The translations under genes and the position numbers were made by a program. The notes beneath the pieces are model-generated. The model had not been told where the DNA came from. It saw only the letters and a list, made by a program, of their open reading frames with translations, and did no database searches. DNA of 64,000 nt, from NCBI RefSeq assembly GCF_001611675.1, contig NZ_CP014766.1, positions 4,216,001-4,280,000 of the forward strand, read 5' to 3'. This DNA comes from Pontibacter akesuensis (GTDB lineage Bacteria > Bacteroidota > Bacteroidia > Cytophagales > Hymenobacteraceae). Shown piece by piece: positions 1-64,000 of this stretch (positions are counted from its first letter, which is position 1; each line of letters opens with the position of its first letter).

Positions 1-1267
1 CCGACATCTCCTTCGAGGTCTTCAGGTTGGAATCAAATTCAACGCCGGTCTTTTCAGACACTTTCGCCATAATGGCACGGTAGAGTTGGTTCATGCCCGG
101 GTCGTTAAACTGCGAGGCGATGGTGCCGAACACCGGAATATCCTCATCGCTTACATCCCAGAGTTGGTGGTTGCGCTTGTACTGCTTCTTCACGTCGCGC
201 AGGGCATCGAGTGCGCCGCGCTTGTCAAACTTGTTCAGGGCAATGACATCGGCAAAATCGAGCATATCTATTTTCTCCAGCTGCGTGGCCGCGCCATACT
301 CCGGCGTCATCACATACAGGCTGGTATCAGAGTGCTCAATAATTTCAGTATCGGACTGCCCGATACCGGAAGTCTCCAGTATGATCAGGTCGAAGTTTGC
401 CGCTTTAATAATGTCCACGGCGTCCTGCACATACTTGCTAAGGGCCAGGTTGCTCTGGCGTGTGGCCAGCGAGCGCATGTACACCCGATCGTTGGAGATG
501 GAGTTCATACGGATTCTATCACCCAGCAAGGCGCCGCCGGTTTTACGCTTCGACGGATCAACAGAGATAATGGCAATCTTCTTCTCCGGGAAGTCCATCA
601 GGAAACGGCGCACCAGTTCATCCACCAAAGAGGATTTACCGGCACCACCTGTACCTGTTATACCAAGTACCGGGGTCTGTATGTCCTTTGCCTGCTCCTT
701 TACTTCCAGAAGTATGGCTTTCGCTTCTTCCGGGAAATTTTCGGCAGCAGAAATAAGGCGCGCGATGTCTTTTGGGTTCTTTTCCTGCAAGTGCTTGAAC
801 TCCCCGTTCAGGTTTTTGCCAGTAGGGAAATCGCACTGCTGCAGCATGTCGTTGATCATGCCCTGTAGGCCCATCGCGCGGCCATCGTCGGGCGAGTAGA
901 TGCGGGTGATGCCGTAGGCTTGCAGTTCCTCTATCTCGCTGGGCAGGATAACGCCGCCGCCGCCGCCAAAAAGTTTGATATGGCCGCTGCCGCGTTCTTC
1001 CAGCAGGTCGTGCATGTATTTGAAGTACTCGATATGTCCGCCTTGGTAAGATGTAATGGCGATGGCCTGGGCATCCTCCTGAATGGCACAATCCACTATT
1101 TCCTGCACGGAGCGGTTGTGGCCAAGGTGAATTACCTCGGCACCCGAAGACTGAATGATGCGGCGCATGATGTTGATCGCTGCATCGTGTCCGTCGAACA
1201 AAGAGGCTGCTGTAACGATACGAATATGGTTGACAGGCTTATAAGGTTCTACAGTAGTTGCTTGCAT
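1..1267 (-). CDS. icmF: Fused isobutyryl-CoA mutase IcmF, N-terminal part (cut by window edge)
   Basis: Reading the minus strand from an ATG at 1267 gives an open frame to the window edge (about 422 codons), so the C-terminal mutase part lies outside. The N-terminus is a B12-binding domain with DGHD near residue 24 and SYQGGH near residue 64. It is followed by a MeaI/ArgK-type GTPase chaperone domain with the P-loop GTGGAGKSS and, further on, a conserved ETSGIGQSD stretch. B12 domain followed by G-domain is the order of IcmF, the fused adenosylcobalamin-dependent mutase that interconverts isobutyryl-CoA and butyryl-CoA and carries its own reactivating chaperone. A free-standing MeaB or a methylmalonyl-CoA mutase subunit would not have this order. 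The substrate cannot be verified without the catalytic domain. Confidence 0.9.
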
Positions 1268-1520
1268 GTCTACTTAACAGTTTTTTTCCAGATTAGATGC
1301 GAATATAGTCATTTTTGATGAGGTTTTCCTGGATCAGCAGCAGTGCCACGCTTTAGATATGCGGCTCATAGGCCACAGAACCCAATTGCTGTGGCTTACT
1401 TTTATACTTCCCCAAAGGGTGCTAAGCAGATTCTACGGATAAATCTTGAAAATTTCTTCGTATCTCCTTAAGTTAAGTTCTTGATCCTGAATTTTCCGAG
1501 CCTGTCTATACCTGATTCCT

Positions 1521-2231
1521 ATGCCTGATCCAAAAATACTGCTTCCTGCCGATGAGCAGGTGCGCGAACTAGAGCGGAAACTTGCTGAGTTGGAGGAAAA
1601 GTGTGCTTTCCTGGAACGTGTCGTGCATGAACTGCCTGCCAACATTTACATCTCTGACCTGGAGAAAGGCGTGGTTTGGTGCAACCGAACAAATGAGGAG
1701 TCGCTGGGCTACACGTTGGAAGAAATCAAGGAAATGGGCGGCCTGGAGTACATGTACAAGATTGTTCATCCCGACGACCACACCATACCGGACAACAGCA
1801 TCGACCATTACAAGAACTTCAACGGCACCGAATATGGCGGCGTCTTCCGAGCAAAGCACAGAGACGAGCAGGAGTATAAGTGGTTTATCGGTTGGGCGCG
1901 CGCCTTCGGCAAGAACAAAGAAGGCGAGGTGAAGGAGCTGCTGTGCGTGGATGTGGACATGAGTCCGCAGATGAATACTGAGGAGCAGTTGGTGCAGGCG
2001 TTGCGGGAGAACCTGAAAAACAAAAACAGGCTCCTGCTCCAGAGCCTCAGGAAGCGTGAGGTGGAGGTGCTGCAGCTGATTTGCAAGGGAATGCGCACAA
2101 AAGCCATTGCGGAAAAGCTATTCATCAGCGTCAACACCGTCAGCACTCACCGAAAAAACATACAGCACAAGCTGGGAACCGCCAATGTGGCCGAGTTGGT
2201 GTCGCTGGCGAACGAGGCGGGGCTGATTTAG
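1521..2231 (+). CDS. PAS-domain LuxR-type transcriptional regulator
   Basis: A 236-residue cytoplasmic regulator. Residues 10-35 form a short coiled coil rich in Glu, Leu and Lys. Residues about 35-150 look like a PAS sensor domain (IYISDLEKGVVWCNR near its start; IVHPDD, typical of PAS folds, in the middle). Residues about 170-236 are a LuxR/GerE helix-turn-helix, with KREVEVLQLICKGM and ISVNTVSTHRKNI. There is no receiver domain or membrane segment, so it probably senses a cytosolic ligand or redox state directly. It stands alone between the divergent icmF and the downstream lepA. Family assignment is firm; signal and targets are unknown. Confidence 0.88.
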   Translation: MPDPKILLPADEQVRELERKLAELEEKCAFLERVVHELPANIYISDLEKGVVWCNRTNEESLGYTLEEIKEMGGLEYMYKIVHPDDHTIPDNSIDHYKNFNGTEYGGVFRAKHRDEQEYKWFIGWARAFGKNKEGEVKELLCVDVDMSPQMNTEEQLVQALRENLKNKNRLLLQSLRKREVEVLQLICKGMRTKAIAEKLFISVNTVSTHRKNIQHKLGTANVAELVSLANEAGLI

Positions 2232-2347
2232 TTTTCACGAGGTCGTTGGCAGGGCAGTACCTTATTCTTGTGAGGTGGCATGAATGCTTTTTAGGGCAGG
2301 CATGATGTAAATATTGGGCAGAAAGCTGCAAAGAAGGCAATTCTTCT

Positions 2348-2355
2348 TAACTTTG
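2348..2355 (+). promoter_or_regulatory. Bacteroidota -7 box upstream of lepA
   Basis: TAACTTTG matches the Bacteroidota sigma-ABfr -7 consensus TAnnTTTG and ends 18 bases before the lepA ATG. No convincing -33 TTTG/TTG element is visible at the usual spacing, so the call rests on the -7 box and its position. Confidence 0.5.
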
Positions 2356-2373
2356 TTATTCGTATAGATATTT

Positions 2374-4158
2374 ATGAAGAACATCCGTAATTTTTGCATC
2401 ATCGCCCACATCGACCATGGTAAAAGCACCCTGGCCGACCGCCTGTTGGAGTTTACCCAAACAGTGGCAGAGCGTGAAATGCAACACCAGTTGCTAGACA
2501 ACATGGACCTGGAGCGTGAGCGCGGCATCACCATCAAGAGCCACGCCATCCAGATGAATTTTCCCTACAAGGGCGAAGACTATGTCCTGAACCTTATCGA
2601 CACCCCGGGCCACGTGGACTTTTCTTACGAGGTATCCCGTTCCATTGCCGCCTGCGAGGGTGCGCTGCTGATCGTTGACGCCTCACAAGGTATTGAAGCC
2701 CAGACGATCTCCAACTTGTACCTGGCTATCGGCAACGACCTCGAAATCATCCCGGTGCTGAACAAAATAGACCTGCCGCACGCGATGCCTGAGGAGGTAT
2801 CAGACCAGATTATTGAGCTGATCGGCTGCGACAGGGAAGATATCATACTTGCTTCTGGCAAGGCGGGCATTGGCATTGAAGATATCCTGACTGCCATCTG
2901 CGATCGTATTCCGGCACCGAAAGGAGATCCTGAGGCACCGCTGCAGGCGCTTATATTTGACTCTGTTTTCAATTCTTACCGCGGCATCGAAGTATACTTC
3001 CGCATTTTCAACGGCACCCTGAAAAAAGGGGAGAAGGTGAAGTTCATCAACACCGGTAAAACGTATGAAGCCGACGAAATTGGGGTGCTGAAACTGAACC
3101 AGGAGGCCCGCCAGGTGATGGGCGCCGGTAACGTGGGCTACCTGATCTCGGGTATAAAAAATGCTAAAGAAGTAAAAGTAGGCGATACCATCACGCACGT
3201 AGACAAGCCTGGTATTGGTATACAGGGTTTTGAGGATGTGAAGCCAATGGTTTTTGCCGGTATTTACCCGGTGGAGACAAGCGAGTACGAAGAACTGCGC
3301 AGCTCTATGGAGAAACTGCAGCTGAACGATGCTTCTCTTGTGTGGGAGCCGGAAACTTCTGCTGCCCTTGGTTTCGGTTTCCGTTGCGGCTTCCTGGGTA
3401 TGCTGCACATGGAGATTGTGCAGGAGCGCCTGGAGCGCGAATTCGACATGACGGTAATCACGACGGTGCCATCTGTTCAGTTCCATGCCTATACTACAAA
3501 GGAGAACATGGTGAAAGTGAACGCGCCATCAGAGATGCCGGAGCCGAACTACATCGACCATATCGAAGAACCATTCATCAAGGCGCAGATCATTACAAAA
3601 TCAGAGTTTGTGGGTCCGATTATCACGCTGTGTATGGACAAGCGCGGTATCCTGAAGAACCAGACTTACCTGACCAGCGACCGTGTGGAGATGACGTTCG
3701 AGATGCCCCTGGCCGAGATCGTTTTTGACTTCTTTGATAAACTGAAAACCATTTCCCGTGGCTATGCCTCACTTGACTATGAACTGATCGGTTTCCGCCC
3801 GTCTAACATGGTGAAGCTCGATATCATGCTGAACGGTGAGAAAGTGGATGCACTAAGCGCTATTGTGCACCGCGACAAGGCCTATGACTGGGGCAAGCGC
3901 CTTTGCGAAAAGCTACGTGAATTGCTGCCACGCCAGATGTTTGAAATCGCTATTCAGGCAGCCATTGGCCAAAAGATCATCTCCCGCGAAACAGTGAAGG
4001 CCATGCGCAAAAACGTACTGGCCAAGTGCTACGGCGGTGACATCTCACGTAAGCGAAAGCTCCTGGAGAAACAGAAGAAAGGAAAGAAACGCATGCGCCA
4101 GGTGGGTAACGTGGAAATACCGCAGGAAGCCTTCTTAGCTGTGCTAAAACTCGACTAA
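2374..4158 (+). CDS. lepA: Elongation factor 4 (LepA), ribosome-associated GTPase
   Basis: Full-length LepA of 594 residues, the usual family size. The G-domain shows AHIDHGKST (G1, residues 10-18), DTPGHVD (G3) and NKID (G4). It is followed by EF-G-like domains and the LepA-specific C-terminal domain ending with a basic [17 protein letters not shown] stretch. LepA binds ribosomes and affects initiation and elongation, especially under ionic stress. The start follows a -7 box by 18 bases, and a strong hairpin terminator lies 8 bases after the stop, so it appears monocistronic. Residues around 206 (EVYFR) are encoded through the palindrome AAGTATACTT, one instance of the dispersed word described in the findings. 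Confidence 0.98.
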
Positions 4159-4166
4159 CGAATAAA

Positions 4167-4200
4167 CAAGCCCCGACGTGCCCCAGCGCGTCGGGGCTTG
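4167..4200 (+). terminator. Intrinsic terminator after lepA
   Basis: Twelve-base perfect arms CAAGCCCCGACG and CGTCGGGGCTTG around a 10-base loop, starting 8 bases after the lepA stop. The T-run after the hairpin is poor in this direction. Confidence 0.75.
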
Positions 4201-4269
4201 CTGCTTTATACTAGGTAGCATCGACTTGTTTTAGCTTCTAAGCATGTACTAAAATAAAATTTGTCTTTA

Positions 4270-4310
4270 CAATCAATTCATAATTCGTCATTCCTAATAC
4301 ATCATTCAAA
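4270..4310 (+). repeat. Short AT-rich dispersed repeat (AATTCATAATTCGTCATTC type)
   Basis: This stretch immediately before the folD start repeats the unit AATTCATAATTCGTCATTC. Closely similar text recurs at 42497-42522 and in an inverted pair at 46155-46238. It supplies the A/T-rich leader of folD and would extend the folD frame upstream from a TTG, which is why the ATG at 4312 was preferred as the start. Confidence 0.55.
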
Positions 4311-4311
4311 A

Positions 4312-5193
4312 ATGACCCTGCTCGACGGTAAAAAAACATCTGAAGCCATTCAGGACGAAATAGCTGCTGAAGTAGCTGCCATAAAAGCCAAAGGAGGCAA
4401 GGTGCCGCACTTAGCTGCCATACTTGTTGGCAACGACGGCGGCTCTGTTACCTATGTAAATAACAAAGTACTGGCCTGCGAGCGCATTGGCTTCGGCTCT
4501 TCGCTGATCCGTTACGAAGACGATGTAACAGAAGAGGAACTGCTGGACAAGATAACGGAGTTAAATGAAAATCCGGAAGTGGATGGCTTCATCGTGCAGT
4601 TGCCGTTGCCAAAGCACATCGACTCAAATAAAGTGCTCGAGGCGATAGATCCCAAAAAGGATGTTGATGGTTTCCACCCGACAAATGTGGGGCGTATGGT
4701 GGCCGGTTTGGCTGCCTATCTGCCTGCTACACCGGCTGGCATCCTGCAGTTACTCAAGCGCTACAACATCGAAACCAAAGGAAAACATTGCGTGGTGATC
4801 GGCCGCAGTAACATTGTCGGCACCCCAATGAGCATCTTGATGTCCAAATGCACCTACCCGGGTGAGGCAACTGTTACTATCTGCCACCGCAACACAGTGG
4901 ACCTGCCGCATCATACACGGCAGGCCGATATTCTGATTGTGGCGGTTGGCAAGCCGGGCCTTGTGACGGTTGACATGGTGAAAGAAGGAGCTGTGGTAAT
5001 TGACGTAGGCACAACCCGTGTGCCGGATGCGAGCCGCAAGTCAGGCTTCCGTTTAAGAGGCGACGTGGATTTTGAGAATGTGGCCGAAAAGTGCAGCTAC
5101 ATCACGCCGGTTCCCGGTGGCGTCGGTCCGTTAACAATTGCCATGCTGATGACTAACACCTTGCGTGCCGCCAAGCAGGAAGTTTACGGCTAA
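4312..5193 (+). CDS. folD: Bifunctional methylenetetrahydrofolate dehydrogenase/cyclohydrolase
   Basis: A 293-residue FolD, close to the family norm. It makes 10-formyl-THF from 5,10-methylene-THF for one-carbon metabolism. The catalytic signature [14 protein letters not shown] places the essential lysine at about residue 52. QLPLPKHID and the C-terminal [11 protein letters not shown] are the standard FolD blocks, and GRSNIVGTP marks the NADP-binding loop. The open frame continues upstream to a TTG at 4261, but that part is dispersed repeat sequence, so the ATG at 4312 is taken as the start. Confidence 0.97.
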
Positions 5194-5363
5194 ACCCTAT
5201 AAGCCATACTTATAATAAAACTTCTTGATGCGATTTTAGTTACTAAGCTTTAATCGTAAAGCTTTCCGTTTGCTGCTTCCAGGTGTCTTTTTGTGTGTAT
5301 CAATCCAAAGGCGGGAGGTATCACAAGCGGGTTAGCTGCATTAATCAATAATAAGAAACAACT

Positions 5364-6407
5364 ATGATTCCAGTAAAAGGATATGCCGTACAGAATGCCA
5401 CTGCCCCCCTGGATGCGTTCAGCTTTGAGCGCCGTGAGGTAAAGGAGCATGATGTGCTGATTGATATTTTATTCTGTGGCGTGTGCCATTCTGATATTCA
5501 CCAGGTTCGCGACGAGTGGGGTGGTTCCAAGTATCCGATGGTTCCCGGCCATGAGATTGTGGGGCGTGTGAGCCAGGTGGGCAGCAGTGTCACCAAGTTT
5601 AAAGAGGGAGATTTAGCAGGCGTTGGCTGCTTCGTAGATTCCTGCCGCACCTGCCCTAGTTGCCAGGAAGGGCTGGAGCAGTATTGCGAAGTGCACAATG
5701 TAGCCACTTATAATGGCTTCGAGCTTGACAAGAAAACCCCCACCTTTGGCGGCTACTCCAACAAAATAGTGGTTGACGAGAAGTATACCCTTAAAGTATC
5801 GGAGAAGCTTGACCTGGCGCGTGTGGCACCATTGCTGTGCGCCGGTATCACGACATACTCACCGCTGATGCAGTGGAAAGTAGGCAAGGGACATCGTTTG
5901 GCAGTAGTTGGCTTAGGTGGTTTGGGCCATATGGCCGTCAAGATCGGCGCATCCCTCGGCGCTGATGTGACGGTGCTAAGCACCTCTCCGTCCAAAGAGC
6001 AGGATGCTATTGACCTGGGCGCGCACAGCTTTGCCGTTACGAAAGATGCTAACCTGATGCGCGAACTGCGTGGCTCGTTTGATTTTATACTTGACACGGT
6101 TTCTGCCCCGCACGACCTGAACATGTACCTAAGCCTGTTGAAGCGCGACGGCACGATGATACTGGTGGGCGCGCCGCCCGAGCCTGCAGGTGTAGCCGGC
6201 TTCAGCTTGATTGCCGGGCGCAAGCGTCTGGTTGGGTCCATGATCGGCGGTATTCAGGAAACACAGGAAATGCTTGACTACTGTGCCGAGCATAACATTA
6301 TGTCGGATGTAGAGATTATCCCGATTCAGGAGATCAACGAAGCCTATGAGCGGGTGCTGAAGAGTGACGTGAAGTATCGCTTTGTAATTGACATGGCTTC
6401 CTTGTAA
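5364..6407 (+). CDS. Zinc-dependent NAD(P) alcohol dehydrogenase (YahK/AdhC type)
   Basis: A 347-residue medium-chain dehydrogenase. Catalytic zinc ligands are C38 (in FCGVCHSD) and the GHE at residues 62-64. The structural zinc site is C94, C97, C100 and C108 (SCRTCPSCQEGLEQYC). The Rossmann motif GLGGLGH lies near residue 190. This arrangement is that of the cinnamyl-alcohol-dehydrogenase-like group, whose members reduce aldehydes with NADPH. The physiological substrate cannot be read from sequence. It is monocistronic, with a terminator 21 bases downstream. Confidence 0.92.
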   Translation: MIPVKGYAVQNATAPLDAFSFERREVKEHDVLIDILFCGVCHSDIHQVRDEWGGSKYPMVPGHEIVGRVSQVGSSVTKFKEGDLAGVGCFVDSCRTCPSCQEGLEQYCEVHNVATYNGFELDKKTPTFGGYSNKIVVDEKYTLKVSEKLDLARVAPLLCAGITTYSPLMQWKVGKGHRLAVVGLGGLGHMAVKIGASLGADVTVLSTSPSKEQDAIDLGAHSFAVTKDANLMRELRGSFDFILDTVSAPHDLNMYLSLLKRDGTMILVGAPPEPAGVAGFSLIAGRKRLVGSMIGGIQETQEMLDYCAEHNIMSDVEIIPIQEINEAYERVLKSDVKYRFVIDMASL

Positions 6408-6428
6408 GTATAATTCTACTTCAATAAT

Positions 6429-6460
6429 AACGCCTCTGCCTCCAAGCAGGGGCGTTTTTG
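6429..6460 (+). terminator. Intrinsic terminator after the alcohol dehydrogenase
   Basis: Arms AACGCCTCTGC and GCAGGGGCGTT (one T-G wobble) around a short loop, followed by a run of T. Confidence 0.8.
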
Positions 6461-6694
6461 TTTGCCTAAGCTTCTAAGCCAAATCCTTACATACTTTTTT
6501 CGGCCTAATAGCAGCTGAAAAATTGAATCAAAAGCATTCGCTAACAAGGGCTGTAAACCAAACCCTAAGGCAGGAACAGAACACACTGCAATCCTTGTTT
6601 CAAATTTAGCTAACTTGCATGCCTGTTGTGTTTATGCAGAACACAGCAACCTATAAATCAGAATTTACCTGTCCTTACCCGCTAACGCGCCGGT

Positions 6695-7369
6695 ATGGGC
6701 GAAGATGAAAGTACGTTGGAAGAAGTAAAAACTACAAATACAGCCTCCATACACCAGGTGCCGAAAGACGGATCACGACTGCCGCTGATGGAGGCTTTTT
6801 ACACCATACAGGGAGAAGGCGGCAACACGGGCGTGGCCTCTTTTTTTATCCGCCTGGGCGGGTGCGATGTGGGCTGCCACTGGTGTGATGTGAAGGAAAG
6901 CTGGGATGCTGAGCAGCACCCGCTAACGGAGATTAATGCTATTGTTGCTGCCGCAGAGGCTTACCCGGGTAAAAACATTGTGATTACGGGCGGCGAACCC
7001 TTGCTCTACAACCTCGGGCCGCTTACGGCACACTTACAGCAACAGGGCTTCAAAAACTGCATCGAAACATCAGGCGCCTACCCGCTCAGCGGCACGTGGG
7101 ATTGGATCTGTTTGTCTCCAAAAAAGTTTAAAGCTCCCCATTCTTCCGTGTATCCCTTTGCACATGAACTAAAAGTAGTTATATTTAACAAGAGCGACTT
7201 TAAGTGGGCCGAGGAGCACGCCGCGCAGGTGGGGGCACATTGCCAGCTATACCTGCAACCCGAATGGAGCAGAGCCACTGAAATGACGCCGTTGATTGTG
7301 GAGTACGTAAAAAATAACCCAAAATGGCGTGTGTCGCTGCAGACGCACAAGTACATGGACATTCCGTAA
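6695..7369 (+). CDS. queE: 7-carboxy-7-deazaguanine synthase QueE (radical SAM)
   Basis: A 224-residue small radical SAM enzyme that converts 6-carboxytetrahydropterin to 7-carboxy-7-deazaguanine in the queuosine/preQ0 pathway. The cluster motif CxxxCxxC is C57, C61 and C64 (GGCDVGCHWCD). FYTIQGEGGNTGV and ITGGEPLLY are QueE signatures. The first 25 residues are a variable extension before the conserved core. The next gene begins 13 bases after the stop, so the two are probably cotranscribed although functionally unrelated. No other queuosine genes are in the window. Confidence 0.95.
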   Translation: MGEDESTLEEVKTTNTASIHQVPKDGSRLPLMEAFYTIQGEGGNTGVASFFIRLGGCDVGCHWCDVKESWDAEQHPLTEINAIVAAAEAYPGKNIVITGGEPLLYNLGPLTAHLQQQGFKNCIETSGAYPLSGTWDWICLSPKKFKAPHSSVYPFAHELKVVIFNKSDFKWAEEHAAQVGAHCQLYLQPEWSRATEMTPLIVEYVKNNPKWRVSLQTHKYMDIP

Positions 7370-7382
7370 GGTACCAACCTAT

Positions 7383-9311
7383 ATGCTCAAACACTTCCTT
7401 TTTGCCTGTCTGCTTACTTTTGGCGCTGCCTCGGGAGCCCAGGCGCAGACACAGAACCTGAACACATCCTCTGCTAAGGCAGCAAAGCTATACGATAAAG
7501 CAGATGATTATGTGCGGGCGAGGGATTTTGAGCGTGCCCTGCAAACCTTGGAAGAAGCCAAAGCCAAAGATCCGAATTTTTCCCAGGCGTATATCAGAGC
7601 GGCGAACCTGCATAAAATGATGGGCAACAAGGCTGCCTTCTTTGAGAACCTGGAACAGGGGCTGAAGCTGACGCCTTTTTCGAAAGGCTATGCCAACTAC
7701 TATTATGAGCTGGCCGAGCTATACTTTGAGAGAGGCAACTATGCTAACGCCAAAGAGTGGTACGAAACGTTTCTGAAGACAGGTGCACGCAATGCCAAGC
7801 AAGTAGACTGGGCCAGACACCAACTGAAGACAATAGCATTTGCGCAGCAGGCAATGGAAAAGCCTGTGCCGTTCGATCCGGTGCCGATGCCTCAGCACCT
7901 GAACAAGTTCGGACTGCAGTACTTTCCGTATACCACCGCCGACCAGCGTTATTTTATTTATACTGCCCGTGCCAGTGCCCGCCCTGACCATGACGAGAAC
8001 ATTTACATCAGTCAGCTGAAAGGCGAGGAGTGGCAGGCACCAGTCTCTATTTCTGAAGGAATAAACACTCCTGCCAACGAAGGAGCAGCCACCATATCAG
8101 GTGATGGCAAAACGTTGGTATTTACCTCCTGTAACCGCCCTGATAGCCAGGGAGACTGTGATTTATATATTGCTTTCAGAACCGGCGGGGAATGGAGCAA
8201 GCCGCAGAACATGGGCAAGAGTGTGAACTCCAAAGCATGGGATTCGCAACCAAGTTTATCTGCTGATGGACGAACGCTCTACTTTAGCTCCACACGTGGC
8301 GGGGGAGTGGGCCGGGAGGATATCTGGGTGGCCTACCGCAACGACGACGGCTCCTGGAAAACACCGGTTAACCTGGGCAAACCCCTTAACTCCGCTGGCC
8401 GCGACATGGCCCCCTCTATTCACGTGAGTGGTTCCACATTATACTTCGTGAGCGACGGACACATTGGTTTGGGCGGGCTGGACATTTTTAAAGCCAACCT
8501 GAACACAAACAAAAAATGGACTGAGCCGGCAAACCTGGGCTACCCACTGAACACCTTCGCAGATGAAGGGTCCCTTTTCATTACACCGGATAACGAGATT
8601 GGCTACTACTCGCGCCAGGTTAACTCCGATTCCGGTGCTCCCAGTATTCAGCTTTTCCAGTTTAAGGTACCGGCCGAATGGCGTAGCCGCGAGACGAGCA
8701 CTTATGCCCAGGGCCGTGTGTTTGATGCGGTCACAAAGAAGCCGCTGGCCGCTGAGGTGCAGCTGTACAATGTGCAGACAGATTCCCTTGTGCAGCAGGT
8801 GCAGTCCGACAAAGTATCAGGCGAATATACGGTGGTATTGACGGACGGAAAACAGTACGCGCTGTATGTTTCTGCCCCGAAGTACCTGCTTAACAGCCGC
8901 AGCTTTGATTATACTTCGGCCAAGGCCCTGTCGCCGGTGGCGCTGGATGTTTACCTGGATCCGGTAAAGTCCGGTGCGGCGATGGTGCTGAACAACCTCT
9001 TTTTTGATACGGGGAAGTATGAGTTGGAGAAAAAGTCAAAAACAGAGCTGAACAAGATCGTGATGTTCTTGCAGCAAAACCCATCTGTCAAAATCGAAAT
9101 TTCAGGACACACGGACGATGTGGGGTCAGACAAAGCAAACCAACTGCTTTCTGAGCGCCGCGCCAAAGCCGTAGTAGATTACCTGGCCAGCCATGGCATC
9201 AGCAAAGAACGTTTCCGGTTTAAGGGATACGGTGAGGCAAAGCCTGTGAAGCCAAATACATCCGAAGAGAACCGCCAACTGAACCGCCGCATCGAAATGC
9301 GGGTCCTTTAG
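7383..9311 (+). CDS. PorE-like protein: TPR, WD40-like propeller, CRD and OmpA domains
   Basis: A 642-residue exported protein. Residues 1-21 are a signal peptide ending AQAQ. TPR helices occupy about 25-150 and PD40/WD40-like propeller repeats about 180-440, with recurrent DG(K/R)TLYF/VF blocks. A carboxypeptidase-regulatory-like beta domain lies near 455-530, and an OmpA-family peptidoglycan-binding domain at about 545-642 shows SGHTDDVGSDKANQLLSERR and NRRIEMRV. This four-part order is that of PorE, a peptidoglycan-bound periplasmic subunit of the type IX secretion system, but Bacteroidota encode several paralogues with the same layout. It follows queE by 13 bases; the ATG at 7383 is chosen because it begins the signal peptide. 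Confidence 0.85.
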   Translation: MLKHFLFACLLTFGAASGAQAQTQNLNTSSAKAAKLYDKADDYVRARDFERALQTLEEAKAKDPNFSQAYIRAANLHKMMGNKAAFFENLEQGLKLTPFSKGYANYYYELAELYFERGNYANAKEWYETFLKTGARNAKQVDWARHQLKTIAFAQQAMEKPVPFDPVPMPQHLNKFGLQYFPYTTADQRYFIYTARASARPDHDENIYISQLKGEEWQAPVSISEGINTPANEGAATISGDGKTLVFTSCNRPDSQGDCDLYIAFRTGGEWSKPQNMGKSVNSKAWDSQPSLSADGRTLYFSSTRGGGVGREDIWVAYRNDDGSWKTPVNLGKPLNSAGRDMAPSIHVSGSTLYFVSDGHIGLGGLDIFKANLNTNKKWTEPANLGYPLNTFADEGSLFITPDNEIGYYSRQVNSDSGAPSIQLFQFKVPAEWRSRETSTYAQGRVFDAVTKKPLAAEVQLYNVQTDSLVQQVQSDKVSGEYTVVLTDGKQYALYVSAPKYLLNSRSFDYTSAKALSPVALDVYLDPVKSGAAMVLNNLFFDTGKYELEKKSKTELNKIVMFLQQNPSVKIEISGHTDDVGSDKANQLLSERRAKAVVDYLASHGISKERFRFKGYGEAKPVKPNTSEENRQLNRRIEMRVL

Positions 9312-9424
9312 GGAGTTCTGAGTCTCGGGTTCTGAGTCCTGAGTTATAGGATTCTTTTTCAACAAACTCTTACCGTGATCAACTTTAGTTTAAAACAAGA
9401 GAGCCTCCACTACCACAAGTATAA

Positions 9425-9456
9425 ATTCCCTCCCTGGAGGGGCTAGGGATGGATTA
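9425..9456 (-). repeat. Short GC-rich palindromic dispersed repeat, copy 1
   Basis: A degenerate copy of a CCCTCC...GGAGGGG palindrome with a flanking GGGGCTAGGG tail. Better-preserved copies occur at 42295-42483 (three) and 45273-45311. Confidence 0.5.
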
Positions 9457-9485
9457 ATCTTATCATAGACAACATCAATTCATAT

Positions 9486-9527
9486 AAAACAGAAAGGGCT
9501 GATCCGAAGATCAGCCCTTTCTGTTTT
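9486..9527. terminator. Bidirectional terminator between the convergent PorE-like gene and gltA
   Basis: A 19-base-pair perfect stem with left arm AAAACAGAAAGGGCTGATC and a CGAA tetraloop, with A/T runs on both sides. It sits between convergent genes and ends 14 bases from the gltA stop, so it serves gltA best. Confidence 0.9.
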
Positions 9528-9541
9528 ATATATTGCTATAC

Positions 9542-10828
9542 TTAGCGCTTGTCGATTGAAACATAATCACGCTCTGTCTCGCCGGTGTACACCTGACGTG
9601 GACGGCCGATAGGCTCTTTGTTTTCGCGCATTTCTTTCCACTGGGCAATCCAACCTGGCAGGCGCCCAAGTGCAAACATCACTGTGAACATGTCTGTTGG
9701 AATACCCAAAGCACGGTAGATGATACCTGAGTAGAAGTCTACGTTCGGGTACAGCTTGCGCTCCACAAAGTATGGATCGTTCAGGGCAGCCTCTTCCAGT
9801 TCTTTGGCGATGTTCAGGATCGGGTCTTTCACACCCATGGCGTTCAATACATCATCAGCTGTTTTCTTAATGATCTTGGCGCGTGGGTCAAAGTTTTTAT
9901 ACACTCGGTGTCCGAAGCCCATCAAACGGAAAGGATCATCTTTGTCCTTTGCCTTGTTGATGAATTTCTTGGAGTCGCCACCGTCTGCTTTGATCTGCTC
10001 CAGCATCTCAATAACCGCCTGGTTGGCACCACCGTGCAGCGGGCCCCACAGGGCGCTGATACCGGCAGATACAGAAGAGTAAAGGCTGGCGTTGGCAGAA
10101 CCTACCAAGCGCACCGTAGAAGTAGAACAGTTCTGCTCATGGTCGGCGTGCAGGATCAGGAGCTTATTCAGGGCATCCACTACCACTGGGTTCACTTCGT
10201 AATCCTCTGTTGGATAAGCGAACATCATGTGCAGGAAGTTCGAGCAGTAATCCAGTTGGTTTTTAGGATAGTTAACCGGATGGCCAATGGAGTTCTTATA
10301 AGACCAGGCAGCGATGGTAGATATCTTGGCCATCAGGCGAATAATGGAAAGGTCCATTTCCTCTGTCGTCTGGTTCGGGTTAAGCGACTCAGGGTAAAAA
10401 GCTGTAAGTGAGCTAACCAGGGCAGAAAGAATACCCATAGGGTGCGAGGTGGACGGGAATCCATCCAGTATCTTGCGCATGTCTTCGTTCACCAACGTAT
10501 GGCGACGAATCTTATCGCTGAAATCGGCCAGTTCCTCTGTTGTTGGCAGTGTGCCGTAAATCAGGAGGTAAGCCACCTCCACAAAGTTAGAGCGCTCAGC
10601 CAGCTGCTCAATTGGATAGCCTCTGTAGCGCAAAATGCCCAGTTCACCATCCAGGAATGTGATGGCACTTTTGGTGGCACCTGTATTTTTATAACCTGAG
10701 TCCAGGGTAATGTAACCTGTTTTACCGCGCAGCGAGGAGATGTCGATGGCTTTTTCGTTCTCCGTGCCTTCCACGATAGGCATCTGGTAAGATTTACCGT
10801 CTAATATTATTTCAGCAGATTCTGACAT
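9542..10828 (-). CDS. gltA: Citrate synthase
   Basis: A 428-residue type II (hexameric-class) citrate synthase that condenses acetyl-CoA and oxaloacetate in the TCA cycle. Active-site blocks are HADHEQNCSTSTVRLVGS, WGPLHGGANQAV and GFGHRVYKNFDPRAKI. The tail GETERDYVSIDKR is typical of the family. It is monocistronic, with a 19-bp terminator downstream and a 339-base spacer upstream that it shares with the divergent DUF4268 gene. Confidence 0.98.
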   Translation of the reverse strand: MSESAEIILDGKSYQMPIVEGTENEKAIDISSLRGKTGYITLDSGYKNTGATKSAITFLDGELGILRYRGYPIEQLAERSNFVEVAYLLIYGTLPTTEELADFSDKIRRHTLVNEDMRKILDGFPSTSHPMGILSALVSSLTAFYPESLNPNQTTEEMDLSIIRLMAKISTIAAWSYKNSIGHPVNYPKNQLDYCSNFLHMMFAYPTEDYEVNPVVVDALNKLLILHADHEQNCSTSTVRLVGSANASLYSSVSAGISALWGPLHGGANQAVIEMLEQIKADGGDSKKFINKAKDKDDPFRLMGFGHRVYKNFDPRAKIIKKTADDVLNAMGVKDPILNIAKELEEAALNDPYFVERKLYPNVDFYSGIIYRALGIPTDMFTVMFALGRLPGWIAQWKEMRENKEPIGRPRQVYTGETERDYVSIDKR

Positions 10829-11073
10829 GTTGAATTATCTTTAATGTCCGTTGTTGTGTCTCAATTGGAAGCGAAATTATGGAAAATTGTTCTAAAATGA
10901 AACGCTGCAGTGCATAATATCTGCTGTTAACTATGTATAAAAGTTTCACTTTTGATCAACTTATGTATAAACGGTAAATCTGAGAAAAGTTTTAATTAAA
11001 TCTGTACCCTGGTTTTTAATTTGTTGATTTGATGCGACACCTGGCTCAGAGGTTGGGTGAAGCAGGGTAATAG

Positions 11074-11108
11074 CAGGTTCCGGCAGCTGGCTTCACCAGC
11101 CGAACCTG
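11074..11108 (+). other. Hairpin in the gltA / DUF4268 divergent spacer
   Basis: CAGGTTC pairs with GAACCTG, and the inner CTGG pairs with CCAG (small internal bulge), enclosing CTTCA. No T-run follows, so it is not a normal terminator. It could be an operator, the remnant of a repeat, or a leader structure. The rest of 10829-11167 is AT-rich and holds no further gene. Confidence 0.35.
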
Positions 11109-11155
11109 TGGCTGCACCTTGAAGTATAAAAGTGGCAAAAGCCGATCATTATAGC

Positions 11156-11163
11156 TATTTTTG
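11156..11163 (+). promoter_or_regulatory. Possible -7 box next to the DUF4268 start
   Basis: TATTTTTG fits TAnnTTTG and ends only 4 bases before the ATG at 11168. If used, transcription would begin at or inside the start codon, giving a leaderless message. A TTG start at 11132 with a longer frame is the alternative. No -33 element is clear. Confidence 0.35.
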
Positions 11164-11167
11164 CAGC

Positions 11168-11623
11168 ATGTATACCCGCGAACAAGCATCTCAGTTACGG
11201 CAGCAATTCTGGACTACCTTTGGCCAGTATCTTACTCCTTTGCTTTCGGCCGAAGGGATGCGGGTGAACTGGATAAATTATAAAACCGGCGCAAAGCACG
11301 TGTACTTCCGCATGAATGCCGACAAGAAGCAGGGATCCATAGCCATTGAACTGACGCACCCGGATGTTGAAATGCAGCAGCTGGTTTTCGAGCAGCTTCT
11401 GGAGCACAAAACGATGCTGCACGAGGCGCTGGGGGAGGAGTGGGAGTGGGCACTCCACACCACCGACGAAAACGACCGCACCGTCAGTCGCATCTATAAA
11501 GAGATTGCGCCAGCCAACGTCTTCAACAAAGACGACTGGCCGAAGCTGATCTCTTTTTTCAAGCCCCGCATTATCGCCCTGGATGCCTTCTGGAGCGATG
11601 CCAGGTATTCGTTTGAGGAGTAA
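11168..11623 (+). CDS. DUF4268 domain-containing protein
   Basis: A 151-residue soluble acidic protein that resembles the DUF4268 family from end to end: an N-terminal REQASQLRQQFWTTFGQY block, a central beta region containing NYKTGAKHVYFRM, and a C-terminal WPKLISFFKPRIIALD block. DUF4268 is also found at the C-terminus of some nuclease-like proteins, but here it stands alone and no catalytic residues are obvious. Its function is unknown. It converges on the gene at 11628 with a 4-base gap. Confidence 0.75.
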   Translation: MYTREQASQLRQQFWTTFGQYLTPLLSAEGMRVNWINYKTGAKHVYFRMNADKKQGSIAIELTHPDVEMQQLVFEQLLEHKTMLHEALGEEWEWALHTTDENDRTVSRIYKEIAPANVFNKDDWPKLISFFKPRIIALDAFWSDARYSFEE

Positions 11624-11627
11624 AAGC

Positions 11628-11939
11628 TTACCAGGTGGTATCGTCTTCGGGGTTGGTGAAGCCAAGGCCGGGCTGGTAGCGGGTGCCGTTGCCGTTGAGG
11701 TGGTTCCACATGTCTACCTGCATCTTCTGCTTGTCAAGCCGAATAAACTCTTCCCATCGTTCCTGGTCATCCTCTGAGAACTGGTTCACCAGGTCGCTTA
11801 ACTGCATGTTAGCCTGCTCTTGCAGCCTTGCCTGCAGCTCCGGGTCGGTGCGCAGCATGTGGTCTATCTTTATTCGGAAATAGGTATTCAGCTCCTTGTA
11901 CCTATCCGCATCCCAGTTCTCCAGATTTTGATTTTCCAT
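11628..11939 (-). CDS. Hypothetical acidic protein, 103 residues
   Basis: A soluble protein rich in Asp, Glu, Gln and Asn, mostly predicted helical in the first 75 residues, with a Gly/Asn/Trp-rich tail and no signal or membrane segment. No family is recognised. It is accepted as a gene because its stop abuts the convergent DUF4268 stop, the start ATG is isolated and the composition is protein-like. Confidence 0.65.
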   Translation of the reverse strand: MENQNLENWDADRYKELNTYFRIKIDHMLRTDPELQARLQEQANMQLSDLVNQFSEDDQERWEEFIRLDKQKMQVDMWNHLNGNGTRYQPGLGFTNPEDDTTW

Positions 11940-12125
11940 CCGTTCGTTATTCTAGTGCTTCCTTATACTTCTAGATATCCATACATCCTACCGCCCTTGT
12001 AAGATTGCTACAAACAGCCATACTGGTGCAAAAAAATAGTGGCCCACCAACTAAAACGGACGCAAGCTATTTATTTGTTCAGCCTGCGTGTCATTAATAG
12101 CTAATAAAGCGGCGGCTAATTTCAC

Positions 12126-12593
12126 TTACTCGTTGAAATGGTACAGGAAAGTGATGATGCCGGTGTAGGCGGGTTTTTTACTGTCTTTAATTTCAAGCGT
12201 TACCTCCAGGCGTGCTTTGGCGATGCCCCGCAGGTTTTTCACCGATAGTAATTTAGCGCGTAGTCTAACTTCACTGTCTACTGTTACGGCCTGGTTAAAG
12301 CGCAGGCTTTCGATCTCATAGTTTACCTGCATTTTCAGGTTCTCTATGGTCGTGATCTGCTGCCAGAGGTAGGGCAGGAGCGAGACCGTAAGGTAGCCGT
12401 GCGCGATGGTTGCCTTAAAAGGTGTCTCAGTGGCGGCACGTTCAGCATCGGTGTGAATCCACTGGTGGTCCAGGGTAGCGTCGGCAAACTGGTTGATTTG
12501 CTGTTGGGTGATGGTGTGGTAATCGGAAATACCCATTTCGGCTCCCTCGTATTGCTCAAGTTCTTCCAGGCTTCTGATGGTTAGTTTACTCAT
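12126..12593 (-). CDS. MaoC-family (R)-enoyl-CoA hydratase
   Basis: A 155-residue hot-dog fold protein. The hydratase motif region DATLDHQWIHTDAERA (residues about 38-53) carries the conserved Asp/His pair. FKATIAHGYLTVSLLP follows. MaoC-type proteins hydrate trans-2-enoyl-CoA to (R)-3-hydroxyacyl-CoA, in fatty acid breakdown or polyester precursor supply. The gene stands alone. No PHA synthase is nearby, so the pathway is open. Confidence 0.88.
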   Translation of the reverse strand: MSKLTIRSLEELEQYEGAEMGISDYHTITQQQINQFADATLDHQWIHTDAERAATETPFKATIAHGYLTVSLLPYLWQQITTIENLKMQVNYEIESLRFNQAVTVDSEVRLRAKLLSVKNLRGIAKARLEVTLEIKDSKKPAYTGIITFLYHFNE

Positions 12594-13039
12594 GGAGTTG
12601 TGTGGTTAGTGGCTTAAATGTTCTGTGATGTGCTTTTAGTGTTCAGCGGTAGCTTGAAATGGAAAGGTAAAGATAAAAGCAATACGATAGTATAGGTAAC
12701 ATGATTGAAATACCCAATCTGAGCGCTGCTAGCTACCCGTTAACCATTCATACTTTATACTTTTCCTGTTCAATGACTACGCCTGTACTGTACGCGCCGC
12801 TACGGGTATGGTAACTTAATTCTCATATGAAGCTATCCTCAACAAACCCGAATGCAAGGTGAATTTATTGTGCTTCTCAGCAACTCAGGTGAGGCTGTAG
12901 CTATTTTATTTGAAGGTTTTTACTTGTGATACACGAGCAGAAGTATATAAAGTAATCTGAATGCAGAAGAGGCAACTGCAGCCGCGTAACTCTTGGCAGT
13001 TTTACCGGTATGCTTAGAAAGTAATTTAAAACTAGCGCT
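12594..13039. other. Intergenic region between divergent maoC-like and aldo/keto reductase genes
   Basis: 446 bases with no convincing gene on either strand. It contains two adjacent copies of the dispersed word family (CATACTT and TATACTT around 12749-12759) and one AAGTATA at 12941. It must carry both promoters, but I could not pick clear -33/-7 pairs. Confidence 0.5.
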
Positions 13040-13939
13040 ATGAAGTATAACCTGCTCGGAAAATCAGATCTGTCGGTAAGTGAAGTGAGTTTTGGCTGCA
13101 TGTCGTTGGGAGACGACGATGCGGAAAATAAACAACTGCTGCACCAGGCGCTCGACAAGGGGATAAACTTTTTCGACACAGCGGATCTTTATGCAAAGGG
13201 TGAAAACGAGCGAACAGTGGGCAAAGCCTTCCAAGGCATGCGCGACCAGGTGTACATCGCCACCAAAGTAGGAAACCAGTGGCGCCCCGACGGCAGCGGC
13301 TGGGACTGGAACCCACGTAAAGAGTATATTTTGCAGGCAGTGGATAAAAGCCTGCAGCGCCTCCAGACAGCGTACATCGATCTCTACCAGCTGCACGGCG
13401 GCACCATTGACGACCCCATGGACGAAACGATTGAAGCCTTTGAACTGCTGCAGCAACAGGGTAAGATCCGGTACTTCGGTATTTCCTCTATCCGCCCCAA
13501 CGTTGTCCGAGAATTCGTCATCCGGTCCAGTATCGTGAGTGTGATGATGCAATATAGCCTGCTGGATCGACGCCCGGAAGAGGCGGTGCTGCCTTTGCTG
13601 CAGCAGCATAACATTGGCGTGCTGGCACGCGGCAGCCTCGCGCAGGGGCTGCTGGCCGGTAAACCTGCTAAACCATACTTAAACTATGTAACCGATGAGG
13701 TCCGGAAAGCAGCTGAAGCAGTTAGTGCGTTGGCAGGTGAATCGGGTAATGCCGCTGCAACGGCTGTGCGCTATGTGCTGCAACAGCCAGCCATTACCAC
13801 CGCCGTGCTCGGCATCCGGACAAACGAGCACTTGAAGGACGCACTCGCCGCTTCGACTACTACTGCACCTCTTGCAGATCAAGCTATACAAAAGTTGCAG
13901 GCGGCACTGCCCCTCAACAAATATGAGCAGCACCGGTAG
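13040..13939 (+). CDS. Aldo/keto reductase
   Basis: A 299-residue TIM-barrel NADPH oxidoreductase. The catalytic tetrad is visible: Asp and Tyr in FFDTADLYAKGENE, Lys in VYIATKVG, and His in DLYQLHGG. The C-terminal cofactor region includes a TTAVLGIRTNEHL block. It resembles the AKR groups that act on small aldehydes or sugars; the substrate is not assignable. The dispersed word AAGTATA overlaps its second and third codons. Confidence 0.9.
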   Translation: MKYNLLGKSDLSVSEVSFGCMSLGDDDAENKQLLHQALDKGINFFDTADLYAKGENERTVGKAFQGMRDQVYIATKVGNQWRPDGSGWDWNPRKEYILQAVDKSLQRLQTAYIDLYQLHGGTIDDPMDETIEAFELLQQQGKIRYFGISSIRPNVVREFVIRSSIVSVMMQYSLLDRRPEEAVLPLLQQHNIGVLARGSLAQGLLAGKPAKPYLNYVTDEVRKAAEAVSALAGESGNAAATAVRYVLQQPAITTAVLGIRTNEHLKDALAASTTTAPLADQAIQKLQAALPLNKYEQHR

Positions 13940-14069
13940 CGTTACAGGCTCCTGATACACACATACCACTGGCGTATGCATCCGCTTTTGCCGATCGACA
14001 AGCATTGCTACATACTTTAGTTATAAATAGATGCTGTTGGGGAGCTGCTTTATACTTGCAGAGAATGTT

Positions 14070-14106
14070 ATCCGGCACAAGGCACAAGCATACGTTTGCG
14101 CCGGAT
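14070..14106. terminator. Hairpin between convergent genes, possible terminator
   Basis: ATCCGGC at 14070 pairs with GCCGGAT at 14100, with an outer CAA/TTG extension and a loop of about 15 bases. It lies 7 bases beyond the stop of the class V aminotransferase-like gene. The missing T-run makes terminator function uncertain. Confidence 0.45.
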
Positions 14107-14112
14107 ACCGGA

Positions 14113-15354
14113 TTAACGTATGCCTTTCTCCGCTAAATACTCCTGCAGGCCTTTCTCAAACAGCGCCACTTCCTCCAGTGTGTTATAGGGAGCCAAGCCT
14201 ATTCTGATCCAGCCGCCCATGGGATTGACGCCAAGTTTCTCTGCCATGGTGGAGGCATAGAAATGGCCGTCGGCGATGTTCATGTTGTATTTCTCGGCAA
14301 ACCAGGAGGTGGCTTCGCGGGCGTTTACATTTTTGATGGTGAAGGCGAAAGTTGGCGTTTTAGGCGTACCTGCCGGTGCGCGGTAAAGGCGTACCCCCGG
14401 TTGCTCCTGTAAAAAACGCTCAATCCGTTCGGCCAGCGTCAGCTCGTGCGCCTCAATGCGCTGCATGCCCGACTGCAGCCGTTCCCGGCGGGTGGTACCT
14501 TCGCCCTGTGCTTCTATAAACGAGATAGCCCCGATCAGGCCGGCTATAGCTTCGTGGTTCTGCGTGCCCGTTTCCAGTTTATCCGGAATTTCCTGCGGCG
14601 CCGGCTGCAGTTTGTACACGGGCAGCTTCTCAAACAGCGAGGCCGCAATCACGGCCATGCCAATGTGCGGGCCAAAAAACTTGTAAGCCGAGCACAGCAA
14701 CACATCGCAGCCAAGCGCTTTGAAGTCGATGGATAGGTGCGGCACCGCATGCACGGCATCTACTATCACCAGCGCGTTCACCTCTTTTGCCCGGGCCACA
14801 ATACGAGCGACATCCGTTACCGTGCCCGTTACATTCGAGGACATTCCCACAGCCACCAGTTTCGTCTTTTCCGTAATTACCTCGTTCAGTCTGTCCAGCT
14901 CCAGGGTATAGGTGTTGGGGTTTACCTGCAGGAATTTCACTGCCGCGCCGGTGTCTTTCGCCAGTGTCACCCACGGGTCCACGTTGGCCCGGTGGTCCAG
15001 CTCAGTCACCACAATTTCATCTTCCCCAGAGATAGAAGAAGCAAGGCTACGGGCGATGGAAAAAGCCAGTGAGGTCATGTTCTGGCCGAAAGCCACTTCA
15101 TGCGGGTCGCAGTGCAGCAAATCAGCCACGGTCTTGCGGCCTTCCTCCAGCAGGATATCGGTCTTCACGCTTGTCTGGAAGGGGCCGTGCAAATTGGCCA
15201 TGCCACTGGTGATATATCCTACCAAGGCATCTATACTTTGCCGCGCCATCTGGGTGCCGCCGGGTCCATCAAAATAAATAAAGGGCTTTTGTTGACCGCC
15301 TTCTCGCAAGGCCGGGAAATCAGCACGCAGCTGCTCTATTGAAATCTGACTCAT
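14113..15354 (-). CDS. Cysteine desulfurase-like class V aminotransferase
   Basis: A 413-residue PLP enzyme of the class V fold. The Schiff-base lysine sits in SAYKFFGPH, and VDAVHAVPH supplies the PLP-binding Asp and His. The N-terminus FPALREGGQQKPFIYFDGPGG and the block ETGTQNHEAIAGL match the VC1184-like 'cysteine desulfurase-like' subfamily rather than true SufS/IscS. It lacks an obvious catalytic-loop cysteine and no Fe-S assembly genes are near. The reaction is therefore uncertain; a lyase or desulfurase role on a cysteine-like substrate is only inferred. Confidence 0.85.
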   Translation of the reverse strand: MSQISIEQLRADFPALREGGQQKPFIYFDGPGGTQMARQSIDALVGYITSGMANLHGPFQTSVKTDILLEEGRKTVADLLHCDPHEVAFGQNMTSLAFSIARSLASSISGEDEIVVTELDHRANVDPWVTLAKDTGAAVKFLQVNPNTYTLELDRLNEVITEKTKLVAVGMSSNVTGTVTDVARIVARAKEVNALVIVDAVHAVPHLSIDFKALGCDVLLCSAYKFFGPHIGMAVIAASLFEKLPVYKLQPAPQEIPDKLETGTQNHEAIAGLIGAISFIEAQGEGTTRRERLQSGMQRIEAHELTLAERIERFLQEQPGVRLYRAPAGTPKTPTFAFTIKNVNAREATSWFAEKYNMNIADGHFYASTMAEKLGVNPMGGWIRIGLAPYNTLEEVALFEKGLQEYLAEKGIR

Positions 15355-15534
15355 TGTTCTACGTTTTGTTCTCGCTCAATTTAGCTAAAAGAACGAGATG
15401 GAAACAGTTTAGTTAATAAGGAGGGCGCATCATAGTCTATGCGCACCCTGCAACACAGGGAAGGAGTTATGGCGCTACTGCAGACTTGCCGCTACAGCCA
15501 ACTGAAAATATAAAAAATATATTTCAAGCAACAG

Positions 15535-16254
15535 TTATATGCCTTTGCCCAGCCTGTAGCCAATGCCGAGGCTGAAGAAAAGGCTGCTAAAACGGGTATC
15601 AGAAAAATTGATTCTCTTGGATAGACTGTTACCCGCCTGGTCAGTTCCCTCCAACGTGTAGGTGCCGAGATCGCCTTTCCCTACATAAAAGTACTGCAGC
15701 TGTAAATCAGCAGAAAAGCGTTTGCCTATGGCACTATTATAGCCTCCCTCTACCACGACTCCGGGTTTAAGGTAGGCCTTGTCTGCTAACTTTGTCTCTC
15801 CGTAAGAAGGAGCAGCCTGAAGGCGGTGGAAAGCAGGGCCCAGCCCCAGGCGGAGTGCAGGATAAGTGAGGGGGGCATACCCGATCGCTGCCAGGGTTAG
15901 GCAGGAGGTCTCGGTGGACAATGGGGCATAATCGCTGGAGAAACCATGCACATCCGTCTCCCTAAAGTTCACCAGCCCTTTTGCCTTGTACTTCTGCCTG
16001 AAGGTAAACGCTACGCCTACTTGTACCGCGGCTTCCTGCCGGTAATCCATGTTATCGAAAATTGCTTTCAAACCGCCACGATTATTCTTGACAGCAAAGC
16101 CGGCATCTTTTAACAGTTCCAGCATGCTGTGTCCCGATCCGGCAAAAATTACCCCGGAATGAAACGTGATAACAGGCCCGGCCGGAGAGGCAGACTGGCC
16201 CGCAGCAGACTGCCAAAGCACCAGTAAAAAGAGCAGAAGGAGAATATTTTTCAT
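15535..16254 (-). CDS. Outer-membrane beta-barrel protein
   Basis: A 239-residue exported protein. A signal peptide (MKNILLLLFLLVLW and cleavage near AAGQ, residue 20) is followed by alternating hydrophobic strands typical of a small OmpW/OprF-like barrel. It ends with SLGIGYRLGKGI, the terminal strand. No family name is evident. It is probably an outer-membrane porin-like or structural protein. Confidence 0.75.
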   Translation of the reverse strand: MKNILLLLFLLVLWQSAAGQSASPAGPVITFHSGVIFAGSGHSMLELLKDAGFAVKNNRGGLKAIFDNMDYRQEAAVQVGVAFTFRQKYKAKGLVNFRETDVHGFSSDYAPLSTETSCLTLAAIGYAPLTYPALRLGLGPAFHRLQAAPSYGETKLADKAYLKPGVVVEGGYNSAIGKRFSADLQLQYFYVGKGDLGTYTLEGTDQAGNSLSKRINFSDTRFSSLFFSLGIGYRLGKGI

Positions 16255-16338
16255 CAGCCCGGTTTATTAAGGCAATCGATCTTTATACTATTAGCGGAAA
16301 AAGTAGAGAGCCAACAGAGGCAGAAACAAGCCCGTAAC

Positions 16339-16376
16339 AGCAAGCGCAGCAAACAATACCGTTTGCTGCGCTTGCT
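16339..16376. terminator. Sixteen-base-pair hairpin, possible terminator of the small lysine-rich gene
   Basis: Perfect arms AGCAAGCGCAGCAAAC and GTTTGCTGCGCTTGCT around a 6-base loop. It lies downstream of the minus-strand 35-residue gene, after a second hairpin. No T-run follows on either strand, so termination strength is uncertain. Confidence 0.55.
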
Positions 16377-16396
16377 TTGCTGTAGTTTGGCTACTG

Positions 16397-16429
16397 GCCA
16401 TACTTCCAACAGAGAGTCGGAAGTATGGC
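16397..16429. other. Inverted repeat built on the AAGTATGG/CCATACTT word, abutting a stop codon
   Basis: GCCATACTTCC and GGAAGTATGGC form an 11-bp stem with an 11-base loop. The repeat ends exactly where the stop codon of the small minus-strand gene (16430-16432) begins. This is one of several hairpins whose arms contain the dispersed ATACTT/AAGTAT word. Confidence 0.7.
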
Positions 16430-16537
16430 TTAGTCGTATTTGTTCTTTTTCTTTTCAAGTTTAGCAGCCGCCTTTTCCTTTGGTGTTTTGGCTGGCTTTT
16501 TCTTAACGTCCTTTTTTGCGTCTTGTGACTTTGCCAT
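16430..16537 (-). CDS. Very small lysine-rich protein, 35 residues
   Basis: The ATG at 16537 and the stop at 16430 give a 35-residue product with 14 lysines and 6 alanines: it starts MAKSQDAKKD, continues with KKKPAKTPKEKAAAK and ends KKKNKYD. Codon use is gene-like, with GCG/GCT/GCC and AAG/AAA mixed. Two hairpins follow the stop. The sequence is like the short, highly basic, disordered tails or nucleic-acid-binding proteins of other Bacteroidota, but I cannot name a family. The function may be nucleic acid or ribosome binding; that is inference from charge only. Confidence 0.6.
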   Translation of the reverse strand: MAKSQDAKKDVKKKPAKTPKEKAAAKLEKKKNKYD

Positions 16538-17018
16538 GGGAGTAGGTTTATAGTTTACCTAAAGATACGGGTTTTTTAATTCGGAGGTAAAGCTTTTGGG
16601 CAGGATAATGTTTTCTGGCTATATGCAGCAGGCAGTAATGTATACTTCCATCAAAGAAGGTCGCGGTAGCCGCCTTTAAACACCTCGTTTACATGCCAGA
16701 TGGTGAATTATGGATCAGGGTAGAAGGCTTTCTTCTGTGGCGGTTTAATGGATTCGCCGTGGTGTTGCAGGAGCCATTCGTTTGCCCATATCCATTAACC
16801 TCATCCGAAACCAGCATACGCAGGTCTTCATGCAGGTACTAATGTTGTGAACATATTAATTTCATTGGACACTGTAAATGTCGTAACATATGTAAGGTTG
16901 GTTAAAGCTCGACTCACCTAAAGGTCAGCATATAAAAAGCCGCCCATGCACAAACACAGGCGGCTTTATACTTGAAGTTATCCCCCAACAACGGGCGCTA
17001 ATCCTTTTTAAGATATAT
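16538..17018. other. Intergenic region, no gene recognised
   Basis: It holds one TATACTT (about 16640), a short open stretch on the minus strand at 16651-16794 interrupted by a stop and considered a possible gene relic (see rejected items), and the terminator of the downstream lipoprotein gene at 16936-16967. Confidence 0.5.
16936..16967 (-). terminator. Intrinsic terminator of the small lipoprotein gene
   Basis: On the minus strand, AAAGCCGCC and GGCGGCTTT flank a 14-base loop and are followed by TTTTTATA, a proper T-run. It begins 52 bases after the stop of the gene at 17019-17237. The other side carries a TATACTT word. Confidence 0.8.
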
Positions 17019-17237
17019 TCAGTCTTTGTTCTCCTCCTCTTCGTCCACCGTCACGGTTCTGGTCTGCTCGGTGGTGTCGTACTGCACCACGGTTTCCGTT
17101 ACCTCGTATTCTGTCGCAACAGAATCCCGGTCCACTACTACGCCTTCCTCGGCGGTACTTCCTTTATCGGTTCGCTCACAGGCCATCATGCTTAGAGATC
17201 CCAGCACAAGTGCACCTGCAAAAAATATCTTTTTCAT
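17019..17237 (-). CDS. Small acidic lipoprotein, 72 residues
   Basis: The N-terminus MKKIFFAGALVLGSLSMMAC is a lipoprotein signal with lipobox SMMAC (C20). The mature part is short, Thr/Glu/Asp/Val-rich, and ends DEEEENKD. It is probably anchored in the periplasm or outer membrane and largely disordered. No family is recognised. It is accepted because of the lipobox, its own terminator and an isolated ATG. Confidence 0.75.
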   Translation of the reverse strand: MKKIFFAGALVLGSLSMMACERTDKGSTAEEGVVVDRDSVATEYEVTETVVQYDTTEQTRTVTVDEEEENKD

Positions 17238-17497
17238 AATTGTATGTTTAAGTTATGTATGATCATAATACAATATCATGACATCTATGTGTCAGATGCT
17301 ATATTTGGTGTATTTACGAGTATAACTATATAAAAGGTTTTTTTCGTCGACTTGTAGCTAGGTGAAACATGTAAAATGTACAAAAGTATCTGATGTACTG
17401 GTTTTACATAAACATAAACTTCTTCAACGCCTCCTCATGCCTTCTTTGGCCGAAGCAGGAGCAAAGCAAACGAATCTTCTAAAGTCAGCAAATTTAG

Positions 17498-17522
17498 AAG
17501 TATAGCTGCCACAGCTATACTT
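17498..17522. repeat. Perfect AAGTATA...TATACTT inverted repeat
   Basis: Arms AAGTATAGCTG and CAGCTATACTT (11 bp, perfect) around CCA. It lies 9 bases beyond the cphA terminator and has no T-run, so it is not itself a standard terminator. It is a clear paired copy of the over-represented 7-mer. Confidence 0.8.
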
Positions 17523-17530
17523 GAAGAAAA

Positions 17531-17574
17531 GCAAAAGCCCCAGCAGTGTATTTGGATGCTGCTGGGGCTTTTGC
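17531..17574 (-). terminator. Intrinsic terminator of cphA
   Basis: A 16-bp perfect stem (GCAAAAGCCCCAGCAG and its complement) with an 11- to 12-base loop. It is followed on the minus strand by TTTTC and lies 23 bases from the cphA stop. The remainder of 17238-17596 contains the inverted repeat above and AT-rich sequence with no gene. Confidence 0.85.
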
Positions 17575-17596
17575 TCCCGAACGAGCTGTACCACAT

Positions 17597-20227
17597 TTAT
17601 TCTGCGGCAGCGCTTTTTCGGTGTTGGATGATTCTAAAGTCCTCCACCAGCTTTACCGCTTCGGGAATGTCTTCCGAGAAAAGGGCGATAAAGGCTCCCG
17701 TTGGGGCATATTCCAGGGCATGCGCCAAGGCACGTGTCTCCTGGTTTATCTCAAGGGGCTCCAGCTCAGGTTTCACTTTAAAGATGCCCTTCTTCAGCAG
17801 GTTGTTAATTTCCTTCCCGTCCCGCCCGCGCAAATCCTTGTCCTGCCGGATGATGATCTCGTCGAATACTTCGGCGGCGATGCGGCCCACTTCAATCATG
17901 TCCTCGTCGCGGCGATCACCTACACCGGCTATGATACCTATTTTTCTGGTGGCCGGCGTCTGCTCCACAAAATCACCGATGGCCTGCATGGCCGCAATGT
18001 TGTGGGCATAGTCGATGAGTACCTCCGCCTTGGGCAGGTTAAACAGGTTCATGCGGCCTGGCGTGGTTTCGGCAGAGGGGATAAAAGTGCGCAACGCCGT
18101 TTTGATCTCATTAATCTCCATGTGGGAGATATAGGCTGCCAGTGTAGCCGCCAGCACATTGTAAATATTAAACCGCGCTTTGCCACCAAAGGTAAGTGGT
18201 ACATCTGCCACACGATCTATCCTGATCTTGTAGGAGTTCTTGAAAATGGAGATGTAGTTGTCTTCCAGCACAGCCGCCAGTCCCCCTTTCGAAATATGTT
18301 CTATGATGCGCGGGTTCTGCTCGTCCAGGCTGAAGAAAGCAACTTTGCAGCGGAGGCCATTGGCCATGTCGTACACCAGGTCATCATCCGCATTCAGGAC
18401 TGCATAGCCGTTGGAGCAGACTGTTTTGGGAATTACGCCTTTCACGCGGGCCATGTCTTCCACGGTATTGATATCGCCAAGGCCCAGGTGGTCCTCCGAC
18501 ACGTTCATCACAATGCCAATGTCGCACTGCCGGAAGGCCAGGCCAGAACGCAGTAACCCGCCCCGGGCGCATTCCAGCACAGCATAGTTCACCGTCGGGT
18601 CTTTCAGCACAAACTCACTGCTGTAGGAGCCAGTGGTATCGCCTTTAATAATCTTACGGCCCTGAATATAGATGCCGTCGGTGGTGGTATAGCCGGTTTT
18701 ATACCCTTTAAAGTTTAGAATATGCGAGATAAGGCGGGTAGTGGTGGTTTTGCCATTGGTACCGGTTACAGCCACAATCGGGATGCGCGAGGGGCTGCCA
18801 TGCGGAAACAGCATGTTGATGATCGGCTCGGCCACGTTGCGGGGCAGGCCTTCGGTAGGGGAGATGTGCATTCGGAGGCCCGGTGCGGCATTCACCTCTA
18901 TCACAGCACCCCTAGTTTCAGGCAGCGGTATGGCGATGTCGCTTGTCATCACGTCAACGCCGCAAATGTCAAGTCCAATAATGCCCGCAATGCGCTCGGC
19001 CATCAGCACGTTGTACGGGTGCACAATGTCGGTCACATCCTTGGCAGTACCGCCGGTGCTTAGGTTGGCGGTCTTCTTTAGGTACAGTTCTTCGCCTACT
19101 GGTAATACCGACTGCAGCGTGAGCCCTTTCTCCCGTAGGATGCTCCGGCTTATTTTGTCTATCTTGATGTGAGTGAGCGCCTTTTCGTGTCCCACGCCCC
19201 GGCGGGGGTCCTTGTTTACCTGGTTCACCAGTTGCCGCAACGTCGATTTGCCATCACCCACCACCATGGCAGGGGTGCGTTTGGCAGCGGCAATAAACTT
19301 GCCGTTGATGACCAGCAGGCGGTAGTCGTAGCCCTGAATAAACTGCTCTACCATCACCGCATTGGAATAGCGCTGAGCCTCTGCAAAACCCTTCAGGGCA
19401 TCTTTCCAGTTTTCGATGTTGATGCTGGCCCCCTTGCCTTGGTTGCCATCCAGCGGCTTCGTTACGAGAGGATACCCCAGTTCCTCCACTGCCTCCTCCA
19501 GTTCGCGCGTGCAGTATACCGTCAGGCCCTGTGGTACAGGTACGCCCGCTTCCTCCAGTATGGCCTTAGTGATATTTTTGTTACCCGCGTTTTCGACAGC
19601 AAAGCAGGAAGTGTTGCTGCTCATAGCCGCCTGTATGCGTTTTTGGTACATGCCGTACCCGAGCTGGATGTGCCCGCTTTGCTTGTTCTGGATGTACGGG
19701 ATGTTGCGGTTCACGGCCTCCTGCACAATGGCTTCGGTTGTCGGCCCAAAATACTCGTCTTCCCGGATCTGGTGCAGTTTGGCCACATCCTGAATCACGT
19801 TCACCCGTTCGCCTTGTGCCAGGGCCTCCGTAATGCGCACGGCCGCTTCAGCCGCATACTCGCCTGCCCGTTCCTGCTGGTACGAGAACACAACAAAGTC
19901 TACACCGGGCTGGCTCGATGCATAGCACCTGCCGTAGCCGCTGCTCATGCCCGCCATGGTTTGCAGCTCCAGGGCAATGTGCTGCACAAGTTTACTGAAG
20001 GTGGTGCCCTCGTTCACCAAACGTATAAAGCCGCCCTCTGTGCCAGCCGAGGAGCGGTGCTTGATGATGTCGGGGAAAAGTTTCTGTAGCTTCTGAGCCA
20101 GGTTTGGCACATCGCTGGTGAGGGTGTCCTGCTTCTCCTGTAGGTCCAGTTTGAGCACAATAATTTTAGGATGCTTGATGGACCAGTAATTAGGTCCACG
20201 CATTATTTTTATTTCCAGGATTTTCAT
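17597..20227 (-). CDS. cphA: Cyanophycin synthetase
   Basis: An 876-residue enzyme with the three-part CphA structure. It has an N-terminal domain (residues 1-160), an ATP-grasp domain (about 200-470; PLVTKPLDGNQGKG, KRTPAMVVGDGKST and a VIEVNAAPGLRMH block) and a Mur-ligase-like domain (about 490-876; P-loop VAVTGTNGKTTTT, SEDHLGLGD, IDYAHN). CphA polymerises L-Asp with Arg side chains into cyanophycin, a nitrogen and carbon reserve, using two ATP per residue pair. The length is normal and both ATP sites look intact. No cyanophycinase (cphB) or isoaspartyl dipeptidase is adjacent, although cphB often is in other bacteria. Confidence 0.96.
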   Translation of the reverse strand: MKILEIKIMRGPNYWSIKHPKIIVLKLDLQEKQDTLTSDVPNLAQKLQKLFPDIIKHRSSAGTEGGFIRLVNEGTTFSKLVQHIALELQTMAGMSSGYGRCYASSQPGVDFVVFSYQQERAGEYAAEAAVRITEALAQGERVNVIQDVAKLHQIREDEYFGPTTEAIVQEAVNRNIPYIQNKQSGHIQLGYGMYQKRIQAAMSSNTSCFAVENAGNKNITKAILEEAGVPVPQGLTVYCTRELEEAVEELGYPLVTKPLDGNQGKGASINIENWKDALKGFAEAQRYSNAVMVEQFIQGYDYRLLVINGKFIAAAKRTPAMVVGDGKSTLRQLVNQVNKDPRRGVGHEKALTHIKIDKISRSILREKGLTLQSVLPVGEELYLKKTANLSTGGTAKDVTDIVHPYNVLMAERIAGIIGLDICGVDVMTSDIAIPLPETRGAVIEVNAAPGLRMHISPTEGLPRNVAEPIINMLFPHGSPSRIPIVAVTGTNGKTTTTRLISHILNFKGYKTGYTTTDGIYIQGRKIIKGDTTGSYSSEFVLKDPTVNYAVLECARGGLLRSGLAFRQCDIGIVMNVSEDHLGLGDINTVEDMARVKGVIPKTVCSNGYAVLNADDDLVYDMANGLRCKVAFFSLDEQNPRIIEHISKGGLAAVLEDNYISIFKNSYKIRIDRVADVPLTFGGKARFNIYNVLAATLAAYISHMEINEIKTALRTFIPSAETTPGRMNLFNLPKAEVLIDYAHNIAAMQAIGDFVEQTPATRKIGIIAGVGDRRDEDMIEVGRIAAEVFDEIIIRQDKDLRGRDGKEINNLLKKGIFKVKPELEPLEINQETRALAHALEYAPTGAFIALFSEDIPEAVKLVEDFRIIQHRKSAAAE

Positions 20228-20654
20228 GTGTTTAAGAAAACAGTGCTTATAGGCAATCTTCGTATGGCATGTAATTGTAATGGTACTGAAAGTGTTCTAT
20301 CACGCTGGATGGTAAACTCCCTATACGTATCCCTCGCGCTGTCGACAGCGGTGCGAATAGGAAATATGTTGTATAAATAAAAATTAAGTGGTTTACGCTC
20401 TTATTTATGATACTTATACGTAGCTGCATGCTGGCTATAAAGGGAAAAGATGGTAAATTCAACCGGAAATGCTGTTTCTTGTGCCACACTGTTCCCGTGC
20501 GGCTTAGCCAAGCCCCCGGAGAAGGCCGGCTTTTTCCGCCTGTACAGAAGCTGGCAAGCAGTGCTAAACCATGCGCAGGAATAGAAATACAGTGATTCTG
20601 ACACTTTTAGCCGGGCTTAAATGCGCGCTATATTGCCATGAGGGCACGTGAAAA
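20228..20654. other. Divergent spacer between cphA and the beta-helix protein gene
   Basis: 427 bases without a convincing gene. It holds a perfect 14-base palindrome CGCTGTCGACAGCG (about 20338-20351) and a weak AAGCC...GGCTTTTT hairpin near 20511-20535. No clear -33/-7 promoter pair stands out. Confidence 0.45.
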
Positions 20655-22862
20655 ATGAAAGCACTAAGTAGAATATCTTTCAGATTTTTAAAACGCTTCT
20701 TCCTTTTAGTGATGATGGGTATGGGCGTGCCTTCTGCCATGGCCGAAACTTATTACATTAGCCCGCAGGGCAACGATGGCGCCAACTCAGGTACTAGTCT
20801 GGAGCAGCCCTGGCAAACAATAACTAAGGTAAACGCCACCCGCTTTGCCCCCGGTGATACTATACTTTTTAAGGGCGGCGCCACCTTCCAGGGAAGTATT
20901 CAGTTTCTACCCGGTGCGGGGGGCACCGCCGACAAACCCATTGTTTTGAGCTCCTACGGCACGGGTAAAGCAATTATCAGTAGCGGCACGCTTCCCGGAC
21001 TCAAAGTATACAATGCCGCTGGCTTTAAGGTGGTGAACCTGATTTTCGAGGGCTCCGGGCAGTGGAAAGATGCGCAAAGCCATGGCATTGATTTTTACAT
21101 GGACCTGCCCAACAACACGCGCCTTGATTTTATAGCAATAGACAGTGTGGAGGTATCCGGCTACCGCTTAACGGGCATCTCCGTGGGCAGCTGGAAAGGA
21201 GCGAGTGGGTACGACAACATCTCTATCACCAACAGCAGCGTGCACGATAACGGCGATGCAGGAATCGCCACCTATGCCGAAGCCACCCTTGGCCACCGCA
21301 ATCTGTATGTGGGCTACAACAAAGTATACAACAACTCCGGGCTGCCGGAGAAAACCGACTTGCACAGTGGCAACGGCATCCTGGTGGGCGGTGTTGATGG
21401 TGCCGTGGTGGAATTCTGCGAAGCCTACAACAACGGCTGGCTTAACGCCTGGACCACCGGTGGCCCTGTCGGCATCTGGGGCTACCACTGCAACAACCTG
21501 GTCATCCAGTACAATGAGTCGCACCACAACAAGACGGGCACCACCAAAGACGGGGGCGGCTTTGATATTGACGGCGGCTGCACCGACTGCACCATGCAGT
21601 ACAACTACTCCCACGATAACGAAGGAGCGGGCTACCTGGTGGCGCAGTATGTAAACGCTCCTCCCATGAAAGGCGTTACCATCCGCTACAACATCAGCGA
21701 AAACGACGGTCGCAGCAACGGCTATGGCGCCATTCACCTCTGGTCGTCAGGGGCGAACGGGGGCATCCAGGACCTGCACATCTACAACAACACCGTATAC
21801 CTTAGCCCGGCAGAAAGTGGCGATCCCAAAGCCCTTTATGTGCAGGAGGGTGGCAAAACAGTCGCGTATATCCGCAACAACATATTCCAGACAACTGGAG
21901 GGCTGGAGGTGGTGCAGGCACAGCAAACATCAGACTTGCGGCTGGAGGGAAATAACTACTGGGCAGGCGAGGGCAACCTGAAAATTAACTGGAACGGCTC
22001 CACCTACACGTCCCTTACGGATTGGCGGGCGGCGACAGGGCAGGAAATGCTGCCCGACTCAGCGGTAGGCCTGACGGTTGCGCCCCTTCTGAAAAAGCCG
22101 GGGCAGGGAATTATACTTGCCGATCCCCGCAAACTGCACACCCTGACTGGATATGAGCTTCAGGATACCTCGTGGTTGATCGGCAAAGGACTGGACCTGC
22201 AGAAGCTTTACAGCATAGCGGTTGGTCCTGTTGATTTCTTTGGAAATGACCTCACCAGCCGGAAAGCCTTCAGCATAGGCGCACACCAGCCTGAGGTAGT
22301 TCCGCTGCCGGTTACCTTTGTCTCTTTCCGGGTGTACAGGAAGGGCAATCGGGTGGAGCTGGCATGGGAAACGGCGACGGAGCAAAACAATAAGGGCTTT
22401 GAAGTTGAGGTGTCGGAGGATGGACAGCAGTTCCGCCCGATTGGCTTTGTTCCGAGTAAAAGTCCCGATTCGCAGGTCAGGCAGGCGTATAACTTCACAC
22501 ATGCCAACCCAGGTAAAAAAGGCACCCGCTATTACCGCCTGAAACAGCTTGACTTAGACGACACCACTGCCTATTCCACCGTCTGCGTCGTGGAAGTAAG
22601 AGCCGAAGGCAATGGTATGATCATCTATCCTAATCCTTTCGAGCAAGATTTTTTACTCCAAATATATTCCGACGAAAATCAAAAGCTGCACCTGGCGCTA
22701 TCTGGCATGAAGGGCAGGAAATTGCTTGAGCAAACCCTGCAGCTGCAGGAGGGTAACAATTTTATCCGCATCGCCCCCGCAAATCTGAAGGAGGGAACCC
22801 TATTCCTGCTGTCAGCCACCTTTGGCGGCGAAACACACCAGGTAAAAATGTTTAAGCGCTGA
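20655..22862 (+). CDS. Secreted right-handed beta-helix protein with T9SS type A sorting domain
   Basis: A 735-residue exported protein. The signal peptide occupies residues about 1-30 (VPSAMA then ETYYISPQGND). Residues 35-500 are a parallel beta-helix of the pectate-lyase/DUF1565 type, starting YYISPQGNDGANSGTS and containing many Asn-rich coils such as NNTVY. A fibronectin-like linker (LAWETATEQNNKGFEVE) follows. The C-terminal 80 residues begin MIIYPNPF and end HQVKMFKR, a type A sorting signal for type IX secretion. It is likely a surface polysaccharide-active enzyme or adhesin. No catalytic residues could be assigned. Confidence 0.88.
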   Translation: MKALSRISFRFLKRFFLLVMMGMGVPSAMAETYYISPQGNDGANSGTSLEQPWQTITKVNATRFAPGDTILFKGGATFQGSIQFLPGAGGTADKPIVLSSYGTGKAIISSGTLPGLKVYNAAGFKVVNLIFEGSGQWKDAQSHGIDFYMDLPNNTRLDFIAIDSVEVSGYRLTGISVGSWKGASGYDNISITNSSVHDNGDAGIATYAEATLGHRNLYVGYNKVYNNSGLPEKTDLHSGNGILVGGVDGAVVEFCEAYNNGWLNAWTTGGPVGIWGYHCNNLVIQYNESHHNKTGTTKDGGGFDIDGGCTDCTMQYNYSHDNEGAGYLVAQYVNAPPMKGVTIRYNISENDGRSNGYGAIHLWSSGANGGIQDLHIYNNTVYLSPAESGDPKALYVQEGGKTVAYIRNNIFQTTGGLEVVQAQQTSDLRLEGNNYWAGEGNLKINWNGSTYTSLTDWRAATGQEMLPDSAVGLTVAPLLKKPGQGIILADPRKLHTLTGYELQDTSWLIGKGLDLQKLYSIAVGPVDFFGNDLTSRKAFSIGAHQPEVVPLPVTFVSFRVYRKGNRVELAWETATEQNNKGFEVEVSEDGQQFRPIGFVPSKSPDSQVRQAYNFTHANPGKKGTRYYRLKQLDLDDTTAYSTVCVVEVRAEGNGMIIYPNPFEQDFLLQIYSDENQKLHLALSGMKGRKLLEQTLQLQEGNNFIRIAPANLKEGTLFLLSATFGGETHQVKMFKR

Positions 22863-23113
22863 GGGTGAAAGTAATTTACAAGAGGCAAGGCCTTTTATAC
22901 TTGACACTCCATACTTCCCATAGTCGGACTAAGTATCTCGACTTCACAAATTTGTTCTTCCGCCAGTATACCGCACTTTAAGGCCACACCATCCTGATGC
23001 AGGTAAGCCTTAGCAAAGCTCTTAGGAATAATCGCGTGTGCGAAAAGAGCCGATGAAGTGAAAGCAAATTTATACTTCTGAAGCGAGCGTATTTCCCAGC
23101 CCGCTGGCATTGC

Positions 23114-23659
23114 TTACGAAGCTACCATATCCGAAGTATGCGGTAGCTCCTGCTTCACCGGATTTAAAGTTTTAATCACACGTGCCGGATTGCCAACGGC
23201 AATGGAGTTGTCGGGAATGTCTTTTACCACTACTGATCCGGCGCCTATGCGCACGTTGTTACCGATATGAATACCACCGATGATGCATACATTGGAGCCC
23301 ACTTCCACGTTGTTGCCGATGATGGGAGAATCAGAGTAGGAACCATCTTCCTTGCGAATGTTACCCACAGTGGTGGAGTGCCTGAAAAAACAGTTATCGC
23401 CAATCACCGCACAACCGTTTACCACCAGCGCATGGCCGTGGCCGAGGTAGAAATTTTTCCCGACCGTAGTCCAGTGAGGCAGCTCAATGCACATAAACCA
23501 CTCCACCACGATCTTGTAGAACACGAGGTAAGGAAGCCACAGAATACGAAAGAACTTATTTTTGGAGGCGGGATGGCCCAAGCGGAAAAGCAGCAGCACG
23601 AGCTGGCCTTTGATATTTCCTTTGTTGGCGTTCCAATCCTGAAAAAGGTATGACAGCAT
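23114..23659 (-). CDS. Serine acetyltransferase-like hexapeptide transferase
   Basis: 181 residues from the ATG at 23659. The left-handed beta-helix is visible as hexapeptide repeats: VVNGCAVIGDNC, IIGNNVEVGSNVCIIGGIHIGNNVRIGAGSVVVKD, then VGNPARVIK, a classic acyltransferase end. The N-terminal 70 residues are hydrophobic and helical, as in CysE-like or colanic-acid-type O-acetyltransferases. A longer frame to 23779 exists, but its first 40 residues look non-conserved. With no cysteine or polysaccharide operon next to it, the acceptor is unknown. Confidence 0.82.
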   Translation of the reverse strand: MLSYLFQDWNANKGNIKGQLVLLLFRLGHPASKNKFFRILWLPYLVFYKIVVEWFMCIELPHWTTVGKNFYLGHGHALVVNGCAVIGDNCFFRHSTTVGNIRKEDGSYSDSPIIGNNVEVGSNVCIIGGIHIGNNVRIGAGSVVVKDIPDNSIAVGNPARVIKTLNPVKQELPHTSDMVAS

Positions 23660-23944
23660 GTAAATTCTAAAATTAAGGGTGTTAGTCGTAAGAATATGCT
23701 TTACGATATATAATTGATATAGATCAGCTGTTTTTTCTAAAATATTTGTTCCGTTTATCTGCTTTTTCAAGAATCGCACGAAGTTAACAAGCAGCGCCCT
23801 TACGACTTTACCTCCCCACCTGTTTTTATACCTTGTAGCAACCGGTAAGTAAAACGCGCAGCCGTAGGAGCGTAAAAATTGGCTGTCACCGTAGTTGCCA
23901 CCTCAAGCTTATCCTTTTACCCGCTTCTTCCCGTACATGGGTTT

Positions 23945-24676
23945 ATGAAAGAAAAAATAGGCGAACTCAGCATCCTATCCATCGACATCGGGGGCTCCAG
24001 CATCAAGGGAACCGTACTCAGCCAGACCGGCGATTTATTAACTGGCTATATCAAAACTCCCACACCCACACCGGCCTCACCAGAGAAAGTGCAGGCTGCC
24101 ATTGTGCACCTGGTAAAGGATTTCCCCCCTTTTGATCGGGTTTCCGTGGGCTTTCCGGGCTATGTGCGGGAGGGCACCGTGACGACAGCGCCAAACCTGG
24201 GAACAGCATCGTGGCACGGTGTTAACCTTAGCCAGGAACTTGGGGAAAAGCTGCAAAGTCCGGTTAGGGTAGTAAACGACGCGGACCTGCAGGGCCTGGG
24301 TGTGGTGCAGGGAAAGGGCTTTGAAATAGTCATTACACTGGGTACAGGTTTCGGCACGGCCTTGCTGCACAACGGGTTTCTGCTGCCGCACCTCGAACTG
24401 GCGCACCACCCGGTTACCAAGAACAAAGACTACGACCAGTATATCGGCGACAAGGCACTGGATAAGATAGGCGTGGAGAGGTGGAACGAACGAATGAAGC
24501 GGGTGCTGCACATTCTGCTAACCGTCTTCAACTACGACCATCTCTACATCAGCGGGGGCAATGCGCGACTGCTCAATTTCCCGCTGGACGACAACATCAC
24601 GATTGTTTCGAACAAAGAAGGAATTGAGGGAGGCGCCATGCTTTGGAAAGATGAGTTTATAGTTGCCAGCACCTGA
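23945..24676 (+). CDS. ROK-family sugar kinase (polyphosphate glucokinase-like)
   Basis: 243 residues. The phosphate-binding motif is SIDIGGSSIKGTV (residues about 11-23). The second nucleotide or polyphosphate site is ITLGTGFGTALL, and the catalytic Asp is in VVNDADLQGLG. Size and motif spacing fit the polyphosphate glucokinase branch of the ROK family, which makes glucose 6-phosphate, the substrate of the zwf gene six kilobases downstream on the same strand. The ATG at 23945 is preferred over an upstream TTG. Whether it uses ATP or polyphosphate cannot be read here. Confidence 0.85.
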   Translation: MKEKIGELSILSIDIGGSSIKGTVLSQTGDLLTGYIKTPTPTPASPEKVQAAIVHLVKDFPPFDRVSVGFPGYVREGTVTTAPNLGTASWHGVNLSQELGEKLQSPVRVVNDADLQGLGVVQGKGFEIVITLGTGFGTALLHNGFLLPHLELAHHPVTKNKDYDQYIGDKALDKIGVERWNERMKRVLHILLTVFNYDHLYISGGNARLLNFPLDDNITIVSNKEGIEGGAMLWKDEFIVAST

Positions 24677-24781
24677 TCTATACCAATTCTCCTTACAACA
24701 CATCATTCTCACCCTCCTCGCGTACCACTTAGAAGGGCTCCGCTAAGGCGCTGCATGTATAAAGCTAAGCAGGAAAGAATT

Positions 24782-26788
24782 ATGCGTACAGAAAATCAGA
24801 CGCTGGAACAGGAAGGAATTAACACGGTACGGGTTTTAACGGCAGATGCGGTGCAAAAAGCCAACTCGGGTCATCCCGGTATGCCTATGGGGGCAGCCCC
24901 GATGGCGCATGTGCTCTGGACGGAGGCCATGCACTACAACCCGCAAAATCCCGATTGGGCGAACCGCGACCGGTTCATTCTTTCTGCCGGCCATGGCAGT
25001 TTGCTGCAGTATTGTTTTCTATACTTAACCGGTTACAACCTGTCGCTGGACGATTTAAAAGATTTCCGGCAGTTGCACAGCAAAACCCCCGGGCACCCGG
25101 AGTCGGGCATCACGCCTGGCATCGAAATTACCACAGGCCCGCTCGGGCAGGGCTTTGCCAACGGCGTGGGCTTTGCCATTGCGCAACGGCACCTGGCTGC
25201 CCGCTACAACAAGCCTGATTTTACGCTGTTCGATTATAAAATCTATGCCATCTGCAGCGACGGCGACCTGATGGAAGGCGTTACGGCGGAAGCAGCCTCG
25301 CTGGCCGGACACCTGCAGCTCGGCAACCTCATTTACCTCTACGACGACAACAACATCTCCATTGAGGGAAGCACGGGGCTTGCCTTCAGCGAAGACGTTG
25401 GCAAACGCTTTGAAGCTTACCAATGGCATGTGCAGGTGGTGGAGGACGGTAACAACCTGGAGGCACTAGCGCAGGCAATACAGCAGGCACAGGAAGAAAC
25501 ACAGCGCCCGTCGCTCATTAAAGTGCGGACGCAGATTGGGTTTGGCAGCCCCAACAAAGTAGACAAAGCCAGCGCACACGGCTCTCCCTTGGGTGAGGAC
25601 GAAGTGAAACTGGTGAAAGAGAACCTGGGGTTTGATCCAAGTAAATCCTTTGAGGTGTCGGAGGAGGTACTGCAGTACTATCGGGAGATTGGGGCAAAAG
25701 GCACCGCTAAAGAGCAGGAGTGGAATGAGCTGTACCAGGCATACAAACAACAGTACCCGGAGCTTGCCGCAGAATATGAGTTGCTGCGCAGCGGGAAACT
25801 GCCGACAGGCTGGAAAGACAACCTGCCGGTTTTTAAACCCAGCGACGGTGAGATGGCCACGCGCAAAGCCTCCGGCAAACTGCTGAACGCCATCGCCGCG
25901 AAACTGCCTAACCTGCTGGGTGGCTCGGCTGATCTCTCGCCTTCCACCGGCACCGAACTAAAGGGCTACGATTCCTTTTCGGCGGAAAACCCAGGCGGCA
26001 GAAATTTCCACTTCGGCATTCGTGAGCACGCCATGGGTGCCGTGCTGAACGGCATGGCCATCACCAAAGGCCTGTTTGCCTACGGTGCCACCTTTCTCAT
26101 TTTCTCAGAGTACATGCGGCCCCCGATACGGATGGCCGCCATCATGAAAATTAAGCCGATCTTCATTTACACCCACGACAGCATTGGCCTGGGAGAAGAC
26201 GGTACCACGCACCAGCCCGTGGAGCAGCTGATATCGTTGCGCTCCATCCCGAACCTGATCGTGCTGCGGCCGGCCGATGCGAACGAGACGGTGCAGGCAT
26301 GGCGCGTGGCGCTGGAGCATGCCGACGGTCCGGTAGCCCTGGTGCTCACCCGGCAGGAGTTGCCCGTGCTGGACCAGGAGAAGTACACGCCAGCCACCGA
26401 ACTGGAGCGCGGAGCCTACATTCTCTCAGATGCCGCTGAACCGCAATTGCTCCTGATCGCCACCGGTTCGGAAGTGAGCCTGGTGCTGCAGGCACAGGAA
26501 AAGCTGCAGCAGGAAGGCATTGCCGCCCGCGTTATCAGCATGCCCTCGTGGGAGCTGTTTGAGAAGCAGGACGCTGCCTACAAAGAAAAAGTATTTCCTG
26601 AAAACCTGCGCAAGCGGCTGGCCGTGGAAGCGGGATCCACCTTGGGCTGGCACAAGTATGTCACAGACGAAGGCAGCATTATCGGCATGACCACCTTCGG
26701 CGAATCGGCACCGGCTGAGGAACTTTTTGAGCTCTACGGCTTCACAGTAGACAATGTGGTGAAACAGGCGAAGGCACTGCTTTCCTAA
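24782..26788 (+). CDS. tkt: Transketolase
   Basis: A 668-residue TPP enzyme of the non-oxidative pentose phosphate pathway. The substrate and TPP residues are visible: [46 protein letters not shown] and DDNNISIEG (metal/TPP), then the C-terminal [13 protein letters not shown] and [17 protein letters not shown] second ATG at 24755 is in frame. 24782 is chosen because AGGAAAG lies at ribosome-binding distance. It is 65 bases upstream of rpiB on the same strand, consistent with an operon. Confidence 0.97.
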
Positions 26789-26853
26789 CTTCAGGGCAGA
26801 AATTGTTCAGGTGAAACGGGAACAGGCAAGTATAAGAGCACAAAGAATTAAAA

Positions 26854-27309
26854 ATGAAAATAGGCATTGCAGCAGATCACGGCGGGTACGCATTAAAGGA
26901 AGCAGTACGTCCCTTACTTGAGGAAGCAGGGCACGAGGTGACAGACTATGGCGCCAGAAGTCTTGACGATAAAGATGACTATCCAGATTATGTGATACCG
27001 CTGGCAGAAGCAGTTGCCGGAAAGCGGGTTGATCGGGGAATAGCCATCTGCGGAAGCGGCGTGGGGGCATCCATCGCCGCGAATAAAGTGCCCGGTTTGC
27101 GGGCTGCGCTGGTGCACGATCATTTCTCGGCACACCAGGGGGTAGAGGATGACGACATGAACATGCTGTGCCTCGGTGGCCGCGTGGTCGGAAACAGCGT
27201 GGCTGAAGAACTGATCTTTACCTATTTAGAAGCGAAGTTTACCGGCGAAGAGCGCCATGAGCGAAGGCTAAACAAAGTAAAACACCTAGAAGACAAGTAT
27301 AAAGGATAA
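26854..27309 (+). CDS. rpiB: Ribose-5-phosphate isomerase B
   Basis: A 151-residue RpiB/LacAB-type isomerase interconverting ribose 5-phosphate and ribulose 5-phosphate. MKIGIAADHGGYALKE and ICGSGVGASIAANKVPGLRAAL are the substrate-binding blocks, with the catalytic Cys in ICGSG. The start is followed by tal only 3 bases after the stop, so the two are translationally close. An AAGTATA word lies in the leader and another near the end (encoding KYK). Confidence 0.95.
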   Translation: MKIGIAADHGGYALKEAVRPLLEEAGHEVTDYGARSLDDKDDYPDYVIPLAEAVAGKRVDRGIAICGSGVGASIAANKVPGLRAALVHDHFSAHQGVEDDDMNMLCLGGRVVGNSVAEELIFTYLEAKFTGEERHERRLNKVKHLEDKYKG

Positions 27310-27312
27310 ACT

Positions 27313-28428
27313 ATGGAAAAGAACAATGTAAAGCGCATCCACGATTTTGACCAGAGCATCTGGCTCGATTTTATCGACCGCAAGATTATGGATACCGGTG
27401 AACTGCAAAAGCTGATAGATGAGGACGGCGTGCGGGGCGTAACTTCCAACCCGGCCATTTTCGAAAAAGCCATCAGCAGCAGCTCTGATTACGATGCCGA
27501 CATAAAGGAACTAAGCCAGCAGGATCTGAGCAACGAGGATCTGTTCTATAAACTGGCGGTGCGGGACATTAAACGTGCGGCAGATCTTTTTAAGCCGGTG
27601 TATGAAGAGGAGGTAAAGGGAGCGGACGGCTACATCAGTCTCGAAGTATCGCCCTACCTTGCCCGTGATACCGAAGGAACCATCCGGCAGGCGCGCGAAC
27701 TGTGGGAGGCGGTGGACCGCGAAAATGTTATGATTAAGATACCCGGCACGGCAGAAGGCCTGCCCGCCATCCGGACCTGCATCAGCGAAGGCATCAACAT
27801 CAATGTTACCTTACTTTTCAGCCTCGACCGCTACGAAACAGTGGCCAACGCTTATATTTCGGGCCTGGAGGATCGCCTCGAGAAAAATCAACCCATAGAC
27901 CACATTGCCTCTGTTGCCAGCTTTTTCCTGAGTCGCATTGATGTGATGGTGGATCCGGTGCTGAAGGAGAATGGCTTGAACGAGCTTTACGGCGAAGTGG
28001 CGATTGCCTCGGCAAAAAAAGCCTACGAGATCTACAAGCGTGTATTCAGCAGCGAGCGCTTTAAAAAGCTGGAAGCCAAGGGAGCCAGGCCACAGCGCCT
28101 GCTGTGGGCCAGTACCAGCAGCAAGAACCCTGATTTCTCCGACACCAAGTATGTGGAGGCGCTGATCGGGCCAAACACGGTAAACACTATTCCGATGGAC
28201 ACGCTGGAGGCGTTCCGGGATCATGGCCAGGCATCGAACACCCTTGAAAATGATCTGGACAAAGCCACGCGTACCCTGGAGCAGTTAAAGGAAGCTGGCA
28301 TCGATCTGGAGGATATAACGCAGCGATTGGAAGAAGAAGGAATTGAGAAGTTTAACCAGCCGTATGGGAAACTGCTGGATGCCATCGCGGAGCAAAAGAA
28401 GAAAGCGCTCGCCTCCAACAATTCGTGA
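27313..28428 (+). CDS. tal: Transaldolase (long type)
   Basis: A 371-residue transaldolase, the longer form found in actinobacteria and cyanobacteria, here without a fused glucose-6-phosphate isomerase. It starts with IWLDFIDRKIMDTGELQKL and GVTSNPAIFEKAI. The Schiff-base lysine region is VMIKIPGTAEGLPA, followed by GININVTLLFSL and RLLWASTSSKNPDFSD. It transfers dihydroxyacetone units between sugar phosphates. It begins 3 bases after rpiB. Confidence 0.95.
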   Translation: MEKNNVKRIHDFDQSIWLDFIDRKIMDTGELQKLIDEDGVRGVTSNPAIFEKAISSSSDYDADIKELSQQDLSNEDLFYKLAVRDIKRAADLFKPVYEEEVKGADGYISLEVSPYLARDTEGTIRQARELWEAVDRENVMIKIPGTAEGLPAIRTCISEGININVTLLFSLDRYETVANAYISGLEDRLEKNQPIDHIASVASFFLSRIDVMVDPVLKENGLNELYGEVAIASAKKAYEIYKRVFSSERFKKLEAKGARPQRLLWASTSSKNPDFSDTKYVEALIGPNTVNTIPMDTLEAFRDHGQASNTLENDLDKATRTLEQLKEAGIDLEDITQRLEEEGIEKFNQPYGKLLDAIAEQKKKALASNNS

Positions 28429-28461
28429 TGGCGTTAAGTACCGCGCCCCTTTATATTCCCG

Positions 28462-28495
28462 AAGTATGGAGACAGCTTCTGCTGTAGCCATACTT
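28462..28495. repeat. AAGTATGG...CCATACTT hairpin between tal and gnd
   Basis: Outer arms AAGTATGG and CCATACTT, inner arms ACAGC and GCTGT, with a 2x2 internal loop and a TTCT loop. No T-run follows, so it may be a transcript-processing or stability element, or a member of the dispersed inverted-word family. Confidence 0.6.
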
Positions 28496-28526
28496 GTATC
28501 TTTCCATCGTACCAAAAAAGTATAAG

Positions 28527-29975
28527 ATGAACCCCGAACAAAGCAGCAACACAGGTAACGTTTTCGGCATGATTGGCCTTGGCACCATGGGCCGCAGTTT
28601 ATTGCTCAACATAGCAGACAGCGGCTTTCCCGTGGCGGGCTACGACAGAAATGCAGAGCAGGTAGATTTTCTGGCGCGGGAAGGTGAGGCTTTCCCCGTT
28701 CAGGCCTTTGCCTCGCTTCCTGAATTCGTTTCCAGCCTCAAAACGCCCCGCGCCATTATGATGCTGGTGCCGGCAGGCCCGATTGTGGACAATGTGATCG
28801 CCGAAATTCTGCCCTTGCTCGAGAAGGGAGATATTCTGATAGACGGAGGTAATTCACACTTCTCGGATACCACACGTCGAGATGCCGCCCTGAAAGAAGA
28901 GGGGTTGCACTTCTTCGGGATGGGTATTTCCGGTGGGGAGGAAGGTGCGCGAAGAGGCCCGAGCATGATGCCTGGCGGTGACACGGAGGCATACCAGGTT
29001 ATGAAACCTATACTGGAAGCGGTGGCGGCTAAAGTGAATGGAGAGCCCTGTGTAACCTACATCGGACCGGGAGCGGCCGGCCATTTTGTGAAGATGGTGC
29101 ACAACGGCATTGAGTATGGCATGATGCAGTTGATTGCCGAATCCTACGAAATCATGCGCAAAGGCCTGCAGCTCAAAAATGAAGAGATACACCAGGTGTT
29201 TGCGCGCTGGAACAATGGGCGACTGCAATCCTACTTGCTGGAGATAACGCGGGATATATTCACTTACAAAGCCCCCGGCACAGAGCATTTCCACATCGAT
29301 GATCTGCTTGATATTGCCCGCTCGAAAGGCACCGGCAAATGGACCGCACAGGTGGCCATGGAACTGGAAATACCCGTGCCGACCATAGACATAGCCGTGG
29401 CCATGCGCGACCTCTCCAAGTATAAAAAAGTGCGGGTGGAGGCGGATGAACGGTATGCAGCCGATCACCCTAACGCAATTAAAACGGGCAACCGCGAGGA
29501 ACTGCTGACGCAGCTGGAGCAGGCCTTTTACTTCAGCATGATTGCCACCTACGCCCAAGGCATGCACCTGCTGGCCAAAGCCTCTGTCGATTATGGCTAT
29601 GAGCTGCAACTGGACCAGATTGCGAAGATTTGGCGGGGCGGGTGTATTATTCGCGCTGCCTTTCTGGAGGATATTTACACGGCGTACCAGCAAAACCCCA
29701 AGTTGGCGCACTTGCTGCTCGACCCTCAGGTATTAGCGCTGATGAATGAGACTGCTCCCGGCATGCGGGCGGTGGTGGCGACGGCTGCTTTGTCTGGTGT
29801 TGCCACGCCTGCTTTCGCCACCACGCTGGGCTATTTCGACAACTTCCGCAACGGCACCATGCCTTCAAACCTCATTCAGGCGCAGCGCGATTTCTTTGGG
29901 GCCCACACCTACGAGGTAATCGGCAAGGAGGGGATCTTTGTGCACACCGACTGGCTGCCAGACGCCCTGGATTAA
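28527..29975 (+). CDS. gnd: 6-phosphogluconate dehydrogenase (decarboxylating)
   Basis: 482 residues, normal length. The NADP-binding GLGTMGRSLLLN lies near residue 12. GPGAAGHFVKMVHNGIEYGM carries the catalytic Lys and Asn. GGCIIRAAFLEDI and the C-terminal RDFFGAHTYEVIG substrate region follow. It oxidises 6-phosphogluconate to ribulose 5-phosphate, making NADPH. The ATG at 28527 is used; the frame upstream extends to a TTG without conserved sequence. It lies between tal and zwf in the pentose phosphate run. Confidence 0.97.
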   Translation: MNPEQSSNTGNVFGMIGLGTMGRSLLLNIADSGFPVAGYDRNAEQVDFLAREGEAFPVQAFASLPEFVSSLKTPRAIMMLVPAGPIVDNVIAEILPLLEKGDILIDGGNSHFSDTTRRDAALKEEGLHFFGMGISGGEEGARRGPSMMPGGDTEAYQVMKPILEAVAAKVNGEPCVTYIGPGAAGHFVKMVHNGIEYGMMQLIAESYEIMRKGLQLKNEEIHQVFARWNNGRLQSYLLEITRDIFTYKAPGTEHFHIDDLLDIARSKGTGKWTAQVAMELEIPVPTIDIAVAMRDLSKYKKVRVEADERYAADHPNAIKTGNREELLTQLEQAFYFSMIATYAQGMHLLAKASVDYGYELQLDQIAKIWRGGCIIRAAFLEDIYTAYQQNPKLAHLLLDPQVLALMNETAPGMRAVVATAALSGVATPAFATTLGYFDNFRNGTMPSNLIQAQRDFFGAHTYEVIGKEGIFVHTDWLPDALD

Positions 29976-30019
29976 AGTATACATAGCGCACCGGCAGTAC
30001 CTGTGCGCTATATATACTT
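29975..30019 (+). terminator. Hairpin beginning at the gnd stop, arms capped by AAGTATA/TATACTT
   Basis: Arms AAGTATA, one mismatched base, ATAGCGCA against TGCGCTAT, one base, TATACTT: 16 positions with a single mismatch and a loop of about 13 bases. The left arm begins in the last base of the stop codon. It could attenuate transcription into zwf; no long T-run follows. Confidence 0.6.
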
Positions 30020-30089
30020 GTTCACTCATACTTCTACTCAAGGCTGAGCTACTTTATCTGCTCCTTCAGCCGTATTCCCATAAAGAAAG

Positions 30090-31613
30090 ATGCATTCAAC
30101 TAAAACAAAGCAAAAGGCGCAACCAACCATATTTGTCATCTTCGGCGGCACCGGCGATTTGAACAGCCGTAAGCTTGCTCCGGCTATTTATAACCTGTTC
30201 CTGGAGAAGTCACTGCCGGCGGATTTTGCCGTTATTGGCACGGGCCGCACCAAACTGTCTGACGAGGAATTCAGAAAAAGTCTGTACGAAGGAATAAACG
30301 AGTTTTCGCGCAGGGGAAAGACAGACAAAAAGGATTGGGAGCAGTTTTGCGGGCACATCCATTACCAGATTGCCGACCTGCTGAAGGAAAGCAGCTATGC
30401 GGAGCTGAAGAAAAACATTGAGCAGCTTCAAGCGGAGTGGGCCCAGGAAGCGCAGGTGATTTACTACCTGGCGGTTGCGCCGAACTTTTTCCCCGTTATT
30501 GCCAGGAACATTGCGCAGCACCAACTGGCCGAAAACTCTGACAATTCCCGCATCGTCATCGAAAAACCTTTCGGGCATGATCTGGAGTCGGCGAGGGAGC
30601 TGAATGCCTTGCTTGGGGAGCTGTTCGAGGAGAAGCAGATTTACCGCATCGACCACTACCTCGGCAAAGAGACGGTGCAGAACATCATGGCTTTCCGCTT
30701 TGCCAACTCTATGTTTGAGCCGCTCTGGAACCGCAATTACATTGAGCACGTGCAGATATCCGTGACTGAGCGCCTGGGGGTAGGCGACCGCGGCGGGTAT
30801 TACGAAGGCTCTGGTGCCTTGCGCGATATGGTACAGAACCACCTGCTGCAGTTGCTTTGCCTGGTGGCCATGGAAACCCCAACCAACTTTGGGGCCGAAG
30901 AAATCCGCAACCGGAAAGTGGATGTACTGCATGCCATGCGCCGTTTTTCGGCAGAGGAAGTACGCATGAACACTGTGCGCGGGCAGTACGGGCAGGGCTG
31001 GATAGAGGGAAAGGAAGTGCCCGGCTACCGGGATGAAACCGGGGTGGACCCGGAGTCAAATACCGAAACCTTTGCCGCGGTAAAATTCTTTATAGACAAC
31101 TGGCGCTGGCAGGGTATTCCGTTTTACGTGCGCACCGGCAAGCGCCTGCACCAGACGGCTTCCACCATCACCATCCAGTTTAAGGATGTGCCTCACTTTA
31201 TTTTTCCGCCCGAAACTACGGAGACCTGGCAGCAGAACCGACTCATCATCAGCATTCAACCAGAGATGAGCATCCGGATGCAGTTGCAGGCAAAACGGCC
31301 GGGGCTGGAGATGGTGCTGAACACGGTAGATATGGTGTTTGATTACAAAGGCACTTACACGGTGGAAGCACCGGAGGCCTACGAAACGCTGCTGCTCGAT
31401 ACAATGGACGGTGACCAAACACTCTTTATGCGGGCCGACCAGGTGGAGGCTGCGTGGGATTTACTTATGCCCATCCTGCACGCCTGGGAGTCGAAACGCA
31501 GCCTAAGCTTTCCGAATTATTCCGCAGATTCCTGGGGGCCTGAAGTAGCCGAGGCGCTGATTGCCCGCGACGGTTTCCATTGGTTTACGCTTCCGGTTAA
31601 CAACAAGAAATAG
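30090..31613 (+). CDS. zwf: Glucose-6-phosphate 1-dehydrogenase
   Basis: A 507-residue G6PDH. The NADP site is IFGGTGDLNSRKLAPA. The active-site signature RIDHYLGKETVQN lies near residue 185, containing catalytic Asp/His. VIEKPFGHD is also present. It catalyses the first, committed step of the oxidative pentose phosphate pathway, giving NADPH and 6-phosphogluconolactone. It is followed 10 bases later by pgl. Confidence 0.98.
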   Translation: MHSTKTKQKAQPTIFVIFGGTGDLNSRKLAPAIYNLFLEKSLPADFAVIGTGRTKLSDEEFRKSLYEGINEFSRRGKTDKKDWEQFCGHIHYQIADLLKESSYAELKKNIEQLQAEWAQEAQVIYYLAVAPNFFPVIARNIAQHQLAENSDNSRIVIEKPFGHDLESARELNALLGELFEEKQIYRIDHYLGKETVQNIMAFRFANSMFEPLWNRNYIEHVQISVTERLGVGDRGGYYEGSGALRDMVQNHLLQLLCLVAMETPTNFGAEEIRNRKVDVLHAMRRFSAEEVRMNTVRGQYGQGWIEGKEVPGYRDETGVDPESNTETFAAVKFFIDNWRWQGIPFYVRTGKRLHQTASTITIQFKDVPHFIFPPETTETWQQNRLIISIQPEMSIRMQLQAKRPGLEMVLNTVDMVFDYKGTYTVEAPEAYETLLLDTMDGDQTLFMRADQVEAAWDLLMPILHAWESKRSLSFPNYSADSWGPEVAEALIARDGFHWFTLPVNNKK

Positions 31614-31623
31614 AGTCACAAGT

Positions 31624-32337
31624 ATGGTACATGTAGTTGAGGAACCCACAGCATTACTACGGGAGTTGGCTTCTTTCTTTGTTACAAAAGCTAACGAAGC
31701 CATCGCAGCGCATGGTGATTTTAATGTAGCCTTATCGGGGGGCAACTCGCCGAAAAAGCTCTATGAATTGCTGGCCTCTGCTGAGCTCAGCAGTCAGGTA
31801 GCGTGGGACAAGGTAAACTTTTTCTTCGGCGATGAGCGGCTTTTGCCAGCCGATAGTCCGGATAGCAATGCACTGATGGTACGCAAAGCCTTGTTCGAGC
31901 CGCTGCAGATTCCAGAAAATCAAATATTCCAGGTGAACACCACCTTGCCACCGGCGCAGGCCGCCCAAGACTACGCGGAACGTATACAGGCGCAGTTCAG
32001 CAGTGCCGATGCAGTTTTTGACCTGGTGCTGTTAGGCTTGGGAGATGATGCGCACACCGCCTCGCTTTTTCCCGGTACTTCTGTGCTGGAGGAGCAGGCG
32101 GCAGGTGTAAAGGAAGTATACCTGGAGCAAAAACAAGTGTACCGCATCACCCTCACGGCCCCGCTGATAAACAAAGCAAAAGCCATTGCCTTTCTGGTGT
32201 ACGGTGCTTCCAAAGCCACTGCTGTGCAGCAGGTGCTGGAAGGGGAGAAGGACACCCATACTTACCCGGCACAACTGATAAAGGGAAACGTACATTGGTT
32301 TCTGGACAAGGAGGCTGCCTCATTGTTAAAGAAGTAG
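31624..32337 (+). CDS. pgl: 6-phosphogluconolactonase
   Basis: A 237-residue PGL of the glucosamine-6-phosphate isomerase fold. ALSGGNSPKKLYELL and FFFGDERLLPADSPDSN are the phosphate and active-site blocks, with LLGLGDDAHTASLFPG further on. It hydrolyses the lactone made by Zwf. The ATG at 31624 starts 10 bases after the zwf stop; a longer frame overlapping zwf is unlikely to be used. No rpe gene is present in the run. Confidence 0.95.
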   Translation: MVHVVEEPTALLRELASFFVTKANEAIAAHGDFNVALSGGNSPKKLYELLASAELSSQVAWDKVNFFFGDERLLPADSPDSNALMVRKALFEPLQIPENQIFQVNTTLPPAQAAQDYAERIQAQFSSADAVFDLVLLGLGDDAHTASLFPGTSVLEEQAAGVKEVYLEQKQVYRITLTAPLINKAKAIAFLVYGASKATAVQQVLEGEKDTHTYPAQLIKGNVHWFLDKEAASLLKK

Positions 32338-32544
32338 TACAAGCAGAAAGATCGGTTTTATACTTGTACAAGTTAACTGGCGCGGATCTTTAGATGCATG
32401 ACCTGAAATGAACGGGAAGTCTCTGCCTTCACTAGCTTTAAGGAACCAGATGACTAAACAGGCAAAGTATCTTAAGGTATACATTTGCCTAAGCAGCCTT
32501 GCTACATACACCAATAGACGCCACCGCTAGGTAAGTATAAATAA

Positions 32545-33600
32545 ATGATTCAACCCAATATTTATATGATTGAACGCCAGGTGTTCCGCATGCCCAAAGC
32601 CGGCTCCATTAATGATCTGACACAAGAACGAGAGGATCTTGAGGCGCCCGGACCTGATGAAGTATGCGTGCAGGTGCAGGCTATCGGACTGAACTTTGCA
32701 GATATCTTTGCTATGCAGGGGTTGTACAGCGCCACTCCAAAAGGCGCCTTTATACCAGGCCTTGAATTTTCAGGAGTTATAATCGCCGTAGGAGATGCGG
32801 TGGCAGAAGTGAAGGTGGGCGACAGGGTGATGGGCGTCACGAAGTTCGGAGGCTATGTATCGCACCTCAACATCAACCACCGCTACGTTATTCCGCTGCC
32901 GGACCGCTGGAGCTTTGAGGAAGGGGCCGGGTTCCTGGTACAGGGGCTCACCGCCTATTATGCCCTCACCACCTTAGGCAATTTGCAGCAAGGCATGACG
33001 GTGCTGATCCACAGTGCGGCAGGAGGCGTCGGGCTGCTGGCCAACCGTATCTGCAAAAAGTATAATGCCTATACCATCGGCACCGTTGGCAGACCGGAAA
33101 AAGTAGCGTTTCTGCACCAGGAAGAGGCGTACGACGCGGTAATTCTCCGCGACAGCGGATTTGCTGATAAGCTGCAAGCGGCACTGGCAGATCGGCCGCT
33201 TCACCTGATCATGGAATGCATTGGTGGCAGGGTGCTGGCGCAAGGGTGGAAAGCCCTGGCACCGATGGGCCGGATGGTGGTATATGGCAATGCCAGTTTT
33301 GCCAGCCACGGGGCAAGGCCAAACTACCCGCGGCTCCTCTGGCAGTTCCTCCGGCGTCCTAAAATTGATCCGCTGCGCCTGCCCACCGAGAACAAGTCTT
33401 TGATGGGCTTTAACCTGATCTACCTATACGAACAGACGGATATGATGCACCAGTTGCTCGGCGAGCTACAGGCACTGCAGCTTAGGCCGCAGCATGTGGG
33501 GCAGGTTTTCCCTTTCGAGGCCATGCCTGAAGCCATACGGCTTTTCCAACGTGGCAAAACAGTAGGCAAGGTGGTGGTGCAGACACGTACTTCTGAATAA
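32545..33600 (+). CDS. Medium-chain zinc-free quinone-oxidoreductase-like protein
   Basis: A 351-residue MDR-superfamily reductase without structural zinc cysteines. It shows GLNFADIFAMQGLY and PGLEFSGVI in the N-terminal domain and the Rossmann motif VLIHSAAGGVGLLANRI near residue 150. The layout is that of the VAT-1/quinone oxidoreductase group, which reduces quinones or enoyl/enone substrates with NADPH. Two ATG starts (32545 and 32566) are possible; the first is 8 bases after an AAGTATAA word. It is downstream of pgl but separated by 207 bases, so it is probably independent. Confidence 0.85.
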   Translation: MIQPNIYMIERQVFRMPKAGSINDLTQEREDLEAPGPDEVCVQVQAIGLNFADIFAMQGLYSATPKGAFIPGLEFSGVIIAVGDAVAEVKVGDRVMGVTKFGGYVSHLNINHRYVIPLPDRWSFEEGAGFLVQGLTAYYALTTLGNLQQGMTVLIHSAAGGVGLLANRICKKYNAYTIGTVGRPEKVAFLHQEEAYDAVILRDSGFADKLQAALADRPLHLIMECIGGRVLAQGWKALAPMGRMVVYGNASFASHGARPNYPRLLWQFLRRPKIDPLRLPTENKSLMGFNLIYLYEQTDMMHQLLGELQALQLRPQHVGQVFPFEAMPEAIRLFQRGKTVGKVVVQTRTSE

Positions 33601-33890
33601 GAAGGGAATACAAGGTGGAACGAGCTAGCATATCAATAGTATGCCCTATTTCAAAAAGCGCTATTCATCTACTGGAAATTTTGTGTAATATCGCATTGCT
33701 GAAGCAGCAGAAAGTATAAAGTCAGCTGTTACCTGGCTTCCTACAACAGGTACAACTTACTCTTTCTACTACCTGTATCTATAGAAGCCACAAGTATAAA
33801 TTTGCGAAAGCGTTAAGCATCACGTTGCAGGAAATTGATTTGCTGCACTGATAAGTATAAACCTATTAATTCTAAAACTTCAACTATATA

Positions 33891-34814
33891 ATGGCTACCG
33901 GACTTCTTGCTCTTTTAGATGATATTTCTGCCCTTGTAAAAGTTAGTGCAGCAACCCTAGATGATGTGCCTACTCAGGTTGCAAAAACAACGGGCAAAGT
34001 TTCCGGGATCGTGATAGATGATACGGCGGTGACACCAAAGTACGTGGTGGGCCTGGACCCTTCGCGGGAGCTTTCCATTATTTTTCAGATAGCAAAGAAG
34101 TCGCTCATCAACAAAATTTTACTTTTAAGCCCGGCGGCACTTATACTTGGTTTTTTTGCGCCATGGGCGATCGTACCTATTCTGATGCTGGGAGGTGCGT
34201 ATCTGTGTTACGAAGGGTATGAGAAAGTGCACTCCATGTTCAGTTCACATGTTTCAGAAACTGTCCAGAACGTAGCCGCTGGTTTGGAAGTCATCACACC
34301 CGAAGAACTGGAAAAGGAACGGGTGAAAGGAGCTGTGCGTACCGATTTAATTCTTTCCGCTGAAATTGTGGCCATTACGTACGCCACAGTGGCTGACAGC
34401 CCTCTGGTTACTCAAATTGCAGTGTTGCTGGCTGTGGCCATACTTATAACCGTGGCTGTTTACGGCTTTGTTGGTTTAATCGTGAAAGCGGATGATTTAG
34501 GTGTGCACATGGCCAAAGAGAACAACAGCGCGCAGGTTCGCAGTGTCGGCCGTGGCATTGTCACCTTTATGCCCCATTTCCTGAAGATCCTGGGCTTTGT
34601 CGGAACGGCAGCTATGCTGTGGGTAGGCGCAGAGATCATAGCGCACGGTATTCCGTTTACCAGCCACGCCCTGGATAACCTGGAACATGCCCTTGCCAAC
34701 ATCCCTGCTCTTGCCTGGTTTACGAAAGCAGTGGCCTGCGGGATTGGCGGCCTGATCTTAGGTTTTATCATAGATAGGATTTTGGTGCTGGGGCGCAAGA
34801 TCTTTAAAAAGTAG
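33891..34814 (+). CDS. DUF808 family inner-membrane protein
   Basis: A 307-residue polytopic membrane protein of the DUF808/YedI family. GLLALLDDISALVKVSA at the start, DDTAVTPKYVVGLDPSREL and the C-terminal GLILGFIIDRI are family blocks. At least six hydrophobic segments lie between residues 75 and 300. Function is unknown. The 290-base leader holds three evenly scattered AAGTATAA words (about 33712, 33791 and 33853). Confidence 0.9.
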   Translation: MATGLLALLDDISALVKVSAATLDDVPTQVAKTTGKVSGIVIDDTAVTPKYVVGLDPSRELSIIFQIAKKSLINKILLLSPAALILGFFAPWAIVPILMLGGAYLCYEGYEKVHSMFSSHVSETVQNVAAGLEVITPEELEKERVKGAVRTDLILSAEIVAITYATVADSPLVTQIAVLLAVAILITVAVYGFVGLIVKADDLGVHMAKENNSAQVRSVGRGIVTFMPHFLKILGFVGTAAMLWVGAEIIAHGIPFTSHALDNLEHALANIPALAWFTKAVACGIGGLILGFIIDRILVLGRKIFKK

Positions 34815-34937
34815 AAGTGATTGGGAAGTACAGACCCTACTAAAGCCTGGTCGCTTTTAAGTGGTGAACGCCTACTGCTTCTTCAAACGTGATGCTTGTT
34901 GTACCACAAAGTATAACCATCAAAATCAAGAGGCATC

Positions 34938-34977
34938 AAAAAGCCATCTGTCACGACATGGTAGCAGGTGGCTTTTT
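34938..34977 (+). terminator. Intrinsic terminator downstream of the DUF808 gene
   Basis: Arms AAAAAGCCATCTG and CAGGTGGCTTTTT, one G-T wobble, 14-base loop, T-run following. It lies 124 bases after the stop. The rest of the 34815-35121 gap holds nothing else recognised apart from an AAGTATA word near 34909. Confidence 0.8.
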
Positions 34978-35121
34978 TGTTGCTGCTAAGTTTCCTCCAA
35001 AATTATCTTCTCGCTACTAAGATGCCTTCACTTGATTTATTCAGCTGAAACTACACCCATCCAGCAGCAGAGCTTTCTCTGGGAGTCTTATCAAGTTTCA
35101 AAATCTATCAAAGCAGGTGTT

Positions 35122-36093
35122 TTAACAACATCCCCCTCCGTCGTAAAACCAGGTAGATCCGGTGATGAAGATGTCCTGGCGGCCCAGGTTTTCCAGTGCC
35201 TTTGCTGTTTTGTCGCACACAGCCAGTGGCTGGTTGTGCAGCAGGGTATGTCCTTTTCCGTCGTCAAAGAAGCTCTCCCCGCCAAAGTAAATGGCATGCT
35301 TGCCTGTAAAAACACAAGGGCCATCAGCCGGCATAGGGTCTTTGATGGCGCAGATCTCCACGCTTTCGATAAAGATGGTCTGTTCGGTGTCGTACTGGCC
35401 GGGAGCCAATACGCGGTAGGGGCGTCTTGCCCGTACCTCCACGGTACCAAAGCCAATGCCCGTCAGCACGTCGAGGTACTCCTGCAGCGGCATGGCGCCG
35501 CTAAGGCAGAGCGCGCGGAGGCGGTCGTCGTTGCGCAGGCTTTCAGGCATGGCATCCTCACTCGTTGGGTCAGAAAGCACGAGCCTGCCGTGCGGCTTCA
35601 GCACCCGGTACATTTCCCTAAGAGCCACTTCCAGTTCTTCTTTCTTGAAAATATTGAACAGGCAGTTCTGGGCGGCCACATCCACCGATTCGTCTTCCAC
35701 GGGCAGTTGCAGGGCATCGCCATAGCGCAATTCCACAAAGTCCCGGTCAAACCAACTGTTCTTCCCGGCGGCAAGCTGCAGGTTCTCGTCACAGACTTCG
35801 AGCATTCGGTCCACCGGGTCTACGCCGATCACGGCACCTGGCCGGCGGGTAAAGTAGGAGAACTGCAGCAGCTCCATTCCGCCGCCAACGCCCACATAAA
35901 GCACGGTGGGAGCATGGCTCAGGTCGCGCGGGTTTACAGTTGAGCCGCAGCCGTAGTTCATCTCCAGCATTTTGGAGGGAACAGTCAGGTCTGGCAGTTG
36001 CCATACCGGTGTTGTGGTGCAGCATAGTCCCTTTTGTGGCGTATTGGCCGCATCTTCGTACACAAGTTTTGCCGCCTCTAAATAGTCGCTCAT
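35122..36093 (-). CDS. arsM: Arsenosugar-pathway arsenite methyltransferase (ArsM)
   Basis: A 323-residue SAM-dependent methyltransferase. The SAM loop VLYVGVGGGMELL lies near residues 64-76. Cysteines likely to bind arsenite occur at residues 24-25 (GLCCTTT) and 49 (YGCGS), and the protein ends GGGCC. It matches the ArsM form found with ArsS, in which methylated arsenic is used to build arsenosugars. It is last in a minus-strand run of CMD protein, arsS, PiT remnant and arsM. The cysteine pattern and the partner gene, not SAM fold alone, support the name. Confidence 0.88.
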   Translation of the reverse strand: MSDYLEAAKLVYEDAANTPQKGLCCTTTPVWQLPDLTVPSKMLEMNYGCGSTVNPRDLSHAPTVLYVGVGGGMELLQFSYFTRRPGAVIGVDPVDRMLEVCDENLQLAAGKNSWFDRDFVELRYGDALQLPVEDESVDVAAQNCLFNIFKKEELEVALREMYRVLKPHGRLVLSDPTSEDAMPESLRNDDRLRALCLSGAMPLQEYLDVLTGIGFGTVEVRARRPYRVLAPGQYDTEQTIFIESVEICAIKDPMPADGPCVFTGKHAIYFGGESFFDDGKGHTLLHNQPLAVCDKTAKALENLGRQDIFITGSTWFYDGGGCC

Positions 36094-36130
36094 CTATAGT
36101 TGGGTTAGTTGAAATAATGGGTACAGTAAA

Positions 36131-36355
36131 TTATTGCAGAAAATAAGTTGTCAAAAGCCAGTAGCTAAGGCCGGCGCAGACCACAGCCACGTGCAGCGTC
36201 AGTAGCCAGGAAAGCAGTATGCCCGAGAATGTTTTGTAGTTGGCTTTTCCTGTTACGGTGCCGCTCCCAAAAAGCATGGCCTCTCCTTTGAAGTTGTCGT
36301 TGGTGCCATTGCTGAACGCCAGAAAGCAAGCTGCCAGGAATAAAAGTATAACCAT
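36131..36355 (-). pseudogene. Internally deleted PiT-type inorganic phosphate transporter remnant
   Basis: A 74-residue frame. Residues 1-35 (LLFLAACFLAFSNGTNDNFKG then LFGSGT) match the start of PiT phosphate permeases, with the N-terminal GxNDN motif as NGTNDN. The rest (KANYKT, GILLSWLLTLHVA) looks like the region that follows the second copy of the motif near the C-terminus. Normal PiT proteins exceed 300 residues and contain two homologous halves, so the middle is missing in frame. It is located in the arsenosugar operon, 37 bases from both neighbours. It is either a non-functional relic or a minimal one-hairpin membrane protein. The reading frame is intact, so translation is possible. 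Confidence 0.65.
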
Positions 36356-36392
36356 ATCAGAACCTTTATTAAATCCGTAACGCGCGTTCCGG

Positions 36393-37460
36393 TTACTTCA
36401 CCGTTTCGCCCCCGCAGCTCGACCCGGCTCCGGCAGTGCAACCGTAACAATGCTGGTTCAGCACAATAGAGCGTGCATCCAAAGCGGCGGCGTCAAAATC
36501 GCGGATGTGCCGTGGCGACCCCAGGGCGACTTCCAGTTCCAGCATCTGGTTGAAATCGCAGTCGTAGAGGGAACCATCCCACCCCACGGAGACCGTGTTG
36601 CGGCACATCACGCCCGCTGCAGCCACCGGGTTAAAGGCATTCACCAGTTTCTCCATGTAGGCGTCGTAGTTGCCGCTTTGCACAAGGTAATCCAGAAAGC
36701 GGCTGATGGGCAGGTTAGTAATGCAGAACAGGTTGTGAAATGAAATATTGTAGCCGCTGCGCAGCCTGCGCTTAAACTCGGCCTCCAGCGAAGCCTGAGC
36801 GCTTGGCAGGAAAGCACCCGATGGGTTGTACACCAGGTCCAGTTGCAGATGGCTTCCTTCCAGCCCGTAGCCTTCGGCATTGAGCAGCTGCAGCGCCTTG
36901 ATGGACTTCTCGAACACCCCATCACCCCGTTGGGCATCGGTGCGGGACGCCTGGAAATAAGGAAGCGAGGATACCACGTGTACCCCATGCTGCCTGAAGA
37001 AAGCGGGCAGGTCGTGGTATTTTTTGTTGGCAAGTATAATGGTGAGGTTGCAGCGCACGATCACCTGCCGGCCCAGCCTGGAGAGTTCCTCCACAAACCA
37101 CCGGAAGTCAGGGTTCATTTCGGGAGCGCCACCTGTCAGATCCACGGTTGTGATGTCAGGGGAGTGCTGCAGGGCATCCAGGCACAGTTGCATGGTATCG
37201 CGTGTCATGATCTCCTTACGGTCAGGGCCAGCATCCACGTGGCAGTGCTTGCAGGTTTGGTTGCACATCTTGCCCATGTTCACCTGCAGAATGGTGGTTC
37301 CGGTGGGTTTTAACGGGAAAAGATCGTGTTCCTGCAGGCGTCTGGCAAAAGCCGGAAACTGTGTTCCGTGCTGCGTTGGCGCCTGTAGTACTGTTAATTG
37401 AAATGAGGAATTGGCCAGTTCATGCTGCTGCCCTTTAAGTGATTTTACCGTAGATCCCAT
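36393..37460 (-). CDS. arsS: Arsenosugar biosynthesis radical SAM protein ArsS
   Basis: A 355-residue radical SAM enzyme. The cluster motif is C66, C70 and C73 (MCNQTCKHCHVDAG). VDLTGGAPEMNPDFRW is the SAM-binding GGE-like segment. The C-terminus is cysteine-rich (NQHCYGCTAGAGSSCGG), suggesting an auxiliary cluster. ArsS transfers the 5'-deoxyadenosyl group to dimethylarsenite to give 5'-deoxyadenosyl dimethylarsine, an arsenosugar precursor. It sits 3 bases after the CMD gene and upstream of the PiT remnant and arsM. Confidence 0.92.
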   Translation of the reverse strand: MGSTVKSLKGQQHELANSSFQLTVLQAPTQHGTQFPAFARRLQEHDLFPLKPTGTTILQVNMGKMCNQTCKHCHVDAGPDRKEIMTRDTMQLCLDALQHSPDITTVDLTGGAPEMNPDFRWFVEELSRLGRQVIVRCNLTIILANKKYHDLPAFFRQHGVHVVSSLPYFQASRTDAQRGDGVFEKSIKALQLLNAEGYGLEGSHLQLDLVYNPSGAFLPSAQASLEAEFKRRLRSGYNISFHNLFCITNLPISRFLDYLVQSGNYDAYMEKLVNAFNPVAAAGVMCRNTVSVGWDGSLYDCDFNQMLELEVALGSPRHIRDFDAAALDARSIVLNQHCYGCTAGAGSSCGGETVK

Positions 37461-37463
37461 AGG

Positions 37464-37799
37464 CTACATCGTGAGCTCTTTTATCTTATTCATCATCTGC
37501 ACCCCATGCACCAGCGCAGCCCCCCCTTTAATAGCGGCGGCTACGTGCACGGCTTCCATCATCTGGTTCTCGTCGGCACCTTTCTCCAGGCAGTCGGTGC
37601 TGTAGGCATCAATACAATAGGGGCACTGTACCGCATGCGACACAGCCAGCGCGATAAGCGCCTTCTCCCGTGCTGTCAGGGCGCCCTCCTTGAACACCTC
37701 TCCGTAATAATCGAAGAATTTGCGGCCCATTTCTGGCTGCAGTTCGGATATATTTCCAAATTTTGAGAGATCAGCTGGGTTATAGTAGGTCTTTTCCAT
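37464..37799 (-). CDS. Arsenosugar-associated carboxymuconolactone decarboxylase/AhpD-like protein
   Basis: A 111-residue AhpD-like all-helical protein. The redox CxxC is CPYC at residues 59-62, with an upstream Glu at 45, as in the AhpD motif. The residue where AhpD usually has His is Tyr (CIDAYST). It is typical of the small peroxidase-like partner in ArsM/ArsS clusters. It is the first gene of the operon, 3 bases before arsS. Its role is probably redox protection or thiol chemistry. Confidence 0.85.
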   Translation of the reverse strand: MEKTYYNPADLSKFGNISELQPEMGRKFFDYYGEVFKEGALTAREKALIALAVSHAVQCPYCIDAYSTDCLEKGADENQMMEAVHVAAAIKGGAALVHGVQMMNKIKELTM

Positions 37800-37944
37800 A
37801 CGTATAGTAGGTTTGATGTTATAAGAGATAAGTTTTTTGGAAGTGAAAGGTTTAATATTTCTGCGACAGCTTCACATTAGAAGCTTTATTTATCAGTCCG
37901 AAACTTTGCGTACAGCTGTCCTCATTTCAGTTGAATGCTTGAAG

Positions 37945-38122
37945 TTAGCCTGTAATAACACACGGTGCAGCATGCAAAAGTAGTTTTAAGTAACCGGCTC
38001 CAACAATTAAAACAGCGCTGCCAGCAACTTTAACGTATCCGAACTTCTTCAGTGCTTCCTGACCGACAGCTTCAACAATAAATTCAGGTGCTATCTCTTT
38101 TAATAATACTCCAGAAACTCAT
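37945..38122 (-). pseudogene. Possible small membrane-protein gene with a +1 frameshift
   Basis: On the minus strand, an ATG at 38122 starts MSFWSIIK. After a run of four A the protein-like frame continues one base over as EIAPEFIVEAVGQEALKKFG, then a hydrophobic segment containing SAVLIVGAGYLKLLL and a stop at 37945. Joined, it would give 58 residues with one transmembrane helix. The second frame has no start of its own. It is either a decayed gene, a base-calling error in the A-run, or chance. No other gene is visible in the 507-base gap 37800-38306. Confidence 0.3.
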
Positions 38123-38306
38123 CGGAAGCAAGCAAAAGAAGGCATAGCTAACACAGCTGCACACCGGTACCGGCCTTTGGGGCTAAATCCTGCACATCCA
38201 ACTGAAGCCGCCTGCCGTTATACTGTTCGGATGTAGGAATGCATCACAGTGAAACAGTGAAAAACCAGCAAGTGCAGGAGCAAGCACTTCATTAAAACAT
38301 CACTAT

Positions 38307-39206
38307 ATGAAATGGCGAGGCAGAAGAAAAAGCAGCAATGTAGAAGACCGTAGAGGGCAATCAGCAGGCGGTTTTGGAGGTGGCAGAGGCATCAGCCCGA
38401 TGCTGCTCATCCCTTTGTTCCGGTTCCTCTTCTCGAAAGTGGGGCTCGTAGTACTGGCAGTGCTGGCGCTGCTGTTCATTATAACAGGAACGAGCCCCCT
38501 GACGCTCCTGCAGCAGTTTGTGGGAGGGGAACCGCAGTATGCCCAGTCAACTGAGTACCAGCCAGGCCCGGTAGAGCAGGAGTTGGCCGAACAGACGAAA
38601 GTGGTGCTTGCTGATACCGAAGACGTCTGGAACAGGATGATAGACGGGTACAGAGAACCGACCCTGGTGCTGTTTTCGGGGCAGGTCAACTCAGCCTGCG
38701 GAACAGCTTCTTCTGCCTCAGGTCCTTTTTACTGCCCCGGCGATGAAAAACTGTACATCGATCTTTCCTTTTTTAGCGAGATGGAGCGCAAGCTTGGTGC
38801 TGGAGGGGACTTTGCGCAGGCTTATGTGGTGGGCCATGAGGTGGGGCACCACATACAGAAGCTTACGGGTACTCTGGAGCAGGTAAATGCCATGCGGGGC
38901 CAACTATCCGAAGTGGAATTTAACAAGCTGATGGTACGGGTAGAGCTGCAGGCTGATTTCTACGCTGGTGTCTGGGCGCACCATACGCAAAAAACGAAAG
39001 GGTTTATGGAGACCGGCGACCTGGAAGAAGCTCTGAATGCAGCCAGTGCCATCGGCGATGACCGCCTTCAAAAGCAATCCACGGGAAGGGTGGTGCCCGA
39101 CTCCTTCACACACGGCACCTCAGCCCAAAGAGTCCGCTGGTTCAGAAAAGGCTTCGAGACCGGCGATGTGTCGCAGGGGGATACTTTTAACGCCGCGGAG
39201 CTGTAG
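38307..39206 (+). CDS. Neutral zinc metallopeptidase, YpfJ/KPN_02809 family
   Basis: A 299-residue membrane-anchored peptidase-like protein. The N-terminus is basic and Gly-rich (GGFGGGRG), then one transmembrane helix spans about residues 43-62. The zinc motif HEVGH (HExxH) lies in YVVGHEVGHHIQKLTG near residue 175, with a further ELQADFYAG block carrying the likely third ligand. CDS ends with RVRWFRKGFETGDVSQGDTF, typical of the family. Proteolytic activity is presumed, not shown in most members. Confidence 0.92.
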   Translation: MKWRGRRKSSNVEDRRGQSAGGFGGGRGISPMLLIPLFRFLFSKVGLVVLAVLALLFIITGTSPLTLLQQFVGGEPQYAQSTEYQPGPVEQELAEQTKVVLADTEDVWNRMIDGYREPTLVLFSGQVNSACGTASSASGPFYCPGDEKLYIDLSFFSEMERKLGAGGDFAQAYVVGHEVGHHIQKLTGTLEQVNAMRGQLSEVEFNKLMVRVELQADFYAGVWAHHTQKTKGFMETGDLEEALNAASAIGDDRLQKQSTGRVVPDSFTHGTSAQRVRWFRKGFETGDVSQGDTFNAAEL

Positions 39207-39239
39207 TTAAGTTGATTTACACATGTAGTAAATAAATAA

Positions 39240-39263
39240 AGCCTCTCCATTTTCGGAGGGGCT
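39240..39263 (+). terminator. Weak hairpin terminator after the YpfJ-type gene
   Basis: AGCCTCTCC and GGAGGGGCT pair with one wobble around a 6-base loop, 33 bases after the stop. The T-run is interrupted. Confidence 0.55.
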
Positions 39264-39388
39264 CTATGTTTTAGTTATACTGCTTGTACTAGCGAAGGAG
39301 CCATTATGTAAGAATAGGAATGCACTTGAAAATTACTGGAACAAGCTACTGTTGTTAGCACCAAACGTTCCCGGGACCTTCGGACACC

Positions 39389-39427
39389 GCGAGGTCTTAA
39401 GATCAGGCGGTATCGGTAAGACCTCGC
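39389..39427. repeat. Inverted repeat in the 39.2-39.6 kb spacer
   Basis: GCGAGGTCTTA and TAAGACCTCGC, 11 bp perfect, with a 17-base loop. A second shorter GC-rich partial palindrome follows (CGTACGCAGCTCCTGCGAGCG). The rest of the 450-base gap (39207-39656) shows no gene I accept. It could be an operator or a decayed mobile-repeat unit. Confidence 0.55.
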
Positions 39428-39656
39428 AGCGTACGCAGCTCCTGCGAGCGTCTGGCTTGAAAGCGAAAAAGTGAAACTGCCCTTCCCAATTTTCTTCTTC
39501 TTCACATATTGAATAAAAGCCTGAGAATACGAATGGCTGCAAATTCTATCGTGCACAAACGGGCCAAAACAGAACCCTTCAACCAACGCACCTGATTTTA
39601 GGTAAACAGCTTATTAGGCTTTTATTTATTTTAGCATTGACTCTATTCAAAGTAAT

Positions 39657-40643
39657 ATGAACTACAGAAAACTAGGAAAAACAGGATTCAACATATCAGA
39701 AGTTTCATTAGGTACCTGGCAGGTAGGAGGCCGCTGGGGAGAACCTTTCAACGAGGCGAACGCTGCGCGCATCATCAACAAAGCCATAGACCAGGGTGTC
39801 AATTTTATTGATACCGCTGATGTTTACAGCGACAGGGAAAGTGAGGCAGCTGTAGCGAAGGCGGTGAAAAGTAGAAGCGAAGAAGTTTACATCGCCACCA
39901 AGTGCGGAAGGCAAATTCAGCCGCACACCAATGAGGGCTATACACCCGAAAAGCTCATCAGCTATGTAGAAGCCAGCCTCAAGAATATGAAACTTGAAAC
40001 GCTGGACCTGATTCAACTGCATTGTCCGCCGACGGAAGTTTACAAAAGACCAGAAATTTTTGGAACCTTCGAGCGGCTGAAGGAGCAGGGGAAAATACGT
40101 CATCTAGGTGTAAGTGTGGAGATGGTGGACGAAGCGCTGCTGGCCATGCAGTACCCCAACGTGACGACGGTGCAGATCATTTACAATATGTTCCGCCTGA
40201 AGCCAAGTGAGAAGTTTTTTGCCGCTGCGAAAGAAAACAACTGCGGCATTATTGTGCGTGTGCCACTGGCCAGCGGCTTGCTCACAGGCAAAATGAGCAA
40301 AGGCACACAGTTTGGCGTAGACGATCACCGCCACTTTAACCGCAACGGCGAAGCCTTTGATAAGGGAGAGACTTTCTCCGGAGTAGATTTTGATTTAGGC
40401 CTGGAAGCGGTAGGGAAACTGAAGCAGCTGTTTCCGGGACAGGAGCCTTTGGCGGCATGGGCGCTACGGTGGGTGCTGATGTTCCCGGAAGTAAGTACCG
40501 TTATTCCAGGTGCCTCTAAGCCGGAGCAGGTTGATGCTAATATAAAGGCTTCCGGACTACCTGCACTTTCAGAGGAACAGATGCAGGGGGTGCGTCAGGT
40601 ATATGAAAAGTATATCAAACCCTCGGTGCACCAGCTTTGGTAG
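39657..40643 (+). CDS. Aldo/keto reductase
   Basis: A 328-residue AKR. The tetrad residues are visible in FIDTADVYSDRESE (Asp, Tyr), VYIATKCG (Lys) and DLIQLHCPP (His). The C-terminal WALRWVLMFPEVSTVIPGASKPEQV is the cofactor-binding end. It is closer to the 'oxidoreductase, aldo/keto reductase, Tas-like' group than the gene at 13040 and differs from it throughout. A 14-bp terminator follows. The substrate is unknown. Confidence 0.9.
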   Translation: MNYRKLGKTGFNISEVSLGTWQVGGRWGEPFNEANAARIINKAIDQGVNFIDTADVYSDRESEAAVAKAVKSRSEEVYIATKCGRQIQPHTNEGYTPEKLISYVEASLKNMKLETLDLIQLHCPPTEVYKRPEIFGTFERLKEQGKIRHLGVSVEMVDEALLAMQYPNVTTVQIIYNMFRLKPSEKFFAAAKENNCGIIVRVPLASGLLTGKMSKGTQFGVDDHRHFNRNGEAFDKGETFSGVDFDLGLEAVGKLKQLFPGQEPLAAWALRWVLMFPEVSTVIPGASKPEQVDANIKASGLPALSEEQMQGVRQVYEKYIKPSVHQLW

Positions 40644-40666
40644 AAAAGGTACGTTTATAAATTGTC

Positions 40667-40707
40667 AAAGCCGCTCCCCTGTGCTTTTATTAAAGGGGAG
40701 CGGCTTT
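40667..40707 (+). terminator. Intrinsic terminator after the aldo/keto reductase
   Basis: Perfect 14-base arms AAAGCCGCTCCCCT and AGGGGAGCGGCTTT with a 13-base loop and a T-run. Confidence 0.88.
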
Positions 40708-40835
40708 TTCTTTGTTTCCTTTGTAAGGGAGTAGCGGGCTTTATTTTGAACAACAACCCTATACTAAGGAAATTATCAGTGAAAAGGGAATTAGAGAAGC
40801 CGCACTAATCATGTCCACAGCACCTTCCCCTAGTT

Positions 40836-42215
40836 TTATTTGCCGATGCAGAACTTTGTGAAAATGTTCTCCAGCAGATCGTCTGTGGTGATCTCACCGG
40901 TAATCTCACCTAATGAATAAAGCGCACGGCGGATGTCGGCAGCTACCAGGTCGTTGCTGATGCCGAGGGCAAGGCCCTGGAGCACGTCGTCGAGCGCAGC
41001 GTAGGTTTTGTTCAGGCTATCGACGTGGCGCAGGTTGGTGACAATGGTCTGGCTTTGGGTGTTGAGCTTGCCGAGGTTCACTTTCTCTACCAGCGCCTGC
41101 TTCAGCTCGTCGAGATTGGCACCTTCGGCCGCAGAGATGGTCACGAGGCCGTCTATACTTGCAAAGGCAGCCAGCTTCTCTTCCGATGCCTGGTCGATCT
41201 TGTTTGCAACGGCAACGATAGGCAGCTTCTTCGGGTTCAGCCTGTCCAGTTCGGCCTGCACCTCTTCTGCTGTCACTTCCATCATATCAAACAGGTAAAT
41301 GATCAGCGACGACTGGCTCAGCTTCTGCATGGTGCGCTCCACGCCCATGGCCTCTACTTTGTCTGTGGTTTCGCGCAGACCAGCGGTATCAATAAAACGG
41401 AAGGTGATGCCGCTGATGCTGATCTCATCCTCAATAAAATCGCGCGTGGTACCCGGCACATCCGATACAATAGCTTTCTCCTCATTCAGCAGCTTGTTCA
41501 GCAGGGTCGACTTTCCCGCATTCGGGTTGCCTACAATCACAGTCGGCACGCCATTCTTGATCACGTTGCCCAACTCAAATGACTTCAGCAGTTCCCGGAT
41601 AATTGCCTGAATATTGCTGATCAGCGTACGCAACTGGTCGCGGTCAGCAAACTCCACGTCTTCTTCCCCAAAGTCCAACTCCAGTTCTATCATCGAGGCG
41701 AAATGCACTAACTCGGCCCTCAGGCGCTTGATCTCCTGTGAAAACCCGCCGCGCATCTGCTTCATCGCCACCTCATGAGAAAGGGCTGAGTCAGACGAGA
41801 TAAGATCAGCTACGGCCTCGGCCTGCGCCAGATCGAATTGCCCGTTCAGGAAAGCACGCTTCGTAAACTCCCCAGCATTGGCGAGGCGCGCTCCGCGCTT
41901 CAGGAGCAGTTGCACAATCTGCTGCACAATATAATCAGAGCCGTGGCAGGAGATTTCCACCACGTTTTCCTTGGTGTAGGAGTAAGGCGCCACAAACAGC
42001 GACACCAGCACTTCGTCCAGCACCTTCTCCCCGTCGCGAATGGTGCCGAAGTGGATGGTATGGCTGGCTTGCTTTGCCAGGTCTTTGCCTTTAAACACAG
42101 ATTTGCTGATGGATATAGCTTCCTGTCCAGATAGACGGATGACGGCGATGGCACCCATGCCGGAGGCAGTGGCCACAGCTACAATGGTATCGTTGGTGCG
42201 CGTGGAGTGAATCAA
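40836..42215 (-). CDS. mnmE: tRNA uridine-5-carboxymethylaminomethyl modification GTPase MnmE
   Basis: 459 residues, full length. The N-terminal folate-binding domain starts DTIVAVATASGMGAIAVIRLSG. The central G-domain (about 225-380) has GNPNAGKSTLLN and DVPGTTRDFIED. The C-terminus ends FCIGK, the CxGK motif that is needed for tRNA modification together with MnmG. The upstream sequence has no ATG in frame; the first plausible start is TTG at 42215, eight codons before the conserved block. A TATACTT word lies just upstream of that TTG. Confidence 0.96.
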   Translation of the reverse strand: MIHSTRTNDTIVAVATASGMGAIAVIRLSGQEAISISKSVFKGKDLAKQASHTIHFGTIRDGEKVLDEVLVSLFVAPYSYTKENVVEISCHGSDYIVQQIVQLLLKRGARLANAGEFTKRAFLNGQFDLAQAEAVADLISSDSALSHEVAMKQMRGGFSQEIKRLRAELVHFASMIELELDFGEEDVEFADRDQLRTLISNIQAIIRELLKSFELGNVIKNGVPTVIVGNPNAGKSTLLNKLLNEEKAIVSDVPGTTRDFIEDEISISGITFRFIDTAGLRETTDKVEAMGVERTMQKLSQSSLIIYLFDMMEVTAEEVQAELDRLNPKKLPIVAVANKIDQASEEKLAAFASIDGLVTISAAEGANLDELKQALVEKVNLGKLNTQSQTIVTNLRHVDSLNKTYAALDDVLQGLALGISNDLVAADIRRALYSLGEITGEITTDDLLENIFTKFCIGK

Positions 42216-42294
42216 AACAAGTATAAATGTTGCGTGTGCAAAATTACGAAAAATTTAGTGGCTGCTGGCTTGTCTGTTTGAAGCGGCGCGTTTT

Positions 42295-42483
42295 ACCCCT
42301 CCCCAGCCTTCCCCTAAAACAGGGGAGAGAGTTCTGCGGTATCGTATCCAACCACCCCCAGCCCCTCCTTGTCTAAGGAGGGGAGTTTCCTTTTAGCTTT
42401 TGGCTGAAGTATGAATCGCGAGCAGTTATATAGCTTAATCGTACTTAAAAACTCCCCTCTTGGGAGGGGCGGGGGGGGGTTAC
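42295..42483. repeat. Cluster of three short GC-rich palindromic repeats
   Basis: Three imperfect copies at 42295-42331, 42350-42390 and 42448-42483. The best copy has the arms CCCCTCCTT and AAGGAGGGG preceded by AACCACCCCCAG. The third copy is in the opposite orientation and ends in a run of nine G. Similar units are at 9425-9456 and 45273-45311. The 303-base gap 42216-42518 between mnmE and the thioredoxin gene consists largely of these units. Confidence 0.7.
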
Positions 42484-42518
42484 CCTACGAGGGGCGATTA
42501 GTAATTCATAATTTGTAA

Positions 42519-43127
42519 TTACTCCGAGTATTCCTTCCAGGATTGGGTTTTGTAGTGGTTTTCGCCGAAGTAGCTTAGCACCTGGGCGAAGTTTTTGGCG
42601 TCGAGGTAACCGGGAACCGGGGTGATCATGTTGAACTGCTCGTCGAGGTATACGGTGGTGGGGTAGCTCATTTGTCCCTGCAGCAGGGCCACTGCCAGCT
42701 CGTGCGATTTATACTCCGGTTTGAATGTATAGGTATAGCCGTTGAGGGTAATAGGTTCCTTGCCTTCGGCATCGAGTTTTACGGCATAAAAATGCTTGTT
42801 GATGAGGGCTGCCACCTTCGGATCGGTGAAGGTGTCCTTATCCATCTTTTTACACCAGCCGCACCAGTCGGTATACACATCAATAAACACTTTGCGTGGT
42901 TCAGTTTTGATGCGCTCGGCCGCTTGCTCCATCGTTAACCACTGAATCTTCTCCGCTGCTTTATCGGCTGTGGCTACTTGCGGTTTGGCGGCCGGCGTCG
43001 TTTCGGCGGTCAGCACTTCCGTAGCAGGCGCGTTGGCCGAAGTGGAGGGAGGTGTGCTTTTGTTGCAGGCACCCAACACAAATGGTAAGCTCAATATAGT
43101 CAAAAGGACAGATGCTTTTATTTTCAT
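42519..43127 (-). CDS. Thioredoxin-fold lipoprotein
   Basis: A 202-residue protein. The lipoprotein signal has its lipobox at C21 (LGAC), then a Thr/Ala/Pro-rich linker to about residue 60. The thioredoxin-like domain has the active site CGWC at residues 89-92 (YTDWCGWCKKMDKD) and the cis-Pro stretch SYPTTVYLDEQ. It is most like the periplasmic thioredoxin/DUF255-like proteins that act in disulfide or cytochrome handling. The upstream word TATACTT abuts the start codon region. Confidence 0.88.
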   Translation of the reverse strand: MKIKASVLLTILSLPFVLGACNKSTPPSTSANAPATEVLTAETTPAAKPQVATADKAAEKIQWLTMEQAAERIKTEPRKVFIDVYTDWCGWCKKMDKDTFTDPKVAALINKHFYAVKLDAEGKEPITLNGYTYTFKPEYKSHELAVALLQGQMSYPTTVYLDEQFNMITPVPGYLDAKNFAQVLSYFGENHYKTQSWKEYSE

Positions 43128-43189
43128 TTGAAGTATAATTATCTACTTACGAACAGCCATTTAACGGCTTTAAGTTCAGCCTGTAGCTG

Positions 43190-45073
43190 CTACACGATCA
43201 GCAGCGGAATCTTTACGGCATGGCGTACGGCATCAATGGTGGTTCCGAGGATAAGGTCCTTCACCATTTTATGTCCGTGTGAGCCCATCACCAGTAAGTC
43301 GGCATCGAATGCCTTCACCAGTTTCGGGATGCGTTGTTTCGGACTTCCAAAACCAAGCTGCACCCGCACGTCATAGCCTCGGCTACGCAGGTCGTCGGCA
43401 TAGCGTTTCAGGTTGTCCCCATCGGCGCTGGTTTCCATATCCCGGATTTCCTGCCCCAGTACCAGCGCCCCGGCCGTCTCCACTATGTGAATGAGCAGGT
43501 ATTCCGCCCCCACGCCGCCAATGGCCATGGCACTGTCGAGCACGTTTTTATCGACTTCCGAAAAATCAAGCGTAATGGCGATGCGCTGGTAGCGCGGTTT
43601 TACCTCGGGCTCATACTTAACCGGCTGATGATGGCGGACGGCTTTTGGTTCTTTTATACTTTTAACGAATAGCGGCTGAAAGGTGATGTAGAGGAGCAGG
43701 GCAGCGCAGGCCAGCGTAAGCGGCACGACAAAAATCCAGAGCCACACGGGGTTCTCCGCCTCCTGAAACCACCCGATGATCTGGTCCACCACCAGCTTTG
43801 CATTCAGCGTGACGATGGTGGCTGCAATGAGCCAGGCCCCCAGCTTCAGCCAGGTGCCAATCACGAACTCGCCCATCCGATTTTTGTTGCTCACAAAGTG
43901 GATGAGCGGAATTACGGCAAAGCCCAGCTGCAAACTAAGTATCACCTGGCTTAGCACCAGCAACTCACCTGTCTGGTCTTCGCCAAAGTATAGGATTACG
44001 AAAAGGGCCGGGCCAACGGCCAGCAGGCGCGTAAGCATGCGCCGCAGCCAGGGCTGTATGCGCAGGTTCAGGTAGCCCTCCATCACGATCTGACCTGCCA
44101 GGGTGCCGGTGAGGGTGGAGCTTTGGCCAGCCGCAATCAGGGCTACCGCAAAAAGGATAGGAGCCCACTTGTTCCCAAGTATAGGAGCCAGAAACTGATG
44201 CGCATCCTGAATCTCGGTGACGGTATGAATGCCATTTTTATAGAATGCGGCTGCGGCAAGTATAAGTATGGCCGCGTTCACGAAAAACGCCAGGTTCAGG
44301 GCAACTGCCGAATCAATAAAATTATACTTGATGGCCTGCCAAATTCCTTTCGGGGTACGCTCTATCTTGCGTGACTGCACAAGCGAGGAGTGGAGGTAGA
44401 GGTTATGCGGCATCACCGTGGCACCAATAATGCCGATGGCAATGTAGAGGGCGTCGTTGTTTGGTATGGAGGGGATCAGGCCTGTCAGCAGCTCGCCGGC
44501 ATCGGGTTTGGCAAAGAACATTTCCATCACAAAAGCGCCGCCAATTATGATAACGAGTGCCAGCACAAAGGCTTCCATTTTGCGCATGCCTTTGTTGATG
44601 AGGAACAGCAGCAGGAACGTGTCCAGCACGGTTATGCTGACGCCCCACACTAAAGGTATACCAAAGAGTAGCTGCAAGCCGATGGCCATGCCCAGTACTT
44701 CGGCCAGGTCGCAGGCCGCAATAGCGATTTCAGCCAGAAAATACAGCGGCACATTAATGAACGGCGGATAGGTCTCGCGCGATGCCTGCGCCAGGTCCAG
44801 CCCCCGTACCACGCCCAATCGTGCACTAAGGCTTTGCAGCAGGATCGCCATCAGGTTCGACATCAGCAGCACCCATAGCAGCTTATAGCCAAACTGGCTT
44901 CCCCCGGCTATGTCGGTTGCCCAGTTGCCCGGGTCCATGTACCCCACACTTACTAAGTAAGCTGGCCCCAGAAAAGCGAAAAGCCTGCGCCAAACGGTGG
45001 TTTGTTGGGTGGTATCGACAGAAGCATTTACTTCTTCAAGCGATTTACTTCGCTTGATCTCCTGCTGTAGCAT
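43190..45073 (-). CDS. NRAMP-family divalent metal transporter fused to a universal stress protein domain
   Basis: A 627-residue two-domain protein. Residues about 30-450 are an NRAMP/MntH transporter: DPGNWATD at 47-54 (metal ligands in helix 1), MPHNLYLHSS in helix 6, and eleven or so hydrophobic segments. Residues about 475-627 form a UspA domain with the ATP motif GSHGHKMVKDLILGTT (G-x2-G-x9-G-T) and end in KIPLLIV. It imports Mn2+ or other divalent metals; the cytosolic Usp domain may bind ATP and regulate transport, which is inference. mntR lies 420 bases upstream on the same strand. Confidence 0.93.
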   Translation of the reverse strand: MLQQEIKRSKSLEEVNASVDTTQQTTVWRRLFAFLGPAYLVSVGYMDPGNWATDIAGGSQFGYKLLWVLLMSNLMAILLQSLSARLGVVRGLDLAQASRETYPPFINVPLYFLAEIAIAACDLAEVLGMAIGLQLLFGIPLVWGVSITVLDTFLLLFLINKGMRKMEAFVLALVIIIGGAFVMEMFFAKPDAGELLTGLIPSIPNNDALYIAIGIIGATVMPHNLYLHSSLVQSRKIERTPKGIWQAIKYNFIDSAVALNLAFFVNAAILILAAAAFYKNGIHTVTEIQDAHQFLAPILGNKWAPILFAVALIAAGQSSTLTGTLAGQIVMEGYLNLRIQPWLRRMLTRLLAVGPALFVILYFGEDQTGELLVLSQVILSLQLGFAVIPLIHFVSNKNRMGEFVIGTWLKLGAWLIAATIVTLNAKLVVDQIIGWFQEAENPVWLWIFVVPLTLACAALLLYITFQPLFVKSIKEPKAVRHHQPVKYEPEVKPRYQRIAITLDFSEVDKNVLDSAMAIGGVGAEYLLIHIVETAGALVLGQEIRDMETSADGDNLKRYADDLRSRGYDVRVQLGFGSPKQRIPKLVKAFDADLLVMGSHGHKMVKDLILGTTIDAVRHAVKIPLLIV

Positions 45074-45493
45074 GTGCGGTCATGTATAAGTATGGCTATA
45101 GGTTTTTTTCGTTTTGCTTGAACTGTCCTTTAAAATAATCCTCCTTAACACCACTTCGGTTTGTTTTTACTTCTTACTGGCGCAAGCGTCCGCTTGTGCC
45201 CAAGCGTACTTACCGCTCGTTGTTGCATGCCCCAACACTAAATGAGGGAAGGGAGCACTGCTTTTTCGTGTCAAACCACCCCTAGCTCCTCTTTATCAAA
45301 GGAGGGGAACCTGCTGCTACATAATTGAAGTATAAGTAGGGTAGCAGCGGCTTAACCAGCCATCCTCCAAGATCTTTTCAGGATGACAAGTGGAGGCTCA
45401 CGCTGAATTCATGTGCAGGTTTTGTTTACTTGCCTGAAGTATAAATTAGCCCTGTATGTGCTAAAGTAGCTTGTGCTAAGTTTGTAGTTTCAG
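45074..45493. other. Spacer between the NRAMP-Usp gene and mntR
   Basis: 420 bases with no gene. It contains an imperfect palindrome GGCGCAAGCGTCCGCTTGTGCC (45179-45200), one GC-rich dispersed repeat (45273-45311) and two AAGTATAA words (about 45329 and 45438). An MntR operator for the transporter may lie here, but I could not define one. Confidence 0.5.
45273..45311 (+). repeat. Short GC-rich palindromic dispersed repeat
   Basis: AACCACCCCTAG, then CTCCTCTTTATCAAAGGAGGGG. It has the same orientation as the copies at 42295 and 42350. Confidence 0.6.
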
Positions 45494-46153
45494 TTAAGCC
45501 GATAAGAAAATATTACGTGTTGCTTCGCTGGAGAGAAGCAACTGCTTTTGTCCGTTCAGAAGTATCTCAAGCGAATTATCATAAGGTATTTTGTCCAGGA
45601 TGGTGATGTGGGAGCCAAGGCCAATGCCCATCTTATCGAGGTACTGCAGGAACAGCGGCTGCGAATCGTTCACGCCCACTACCTTTCCTTCAGTACCGAT
45701 GCTCAGTTCGGCCAACAACTCCTGTTTTTTCTGATTTATTTCCCCGGTTTCAGAAGGGATCGGGTCTCCGTGCGGGTCAAACTTTGGGTGACCCAGAAAC
45801 TCGTCGAGCCGCCGGGTTAGCAGGGGGGAGGTTATATGCTCCAGCTCTTCCGCCATCTCGTGCACCTCGTCCCAGTTAAACTTTAGCTTCTCCACCAGAA
45901 AAGTCTCCCACAGCCGGTGCTTCCGCACGATCTGCAGCGCCACACGCTCGCCTGCCTCTGTCAGCGTAACGCCTTTATACTTCACGTAGTGCACCACGCC
46001 TTTGGCGCTTAGCTTGCGCAGCATATCGGTTACAGAGGCCGCCTTGGTTTCCAGTGCTTCCGCAATAGCGTTGGTGTTTACCTCCTGCGTGCCGTTAGCC
46101 GACAGTTTATAGATTGCCTTGATGTAATTCTCCTCGGTGTAGCTATGGTGCAT
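45494..46153 (-). CDS. mntR: DtxR/MntR-family metal-dependent transcriptional regulator
   Basis: A 219-residue regulator. The N-terminal winged helix (residues 1-65) has SYTEENYIKAIYKLS and AIAEALETKAASVTDMLRKL. The metal-binding dimerisation domain (65-145) contains HRLWETFLVEKLKFNWDEVHEMAEELEH with the expected Glu/His ligands. A C-terminal FeoA/SH3-like domain occupies about 150-219. With an NRAMP transporter just downstream, Mn or Fe control of that gene is likely; the symbol is based on context. The start is preceded by an AT-rich inverted repeat. Confidence 0.88.
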   Translation of the reverse strand: MHHSYTEENYIKAIYKLSANGTQEVNTNAIAEALETKAASVTDMLRKLSAKGVVHYVKYKGVTLTEAGERVALQIVRKHRLWETFLVEKLKFNWDEVHEMAEELEHITSPLLTRRLDEFLGHPKFDPHGDPIPSETGEINQKKQELLAELSIGTEGKVVGVNDSQPLFLQYLDKMGIGLGSHITILDKIPYDNSLEILLNGQKQLLLSSEATRNIFLSA

Positions 46154-46154
46154 G

Positions 46155-46238
46155 GCGTTTAATTATGAATTATGAATTATAAATTAGAAATGGTTGTCCA
46201 TCTTCAATTCATAATTCATAATTCGTCATTCATAATTC
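46155..46238. repeat. AT-rich inverted repeat between fabH and mntR
   Basis: The left part (AATTATGAATTATGAATTATAAATT) and the right part (AATTCATAATTCATAATTCGTCATTCATAATTC) are near-complementary and could form a long hairpin with an 18- to 21-base loop. It lies just upstream of mntR and next to the fabH stop at 46246. Similar single units precede folD and follow the thioredoxin gene. Confidence 0.6.
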
Positions 46239-46245
46239 CTTCAAA

Positions 46246-47244
46246 CTACCAGCGTATCAGCGCTGATGCCCAGGTGAAGCCTGAGCCAAAAGCAGCTAGG
46301 CATACCAGATCACCTTCTTTAATGCGCCCTTCCTGATAGGCTTCGCTTAAGGCAATCGGTACAGAGGCAGCCGTGGTGTTGCCATACTTGTGGATGTTGC
46401 TCATCACTTTCTCGGCAGGTAAGCCCATCTTCTGCTGTATGTAAGATGTGATGCGCAGGTTTGCCTGGTGCGGCACAAGCAGATCCACATCCGATGGCTG
46501 GTAACCGTTTTTCTCCAGGGCCTCGTTTATCACTTCCGGAAAGCGGGTGACGGCATGCTTAAATACCAGGTTTCCGTTCATGTAAGGGTAAACCGAGCCA
46601 TCGTCGAGCATCTCATGCGTCAGGCGCTCCTTTTTATTGCTGTTCGGGGCTGTTACCGCCAGTTCCTCGGCAAACTCCCCATCGGCGTGCAGGTGCGTGG
46701 AAAGTATTCCTTTGTCATTGCTCTCGGATGGGCTAAGCACTACAGCACCGGCGCCATCCCCGAAAATAACGGACACGCCCCGGCCACGGTCAGAGAACTC
46801 CAAACCTGTAGAGTGAATCTCGGCGCCTACCACCAGCACGTTGTTGTACATGCCTGTTTTGATGAACTGGTCGCCTACCGACAAGGCGTATATAAAGCCA
46901 GAGCACTGGTTGCGCACATCCAGCGCCGGAATTTCCTTGAGCCCCAGTTCGCGCTGCATGATCACGCCGGAACCCGGGAATACATAGTCGGGGCTAAGCG
47001 TGGCGAAAATAATCATGTCCACGTCTTTTGCCTCCAGGTTGGCCATTTGCAGGGCACGGCGCGAAGCCTCAGCGCCCATGTTGGCGGTGGTGTCTACACC
47101 TTCTGTAAAATAACGCCGCTCCACAATTCCGGTCCGCTCCCTGATCCACTCATCCGAGGTATCCATCAGTTTCTCCAGGTCTTTGTTCGTTACCACGTTA
47201 TCAGGCACATAGTGACCAATGCCCGCAATTTTTGAATTCCGCAT
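46246..47244 (-). CDS. fabH: Beta-ketoacyl-ACP synthase III
   Basis: A 332-residue FabH initiating fatty acid synthesis by condensing acyl-CoA with malonyl-ACP. The Cys-His-Asn triad is visible: Cys in VRNQCSGFIYAL, His in LVPHQANLRI and Asn in HKYGNTTAAS. The start MRNSKIAGIGHYVPDNVVTN is typical. Alone here rather than in the plsX-fabH cluster; it could be a second KAS III with a branched or specialised starter. Confidence 0.94.
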   Translation of the reverse strand: MRNSKIAGIGHYVPDNVVTNKDLEKLMDTSDEWIRERTGIVERRYFTEGVDTTANMGAEASRRALQMANLEAKDVDMIIFATLSPDYVFPGSGVIMQRELGLKEIPALDVRNQCSGFIYALSVGDQFIKTGMYNNVLVVGAEIHSTGLEFSDRGRGVSVIFGDGAGAVVLSPSESNDKGILSTHLHADGEFAEELAVTAPNSNKKERLTHEMLDDGSVYPYMNGNLVFKHAVTRFPEVINEALEKNGYQPSDVDLLVPHQANLRITSYIQQKMGLPAEKVMSNIHKYGNTTAASVPIALSEAYQEGRIKEGDLVCLAAFGSGFTWASALIRW

Positions 47245-47327
47245 ACGATAGGTTGCTTAAGATGACAAATGTAAAGATTAGTTTTTAATTTAGAGTAATC
47301 TAAAATATAAATTCTATATGTATGTAA

Positions 47328-48458
47328 TTAATTTAAGAGTTCTTTAATTAAGCTGTTGAGCATTGCCTCTTCGCTTTTCCAGTAAACTGTGTCCGGAACA
47401 CCCGAAGTATAAAAAGTTTGCTGTCGTATACGCTGCAGCAGTTCCTGTGGCTGTATCGCTGCAAAGTCTACCGAAAGACCAGCCTTATTTGCTGCCACTA
47501 TACTTGCCCATAACGGATTTTGCTGCACCAGCACGGGCAGGGCATAGGCTATGTACTCGAACAGCTTGGTGGGAATGCAACGGGAAGTGCTGGGGTGCGG
47601 CCAGTAGGGGAGCAGCCCCACACTGCTTTCGCCTATCGCCTCCAGAATTTTTTGGTGCGGCACCAATCCATCACCGCCCACCAGCGTGATATAAGGTTTC
47701 TCCTTTATCCGCTGCTTTAGCCGCTGCAGCGTGTCCTGCCGGGAACTGTAGCCAATAATTTTCAGCGAAACTGTTTCGTCCAGCGCATGCAGCTTTTCGG
47801 CCAACTCCACCGCCTCGAAAACTCCGTTCATCTCTGCGATAGTACCCGAGTACAGGAGGCGCAGGGGCACTTGCTGCAGCCTTACGGGCGTGGCAGGCAG
47901 TGTGTATCCCGGTGCAGGTTTATACTTGTTTTCGATGATGCTATACCTGGCTTCTTCCAGAAATGGCAACTCATCGGCATAGCTGCGCTCGGCCAACAGG
48001 AAATGCGAAACAGCATGTGCCGCCCGGCGTTCTGCCCGGCGTACACTCCAGGCAAGCAGCTGCCTAAGCACCGGTAAATAATTGCGCTGCGAGGTGAGGT
48101 TCAGGCTGTAGTTTTCCTGCACATCGTACACCAGTTTAGCGCCTGTGCTTTGGCAGTAGCGCATACTTGGCAGCAGCAACTCATGCGTGCAGGCAATAAT
48201 GAGGTGTGGCTGTAGCTGTTGCAGCAAGTTGAGGTATAGCTGCTGTGCTTTGAAGCGAGTGAGGCTTAACCGGTTAAAGCGAAAGATCGGGTGAAACCTA
48301 AGATTGGAGGGAGCATCCGTGGGTAGCGGCGCATGGAAACCTGCAATATGTATTTGGGTATCCGGTAGTTTGCTTAGAGATAGTCCCAGCTTCTCGTACA
48401 TGCGGGTGTCATTCACGGGCTTCAATACCGCTGCCAGCAGGATTCTCTTTTCGGACAT
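47328..48458 (-). CDS. Glycosyltransferase, GT-B type
   Basis: A 376-residue protein with a two-Rossmann GT-B layout. The N-terminal half includes PHLIIACTHELLLPSMRY. The C-terminal half has the donor-binding region VGLLPYWPHPSTSRCIPTKLFEYIAYALPVLV, which includes the conserved KLFEYIA acidic contact. It probably adds a sugar to a surface polysaccharide or lipid. The single-gene context gives no substrate clue. The start ATG lies at 48458, 54 bases from the divergent dapD start. Confidence 0.85.
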   Translation of the reverse strand: MSEKRILLAAVLKPVNDTRMYEKLGLSLSKLPDTQIHIAGFHAPLPTDAPSNLRFHPIFRFNRLSLTRFKAQQLYLNLLQQLQPHLIIACTHELLLPSMRYCQSTGAKLVYDVQENYSLNLTSQRNYLPVLRQLLAWSVRRAERRAAHAVSHFLLAERSYADELPFLEEARYSIIENKYKPAPGYTLPATPVRLQQVPLRLLYSGTIAEMNGVFEAVELAEKLHALDETVSLKIIGYSSRQDTLQRLKQRIKEKPYITLVGGDGLVPHQKILEAIGESSVGLLPYWPHPSTSRCIPTKLFEYIAYALPVLVQQNPLWASIVAANKAGLSVDFAAIQPQELLQRIRQQTFYTSGVPDTVYWKSEEAMLNSLIKELLN

Positions 48459-48472
48459 CCATCAAAAATACT

Positions 48473-48480
48473 TACTTTTG
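48473..48480 (+). promoter_or_regulatory. -7 box of the dapD promoter
   Basis: TACTTTTG fits TAnnTTTG. A TTTTCG element at 48448-48453 sits about 20 bases upstream, near the -33 position. The ATG of dapD follows 31 bases downstream of the box. Confidence 0.55.
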
Positions 48481-48511
48481 CTGAATATTCTGAATAAACC
48501 ATATCCTGAAC

Positions 48512-49324
48512 ATGGAACTAAAGCAACTGATAGAGCAGGCCTGGGAGAACCGTGAACTGCTGAAAGAAAATAATACCATAGAGGCCATCCGCTCGGTGAT
48601 GGAGGAACTGGACAAGGGCCGCCTGCGCGTGGCAGAACCAGCCGGAGACGACTGGCAGGTAAACGAGTGGGTGAAGAAAGCCGTGCTGCTATACTTCCCG
48701 ATCCAGCAAATGAAAACGATAGAGGTAGGCCCTTTTGAGTTTCATGATAAGATGGAGCTGAAGAAGAACTATGCCGATCTAGGCGTACGCGTAGTGCCGC
48801 ATGCAGTGGCACGTTACGGGGCTTTCCTGGCCAGAGGCGTGGTGATGATGCCATCTTACGTGAACATTGGTGCGTACGTGGATTCCGGCACCATGGTGGA
48901 TACCTGGGCTACAGTGGGAAGCTGCGCGCAGGTAGGCAAGAACGTGCACCTAAGCGGTGGCGTGGGACTAGGTGGCGTATTAGAGCCATTGCAGGCTGCC
49001 CCTGTTATTATTGAAGACGGTGCCTTTATCGGCTCCAGAAGTATATTGGTAGAAGGCTGCCGCATTGGCAAAGAAGCTGTGATCGGCGCTGGCGTAACCA
49101 TTACGGGCAGTTCCAAGATTTTTGATGTTACCAGCAGCGAAGAGAAAGTTTACAAAGGCTATGTGCCACCACGCTCGGTGGTTATTCCGGGTTCCTATAC
49201 CAAAAAATTCCCAGCCGGTGAATTCCAGGTGCCTTGCGCCCTCATCATCGGGCAGCGCAAAGAGAGCACGGACTTAAAAACTTCCCTGAACGATGTGCTG
49301 CGCGACCACGCAGTAGCGGTGTAG
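48512..49324 (+). CDS. dapD: 2,3,4,5-tetrahydropyridine-2,6-dicarboxylate N-succinyltransferase
   Basis: A 270-residue trimeric hexapeptide transferase of lysine/diaminopimelate biosynthesis; it uses succinyl-CoA. It shows ARGVVMMPSYVNIGAYVDSG, TWATVGSCAQVGKNVHLSGG and IIEDGAFIGSRSILVEGCRIG left-handed helix repeats, then KFPAGEFQVPCALIIG. It is monocistronic, with a strong terminator and a promoter. Confidence 0.97.
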   Translation: MELKQLIEQAWENRELLKENNTIEAIRSVMEELDKGRLRVAEPAGDDWQVNEWVKKAVLLYFPIQQMKTIEVGPFEFHDKMELKKNYADLGVRVVPHAVARYGAFLARGVVMMPSYVNIGAYVDSGTMVDTWATVGSCAQVGKNVHLSGGVGLGGVLEPLQAAPVIIEDGAFIGSRSILVEGCRIGKEAVIGAGVTITGSSKIFDVTSSEEKVYKGYVPPRSVVIPGSYTKKFPAGEFQVPCALIIGQRKESTDLKTSLNDVLRDHAVAV

Positions 49325-49372
49325 TTTCGTTGCACGTTAATTGTTGCTCGTTAATCGGGAAAAACAATGTAC

Positions 49373-49425
49373 ATACTTAAAAAAAGAGCCTCTGATGTAG
49401 TATCAGAGGCTCTTTTTTTAAGTAT
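49373..49425. terminator. Bidirectional terminator between dapD and hbd, 24-bp perfect stem
   Basis: The left arm begins ATACTTAAAAAAAGAGCC and its exact complement ends GGCTCTTTTTTTAAGTAT; the loop is 5 bases. The stem contains both A- and T-runs, so it can terminate in either direction. The outermost bases are the dispersed ATACTT/AAGTAT word. Flanking it, GTTGCTCGTTAAT (about 49342) and ATAACGAGCAAC (about 49447) form a larger outer inverted repeat. Confidence 0.9.
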
Positions 49426-49471
49426 AAGTTTTATCACACTATTCGATCAACGAATAACGAGCAACGATCAA

Positions 49472-50362
49472 CTATTTTCTGAACCGTTCTGCCACCACCA
49501 GTTCTTTGGTGCCGTGAGTCCAGGAATAAAAGCCCTGGCCGGATTTGATGCCCTTGTGGCCGGCTTGCACCATGTTCACCAACAGCGGGCAAGGGGCATA
49601 CTTAGGGTTGCCAAAGCCATCGTGCAGCACGTTCAGAATTGAGAGGCAAACATCTAGACCAATGAAGTCGGCTAACTGCAGCGGTCCCATTGGGTGCGCC
49701 ATGCCGAGTTTCATAATCGTGTCAATTTCTTCCACGCCGGCAACGCCCTCAAACAGCGAGTAGATGGCCTCGTTGATCATCGGCATCAGGATGCGGTTGG
49801 CCACAAAGCCCGGATAGTCGTTTGCCTCGGCGGGTACTTTGCCTAATTTCTTCGACAGTTCTATCACTTGTGTAGTTACTTCATCAGAAGTAGAGTAGCC
49901 GCGAATTACTTCCACCAGTTTCATCACCGGCACAGGGTTCATGAAGTGCATGCCAATCACTTTGTCGGGGCGGTTGGTAACGGAGGCAATTTTGGTGATA
50001 GAGATAGAGGAGGTGTTGGAGGCAAGTATGGCCTCGGGCTTTGTGAACTTCTCCAGGTCCCGGAAAATATTCAGCTTCAGGTCCACATTTTCAGTGGCGG
50101 CTTCCACTACCAGATCCGCATCCTTCACACCTTCTTCCATAGAAGTGTGGGTGCTAATATTGTTCAGTGTCTGTTGCTTTTGCTCCTCTGTCAGGTTTCC
50201 TTTGGCCACAATGCGGTCCAGGTTCTTGCTGATGGTGCCAAGCGCTTTCTGCAGCGCCTCCTCCGATATATCAATAAGCGAAACCGGAAAACCATTTTGT
50301 GCAAACACATGCGCGATGCCATTGCCCATGGTGCCGGAACCAATTACTGCAATTCTCTTCAT
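49472..50362 (-). CDS. hbd: 3-hydroxybutyryl-CoA dehydrogenase
   Basis: 296 residues from the ATG at 50362. The N-terminal NAD-binding motif is VIGSGTMGNGIAHVFAQNG. The catalytic region HFMNPVPVMKLVEVI contains the active His, and FVANRILMPMINEAIYSLFEG and MGPLQLADFIGLDV complete the C-terminal domain. It converts 3-hydroxyacyl-CoA to acetoacetyl-CoA-type products in fatty-acid or butyrate metabolism. A longer frame to 50404 lacks conserved residues. Confidence 0.95.
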   Translation of the reverse strand: MKRIAVIGSGTMGNGIAHVFAQNGFPVSLIDISEEALQKALGTISKNLDRIVAKGNLTEEQKQQTLNNISTHTSMEEGVKDADLVVEAATENVDLKLNIFRDLEKFTKPEAILASNTSSISITKIASVTNRPDKVIGMHFMNPVPVMKLVEVIRGYSTSDEVTTQVIELSKKLGKVPAEANDYPGFVANRILMPMINEAIYSLFEGVAGVEEIDTIMKLGMAHPMGPLQLADFIGLDVCLSILNVLHDGFGNPKYAPCPLLVNMVQAGHKGIKSGQGFYSWTHGTKELVVAERFRK

Positions 50363-50791
50363 AGGGTATAGGTGTATGTCTTGAGTTTTGATTAGTCTAT
50401 ACAAAGCTAAGAACTTTAGGGTTATCCTTTTAAGGTGCTGGGGGATTCTTAAATTCTTACAAACTATTAATCCTAAAACTTATAACCTGATATTTGGCCA
50501 ATGCTTAGCGCCAAGTTTATTGTAGCGGGCGCATGTTTTATTTTTAGACCTTGCCGATTGGCTTAACCTTTTGATAAATAGGGGGTATGGAGGTAAATGA
50601 AACAGCAGCCAAAGAGCGAATTGACACCTTTAGCACTATTTATTATTTAAATTTATAGTATAATCCAAATCCTTTATATTCAAGCGCCGTAAAAGCTAGA
50701 AAATAGAATAATACAAAACGCGCAGCCGCAATATAAAGCAACCTTTTTAAAGGAAATCTGTATAGTAGCTGCAATAAACAAAACGAGAACA
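50363..50791. other. AT-rich spacer upstream of the twin small membrane genes
   Basis: 429 bases with no convincing open frame on either strand. It becomes strongly AT-rich from 50630 onward, as expected for a regulated promoter, but I could not identify -33/-7 elements with confidence. Confidence 0.45.
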
Positions 50792-50944
50792 ATGGGAAAT
50801 TTACTTTATATCATCGCCGTAGTACTGGTGATTTTCTGGCTGATCGGTTTCCTGGGTTTCCCGGATGCTGTCGGTGGAATTATTCACGTACTGCTGGTAA
50901 TAGCAGTGATCGCGGTGCTGTTGCGCCTGATCCGAAGTGCTTAA
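50792..50944 (+). CDS. Lmo0937-family small membrane protein, first copy (50 residues)
   Basis: The product starts MGNLLYIIAVVLVIFWLIGF, contains GFPDAVGG at residues 22-29, and ends LLRLIRSA. It has two transmembrane helices with a short FPDAVGG turn, which is the Lmo0937/DUF5670 pattern. Function is unknown; relatives are often stress-associated. It is followed 59 bases later by a near-identical second copy. Confidence 0.85.
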   Translation: MGNLLYIIAVVLVIFWLIGFLGFPDAVGGIIHVLLVIAVIAVLLRLIRSA

Positions 50945-51003
50945 CCAAAGCACCTTATACACGTAACAACAAACAAATAACGAAACACTAAACAAATAAA
51001 ACT

Positions 51004-51153
51004 ATGGGAAATTTATTGTATATTATAGCTGTAGTACTTGTGATCATCTGGCTTATCGGTTTCCTTGGATTCCCTGATGCTGTAGGTGGTCTGATCCACA
51101 TACTACTTGTAATTGCGATTATTGTAGTGCTGCTTCGACTCATAAGGGGTTAA
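51004..51153 (+). CDS. Lmo0937-family small membrane protein, second copy (49 residues)
   Basis: MGNLLYIIAVVLVIIWLIGF, then GFPDAVGG and LLRLIRG. It differs from the first copy at only a handful of residues (such as Phe/Ile 15, Ile/Leu 30, Val/Ile 33, Val/Ile 39, Ala/Val 41) and ends one residue earlier, while most codons differ synonymously. It is probably cotranscribed with the first copy; a strong terminator follows 19 bases after its stop. Confidence 0.85.
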   Translation: MGNLLYIIAVVLVIIWLIGFLGFPDAVGGLIHILLVIAIIVVLLRLIRG

Positions 51154-51172
51154 ACAGCTAAATCAACATAAA

Positions 51173-51211
51173 TAAAAAAGCGGCTGCCATACTTTGGCAG
51201 CCGCTTTTTTA
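51173..51211 (+). terminator. Intrinsic terminator of the twin small membrane genes
   Basis: A 17-bp perfect stem, TAAAAAAGCGGCTGCCA and its complement, with a 5-base loop TACTT, followed by AT-rich sequence. The minus-strand T-run also serves the convergent gene at 51233. Confidence 0.9.
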
Positions 51212-51232
51212 TAATCTCTTAGAGAGGAAAGC

Positions 51233-51943
51233 TTACCTGTTCGTAAACGGTATGTTCAACCCAAACCGAATAACGGGATTGCTGTAAGGGTTATAGAAAC
51301 TGTCGTTTGCGTTATAGAGCACAAGCAAATCGAAAGAGCCTTTGCTGGAGATACGCTGGCGGTACCCAAGACCCACCAGGGGCATGGTTAAGCTGCTGCG
51401 GGTCTTCCCCATCATTCGGCCCATCTGGTCGTAATAGGCGTACTCCACACTTAGGCTCTCTACCTCGCCATGTGCCAGCAAGGCGCCGCCGCCTATTTCC
51501 ACCAGCTCCCCCTGCAGGTACCCACGGCCGCCGTAGTTATTGAAGTTCACACCGCCTCCGCTTTTGTAATGGTATACCGCGCCAACCCCTGCAAATACCT
51601 TTGGAAACACAGCATAGCTAAGCGTAGGCATGATGGAGATATTGGTAAAAGTGCCGAATTGCAAACCAAGGCTTCCACCAAAGTATAGCTTGTCGATAAA
51701 CCGAAGCTGCTCCTCATCTGTCTCCTGCTGCACAGGCAACTCCTGCTCAATTACCTGCGGCTTTGGCTTAGGCTGCTCCTGCACACGCGGGCGCTGCTTC
51801 TCTACAGGAACCGGAGGCCCGGTAGGCAGCTCTGGCTTGCGATAAGTTGTATCAGGCACCTGTGCTGCTGCATTGTTGCTGCTAAGTAGCAGCAACAATG
51901 AAGGCAGGCACAGTACAATTAAGGAGCGGACATGTTTCAGCAT
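51233..51943 (-). CDS. Outer-membrane beta-barrel protein with Pro/Gln-rich linker
   Basis: A 236-residue exported protein. The signal peptide covers residues 1-28 (SLLLLLSSNNAAAQ). Residues 35-75 are a disordered linker rich in Pro, Gln, Glu and Lys. The rest forms alternating strands of a small barrel (GGSLGLQFGT, GLNIPFTN at the end). No family name is apparent. A perfect 30-base palindrome sits inside the signal-peptide codons (51871-51900). Confidence 0.75.
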   Translation of the reverse strand: MLKHVRSLIVLCLPSLLLLLSSNNAAAQVPDTTYRKPELPTGPPVPVEKQRPRVQEQPKPKPQVIEQELPVQQETDEEQLRFIDKLYFGGSLGLQFGTFTNISIMPTLSYAVFPKVFAGVGAVYHYKSGGGVNFNNYGGRGYLQGELVEIGGGALLAHGEVESLSVEYAYYDQMGRMMGKTRSSLTMPLVGLGYRQRISSKGSFDLLVLYNANDSFYNPYSNPVIRFGLNIPFTNR

Positions 51944-51971
51944 CTTTCAGCAAGTTTATATATGTGGATGA

Positions 51972-53932
<1,961 letters not shown>

Positions 53933-54406
53933 ATGGCATCTTCTACTATAACCTACCAAAAGGTTTCGATCAAGTATGGTATACTTGTTGGCATAGTACA
54001 CATCATATACTTCCTGATAATGTGGGCTTTGGGAGTCCTCGACATTGTAGAACTTTCCTTTATAAGCGGCTTATTCCTGGTGATAGGCATTTGCCTGGCC
54101 ATTTCAAACTTTAAGAAGGCAAAAGGCGGTGTGATTCAATATTTTCAAGGCCTCGGGATTGGCGCTACGGTTGGAGCGGTTTCTTCCAGTATACTTGCTG
54201 TATTCCTGGCCATCTTTGTCAGTGCCATCGACAGGGAATACCTGGCAGCCCTACAGGCTAGTTCTTTTTTCCCGGAAGGGTTGTCCATACTTTCCCTGTT
54301 TGTCTTGACAATTTTGTACGGAACCGTTCCTGGTGCATGGATTGCCTTCATCGCAATGCAGTGGTTTAAGAACCCGGATCATACTATGACGGATCAGATC
54401 AAATAA
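53933..54406 (+). CDS. DUF4199-family membrane protein, first of a pair
   Basis: 157 residues, four hydrophobic helices: near 15-35, 40-58, 75-100 and 125-147. The start MASSTITYQKVSIKYGILVG and the end FIAMQWFKNP mirror the next gene. DUF4199 proteins are Bacteroidota membrane proteins of unknown function. Three TATACTT words fall within the gene. Confidence 0.8.
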   Translation: MASSTITYQKVSIKYGILVGIVHIIYFLIMWALGVLDIVELSFISGLFLVIGICLAISNFKKAKGGVIQYFQGLGIGATVGAVSSSILAVFLAIFVSAIDREYLAALQASSFFPEGLSILSLFVLTILYGTVPGAWIAFIAMQWFKNPDHTMTDQIK

Positions 54407-54445
54407 AGAAGCAGGGCTCTTTACTCCTAATTAACTTTATGTAAA

Positions 54446-54904
54446 ATGGAAAAAATTGGCTTGAAGTACGGATTGCTGACTGCAGCTGCGCTCATCGCTT
54501 ACTTCCTGCTTATGGCCCTCCTCGGCCTTACCCATATCGTTGAACTACGATTCCTCAACGGTATCATTTTGGCGGTGGGCGTGGTGTTGGCCCTAAGAGG
54601 ATATAAAGTTAAAGAGGAAGGAAATGTAAAGTACTTCAAGGGGTTGGGCACCGGTATCATAACATCTATAGTGGCAACGGTAATCTTCGCGACGTTCATG
54701 CTCATTTACCTGAAAATAGCAGGGGAGGCTTTTGTGGAGCTGCTTACAGCAGAACAATACCTGGGCCAGCGCATTGAGGTAACGCCCGGAATAGTGATTT
54801 TCACCGTGCTCATGCTGGAAGGTCTTATCTCGGGTGTGATGATTTCCTTTATAGCTATGCAATTCTTCAAGCGGCCGCAACACCAAATGAATGGTTCCCG
54901 CTAA
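54446..54904 (+). CDS. DUF4199-family membrane protein, second of a pair
   Basis: 152 residues, homologous to the preceding gene: KIGLKYGLLTAAALIAYFLLM, VVLALRGYKVKEEGNVKYFKGLG, FIAMQFFKRPQHQM. The 39-base gap and same strand suggest a tandem duplication and cotranscription. Four hydrophobic segments. Function is unknown. Confidence 0.8.
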   Translation: MEKIGLKYGLLTAAALIAYFLLMALLGLTHIVELRFLNGIILAVGVVLALRGYKVKEEGNVKYFKGLGTGIITSIVATVIFATFMLIYLKIAGEAFVELLTAEQYLGQRIEVTPGIVIFTVLMLEGLISGVMISFIAMQFFKRPQHQMNGSR

Positions 54905-55007
54905 TTTCTATAATTAAATCAGAGTATCTGTAGTCTCAGCTAAACAGTAGCAACTTTCCTTATTGGAGCCATACCTAATGCTGTAGCCACTTCCACTTTT
55001 CCTCAGC

Positions 55008-55053
55008 CAGAAAGGCGCATTCATATACATAGGTATAGAAACGCGCCTTTCTG
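55008..55053. terminator. Hairpin terminator between the DUF4199 pair and the convergent small gene
   Basis: CAGAAAGGCGC pairs with GCGCCTTTCTG with a loop of about 24 bases. It is likely used in both directions; only short T stretches follow. Confidence 0.65.
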
Positions 55054-55073
55054 AGATATTTCTTTTCTCTTTC

Positions 55074-55307
55074 TTACTTTACTATTGTGTCGGGGCGTTG
55101 TATAATCTGGACAACAACCTCGTGCCGGTCTCCTTCTTTATCTTCTAATTTGTAAATAACCAATGGATTGTCTGCGTCGTGGATAGATTCTATGTTGATC
55201 ACCCTGTCACCTTCCTCCATCTGTGCTTCTAGTTGGGGGGCTAGGTCTTTTATAGCTTTCGCAAAGTTTATTTCGAGTTTACTGGGGTTGTAGTGCTTCG
55301 TCCTCAT
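55074..55307 (-). CDS. Hypothetical protein, 77 residues
   Basis: A soluble protein with helical N-terminal half (LEINFAKAIKDLAPQLEAQM) and a C-terminal beta-strand half (PLVIYKLEDKEGDRHEVVVQIIQR). No signal or membrane segment. No family is recognised. Its terminator and composition support a real gene. Confidence 0.7.
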   Translation of the reverse strand: MRTKHYNPSKLEINFAKAIKDLAPQLEAQMEEGDRVINIESIHDADNPLVIYKLEDKEGDRHEVVVQIIQRPDTIVK

Positions 55308-55635
55308 GTTGCTTTTGTTAAAAACAGATCGCCAACTGCTTTAGTATTTGCGATACATGTCATGAAAAATCCAATTCTTTTCTATGTATATAGTATACCC
55401 CTGCTATTAGGTATAGTTGCAAAACTACCCTGATAATTAGCCAAAAATTTGGAACATGAGGTTTAACAAACAATTGTTTTACTTCTGGATCTTAAAGTTA
55501 AACTAATTATAAAATAAGTTTAAATTAAAATATAGAATTTGCTAACTTGCCTGCATCAAATACGTTAAGTAAAAGCAGAAGATCATTCAGCATATTGATG
55601 CCGGATGATGAATAGTTACCCTTATACTTACTTAA
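55308..55635. other. AT-rich divergent spacer
   Basis: 328 bases with no gene. AT-rich from about 55430. A TATACTT word at 55623 lies 7 bases before the next start. Confidence 0.5.
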
Positions 55636-56034
55636 ATGAAGAGAATTATACTTGCATCTGTGTTGGCGTTGGTAGGAGTGGCAGGTCAGGCACAGCGCAT
55701 GCCTGTTTCTGATGATGGACTGGATCAGGTGGTATTATCATTTGACCTGACGGGGCCTGCAATGGCAACAATAGAAATGAAACAGGAGCTACAGCTTACG
55801 GAAGAGCAGTATGCCCACATTGAGAGGCTGAATGCAGAGCGTTTCACTAAACTCGAAATAGCCGAGGCAAGCTTTGCACGAAACCCCGACAAGCGTGCTA
55901 GTGAGGTGAAGTCCATACACCTGCAAAGCGACCGCAGCCTGCAGGCAATCCTGACAGAGCAGCAACTACGCCAGTACCAGGTATTGGAAGGGCGCTATGA
56001 TATCCAACTTATCTCTGAGAAAGAAGGAGAATAA
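55636..56034 (+). CDS. Secreted small protein with LTxEQ-type motif
   Basis: A 132-residue exported protein. The signal peptide ends near GQAQ (residue 20). The mature part has one ELQLTEEQYAHIERLN helix and a second ILTEQQLRQYQVL helix, the spaced LTxEQ pattern seen in Spy/CpxP-like periplasmic proteins. This suggests a periplasmic chaperone-like or envelope-stress role, but the homology is only by motif. Confidence 0.65.
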   Translation: MKRIILASVLALVGVAGQAQRMPVSDDGLDQVVLSFDLTGPAMATIEMKQELQLTEEQYAHIERLNAERFTKLEIAEASFARNPDKRASEVKSIHLQSDRSLQAILTEQQLRQYQVLEGRYDIQLISEKEGE

Positions 56035-56059
56035 ATCAACTGCACAAGTATTAAATATT

Positions 56060-56095
56060 AAAAGGACAGGCCGTAGCAATACGGCCTGTCCTTTT
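56060..56095. terminator. Bidirectional terminator between convergent genes at 56 kb
   Basis: Fifteen-base perfect arms AAAAGGACAGGCCGT and ACGGCCTGTCCTTTT, 6-base loop, followed by T-run. It abuts the minus-strand stop at 56096. Confidence 0.88.
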
Positions 56096-56488
56096 TTATT
56101 TAGCTGTAACGGGTCTGTAGTATCCTACTTCTGAAATTTTGCCCACGGCAGTAAGGCGAATTTCAATCCTGTTGGCGTCAGACAACTGTTTGTTATCTAC
56201 ACACTGCGCGCCCTGCTCGATATAGTAGTAGTAGATGCGCTGGTTCCCTGCCAGTAATTCCTCACTATCTGGTTTGCCCAGCAGATTTCTCAGCACGTAT
56301 TCTTTTTTGCCGTAAAGCTCTTTTTTGATCTTCTCAAAATCATCAAGTAGCGCTGCCCGCTTATTCTCGCAGCTGTAGCGGTCACTCTTCCAGGTTTCGC
56401 TGTCAAAGCCTTCTAAACTTTCTGGTACACCGCAGGAGCCAAGCAAAAAGAGGCCAAGCACGGGAATCACTCTAAAATTTTTTATCAT
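56096..56488 (-). CDS. Small lipoprotein, 130 residues
   Basis: From the ATG at 56488: MIKNFRVIPVLGLFLLGSCG, lipobox LGSC (C19). The mature region has KKEYVLRNLLGKPDSEELLAGN, YYYYIEQGAQC and ANRIEIRLTAVGKISEVG, resembling the SmpA/BamE-like or 'outer membrane protein assembly factor' small domains that start with a (V/L)xxxLGxP loop. That similarity is only by motif. A longer frame to 56545 exists; the lipobox favours the shorter form. Confidence 0.72.
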   Translation of the reverse strand: MIKNFRVIPVLGLFLLGSCGVPESLEGFDSETWKSDRYSCENKRAALLDDFEKIKKELYGKKEYVLRNLLGKPDSEELLAGNQRIYYYYIEQGAQCVDNKQLSDANRIEIRLTAVGKISEVGYYRPVTAK

Positions 56489-56752
56489 GTGGGTGAATTT
56501 CTGCATAAAATTGCTGTTTTGTGCGTTGTCACACAAGCGAAACATTATAAAAAAGGTTTTGTTGCACCAACCCTGAAAGAAATAGAATGGTACTTATATT
56601 ATGTAGGTATCAGCACGTTAGGTGTTGCATTTGTTGCAAAATAGGCTTAGGTTTATTGTAGGTCAATAATGGCAATCCTGCTGCTGCGGAACAAATTGTA
56701 CTGTAGTGGCTGTTGATTTAAAAGAACGAACATAAAAGAAGCTATTCTCCTT

Positions 56753-57565
56753 ATGCTAAAGATCATTCTATCCTCCATCACCCTTGGCTTAATGTCTTTT
56801 GTTTCATCCATTCCAGAGCAGGCCGCTGCTGCCGTGCCTCATGTGGCGCCAGTAGAAGCAGTGTCCGCAACAAAAAGCGGAGCCTCGGCAGTGGCAAAAA
56901 AGGAAGCTTTCGAGAAACATGTGGACGACCTGTATGACCGCCTGGACCTGAGAAGAAAAGGACTTTCGTATGATGTTTTCAGAAAAGCCGTAGTTGGCAT
57001 GGAAAACTTCAAGCGTATGCAGTTAGTCGCTCCTTCCAAGTCTGTTTTGTCGGTGGTTGATTTCACAAAGCCAAGCACTGAGAAGCGTCTTTGGATTATT
57101 GATTTAAAGTCGAAGAAGGTTTTGTTTAACACCTTGGTAGCCCATGGCCGCAATACAGGGCAGAACGAGGCCAACCAGTTCTCTAACACGCCTAATTCAT
57201 ACATGAGCAGCCTTGGGTTTTACCTTACAGATGCGCCCTATTATGGCAAGCACGGTCTGTCGCTGCGCATGAAAGGGATGGACGAGGGTTTCAACACCAA
57301 CGCCATGGAACGTGCCATCGTGGTGCATGGCGCTGATTATGTGAGCGAGGCTTTCGTGAAGCAGAATGGCCGCCTTGGACGCAGCCTAGGATGTCCTTCC
57401 GTGCCGAAGGAAGTTTCAGATGAAGTAATAGCGACCATCAAAAATAATTCTGTGTTCTACATCCATGGCAACGACAGCAAGTATACTTCCCGTTTTTTGA
57501 ACGACAACACAGCGGTAGAGTCCTTTGCACTTGAAAATAACATAACAGCTGACATAGCCAGCTGA
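56753..57565 (+). CDS. Murein L,D-transpeptidase catalytic-domain family protein
   Basis: A 270-residue exported protein. Signal peptide of about 25 residues (SSIPEQAAAA), then the catalytic YkuD_2 domain. The active-site run VVHGADYVSEAFV and LGRSLGCPSVPKEV give the conserved His and Cys (SLGCP) of L,D-transpeptidases. It probably cross-links or trims peptidoglycan. A 207-base promoter region precedes it. It contains the palindrome AAGTATACTT at about 57479-57488, encoding KYTS. Confidence 0.88.
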   Translation: MLKIILSSITLGLMSFVSSIPEQAAAAVPHVAPVEAVSATKSGASAVAKKEAFEKHVDDLYDRLDLRRKGLSYDVFRKAVVGMENFKRMQLVAPSKSVLSVVDFTKPSTEKRLWIIDLKSKKVLFNTLVAHGRNTGQNEANQFSNTPNSYMSSLGFYLTDAPYYGKHGLSLRMKGMDEGFNTNAMERAIVVHGADYVSEAFVKQNGRLGRSLGCPSVPKEVSDEVIATIKNNSVFYIHGNDSKYTSRFLNDNTAVESFALENNITADIAS

Positions 57566-57585
57566 AGTCAACGAAGCGAAGAAAT

Positions 57586-57625
57586 AAAAAAAGCCCCCTG
57601 TGCCTAAGCGCAGGGGGCTTTTTTT
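57586..57625. terminator. Bidirectional terminator after the L,D-transpeptidase gene
   Basis: Fifteen-base arms AAAAAAAGCCCCCTG and CAGGGGGCTTTTTTT with a 10-base loop, flanked by A/T runs on both sides. It sits between convergent genes. Confidence 0.9.
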
Positions 57626-57643
57626 TGAACTTGTTATACTTAC

Positions 57644-57841
57644 TTAAGCCTCGTCTTTAGTGGTTTTGATCAGATTTATTCCTGAAAAGAAAAAGATCAG
57701 ACCAACAATGAAGGGAACTGCAGCTGTATATTTTCCAATTACACCGCCATCGCCTCCCATCAGGAAGGCGTAAGCTCCCCATATTATTCCTGCTATACCC
57801 AATAGGGTTAGCAGGGATCCGAATGTGCGTTTCTGGTTCAT
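57644..57841 (-). CDS. Small two-helix membrane protein, 65 residues
   Basis: Two hydrophobic segments (LLTLLGIAGIIWGAYAFLM and VPFIVGLIFFFSGINLI) separated by a Gly/Asp-rich loop (GGDGGVIGKY), ending with a charged tail KTTKDEA. No named family is assigned; similar small proteins are common in Bacteroidota. Convergent with the L,D-transpeptidase gene across its terminator. Confidence 0.75.
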   Translation of the reverse strand: MNQKRTFGSLLTLLGIAGIIWGAYAFLMGGDGGVIGKYTAAVPFIVGLIFFFSGINLIKTTKDEA

Positions 57842-58101
57842 ATTTGTTTTGTTTAAGTATAAGCAAGCCGTAGCAGAGCTACAGCGTTGAATGTAATACG
57901 ATTATTATTTCATTAAGTCTATATAGTACTTGTGGTTAAGCCTTTGTTACTGATCCTAACTCTTGTTTTCTTCTTTCAGGATGGGCTGGTTGAATGGCTG
58001 CAACAGGGCGTTTGCTGTTAAAAAACACCCGCATAACCAGCACCTCCCTTCTCCCGTTGATGCAGGTAAACAAGCCTACAAGCTATACTTTATTTTAATG
58101 T

Positions 58102-58911
58102 ATGAGAGTTATACTTAAGTTTATTGTTGCCATTTTGGTGGCTATCGTGTCGCTGGGTACTTACTGGTGCAGCAGTGAGGAGAACGAATATACTGGCGAA
58201 ACGCAGCGGGTGGATATGACTGTTGAGCAGGAAATAGCGTTAGGCCTGCAGGCGGCACCGGAAATAGCGCAGCAGTACGGCGGCTTGCATCCCGACCAGG
58301 AAGCGGCGGCCGCTGTGAAGGCAATGGGGCAGAAACTCGTGCAAAGCACCCGCGTGCGTGAATCGCCTTATCAATTTGATTTTCACCTGCTGGCTGATGA
58401 GCAAACAGTAAACGCTTTCGCTTTGCCAGGAGGGCAGATTTTTATCACAGCAGGCCTATTGAAAAAACTGGAAACTGAGGCGCAGTTGGCGGGAGTTATT
58501 GGCCATGAGATAGGGCACGTAGTAGCCCGGCACTCAGCGCAGCAGCTGGCAAAAGCCAAGCTTACGCAGGGCTTAACCGGGGCCGCAGCTATTGCCACCT
58601 ATGATCCTGACAACCCTGCCAGCCGTTCTGGCGCCGCCGTGGCCGCTATGATCGGGCAACTTACCAACATGCGCTACGGACGCGAGGATGAGCTGGAGTC
58701 TGATAAGCTGGCGGTGCAGCTAACCGGTGCAGCAGGCTACGACCCACGCGCCATGATAGAAGTTATGCGCATATTGGCGCAGGCAAGTGGGGGAGCAGGT
58801 GGCCCTGAGTTCCTGCAGACGCACCCCAACCCGGGCAACCGCGTGGCCGAAATAGAGCGCGCCATCGCTGAAGAGTACCCCAATGGTTTGCCAGCAGGTT
58901 TGAAAGAGTAA
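58102..58911 (+). CDS. M48-family metallopeptidase
   Basis: A 269-residue peptidase with an N-terminal hydrophobic signal and YWCSS lipobox-like site near residue 23. The zinc site HEIGH lies in GVIGHEIGHVVARHSAQQL near residue 133, and the third ligand Glu in REDELESDKLAVQL near 200. This is an Oma1/BepA-like periplasmic quality-control protease. TATACTT words flank the start. Confidence 0.92.
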   Translation: MRVILKFIVAILVAIVSLGTYWCSSEENEYTGETQRVDMTVEQEIALGLQAAPEIAQQYGGLHPDQEAAAAVKAMGQKLVQSTRVRESPYQFDFHLLADEQTVNAFALPGGQIFITAGLLKKLETEAQLAGVIGHEIGHVVARHSAQQLAKAKLTQGLTGAAAIATYDPDNPASRSGAAVAAMIGQLTNMRYGREDELESDKLAVQLTGAAGYDPRAMIEVMRILAQASGGAGGPEFLQTHPNPGNRVAEIERAIAEEYPNGLPAGLKE

Positions 58912-59082
58912 GGCAGCAGTGGCGGATTGCAGGGAGGTGAAGGACTACTGGCCGTTTTGTTTGGACAAGATTGTCCGATGACAGTAAAAGTTACTTTGTG
59001 CCTGTTCTTGCGTAAGCTCTATGCTACAGGCGCAAGCGCCCTATACTTTGGGCATAACAGCAATAAAAACAGTACCCAAACT

Positions 59083-59982
59083 ATGAAGCACACACACATT
59101 CTTTTTGTATTGAATCCTATTTCAGGGGATGTAGAAAAAGATGATCTGGAGATTGATATTCGAACTACTTGCGAGGAGCATGGAGTAAAATGCGACTTCT
59201 TTACGACTACGGGAGAAGAAGATGAGTTGCGCATTAAGGAGTTACTGACAGGGCAGCAATACAATGCTGTCTATGCCATAGGAGGTGATGGCACGGTAAG
59301 TATAGTTGCTTCGCTGCTCATTGGCACGCAGACTCCCCTCGGCATTATTCCCCTGGGCTCAGGCAATGGCCTTGCCAAAGACCTGAATATTCCGCAGGAT
59401 ACGGAGGAGGCACTGCACCTCATACGCGAGCACGCGGTGCGTAACATTGATACGCTGACAGTGAACGGGCACCCTTCCATACACCTAAGCGACCTTGGGT
59501 TCAATGCCCTGGTTGTAAAAAAGTTCTGCGAGGGGGATACCCGTGGGCCTGGAGCATACGCCTGGATTGCGATGCAGGAGTACCTGTCGTATGAGCCGAA
59601 GCAGTACCGTATAGAAACGGATACTGAGAATTTTGAAGGGCCCGCTTTTATGGTCACTATTGCGAATGCCAATGCATTTGGCAGCAATGCCACCATTAAC
59701 CCGAATGGAATCCTGAACGACGGCCGGTTTGAAATTTGCCTGATAGAGCCTTTCCCAAAAGCGGCGGCACTGGGCATTCTCTACCAACTTTACACCGACA
59801 GCATCGATACCAGTGTGTATACGCGTAAAATAACATGCACGCGCGCTACCATATACAACCTGGAGCACGAGGTGCTTCATATTGATGGGGAGCCCGTACC
59901 GACGGAGGATGTAATAAAAGTGCAGATTTTGCCAAAAAGCCTGAAGGTTATACTTCCGAAGGAATTACCAGAAAAGCTTTAA
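59083..59982 (+). CDS. Diacylglycerol kinase-family lipid kinase
   Basis: 299 residues from the ATG at 59083. The catalytic GGDGT motif lies in VYAIGGDGTVSIV near residue 68 and GSGNGLAKDLNIP near 92. The C-terminal beta domain ends EVLHIDGEPVPTEDVIKVQILP. It phosphorylates diacylglycerol or a related lipid (DgkB/YegS-like), probably in membrane lipid recycling. The upstream extension to 58927 lacks conserved sequence. Confidence 0.92.
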   Translation: MKHTHILFVLNPISGDVEKDDLEIDIRTTCEEHGVKCDFFTTTGEEDELRIKELLTGQQYNAVYAIGGDGTVSIVASLLIGTQTPLGIIPLGSGNGLAKDLNIPQDTEEALHLIREHAVRNIDTLTVNGHPSIHLSDLGFNALVVKKFCEGDTRGPGAYAWIAMQEYLSYEPKQYRIETDTENFEGPAFMVTIANANAFGSNATINPNGILNDGRFEICLIEPFPKAAALGILYQLYTDSIDTSVYTRKITCTRATIYNLEHEVLHIDGEPVPTEDVIKVQILPKSLKVILPKELPEKL

Positions 59983-60046
59983 GAATAATTTTTAAAATCT
60001 CTGTCCAATTTACAGCAACAACTATTTCATTCGTGGTTTTGCAGTT

Positions 60047-61240
60047 TTAAGCATGCATAGGCAGCAGTTTTCTGAAGGCTACCTGCCCTAGGGAAGTATC
60101 CTCTGCAACCGTACGGCACTCCAGCCATGCTTGCCCGTTTGCATAGAAGTTGACCACAAAAAAGCCTAGTGCTTCCAGGGTAAAAGTGGCTTTCCCTCCC
60201 TTCTTTACGAATGCGGTTTTGCTGCCTGATCCGCTCACAATGTAGTGGTTGTTCTGCACCTCAAAGTGCTGCAGGTTGTGGTCGTGCCCAGCTACGTAAA
60301 TGAGGTTGTTGTACCGGTGAAAAATGCGCAGCAGGCGTTTGCGCATCTGCTTATACTTGCGGTGCGACATGTCCTCATATGCTCCGAAAAAGCGCCTGTA
60401 AAATGGGTAGACAGAGCCAAAGAGGGGCAGCGGAATGTATATTCGCTTGTGCATGGCCGTGAGCGGGAAGATGTGCTGCTTCACAGTGAACTTACCCCCA
60501 TGCAAGGCGTTGCTGTAAAGCGGGTGATGCGCTGCGATAAGGACCTGCTGGTGCGTATTTCGTTTCAGAAGTCTGTTCAGTTCCACAAAAAACTCCTCAA
60601 TATGCGTGTAAGGGCAGTCTTGTTTGTGCCCCAAAGGCTTCTCCCCACGCTGCACGAACCACTGCGTGTTTATCACCACCAGCAGCACGCCATCTGCCAG
60701 TTGAATCTCGCTCGGGCCGGGGCAGCCATTTGGTGGGAGGTATACTTCGGGCTCCTGTATTTTCTCCCGCACGTAAAGTTCCTGCCGCAGCATCTGTTCA
60801 TAACCGCCTGTGCGGCCCTTGAGCCAATCGTGATTGCCGCTGAGCAGGATGCCTTTGCCGGGGTATGCTGCTATACTTTTAATGATGGTGTTGAGCCGAG
60901 CCTCGGCGGTAGGCCGGTGGCGGTGTCCCTCTTCGGGTAAACCAATAGGGTAAATGTTATCCCCCAGGAAAACCATGGTACCTTTATCCTGCGCCTCCTG
61001 CTGCCATTGGCTCACTAAGTTTATAACTGGGTCAGAGCCGTCAGTAGCCAGAGCACCTACGTCTCCTATCAGCGCCACCGAATGAACCAGTTCTTCTTCA
61101 GGCGGGGGAGCAAGCCGCTGCCATCCCACGTCTGATAGGCGGTAAAATGGTTTACGCCTGTATTTGCGCTCCTGCCAATAGGTGAACACAAAAAAGGCGA
61201 ACAGCAACGTCGGAATAATAACAAGGAAGTACACCAGCAT
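60047..61240 (-). CDS. Membrane-anchored metallophosphoesterase
   Basis: 397 residues. One transmembrane helix spans residues 2-20 (YFLVIIPTLLFAFFVFTYW). The calcineurin-like metal motifs appear in order: GDVGAL, FLGDNIYP, LLSGNHDW, AHHPLYSN and VAGHDHNL. It hydrolyses phosphomonoesters or diesters; the substrate is unknown. It probably forms a pair with the LON-domain gene, 30 bases upstream on the same strand. Confidence 0.9.
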   Translation of the reverse strand: MLVYFLVIIPTLLFAFFVFTYWQERKYRRKPFYRLSDVGWQRLAPPPEEELVHSVALIGDVGALATDGSDPVINLVSQWQQEAQDKGTMVFLGDNIYPIGLPEEGHRHRPTAEARLNTIIKSIAAYPGKGILLSGNHDWLKGRTGGYEQMLRQELYVREKIQEPEVYLPPNGCPGPSEIQLADGVLLVVINTQWFVQRGEKPLGHKQDCPYTHIEEFFVELNRLLKRNTHQQVLIAAHHPLYSNALHGGKFTVKQHIFPLTAMHKRIYIPLPLFGSVYPFYRRFFGAYEDMSHRKYKQMRKRLLRIFHRYNNLIYVAGHDHNLQHFEVQNNHYIVSGSGSKTAFVKKGGKATFTLEALGFFVVNFYANGQAWLECRTVAEDTSLGQVAFRKLLPMHA

Positions 61241-61270
61241 ATAGTAGGAACAGCTGTTCGGGGATAAGTT

Positions 61271-61906
61271 CTAAAAGTTAGGAGGAGTCAGGTTTTTGAA
61301 GTGCCCGTTCAGCCGCACACGGTCCTTGAGCTTTTCTGTTTCCCTTACCACCGGCAATACCTGCTGTAGGTGCAGCAAAATAACCTCCTGCCGTTCCTTC
61401 TCGCTTCGTAGCTGCAGCAGGGCGTACTCCTGAGCTACATTCAGGCCCAGGTGGTGCGCCACATCGTAACTCTTGAAATCCTCGGGCAAGTCCGCTGAAA
61501 ATTTGGTGAGGCCAAGGGCCGTATACAATTGCTGCAGCAGCTCCTTTATTTTCATTTTTGTGATGATATCTTCTTCAGCATTGTTCTCCACCAACTCTAC
61601 CTCTCCACCGGCATAAAGCCTGCCGGGTGCCATGCGGTCGAACCGGAGCAGTTTAAAGATGCCAAGGCCTTTGGTGCGAATATCCATCTCCCCGTTATCA
61701 TGCTTCTTGTCTATGCTTAGCAGAGCTATCTCGGTGCCGTATAGGCCCACGCCGTTATTGATGTAAGTCGGAATGCCGAAGGTGGTGCCGTTTTCAGCGC
61801 ATTCCAGCACCAGTTGTTTGTACCGGGGCTCAAATATATGCAGGTTCAGTTTTTCCCCCGGAAACACAACAACACTCAGAGGGAACAAGGGTAGGTATTT
61901 GCTCAT
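61271..61906 (-). CDS. LON peptidase N-terminal (substrate-binding) domain protein
   Basis: A 211-residue soluble protein consisting of a LON substrate-binding domain. YLPLFPLSVVVFPGEKLNLHIFEPRYKQLV is the typical start, followed by GTTFGIPTYI and GTEIALLSI. No ATPase or protease domain follows, so it is a stand-alone LON-like protein of unknown role. It precedes the metallophosphoesterase by 30 bases. Confidence 0.9.
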   Translation of the reverse strand: MSKYLPLFPLSVVVFPGEKLNLHIFEPRYKQLVLECAENGTTFGIPTYINNGVGLYGTEIALLSIDKKHDNGEMDIRTKGLGIFKLLRFDRMAPGRLYAGGEVELVENNAEEDIITKMKIKELLQQLYTALGLTKFSADLPEDFKSYDVAHHLGLNVAQEYALLQLRSEKERQEVILLHLQQVLPVVRETEKLKDRVRLNGHFKNLTPPNF

Positions 61907-62089
61907 AGTAATCAGGTATACAGGCGGAAGACAAGGAAAAGTGACAGCCCCCGAAGCTAAATATAAAATATAATTTAAAGATTTACCTTCAATGCTGTGC
62001 CGCGGTGCCTTGTTATAAAGTATGCGTACGGGGCTGGGCGCCTAGGGGTGCAATTGCCTGGCAAGAGTAGGAAAATATGCCAAACTCCT

Positions 62090-62097
62090 TACCTTTG
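62090..62097 (+). promoter_or_regulatory. -7 box upstream of mtgA
   Basis: TACCTTTG matches TAnnTTTG and ends 24 bases before the ATG. No clear -33 element at the usual spacing. Confidence 0.5.
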
Positions 62098-62121
62098 CCA
62101 CCCTAAGAAGAAGACGGAATA

Positions 62122-62859
62122 ATGGCAAAAAAGAGGTTTGGGCTTCGGGTGGTGTGGCTGCTGGCTATAAAGCTGATGCTAAGCCTATTCCTGATAAGTG
62201 TGGTGTGGGTGTTGCTATACCGATGGGTGGCGCCGCCGGCTACCCTGCACATGCTGCAGCGCCGTGCAGAGGCGGCAGCGGCTGGCAAAGAGGAGCCTGA
62301 AATAAAGTATAAATTCGTTCGTCTGGAGGACATGTCGGAGCAGTTGCCGTTAGCCGTTGTCGCCTCCGAAGACCAACGGTTCCTGCAACACAGCGGCTTC
62401 GATATTGATGCCATCGTAGATGCCTTCAAGCGTAACCGAAAGGGTGGAAATATTCGCGGGGGCAGTACCATCAGCCAGCAGGTGGCCAAAAATGTTTTCC
62501 TGTGGCATGGGCGCAGTTATTTTAGAAAAGCGGTAGAGGCTTATTTCACACTGCTGATAGAGGTGCTGTGGGGCAAAGAACGCATCATTGAAGTATACCT
62601 GAACATAGCCGAGATGGGCGATGGTGTTTTTGGTGTGGAGGCTGCCTCACAGCGTTACTTCGGCAAACCTGCCAGTGAACTGGGACGGCAGCAGTCAGCC
62701 TTGCTGGCGGCCGTATTACCCAACCCGATTAAGTATTCCGCTGCGCGCCCTTCCGGATACGTGCGCACCCGCCGGGGCCGCATTGCCCGTGCCATGCGTC
62801 GCCTGGGCGGAACAACTTATATCAAGGAAATCTTACCAGAGAAAGATGAAGAGAAATAA
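62122..62859 (+). CDS. mtgA: Monofunctional biosynthetic peptidoglycan transglycosylase
   Basis: 245 residues. One N-terminal transmembrane helix (VVWLLAIKLMLSLFLISVVW), then a GT51 domain with SEDQRFLQHSGFD (catalytic Glu), GGSTISQQVAKNVFL, KERIIEVYLNIAEMG and GVEAASQRYFGKPASEL. It polymerises glycan strands from lipid II without a transpeptidase domain. The next gene starts 14 bases before its stop. Confidence 0.95.
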   Translation: MAKKRFGLRVVWLLAIKLMLSLFLISVVWVLLYRWVAPPATLHMLQRRAEAAAAGKEEPEIKYKFVRLEDMSEQLPLAVVASEDQRFLQHSGFDIDAIVDAFKRNRKGGNIRGGSTISQQVAKNVFLWHGRSYFRKAVEAYFTLLIEVLWGKERIIEVYLNIAEMGDGVFGVEAASQRYFGKPASELGRQQSALLAAVLPNPIKYSAARPSGYVRTRRGRIARAMRRLGGTTYIKEILPEKDEEK

Positions 62860-63304
62860 GCTATACTTTCTGCTTGGCCTGGGGCTTGCCTGCGCCACAT
62901 CCTGCTCTCCAAAGCAGGGGTCACGGGCTTCGGCTAACGCACGACAGGAAGTGCACCAGGTACTCGAGGAGCAGGCACAATGCTGGAGCCGCGGTGATCT
63001 GGAGTGCTACATGCAGGGCTATTGGAAATCCGACTCGCTGCTGTTTATTGGCTCCCGCGGGCTTACGTACGGCTGGCAACCCACACTCAACAATTACAAG
63101 CGCGGCTACCCTAATACGGCAGCCATGGGCAAGCTGAGTTTTGACCTGAAGGAAACAAGGGCGCTGTCGCCGGAGACGATGCTGGTAGTAGGAAAATGGC
63201 ACCTGCAGCGCGATGCAGCACAAGGTGACCTGGAAGGGCATTTCTCAGTTATCTTCAAGCGTTTTTCCGAAGGGTGGAAGATCATTGCCGACCATTCCAG
63301 CTAA
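62846..63304 (+). CDS. DUF4440/NTF2-like lipoprotein
   Basis: 152 residues, ATG at 62846, overlapping mtgA by 14 bases. A lipoprotein signal (LLGLGLACATSC, Cys near residue 20) precedes an NTF2-like alpha+beta domain with VLEEQAQCWSRGDLECYMQGYW and a C-terminal HFSVIFKRFSEGWKIIADHSS. The fold is that of DUF4440/SnoaL proteins, often without catalytic activity. The overlap suggests coupled translation with mtgA and an envelope role. Confidence 0.85.
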   Translation: MKRNKLYFLLGLGLACATSCSPKQGSRASANARQEVHQVLEEQAQCWSRGDLECYMQGYWKSDSLLFIGSRGLTYGWQPTLNNYKRGYPNTAAMGKLSFDLKETRALSPETMLVVGKWHLQRDAAQGDLEGHFSVIFKRFSEGWKIIADHSS

Positions 63305-63313
63305 GCCTTTCAG

Positions 63314-63835
63314 CTACCGCTTATAGGTGACAGAAGCGACCTTCACCGTTTCGGCTACCTTTCCCATCTGAAGCAAAACCGTCTGACCGACTTTTGCACC
63401 TATCACCGCGCGGGCAAGCGGGGCAACGAAGGCAATTTTATTTTCCATAATTGAGGCCTCGTCCACGCCTACAATTGTTAAAAGGCGCTTCATGTTTTTC
63501 TTGCCTCCGCTAATTGTCTGCAACTCCACCGTGGCTCCAAAGCGAACCTCATCGGAAGGCTGGGTCTGAGGATCAATTACGCGGGCACTTGCCAGCCGCT
63601 GCGTCAGCGCACTTAGCTGTGCATTAAGAATGGTTAATTGCCGGGTGCGGTTCGCCTCATCCTCATGGTTTGCCTCTGTCTGCGCCCGTTCTGCCTCTAA
63701 TAATGCCAGTTCCTCTTTTAGCTGCGTCAGTCCCTGGGGCGTTATATAGTTGGTGGCGCCGGGCGGCAGGGCAGGGCGCTGCGGAATAATGGGCGGCTCG
63801 CCTGCGTTGTCTTCTTTTACAAATGCTCTGCTCAT
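63314..63835 (-). CDS. GreA/GreB-family transcription elongation factor-like protein
   Basis: 173 residues from the ATG at 63835. The N-terminal coiled coil (residues about 40-100) is LTQLKEELALLEAERAQTE; the C-terminal FKBP-like domain (about 105-173) has RFGATVELQTI, FVAPLARAVIGAKVGQTV and ends VKVASVTYKR. The arrangement is that of GreA/GreB, which insert into the RNA polymerase secondary channel, but the N-terminal 35 residues are an unusual Pro-rich extension and the acidic tip residues typical of cleavage factors are not clear. Its start overlaps the stop of the upstream gene as ATGA. Confidence 0.85.
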   Translation of the reverse strand: MSRAFVKEDNAGEPPIIPQRPALPPGATNYITPQGLTQLKEELALLEAERAQTEANHEDEANRTRQLTILNAQLSALTQRLASARVIDPQTQPSDEVRFGATVELQTISGGKKNMKRLLTIVGVDEASIMENKIAFVAPLARAVIGAKVGQTVLLQMGKVAETVKVASVTYKR

Positions 63836-63999
63836 ACCTGATGTAACGGGGACATTCCTGTGGGGTTCCTGCCTGTGGCTTTGCCGGAGCGGCTCATAGG
63901 CCGGGGTTCCCATTCTTCCGCAAGTATGCCATACTCAAAGTTATCGGACCAACCGCTTTTTAATGGCAGTACTTTACGCTTCCGGCCTTCTCTGCTCAT
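63832..63999 (-). CDS. Hypothetical protein, 55 residues or more
   Basis: Minus-strand frame from the ATG at 63999 to the TGA at 63832, 55 residues: MSREGRKRKVLPLKSGWSDN at the start, then FEYGILAEEWEPRPMSRSGK. The stop overlaps the GreA-like start codon as ATGA, which suggests a coupled pair. The start lies one base from the window edge, so the true start could be further upstream. Basic and polar, no known family. It contains an ATA-CTT codon pair within a GCATACTTG word. Confidence 0.5.
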   Translation of the reverse strand: MSREGRKRKVLPLKSGWSDNFEYGILAEEWEPRPMSRSGKATGRNPTGMSPLHQV

Positions 64000-64000
64000 A

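Follow-up and report, generated by a model that had tools for sequence, protein, structure and literature searches.

An In-Frame Deletion Remnant of a PiT Transporter Gene between arsS and arsM in Pontibacter akesuensis

The window analyzed here is a contiguous stretch of 64,000 nucleotides from the genome of Pontibacter akesuensis. It contains a group of arsenosugar-associated genes on the minus strand, and the features discussed in this report are collected in Table 1. The assignments of ArsM, ArsS, and the peroxidase-like protein are based on scores above the respective NCBIfam cut-offs. Between arsS and arsM is an open reading frame (ORF) of 74 codons that begins with ATG and ends with TAA. 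The coordinates confirm the gaps of 37 bases to arsS and 37 bases to arsM that were given in a preliminary description of this DNA.

Table 1. Genes and gene segments of the arsenosugar locus of P. akesuensis, in window coordinates
Feature	Position	Strand	Basis
arsenosugar-associated AhpD/CMD-like peroxidase-like gene	37464..37799	-	TIGR04169, 194 bits (cut-off 120)
arsS, arsenosugar radical SAM protein, intact	36393..37460	-	TIGR04167, 439 bits (cut-off 300)
PiT (PF01384) gene remnant of 74 codons, left by an in-frame deletion	36131..36355	-	match to same-genus PiT
codons 1-33, N-terminal transporter segment (includes the first ND motif, NGTNDN, and runs to LFGSGT)	36257..36355	-	match to PiT of G099 and G033, offset 0
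junction stretch LFGSGT, crossover likeliest in or beside GGCACC of the last two codons	36257..36274	-	inferred from relatives
codons 34-74 and stop, C-terminal transporter segment (last helix, downstream of the second STTH motif)	36131..36256	-	ORF 28-68 matches G099 PiT 330-370, offset 302 codons
arsM, arsenosugar arsenite methyltransferase, intact	35122..36093	-	NF038099, 538 bits (cut-off 400)

The ORF alone was found to match the PHO4 family (PF01384) with 19.8 bits, which is well under the gathering cut-off of 33.7 bits. The 74-residue product contains two hydrophobic stretches. A single-sequence AlphaFold2 prediction gave helices at residues 2–29 and 35–73 with a mean pLDDT of 72.9; the pLDDT falls to 55–59 at residues 21–40, around the junction given in Table 1.

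Among 50 genomes of the genus, P. akesuensis included, a protein above the PF01384 cut-off was found in three (G099, G033, and G115). All three encode a PiT of 373–376 residues at this slot, in the orientation of the ORF and with arsS and arsM on either side; the gaps to the neighboring genes are approximately 10–114 bases, and arsS of G115 is cut by a contig end. Codons 1–42 (or 6–42, or 1–41) of the ORF match the N-terminal end of these proteins, and codons 28–68 (or 28–73) match the C-terminal end, with E values of 1e-15 to 2e-12. The similarity between the ORF and PiT at the two ends is thus not a matter of chance. The left offset is 0 and the right offset is exactly 302 codons relative to the PiT of G099 and G033, and the two junction motifs are 302 codons apart in all three genes. 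The ORF is composed of residues 1–33 of the relatives fused in frame to residue 336 onward, with 302 codons (906 bp) missing. Since an intact PiT is found in the identical slot of three genomes of the same genus, the ORF is identified as an in-frame deleted PiT. The preliminary description had arrived at the same reading, an in-frame deleted PiT within the arsenosugar operon in which NGTNDN is joined at LFGSGT to sequence of the downstream half. The matches to the two ends of PiT bear this out, as do the full-length genes at the same slot that it suggested seeking.

A functional PiT is made of two halves, each with an ND and an STTH motif. Codons 1–33 and 34–68 of the ORF correspond to the two ends of a PiT of the type encoded beside arsS and arsM. 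Alignment to the solved PiT 6l85 (402 residues) places the first STTH, the second ND, and the second STTH motifs within the deleted part. The first ND motif alone is left in the ORF.

The sequence at the junction points to where the crossover may have occurred. The serine codon of LFGSGT is that of the N-terminal copy, and the GTA ACA GGA that follows is that of the C-terminal copy. The crossover would therefore have been in or beside the intervening GGCACC, as judged from the three relatives rather than the true ancestor. In the relatives, the two junction sites share 4–6 exact bases and 14–16 of 24 bases overall. All pairs of 24-base sites at least 300 bases apart were ranked, using the best shift within approximately 10 bases. 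Pairs equal to or better than the junction pair were determined to be 60 of 318,801 (0.02%), 361 of 318,801 (0.11%), and 164 of 326,028 (0.05%) for G099, G033, and G115, respectively. The corresponding numbers for in-frame pairs were 46 of 106,533, 246 of 106,533, and 132 of 108,945. The rarity of equal repeats favors a deletion at a short repeat. Nevertheless, 27, 74, and 44 site pairs in G099, G033, and G115 score above the junction pair, and the strongest repeats of the PiT gene lie around the two STTH regions, where a deletion would lose 217 codons. These stronger repeats elsewhere, together with an exact run of only 4–6 bases, speak against the short-repeat mechanism. Slippage at a short imperfect direct repeat that holds both ends may have given rise to the deletion. 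In bacteria, in-frame deletion pseudogenes form at short direct repeats. The ORF resembles these in its single deletion, repeat-like ends, open frame, and changed invariant residues; nothing about it is unusual by comparison, and its repeat is short and imperfect.

The preliminary description had instead attributed the fusion to recombination between the duplicated halves of PiT. The two halves are homologous, with local scores of 100–107 compared with shuffle maxima of 55–66 (four proteins, 200 shuffles each), and the junction motifs LFGSGT and IFGIGT do resemble each other. However, they are not at equivalent positions of the two halves. When the halves of the proteins from G099, G115, and G033 were aligned with each other, the counterpart of the IFGIGT that follows the second STTH motif was the LFGSGV or LFGTGV behind the first STTH motif (residues 113–118 in G099) rather than the LFGSGT at residues 28–33, which comes after NGANDN. 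In the protein from G034, the local alignment starts beyond the first motif, and the STTH regions are paired likewise. Moreover, a crossover at equivalent positions would have removed approximately 217 codons rather than the 302 that were lost. Recombination at matching positions of the two PiT halves is thus a highly improbable origin for the deletion.

No other 74-residue fusion was found in 204 genomes of the family, nor in samples of 390 genomes of the order and 395 genomes of the phylum, each set containing one genome per species. With an E value threshold of 0.01, 25 of the 204 family genomes gave a match: P. akesuensis itself, G113, G143, and 22 genomes with full open PiT frames of 371–445 codons. 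G113 contains a tail of approximately 23 codons. In G143, from a related genus, the PiT frame (L148; C35, 23250–24335) is broken into 220 and 165 codons, by either decay or a sequencing error. A smaller sample of the family gave matches in 16 of 150 genomes. At a threshold of 0.001, matches were obtained in 12 of the 390 order genomes and 5 of the 395 phylum genomes, sets that overlap, again with no other short fusion. Six exact peptide patterns were also scanned over genome contigs, and this returned four loci: a full-length PiT is present in two of them, and the other two are truncated at a contig end. The scan contributes little to the evidence for a single occurrence, since it was insensitive enough to miss every full-length PiT gene of the genus and may omit records near that of P. 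akesuensis. Conservation of the 74-residue form in many species, which the preliminary description had named as the mark of a separate family, was sought in the family, order, and phylum sets and not found; the short form is present in one genome.

A fusion that is present in a single genome could be a sequencing or assembly artifact, but the details of the locus make this extremely improbable. The loss is exactly in frame and has repeat-like ends, and in the relatives these ends share just 4–6 exact bases, which is too short for assembly collapse. In addition, the ORF carries substitutions of its own, and the genome of P. akesuensis, in 2 contigs, has a listed completeness of 99.98%.

The remaining codons were compared with those of 22 aligned relatives. 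Invariant columns were counted in 20 of these, after dropping L013 (frame broken) and L033 (cut by a contig end). The ORF differs at 3 of the 18 columns that are invariant in the 20 intact relatives (V25E, P55H, and A58V). When each of the 20 relatives was left out in turn, 15 were found to differ at none of the columns, four at one, and one at two. The ORF also has the change T27M, in a column with T in 21 of the 22 relatives, whereas the T of NGTNDN is not unusual and is present in 3 of the 22. Relative to the three same-genus PiT alone, the ORF differs at 8 of 48 invariant columns, compared with 17 of 266 for arsM of the same genome. When each intact PiT was set in turn against the columns shared by the remaining two, it differed at 2 of 50, 7 of 55, and 7 of 55, and the ORF differed at 8, 12, and 8 of these columns. 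Pairwise dN between the ORF and the intact relatives is 0.17–0.22, compared with 0.14–0.23 among the relatives, with synonymous sites near or at saturation. Because of this overlap and saturation, the values give no date for any relaxation of constraint and are compatible with selection on the stub. A neutral frame of this sequence would be stop-free with a probability of 0.75 after 8 substitutions and 0.59 after 15 (indels aside), and thus an open frame says little. The column counts, dN values, and stop probabilities are consistent with a recent loss and are no gauge of selection on the stub.

The 74-residue product could conceivably have been retained as a two-helix hairpin membrane protein with a new role beside ArsS and ArsM, such as membrane anchoring or regulation. 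Such a protein would account for the start, stop, and open frame, the 37-base gaps, the two hydrophobic stretches, and the two predicted helices. However, the 74-residue form is confined to one genome, residues that are invariant in the intact relatives have been altered, and the open frame carries little weight. We therefore regard a retained hairpin protein as unlikely by a wide measure. It is very unlikely that the ORF is expressed and its product maintained as a two-helix membrane partner of ArsS or ArsM, which would amount to a new small protein arising through a single deletion in a transporter. The preliminary description had allowed for either a relic or a minimal membrane protein. The relic is upheld by the deletion relative to intact relatives and by the occurrence in one genome only, and nothing was found in support of the minimal membrane protein.

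The ORF is very probably a loss-of-function relic of a full-size PiT, an ordinary decaying gene and not a new kind of protein. The open frame, the ATG start, and the 37 bases to each neighbor are points against reading it as a relic, and the presence of the fusion in one genome only affords no measure of purifying selection on the stub. The ancestral gene order would have been ahpD-like, arsS, PiT, and arsM, and from its family the ancestral PiT most likely imported arsenate and/or phosphate. One 906-bp deletion between the FGSGT codons near the start and the FGIGT codons near the end would then have fused codon 33 to codon 336 in frame and left arsS and arsM intact. The product would be a two-helix stub that should not transport, since the second ND motif and the STTH motifs of both halves are gone. 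The frame is probably still open because few changes have followed.

Other routes of phosphate uptake were sought in the genome of P. akesuensis. No other PiT was found above the PF01384 cut-off, which led us to reject the idea that a second, intact PiT compensates for the loss. No Na/Pi cotransporter (PF02690) was detected at an E value of 0.001. PstC is present above its cut-off, and phosphate could therefore be taken up independently of PiT. Separately, at least one weak PF01384 match below the cut-off was observed in 27 of the 50 genomes of the genus. One such match (L001 1471–2604; G000:C1 near 2009399; 20 bits) is a membrane protein of 377 residues with AND, PVSTT, and PMSTT motifs.

The fate of the slot differs among the genomes of the genus. 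The arsenosugar ArsM was found above the cut-off in 10 of the 50 genomes and ArsS in 38. In three of these 10 ArsM genomes, an intact PiT adjoins arsM, P. akesuensis has the fusion, G113 has the tail, and five (G071, G067, G109, G095, and G013) are without a counted PiT match. In a tree of arsM, P. akesuensis groups with G071, G113, and G013 with support of 93/96, where the first value is under the mark of 95 set by the tool and the deeper forks of the genus are open; an intact PiT is found in none of these four. In G113, SWLLTLPVAAVCAG... is retained ahead of arsM and still has the ancestral P and A, and the match is better than all 300 shuffles. The gap between arsS and arsM in G071 is 156 bases. 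A PiT remnant in this gap was rejected, since the scores of the local alignments with the P. akesuensis gap and the three PiT genes were reached by 61, 26, 59, and 30 of 300 shuffles. In G013, arsM lacks its start. The presence of a fusion, a 23-codon tail, and no remnant within one arsM clade indicates that decay of the slot has reached different end points.

Several additional features were observed around these genes. In G013 (L099 1–1495), a long and putatively transposase-like ORF on the opposite strand abuts the arsM that lacks its start. The arsS of G083 is spread over two frames (L078 1667–2715), which is likely a frameshift. For G067, a candidate arsS tail before arsM was a single match of 12 residues with an E value of 0.12 and was not counted. 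In G013 and in the genomes with an intact PiT, arsM is followed by a VKOR-like gene (L036 2354–2830, L037 6404–6877, L038 2550–3023, and L099 2500–2973), and another follows arsS in G064 (L070). PF07884 was tested for L036 only, and the others were judged alike by eye. After arsM of P. akesuensis, no VKOR-like ORF was seen, and a DUF808 gene (33891–34814) is found there on the other strand.

Outside the genus, wide stretches were viewed around PiT in 20 of 30 matching genomes or records, with nine further family genomes and G306 left out. PiT and arsM are adjacent on one strand in six of these (L035, L040, L149, L151, L152, and L153), although the contig of L035 holds only the first 23 residues of PiT. 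In L034, PiT is 3′ of arsS, and this is also the case in L033 after approximately 1.4 kb. L041 has arsM 2.3 kb from PiT on the other strand, and in L148 a weak match resembling arsM lies 3.5 kb from PiT. Neither arsM nor arsS was found at an E value of 1e-10 in the remaining ten stretches. The stretches with PiT near or adjoining arsM and/or arsS (L033–L035, L040, L149, and L151–L153) are from the same phylum as P. akesuensis and from records titled Planctomycetota, FCPU426, and Nostoc. From gene order, PiT would appear to be a recurrent arsenosugar-linked transporter.

A related arrangement is given for Burkholderia gladioli GSRB05, where pitA is beside arsenic genes that include an arsM and is called a low-affinity phosphate/arsenate transporter (PMC8552651). 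This resembles the PiT-type genes next to arsenic-metabolism genes described here; it differs in that the organism is another, the pathway is that of arsinothricin, and the gene is described as that of a transporter, with no deletion mentioned in the available text. For Synechocystis, the same text cites joint action of ArsS and ArsM in the synthesis of arsenosugars (PMC8552651). No PiT within an arsenosugar gene cluster was described in the titles and beginnings of abstracts returned by a literature search; this does not prove absence.

The locus of P. akesuensis would represent a clean case in which a transporter has been lost from an arsenosugar operon while the biosynthetic genes were left intact. 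The more interesting by-product of this analysis is the recurrent linkage of PiT and arsM outside the genus. The role of the linkage of PiT with arsM or arsS, whether in arsenate supply or phosphate balance, may be approachable through a comparison of natural strains with and without PiT.
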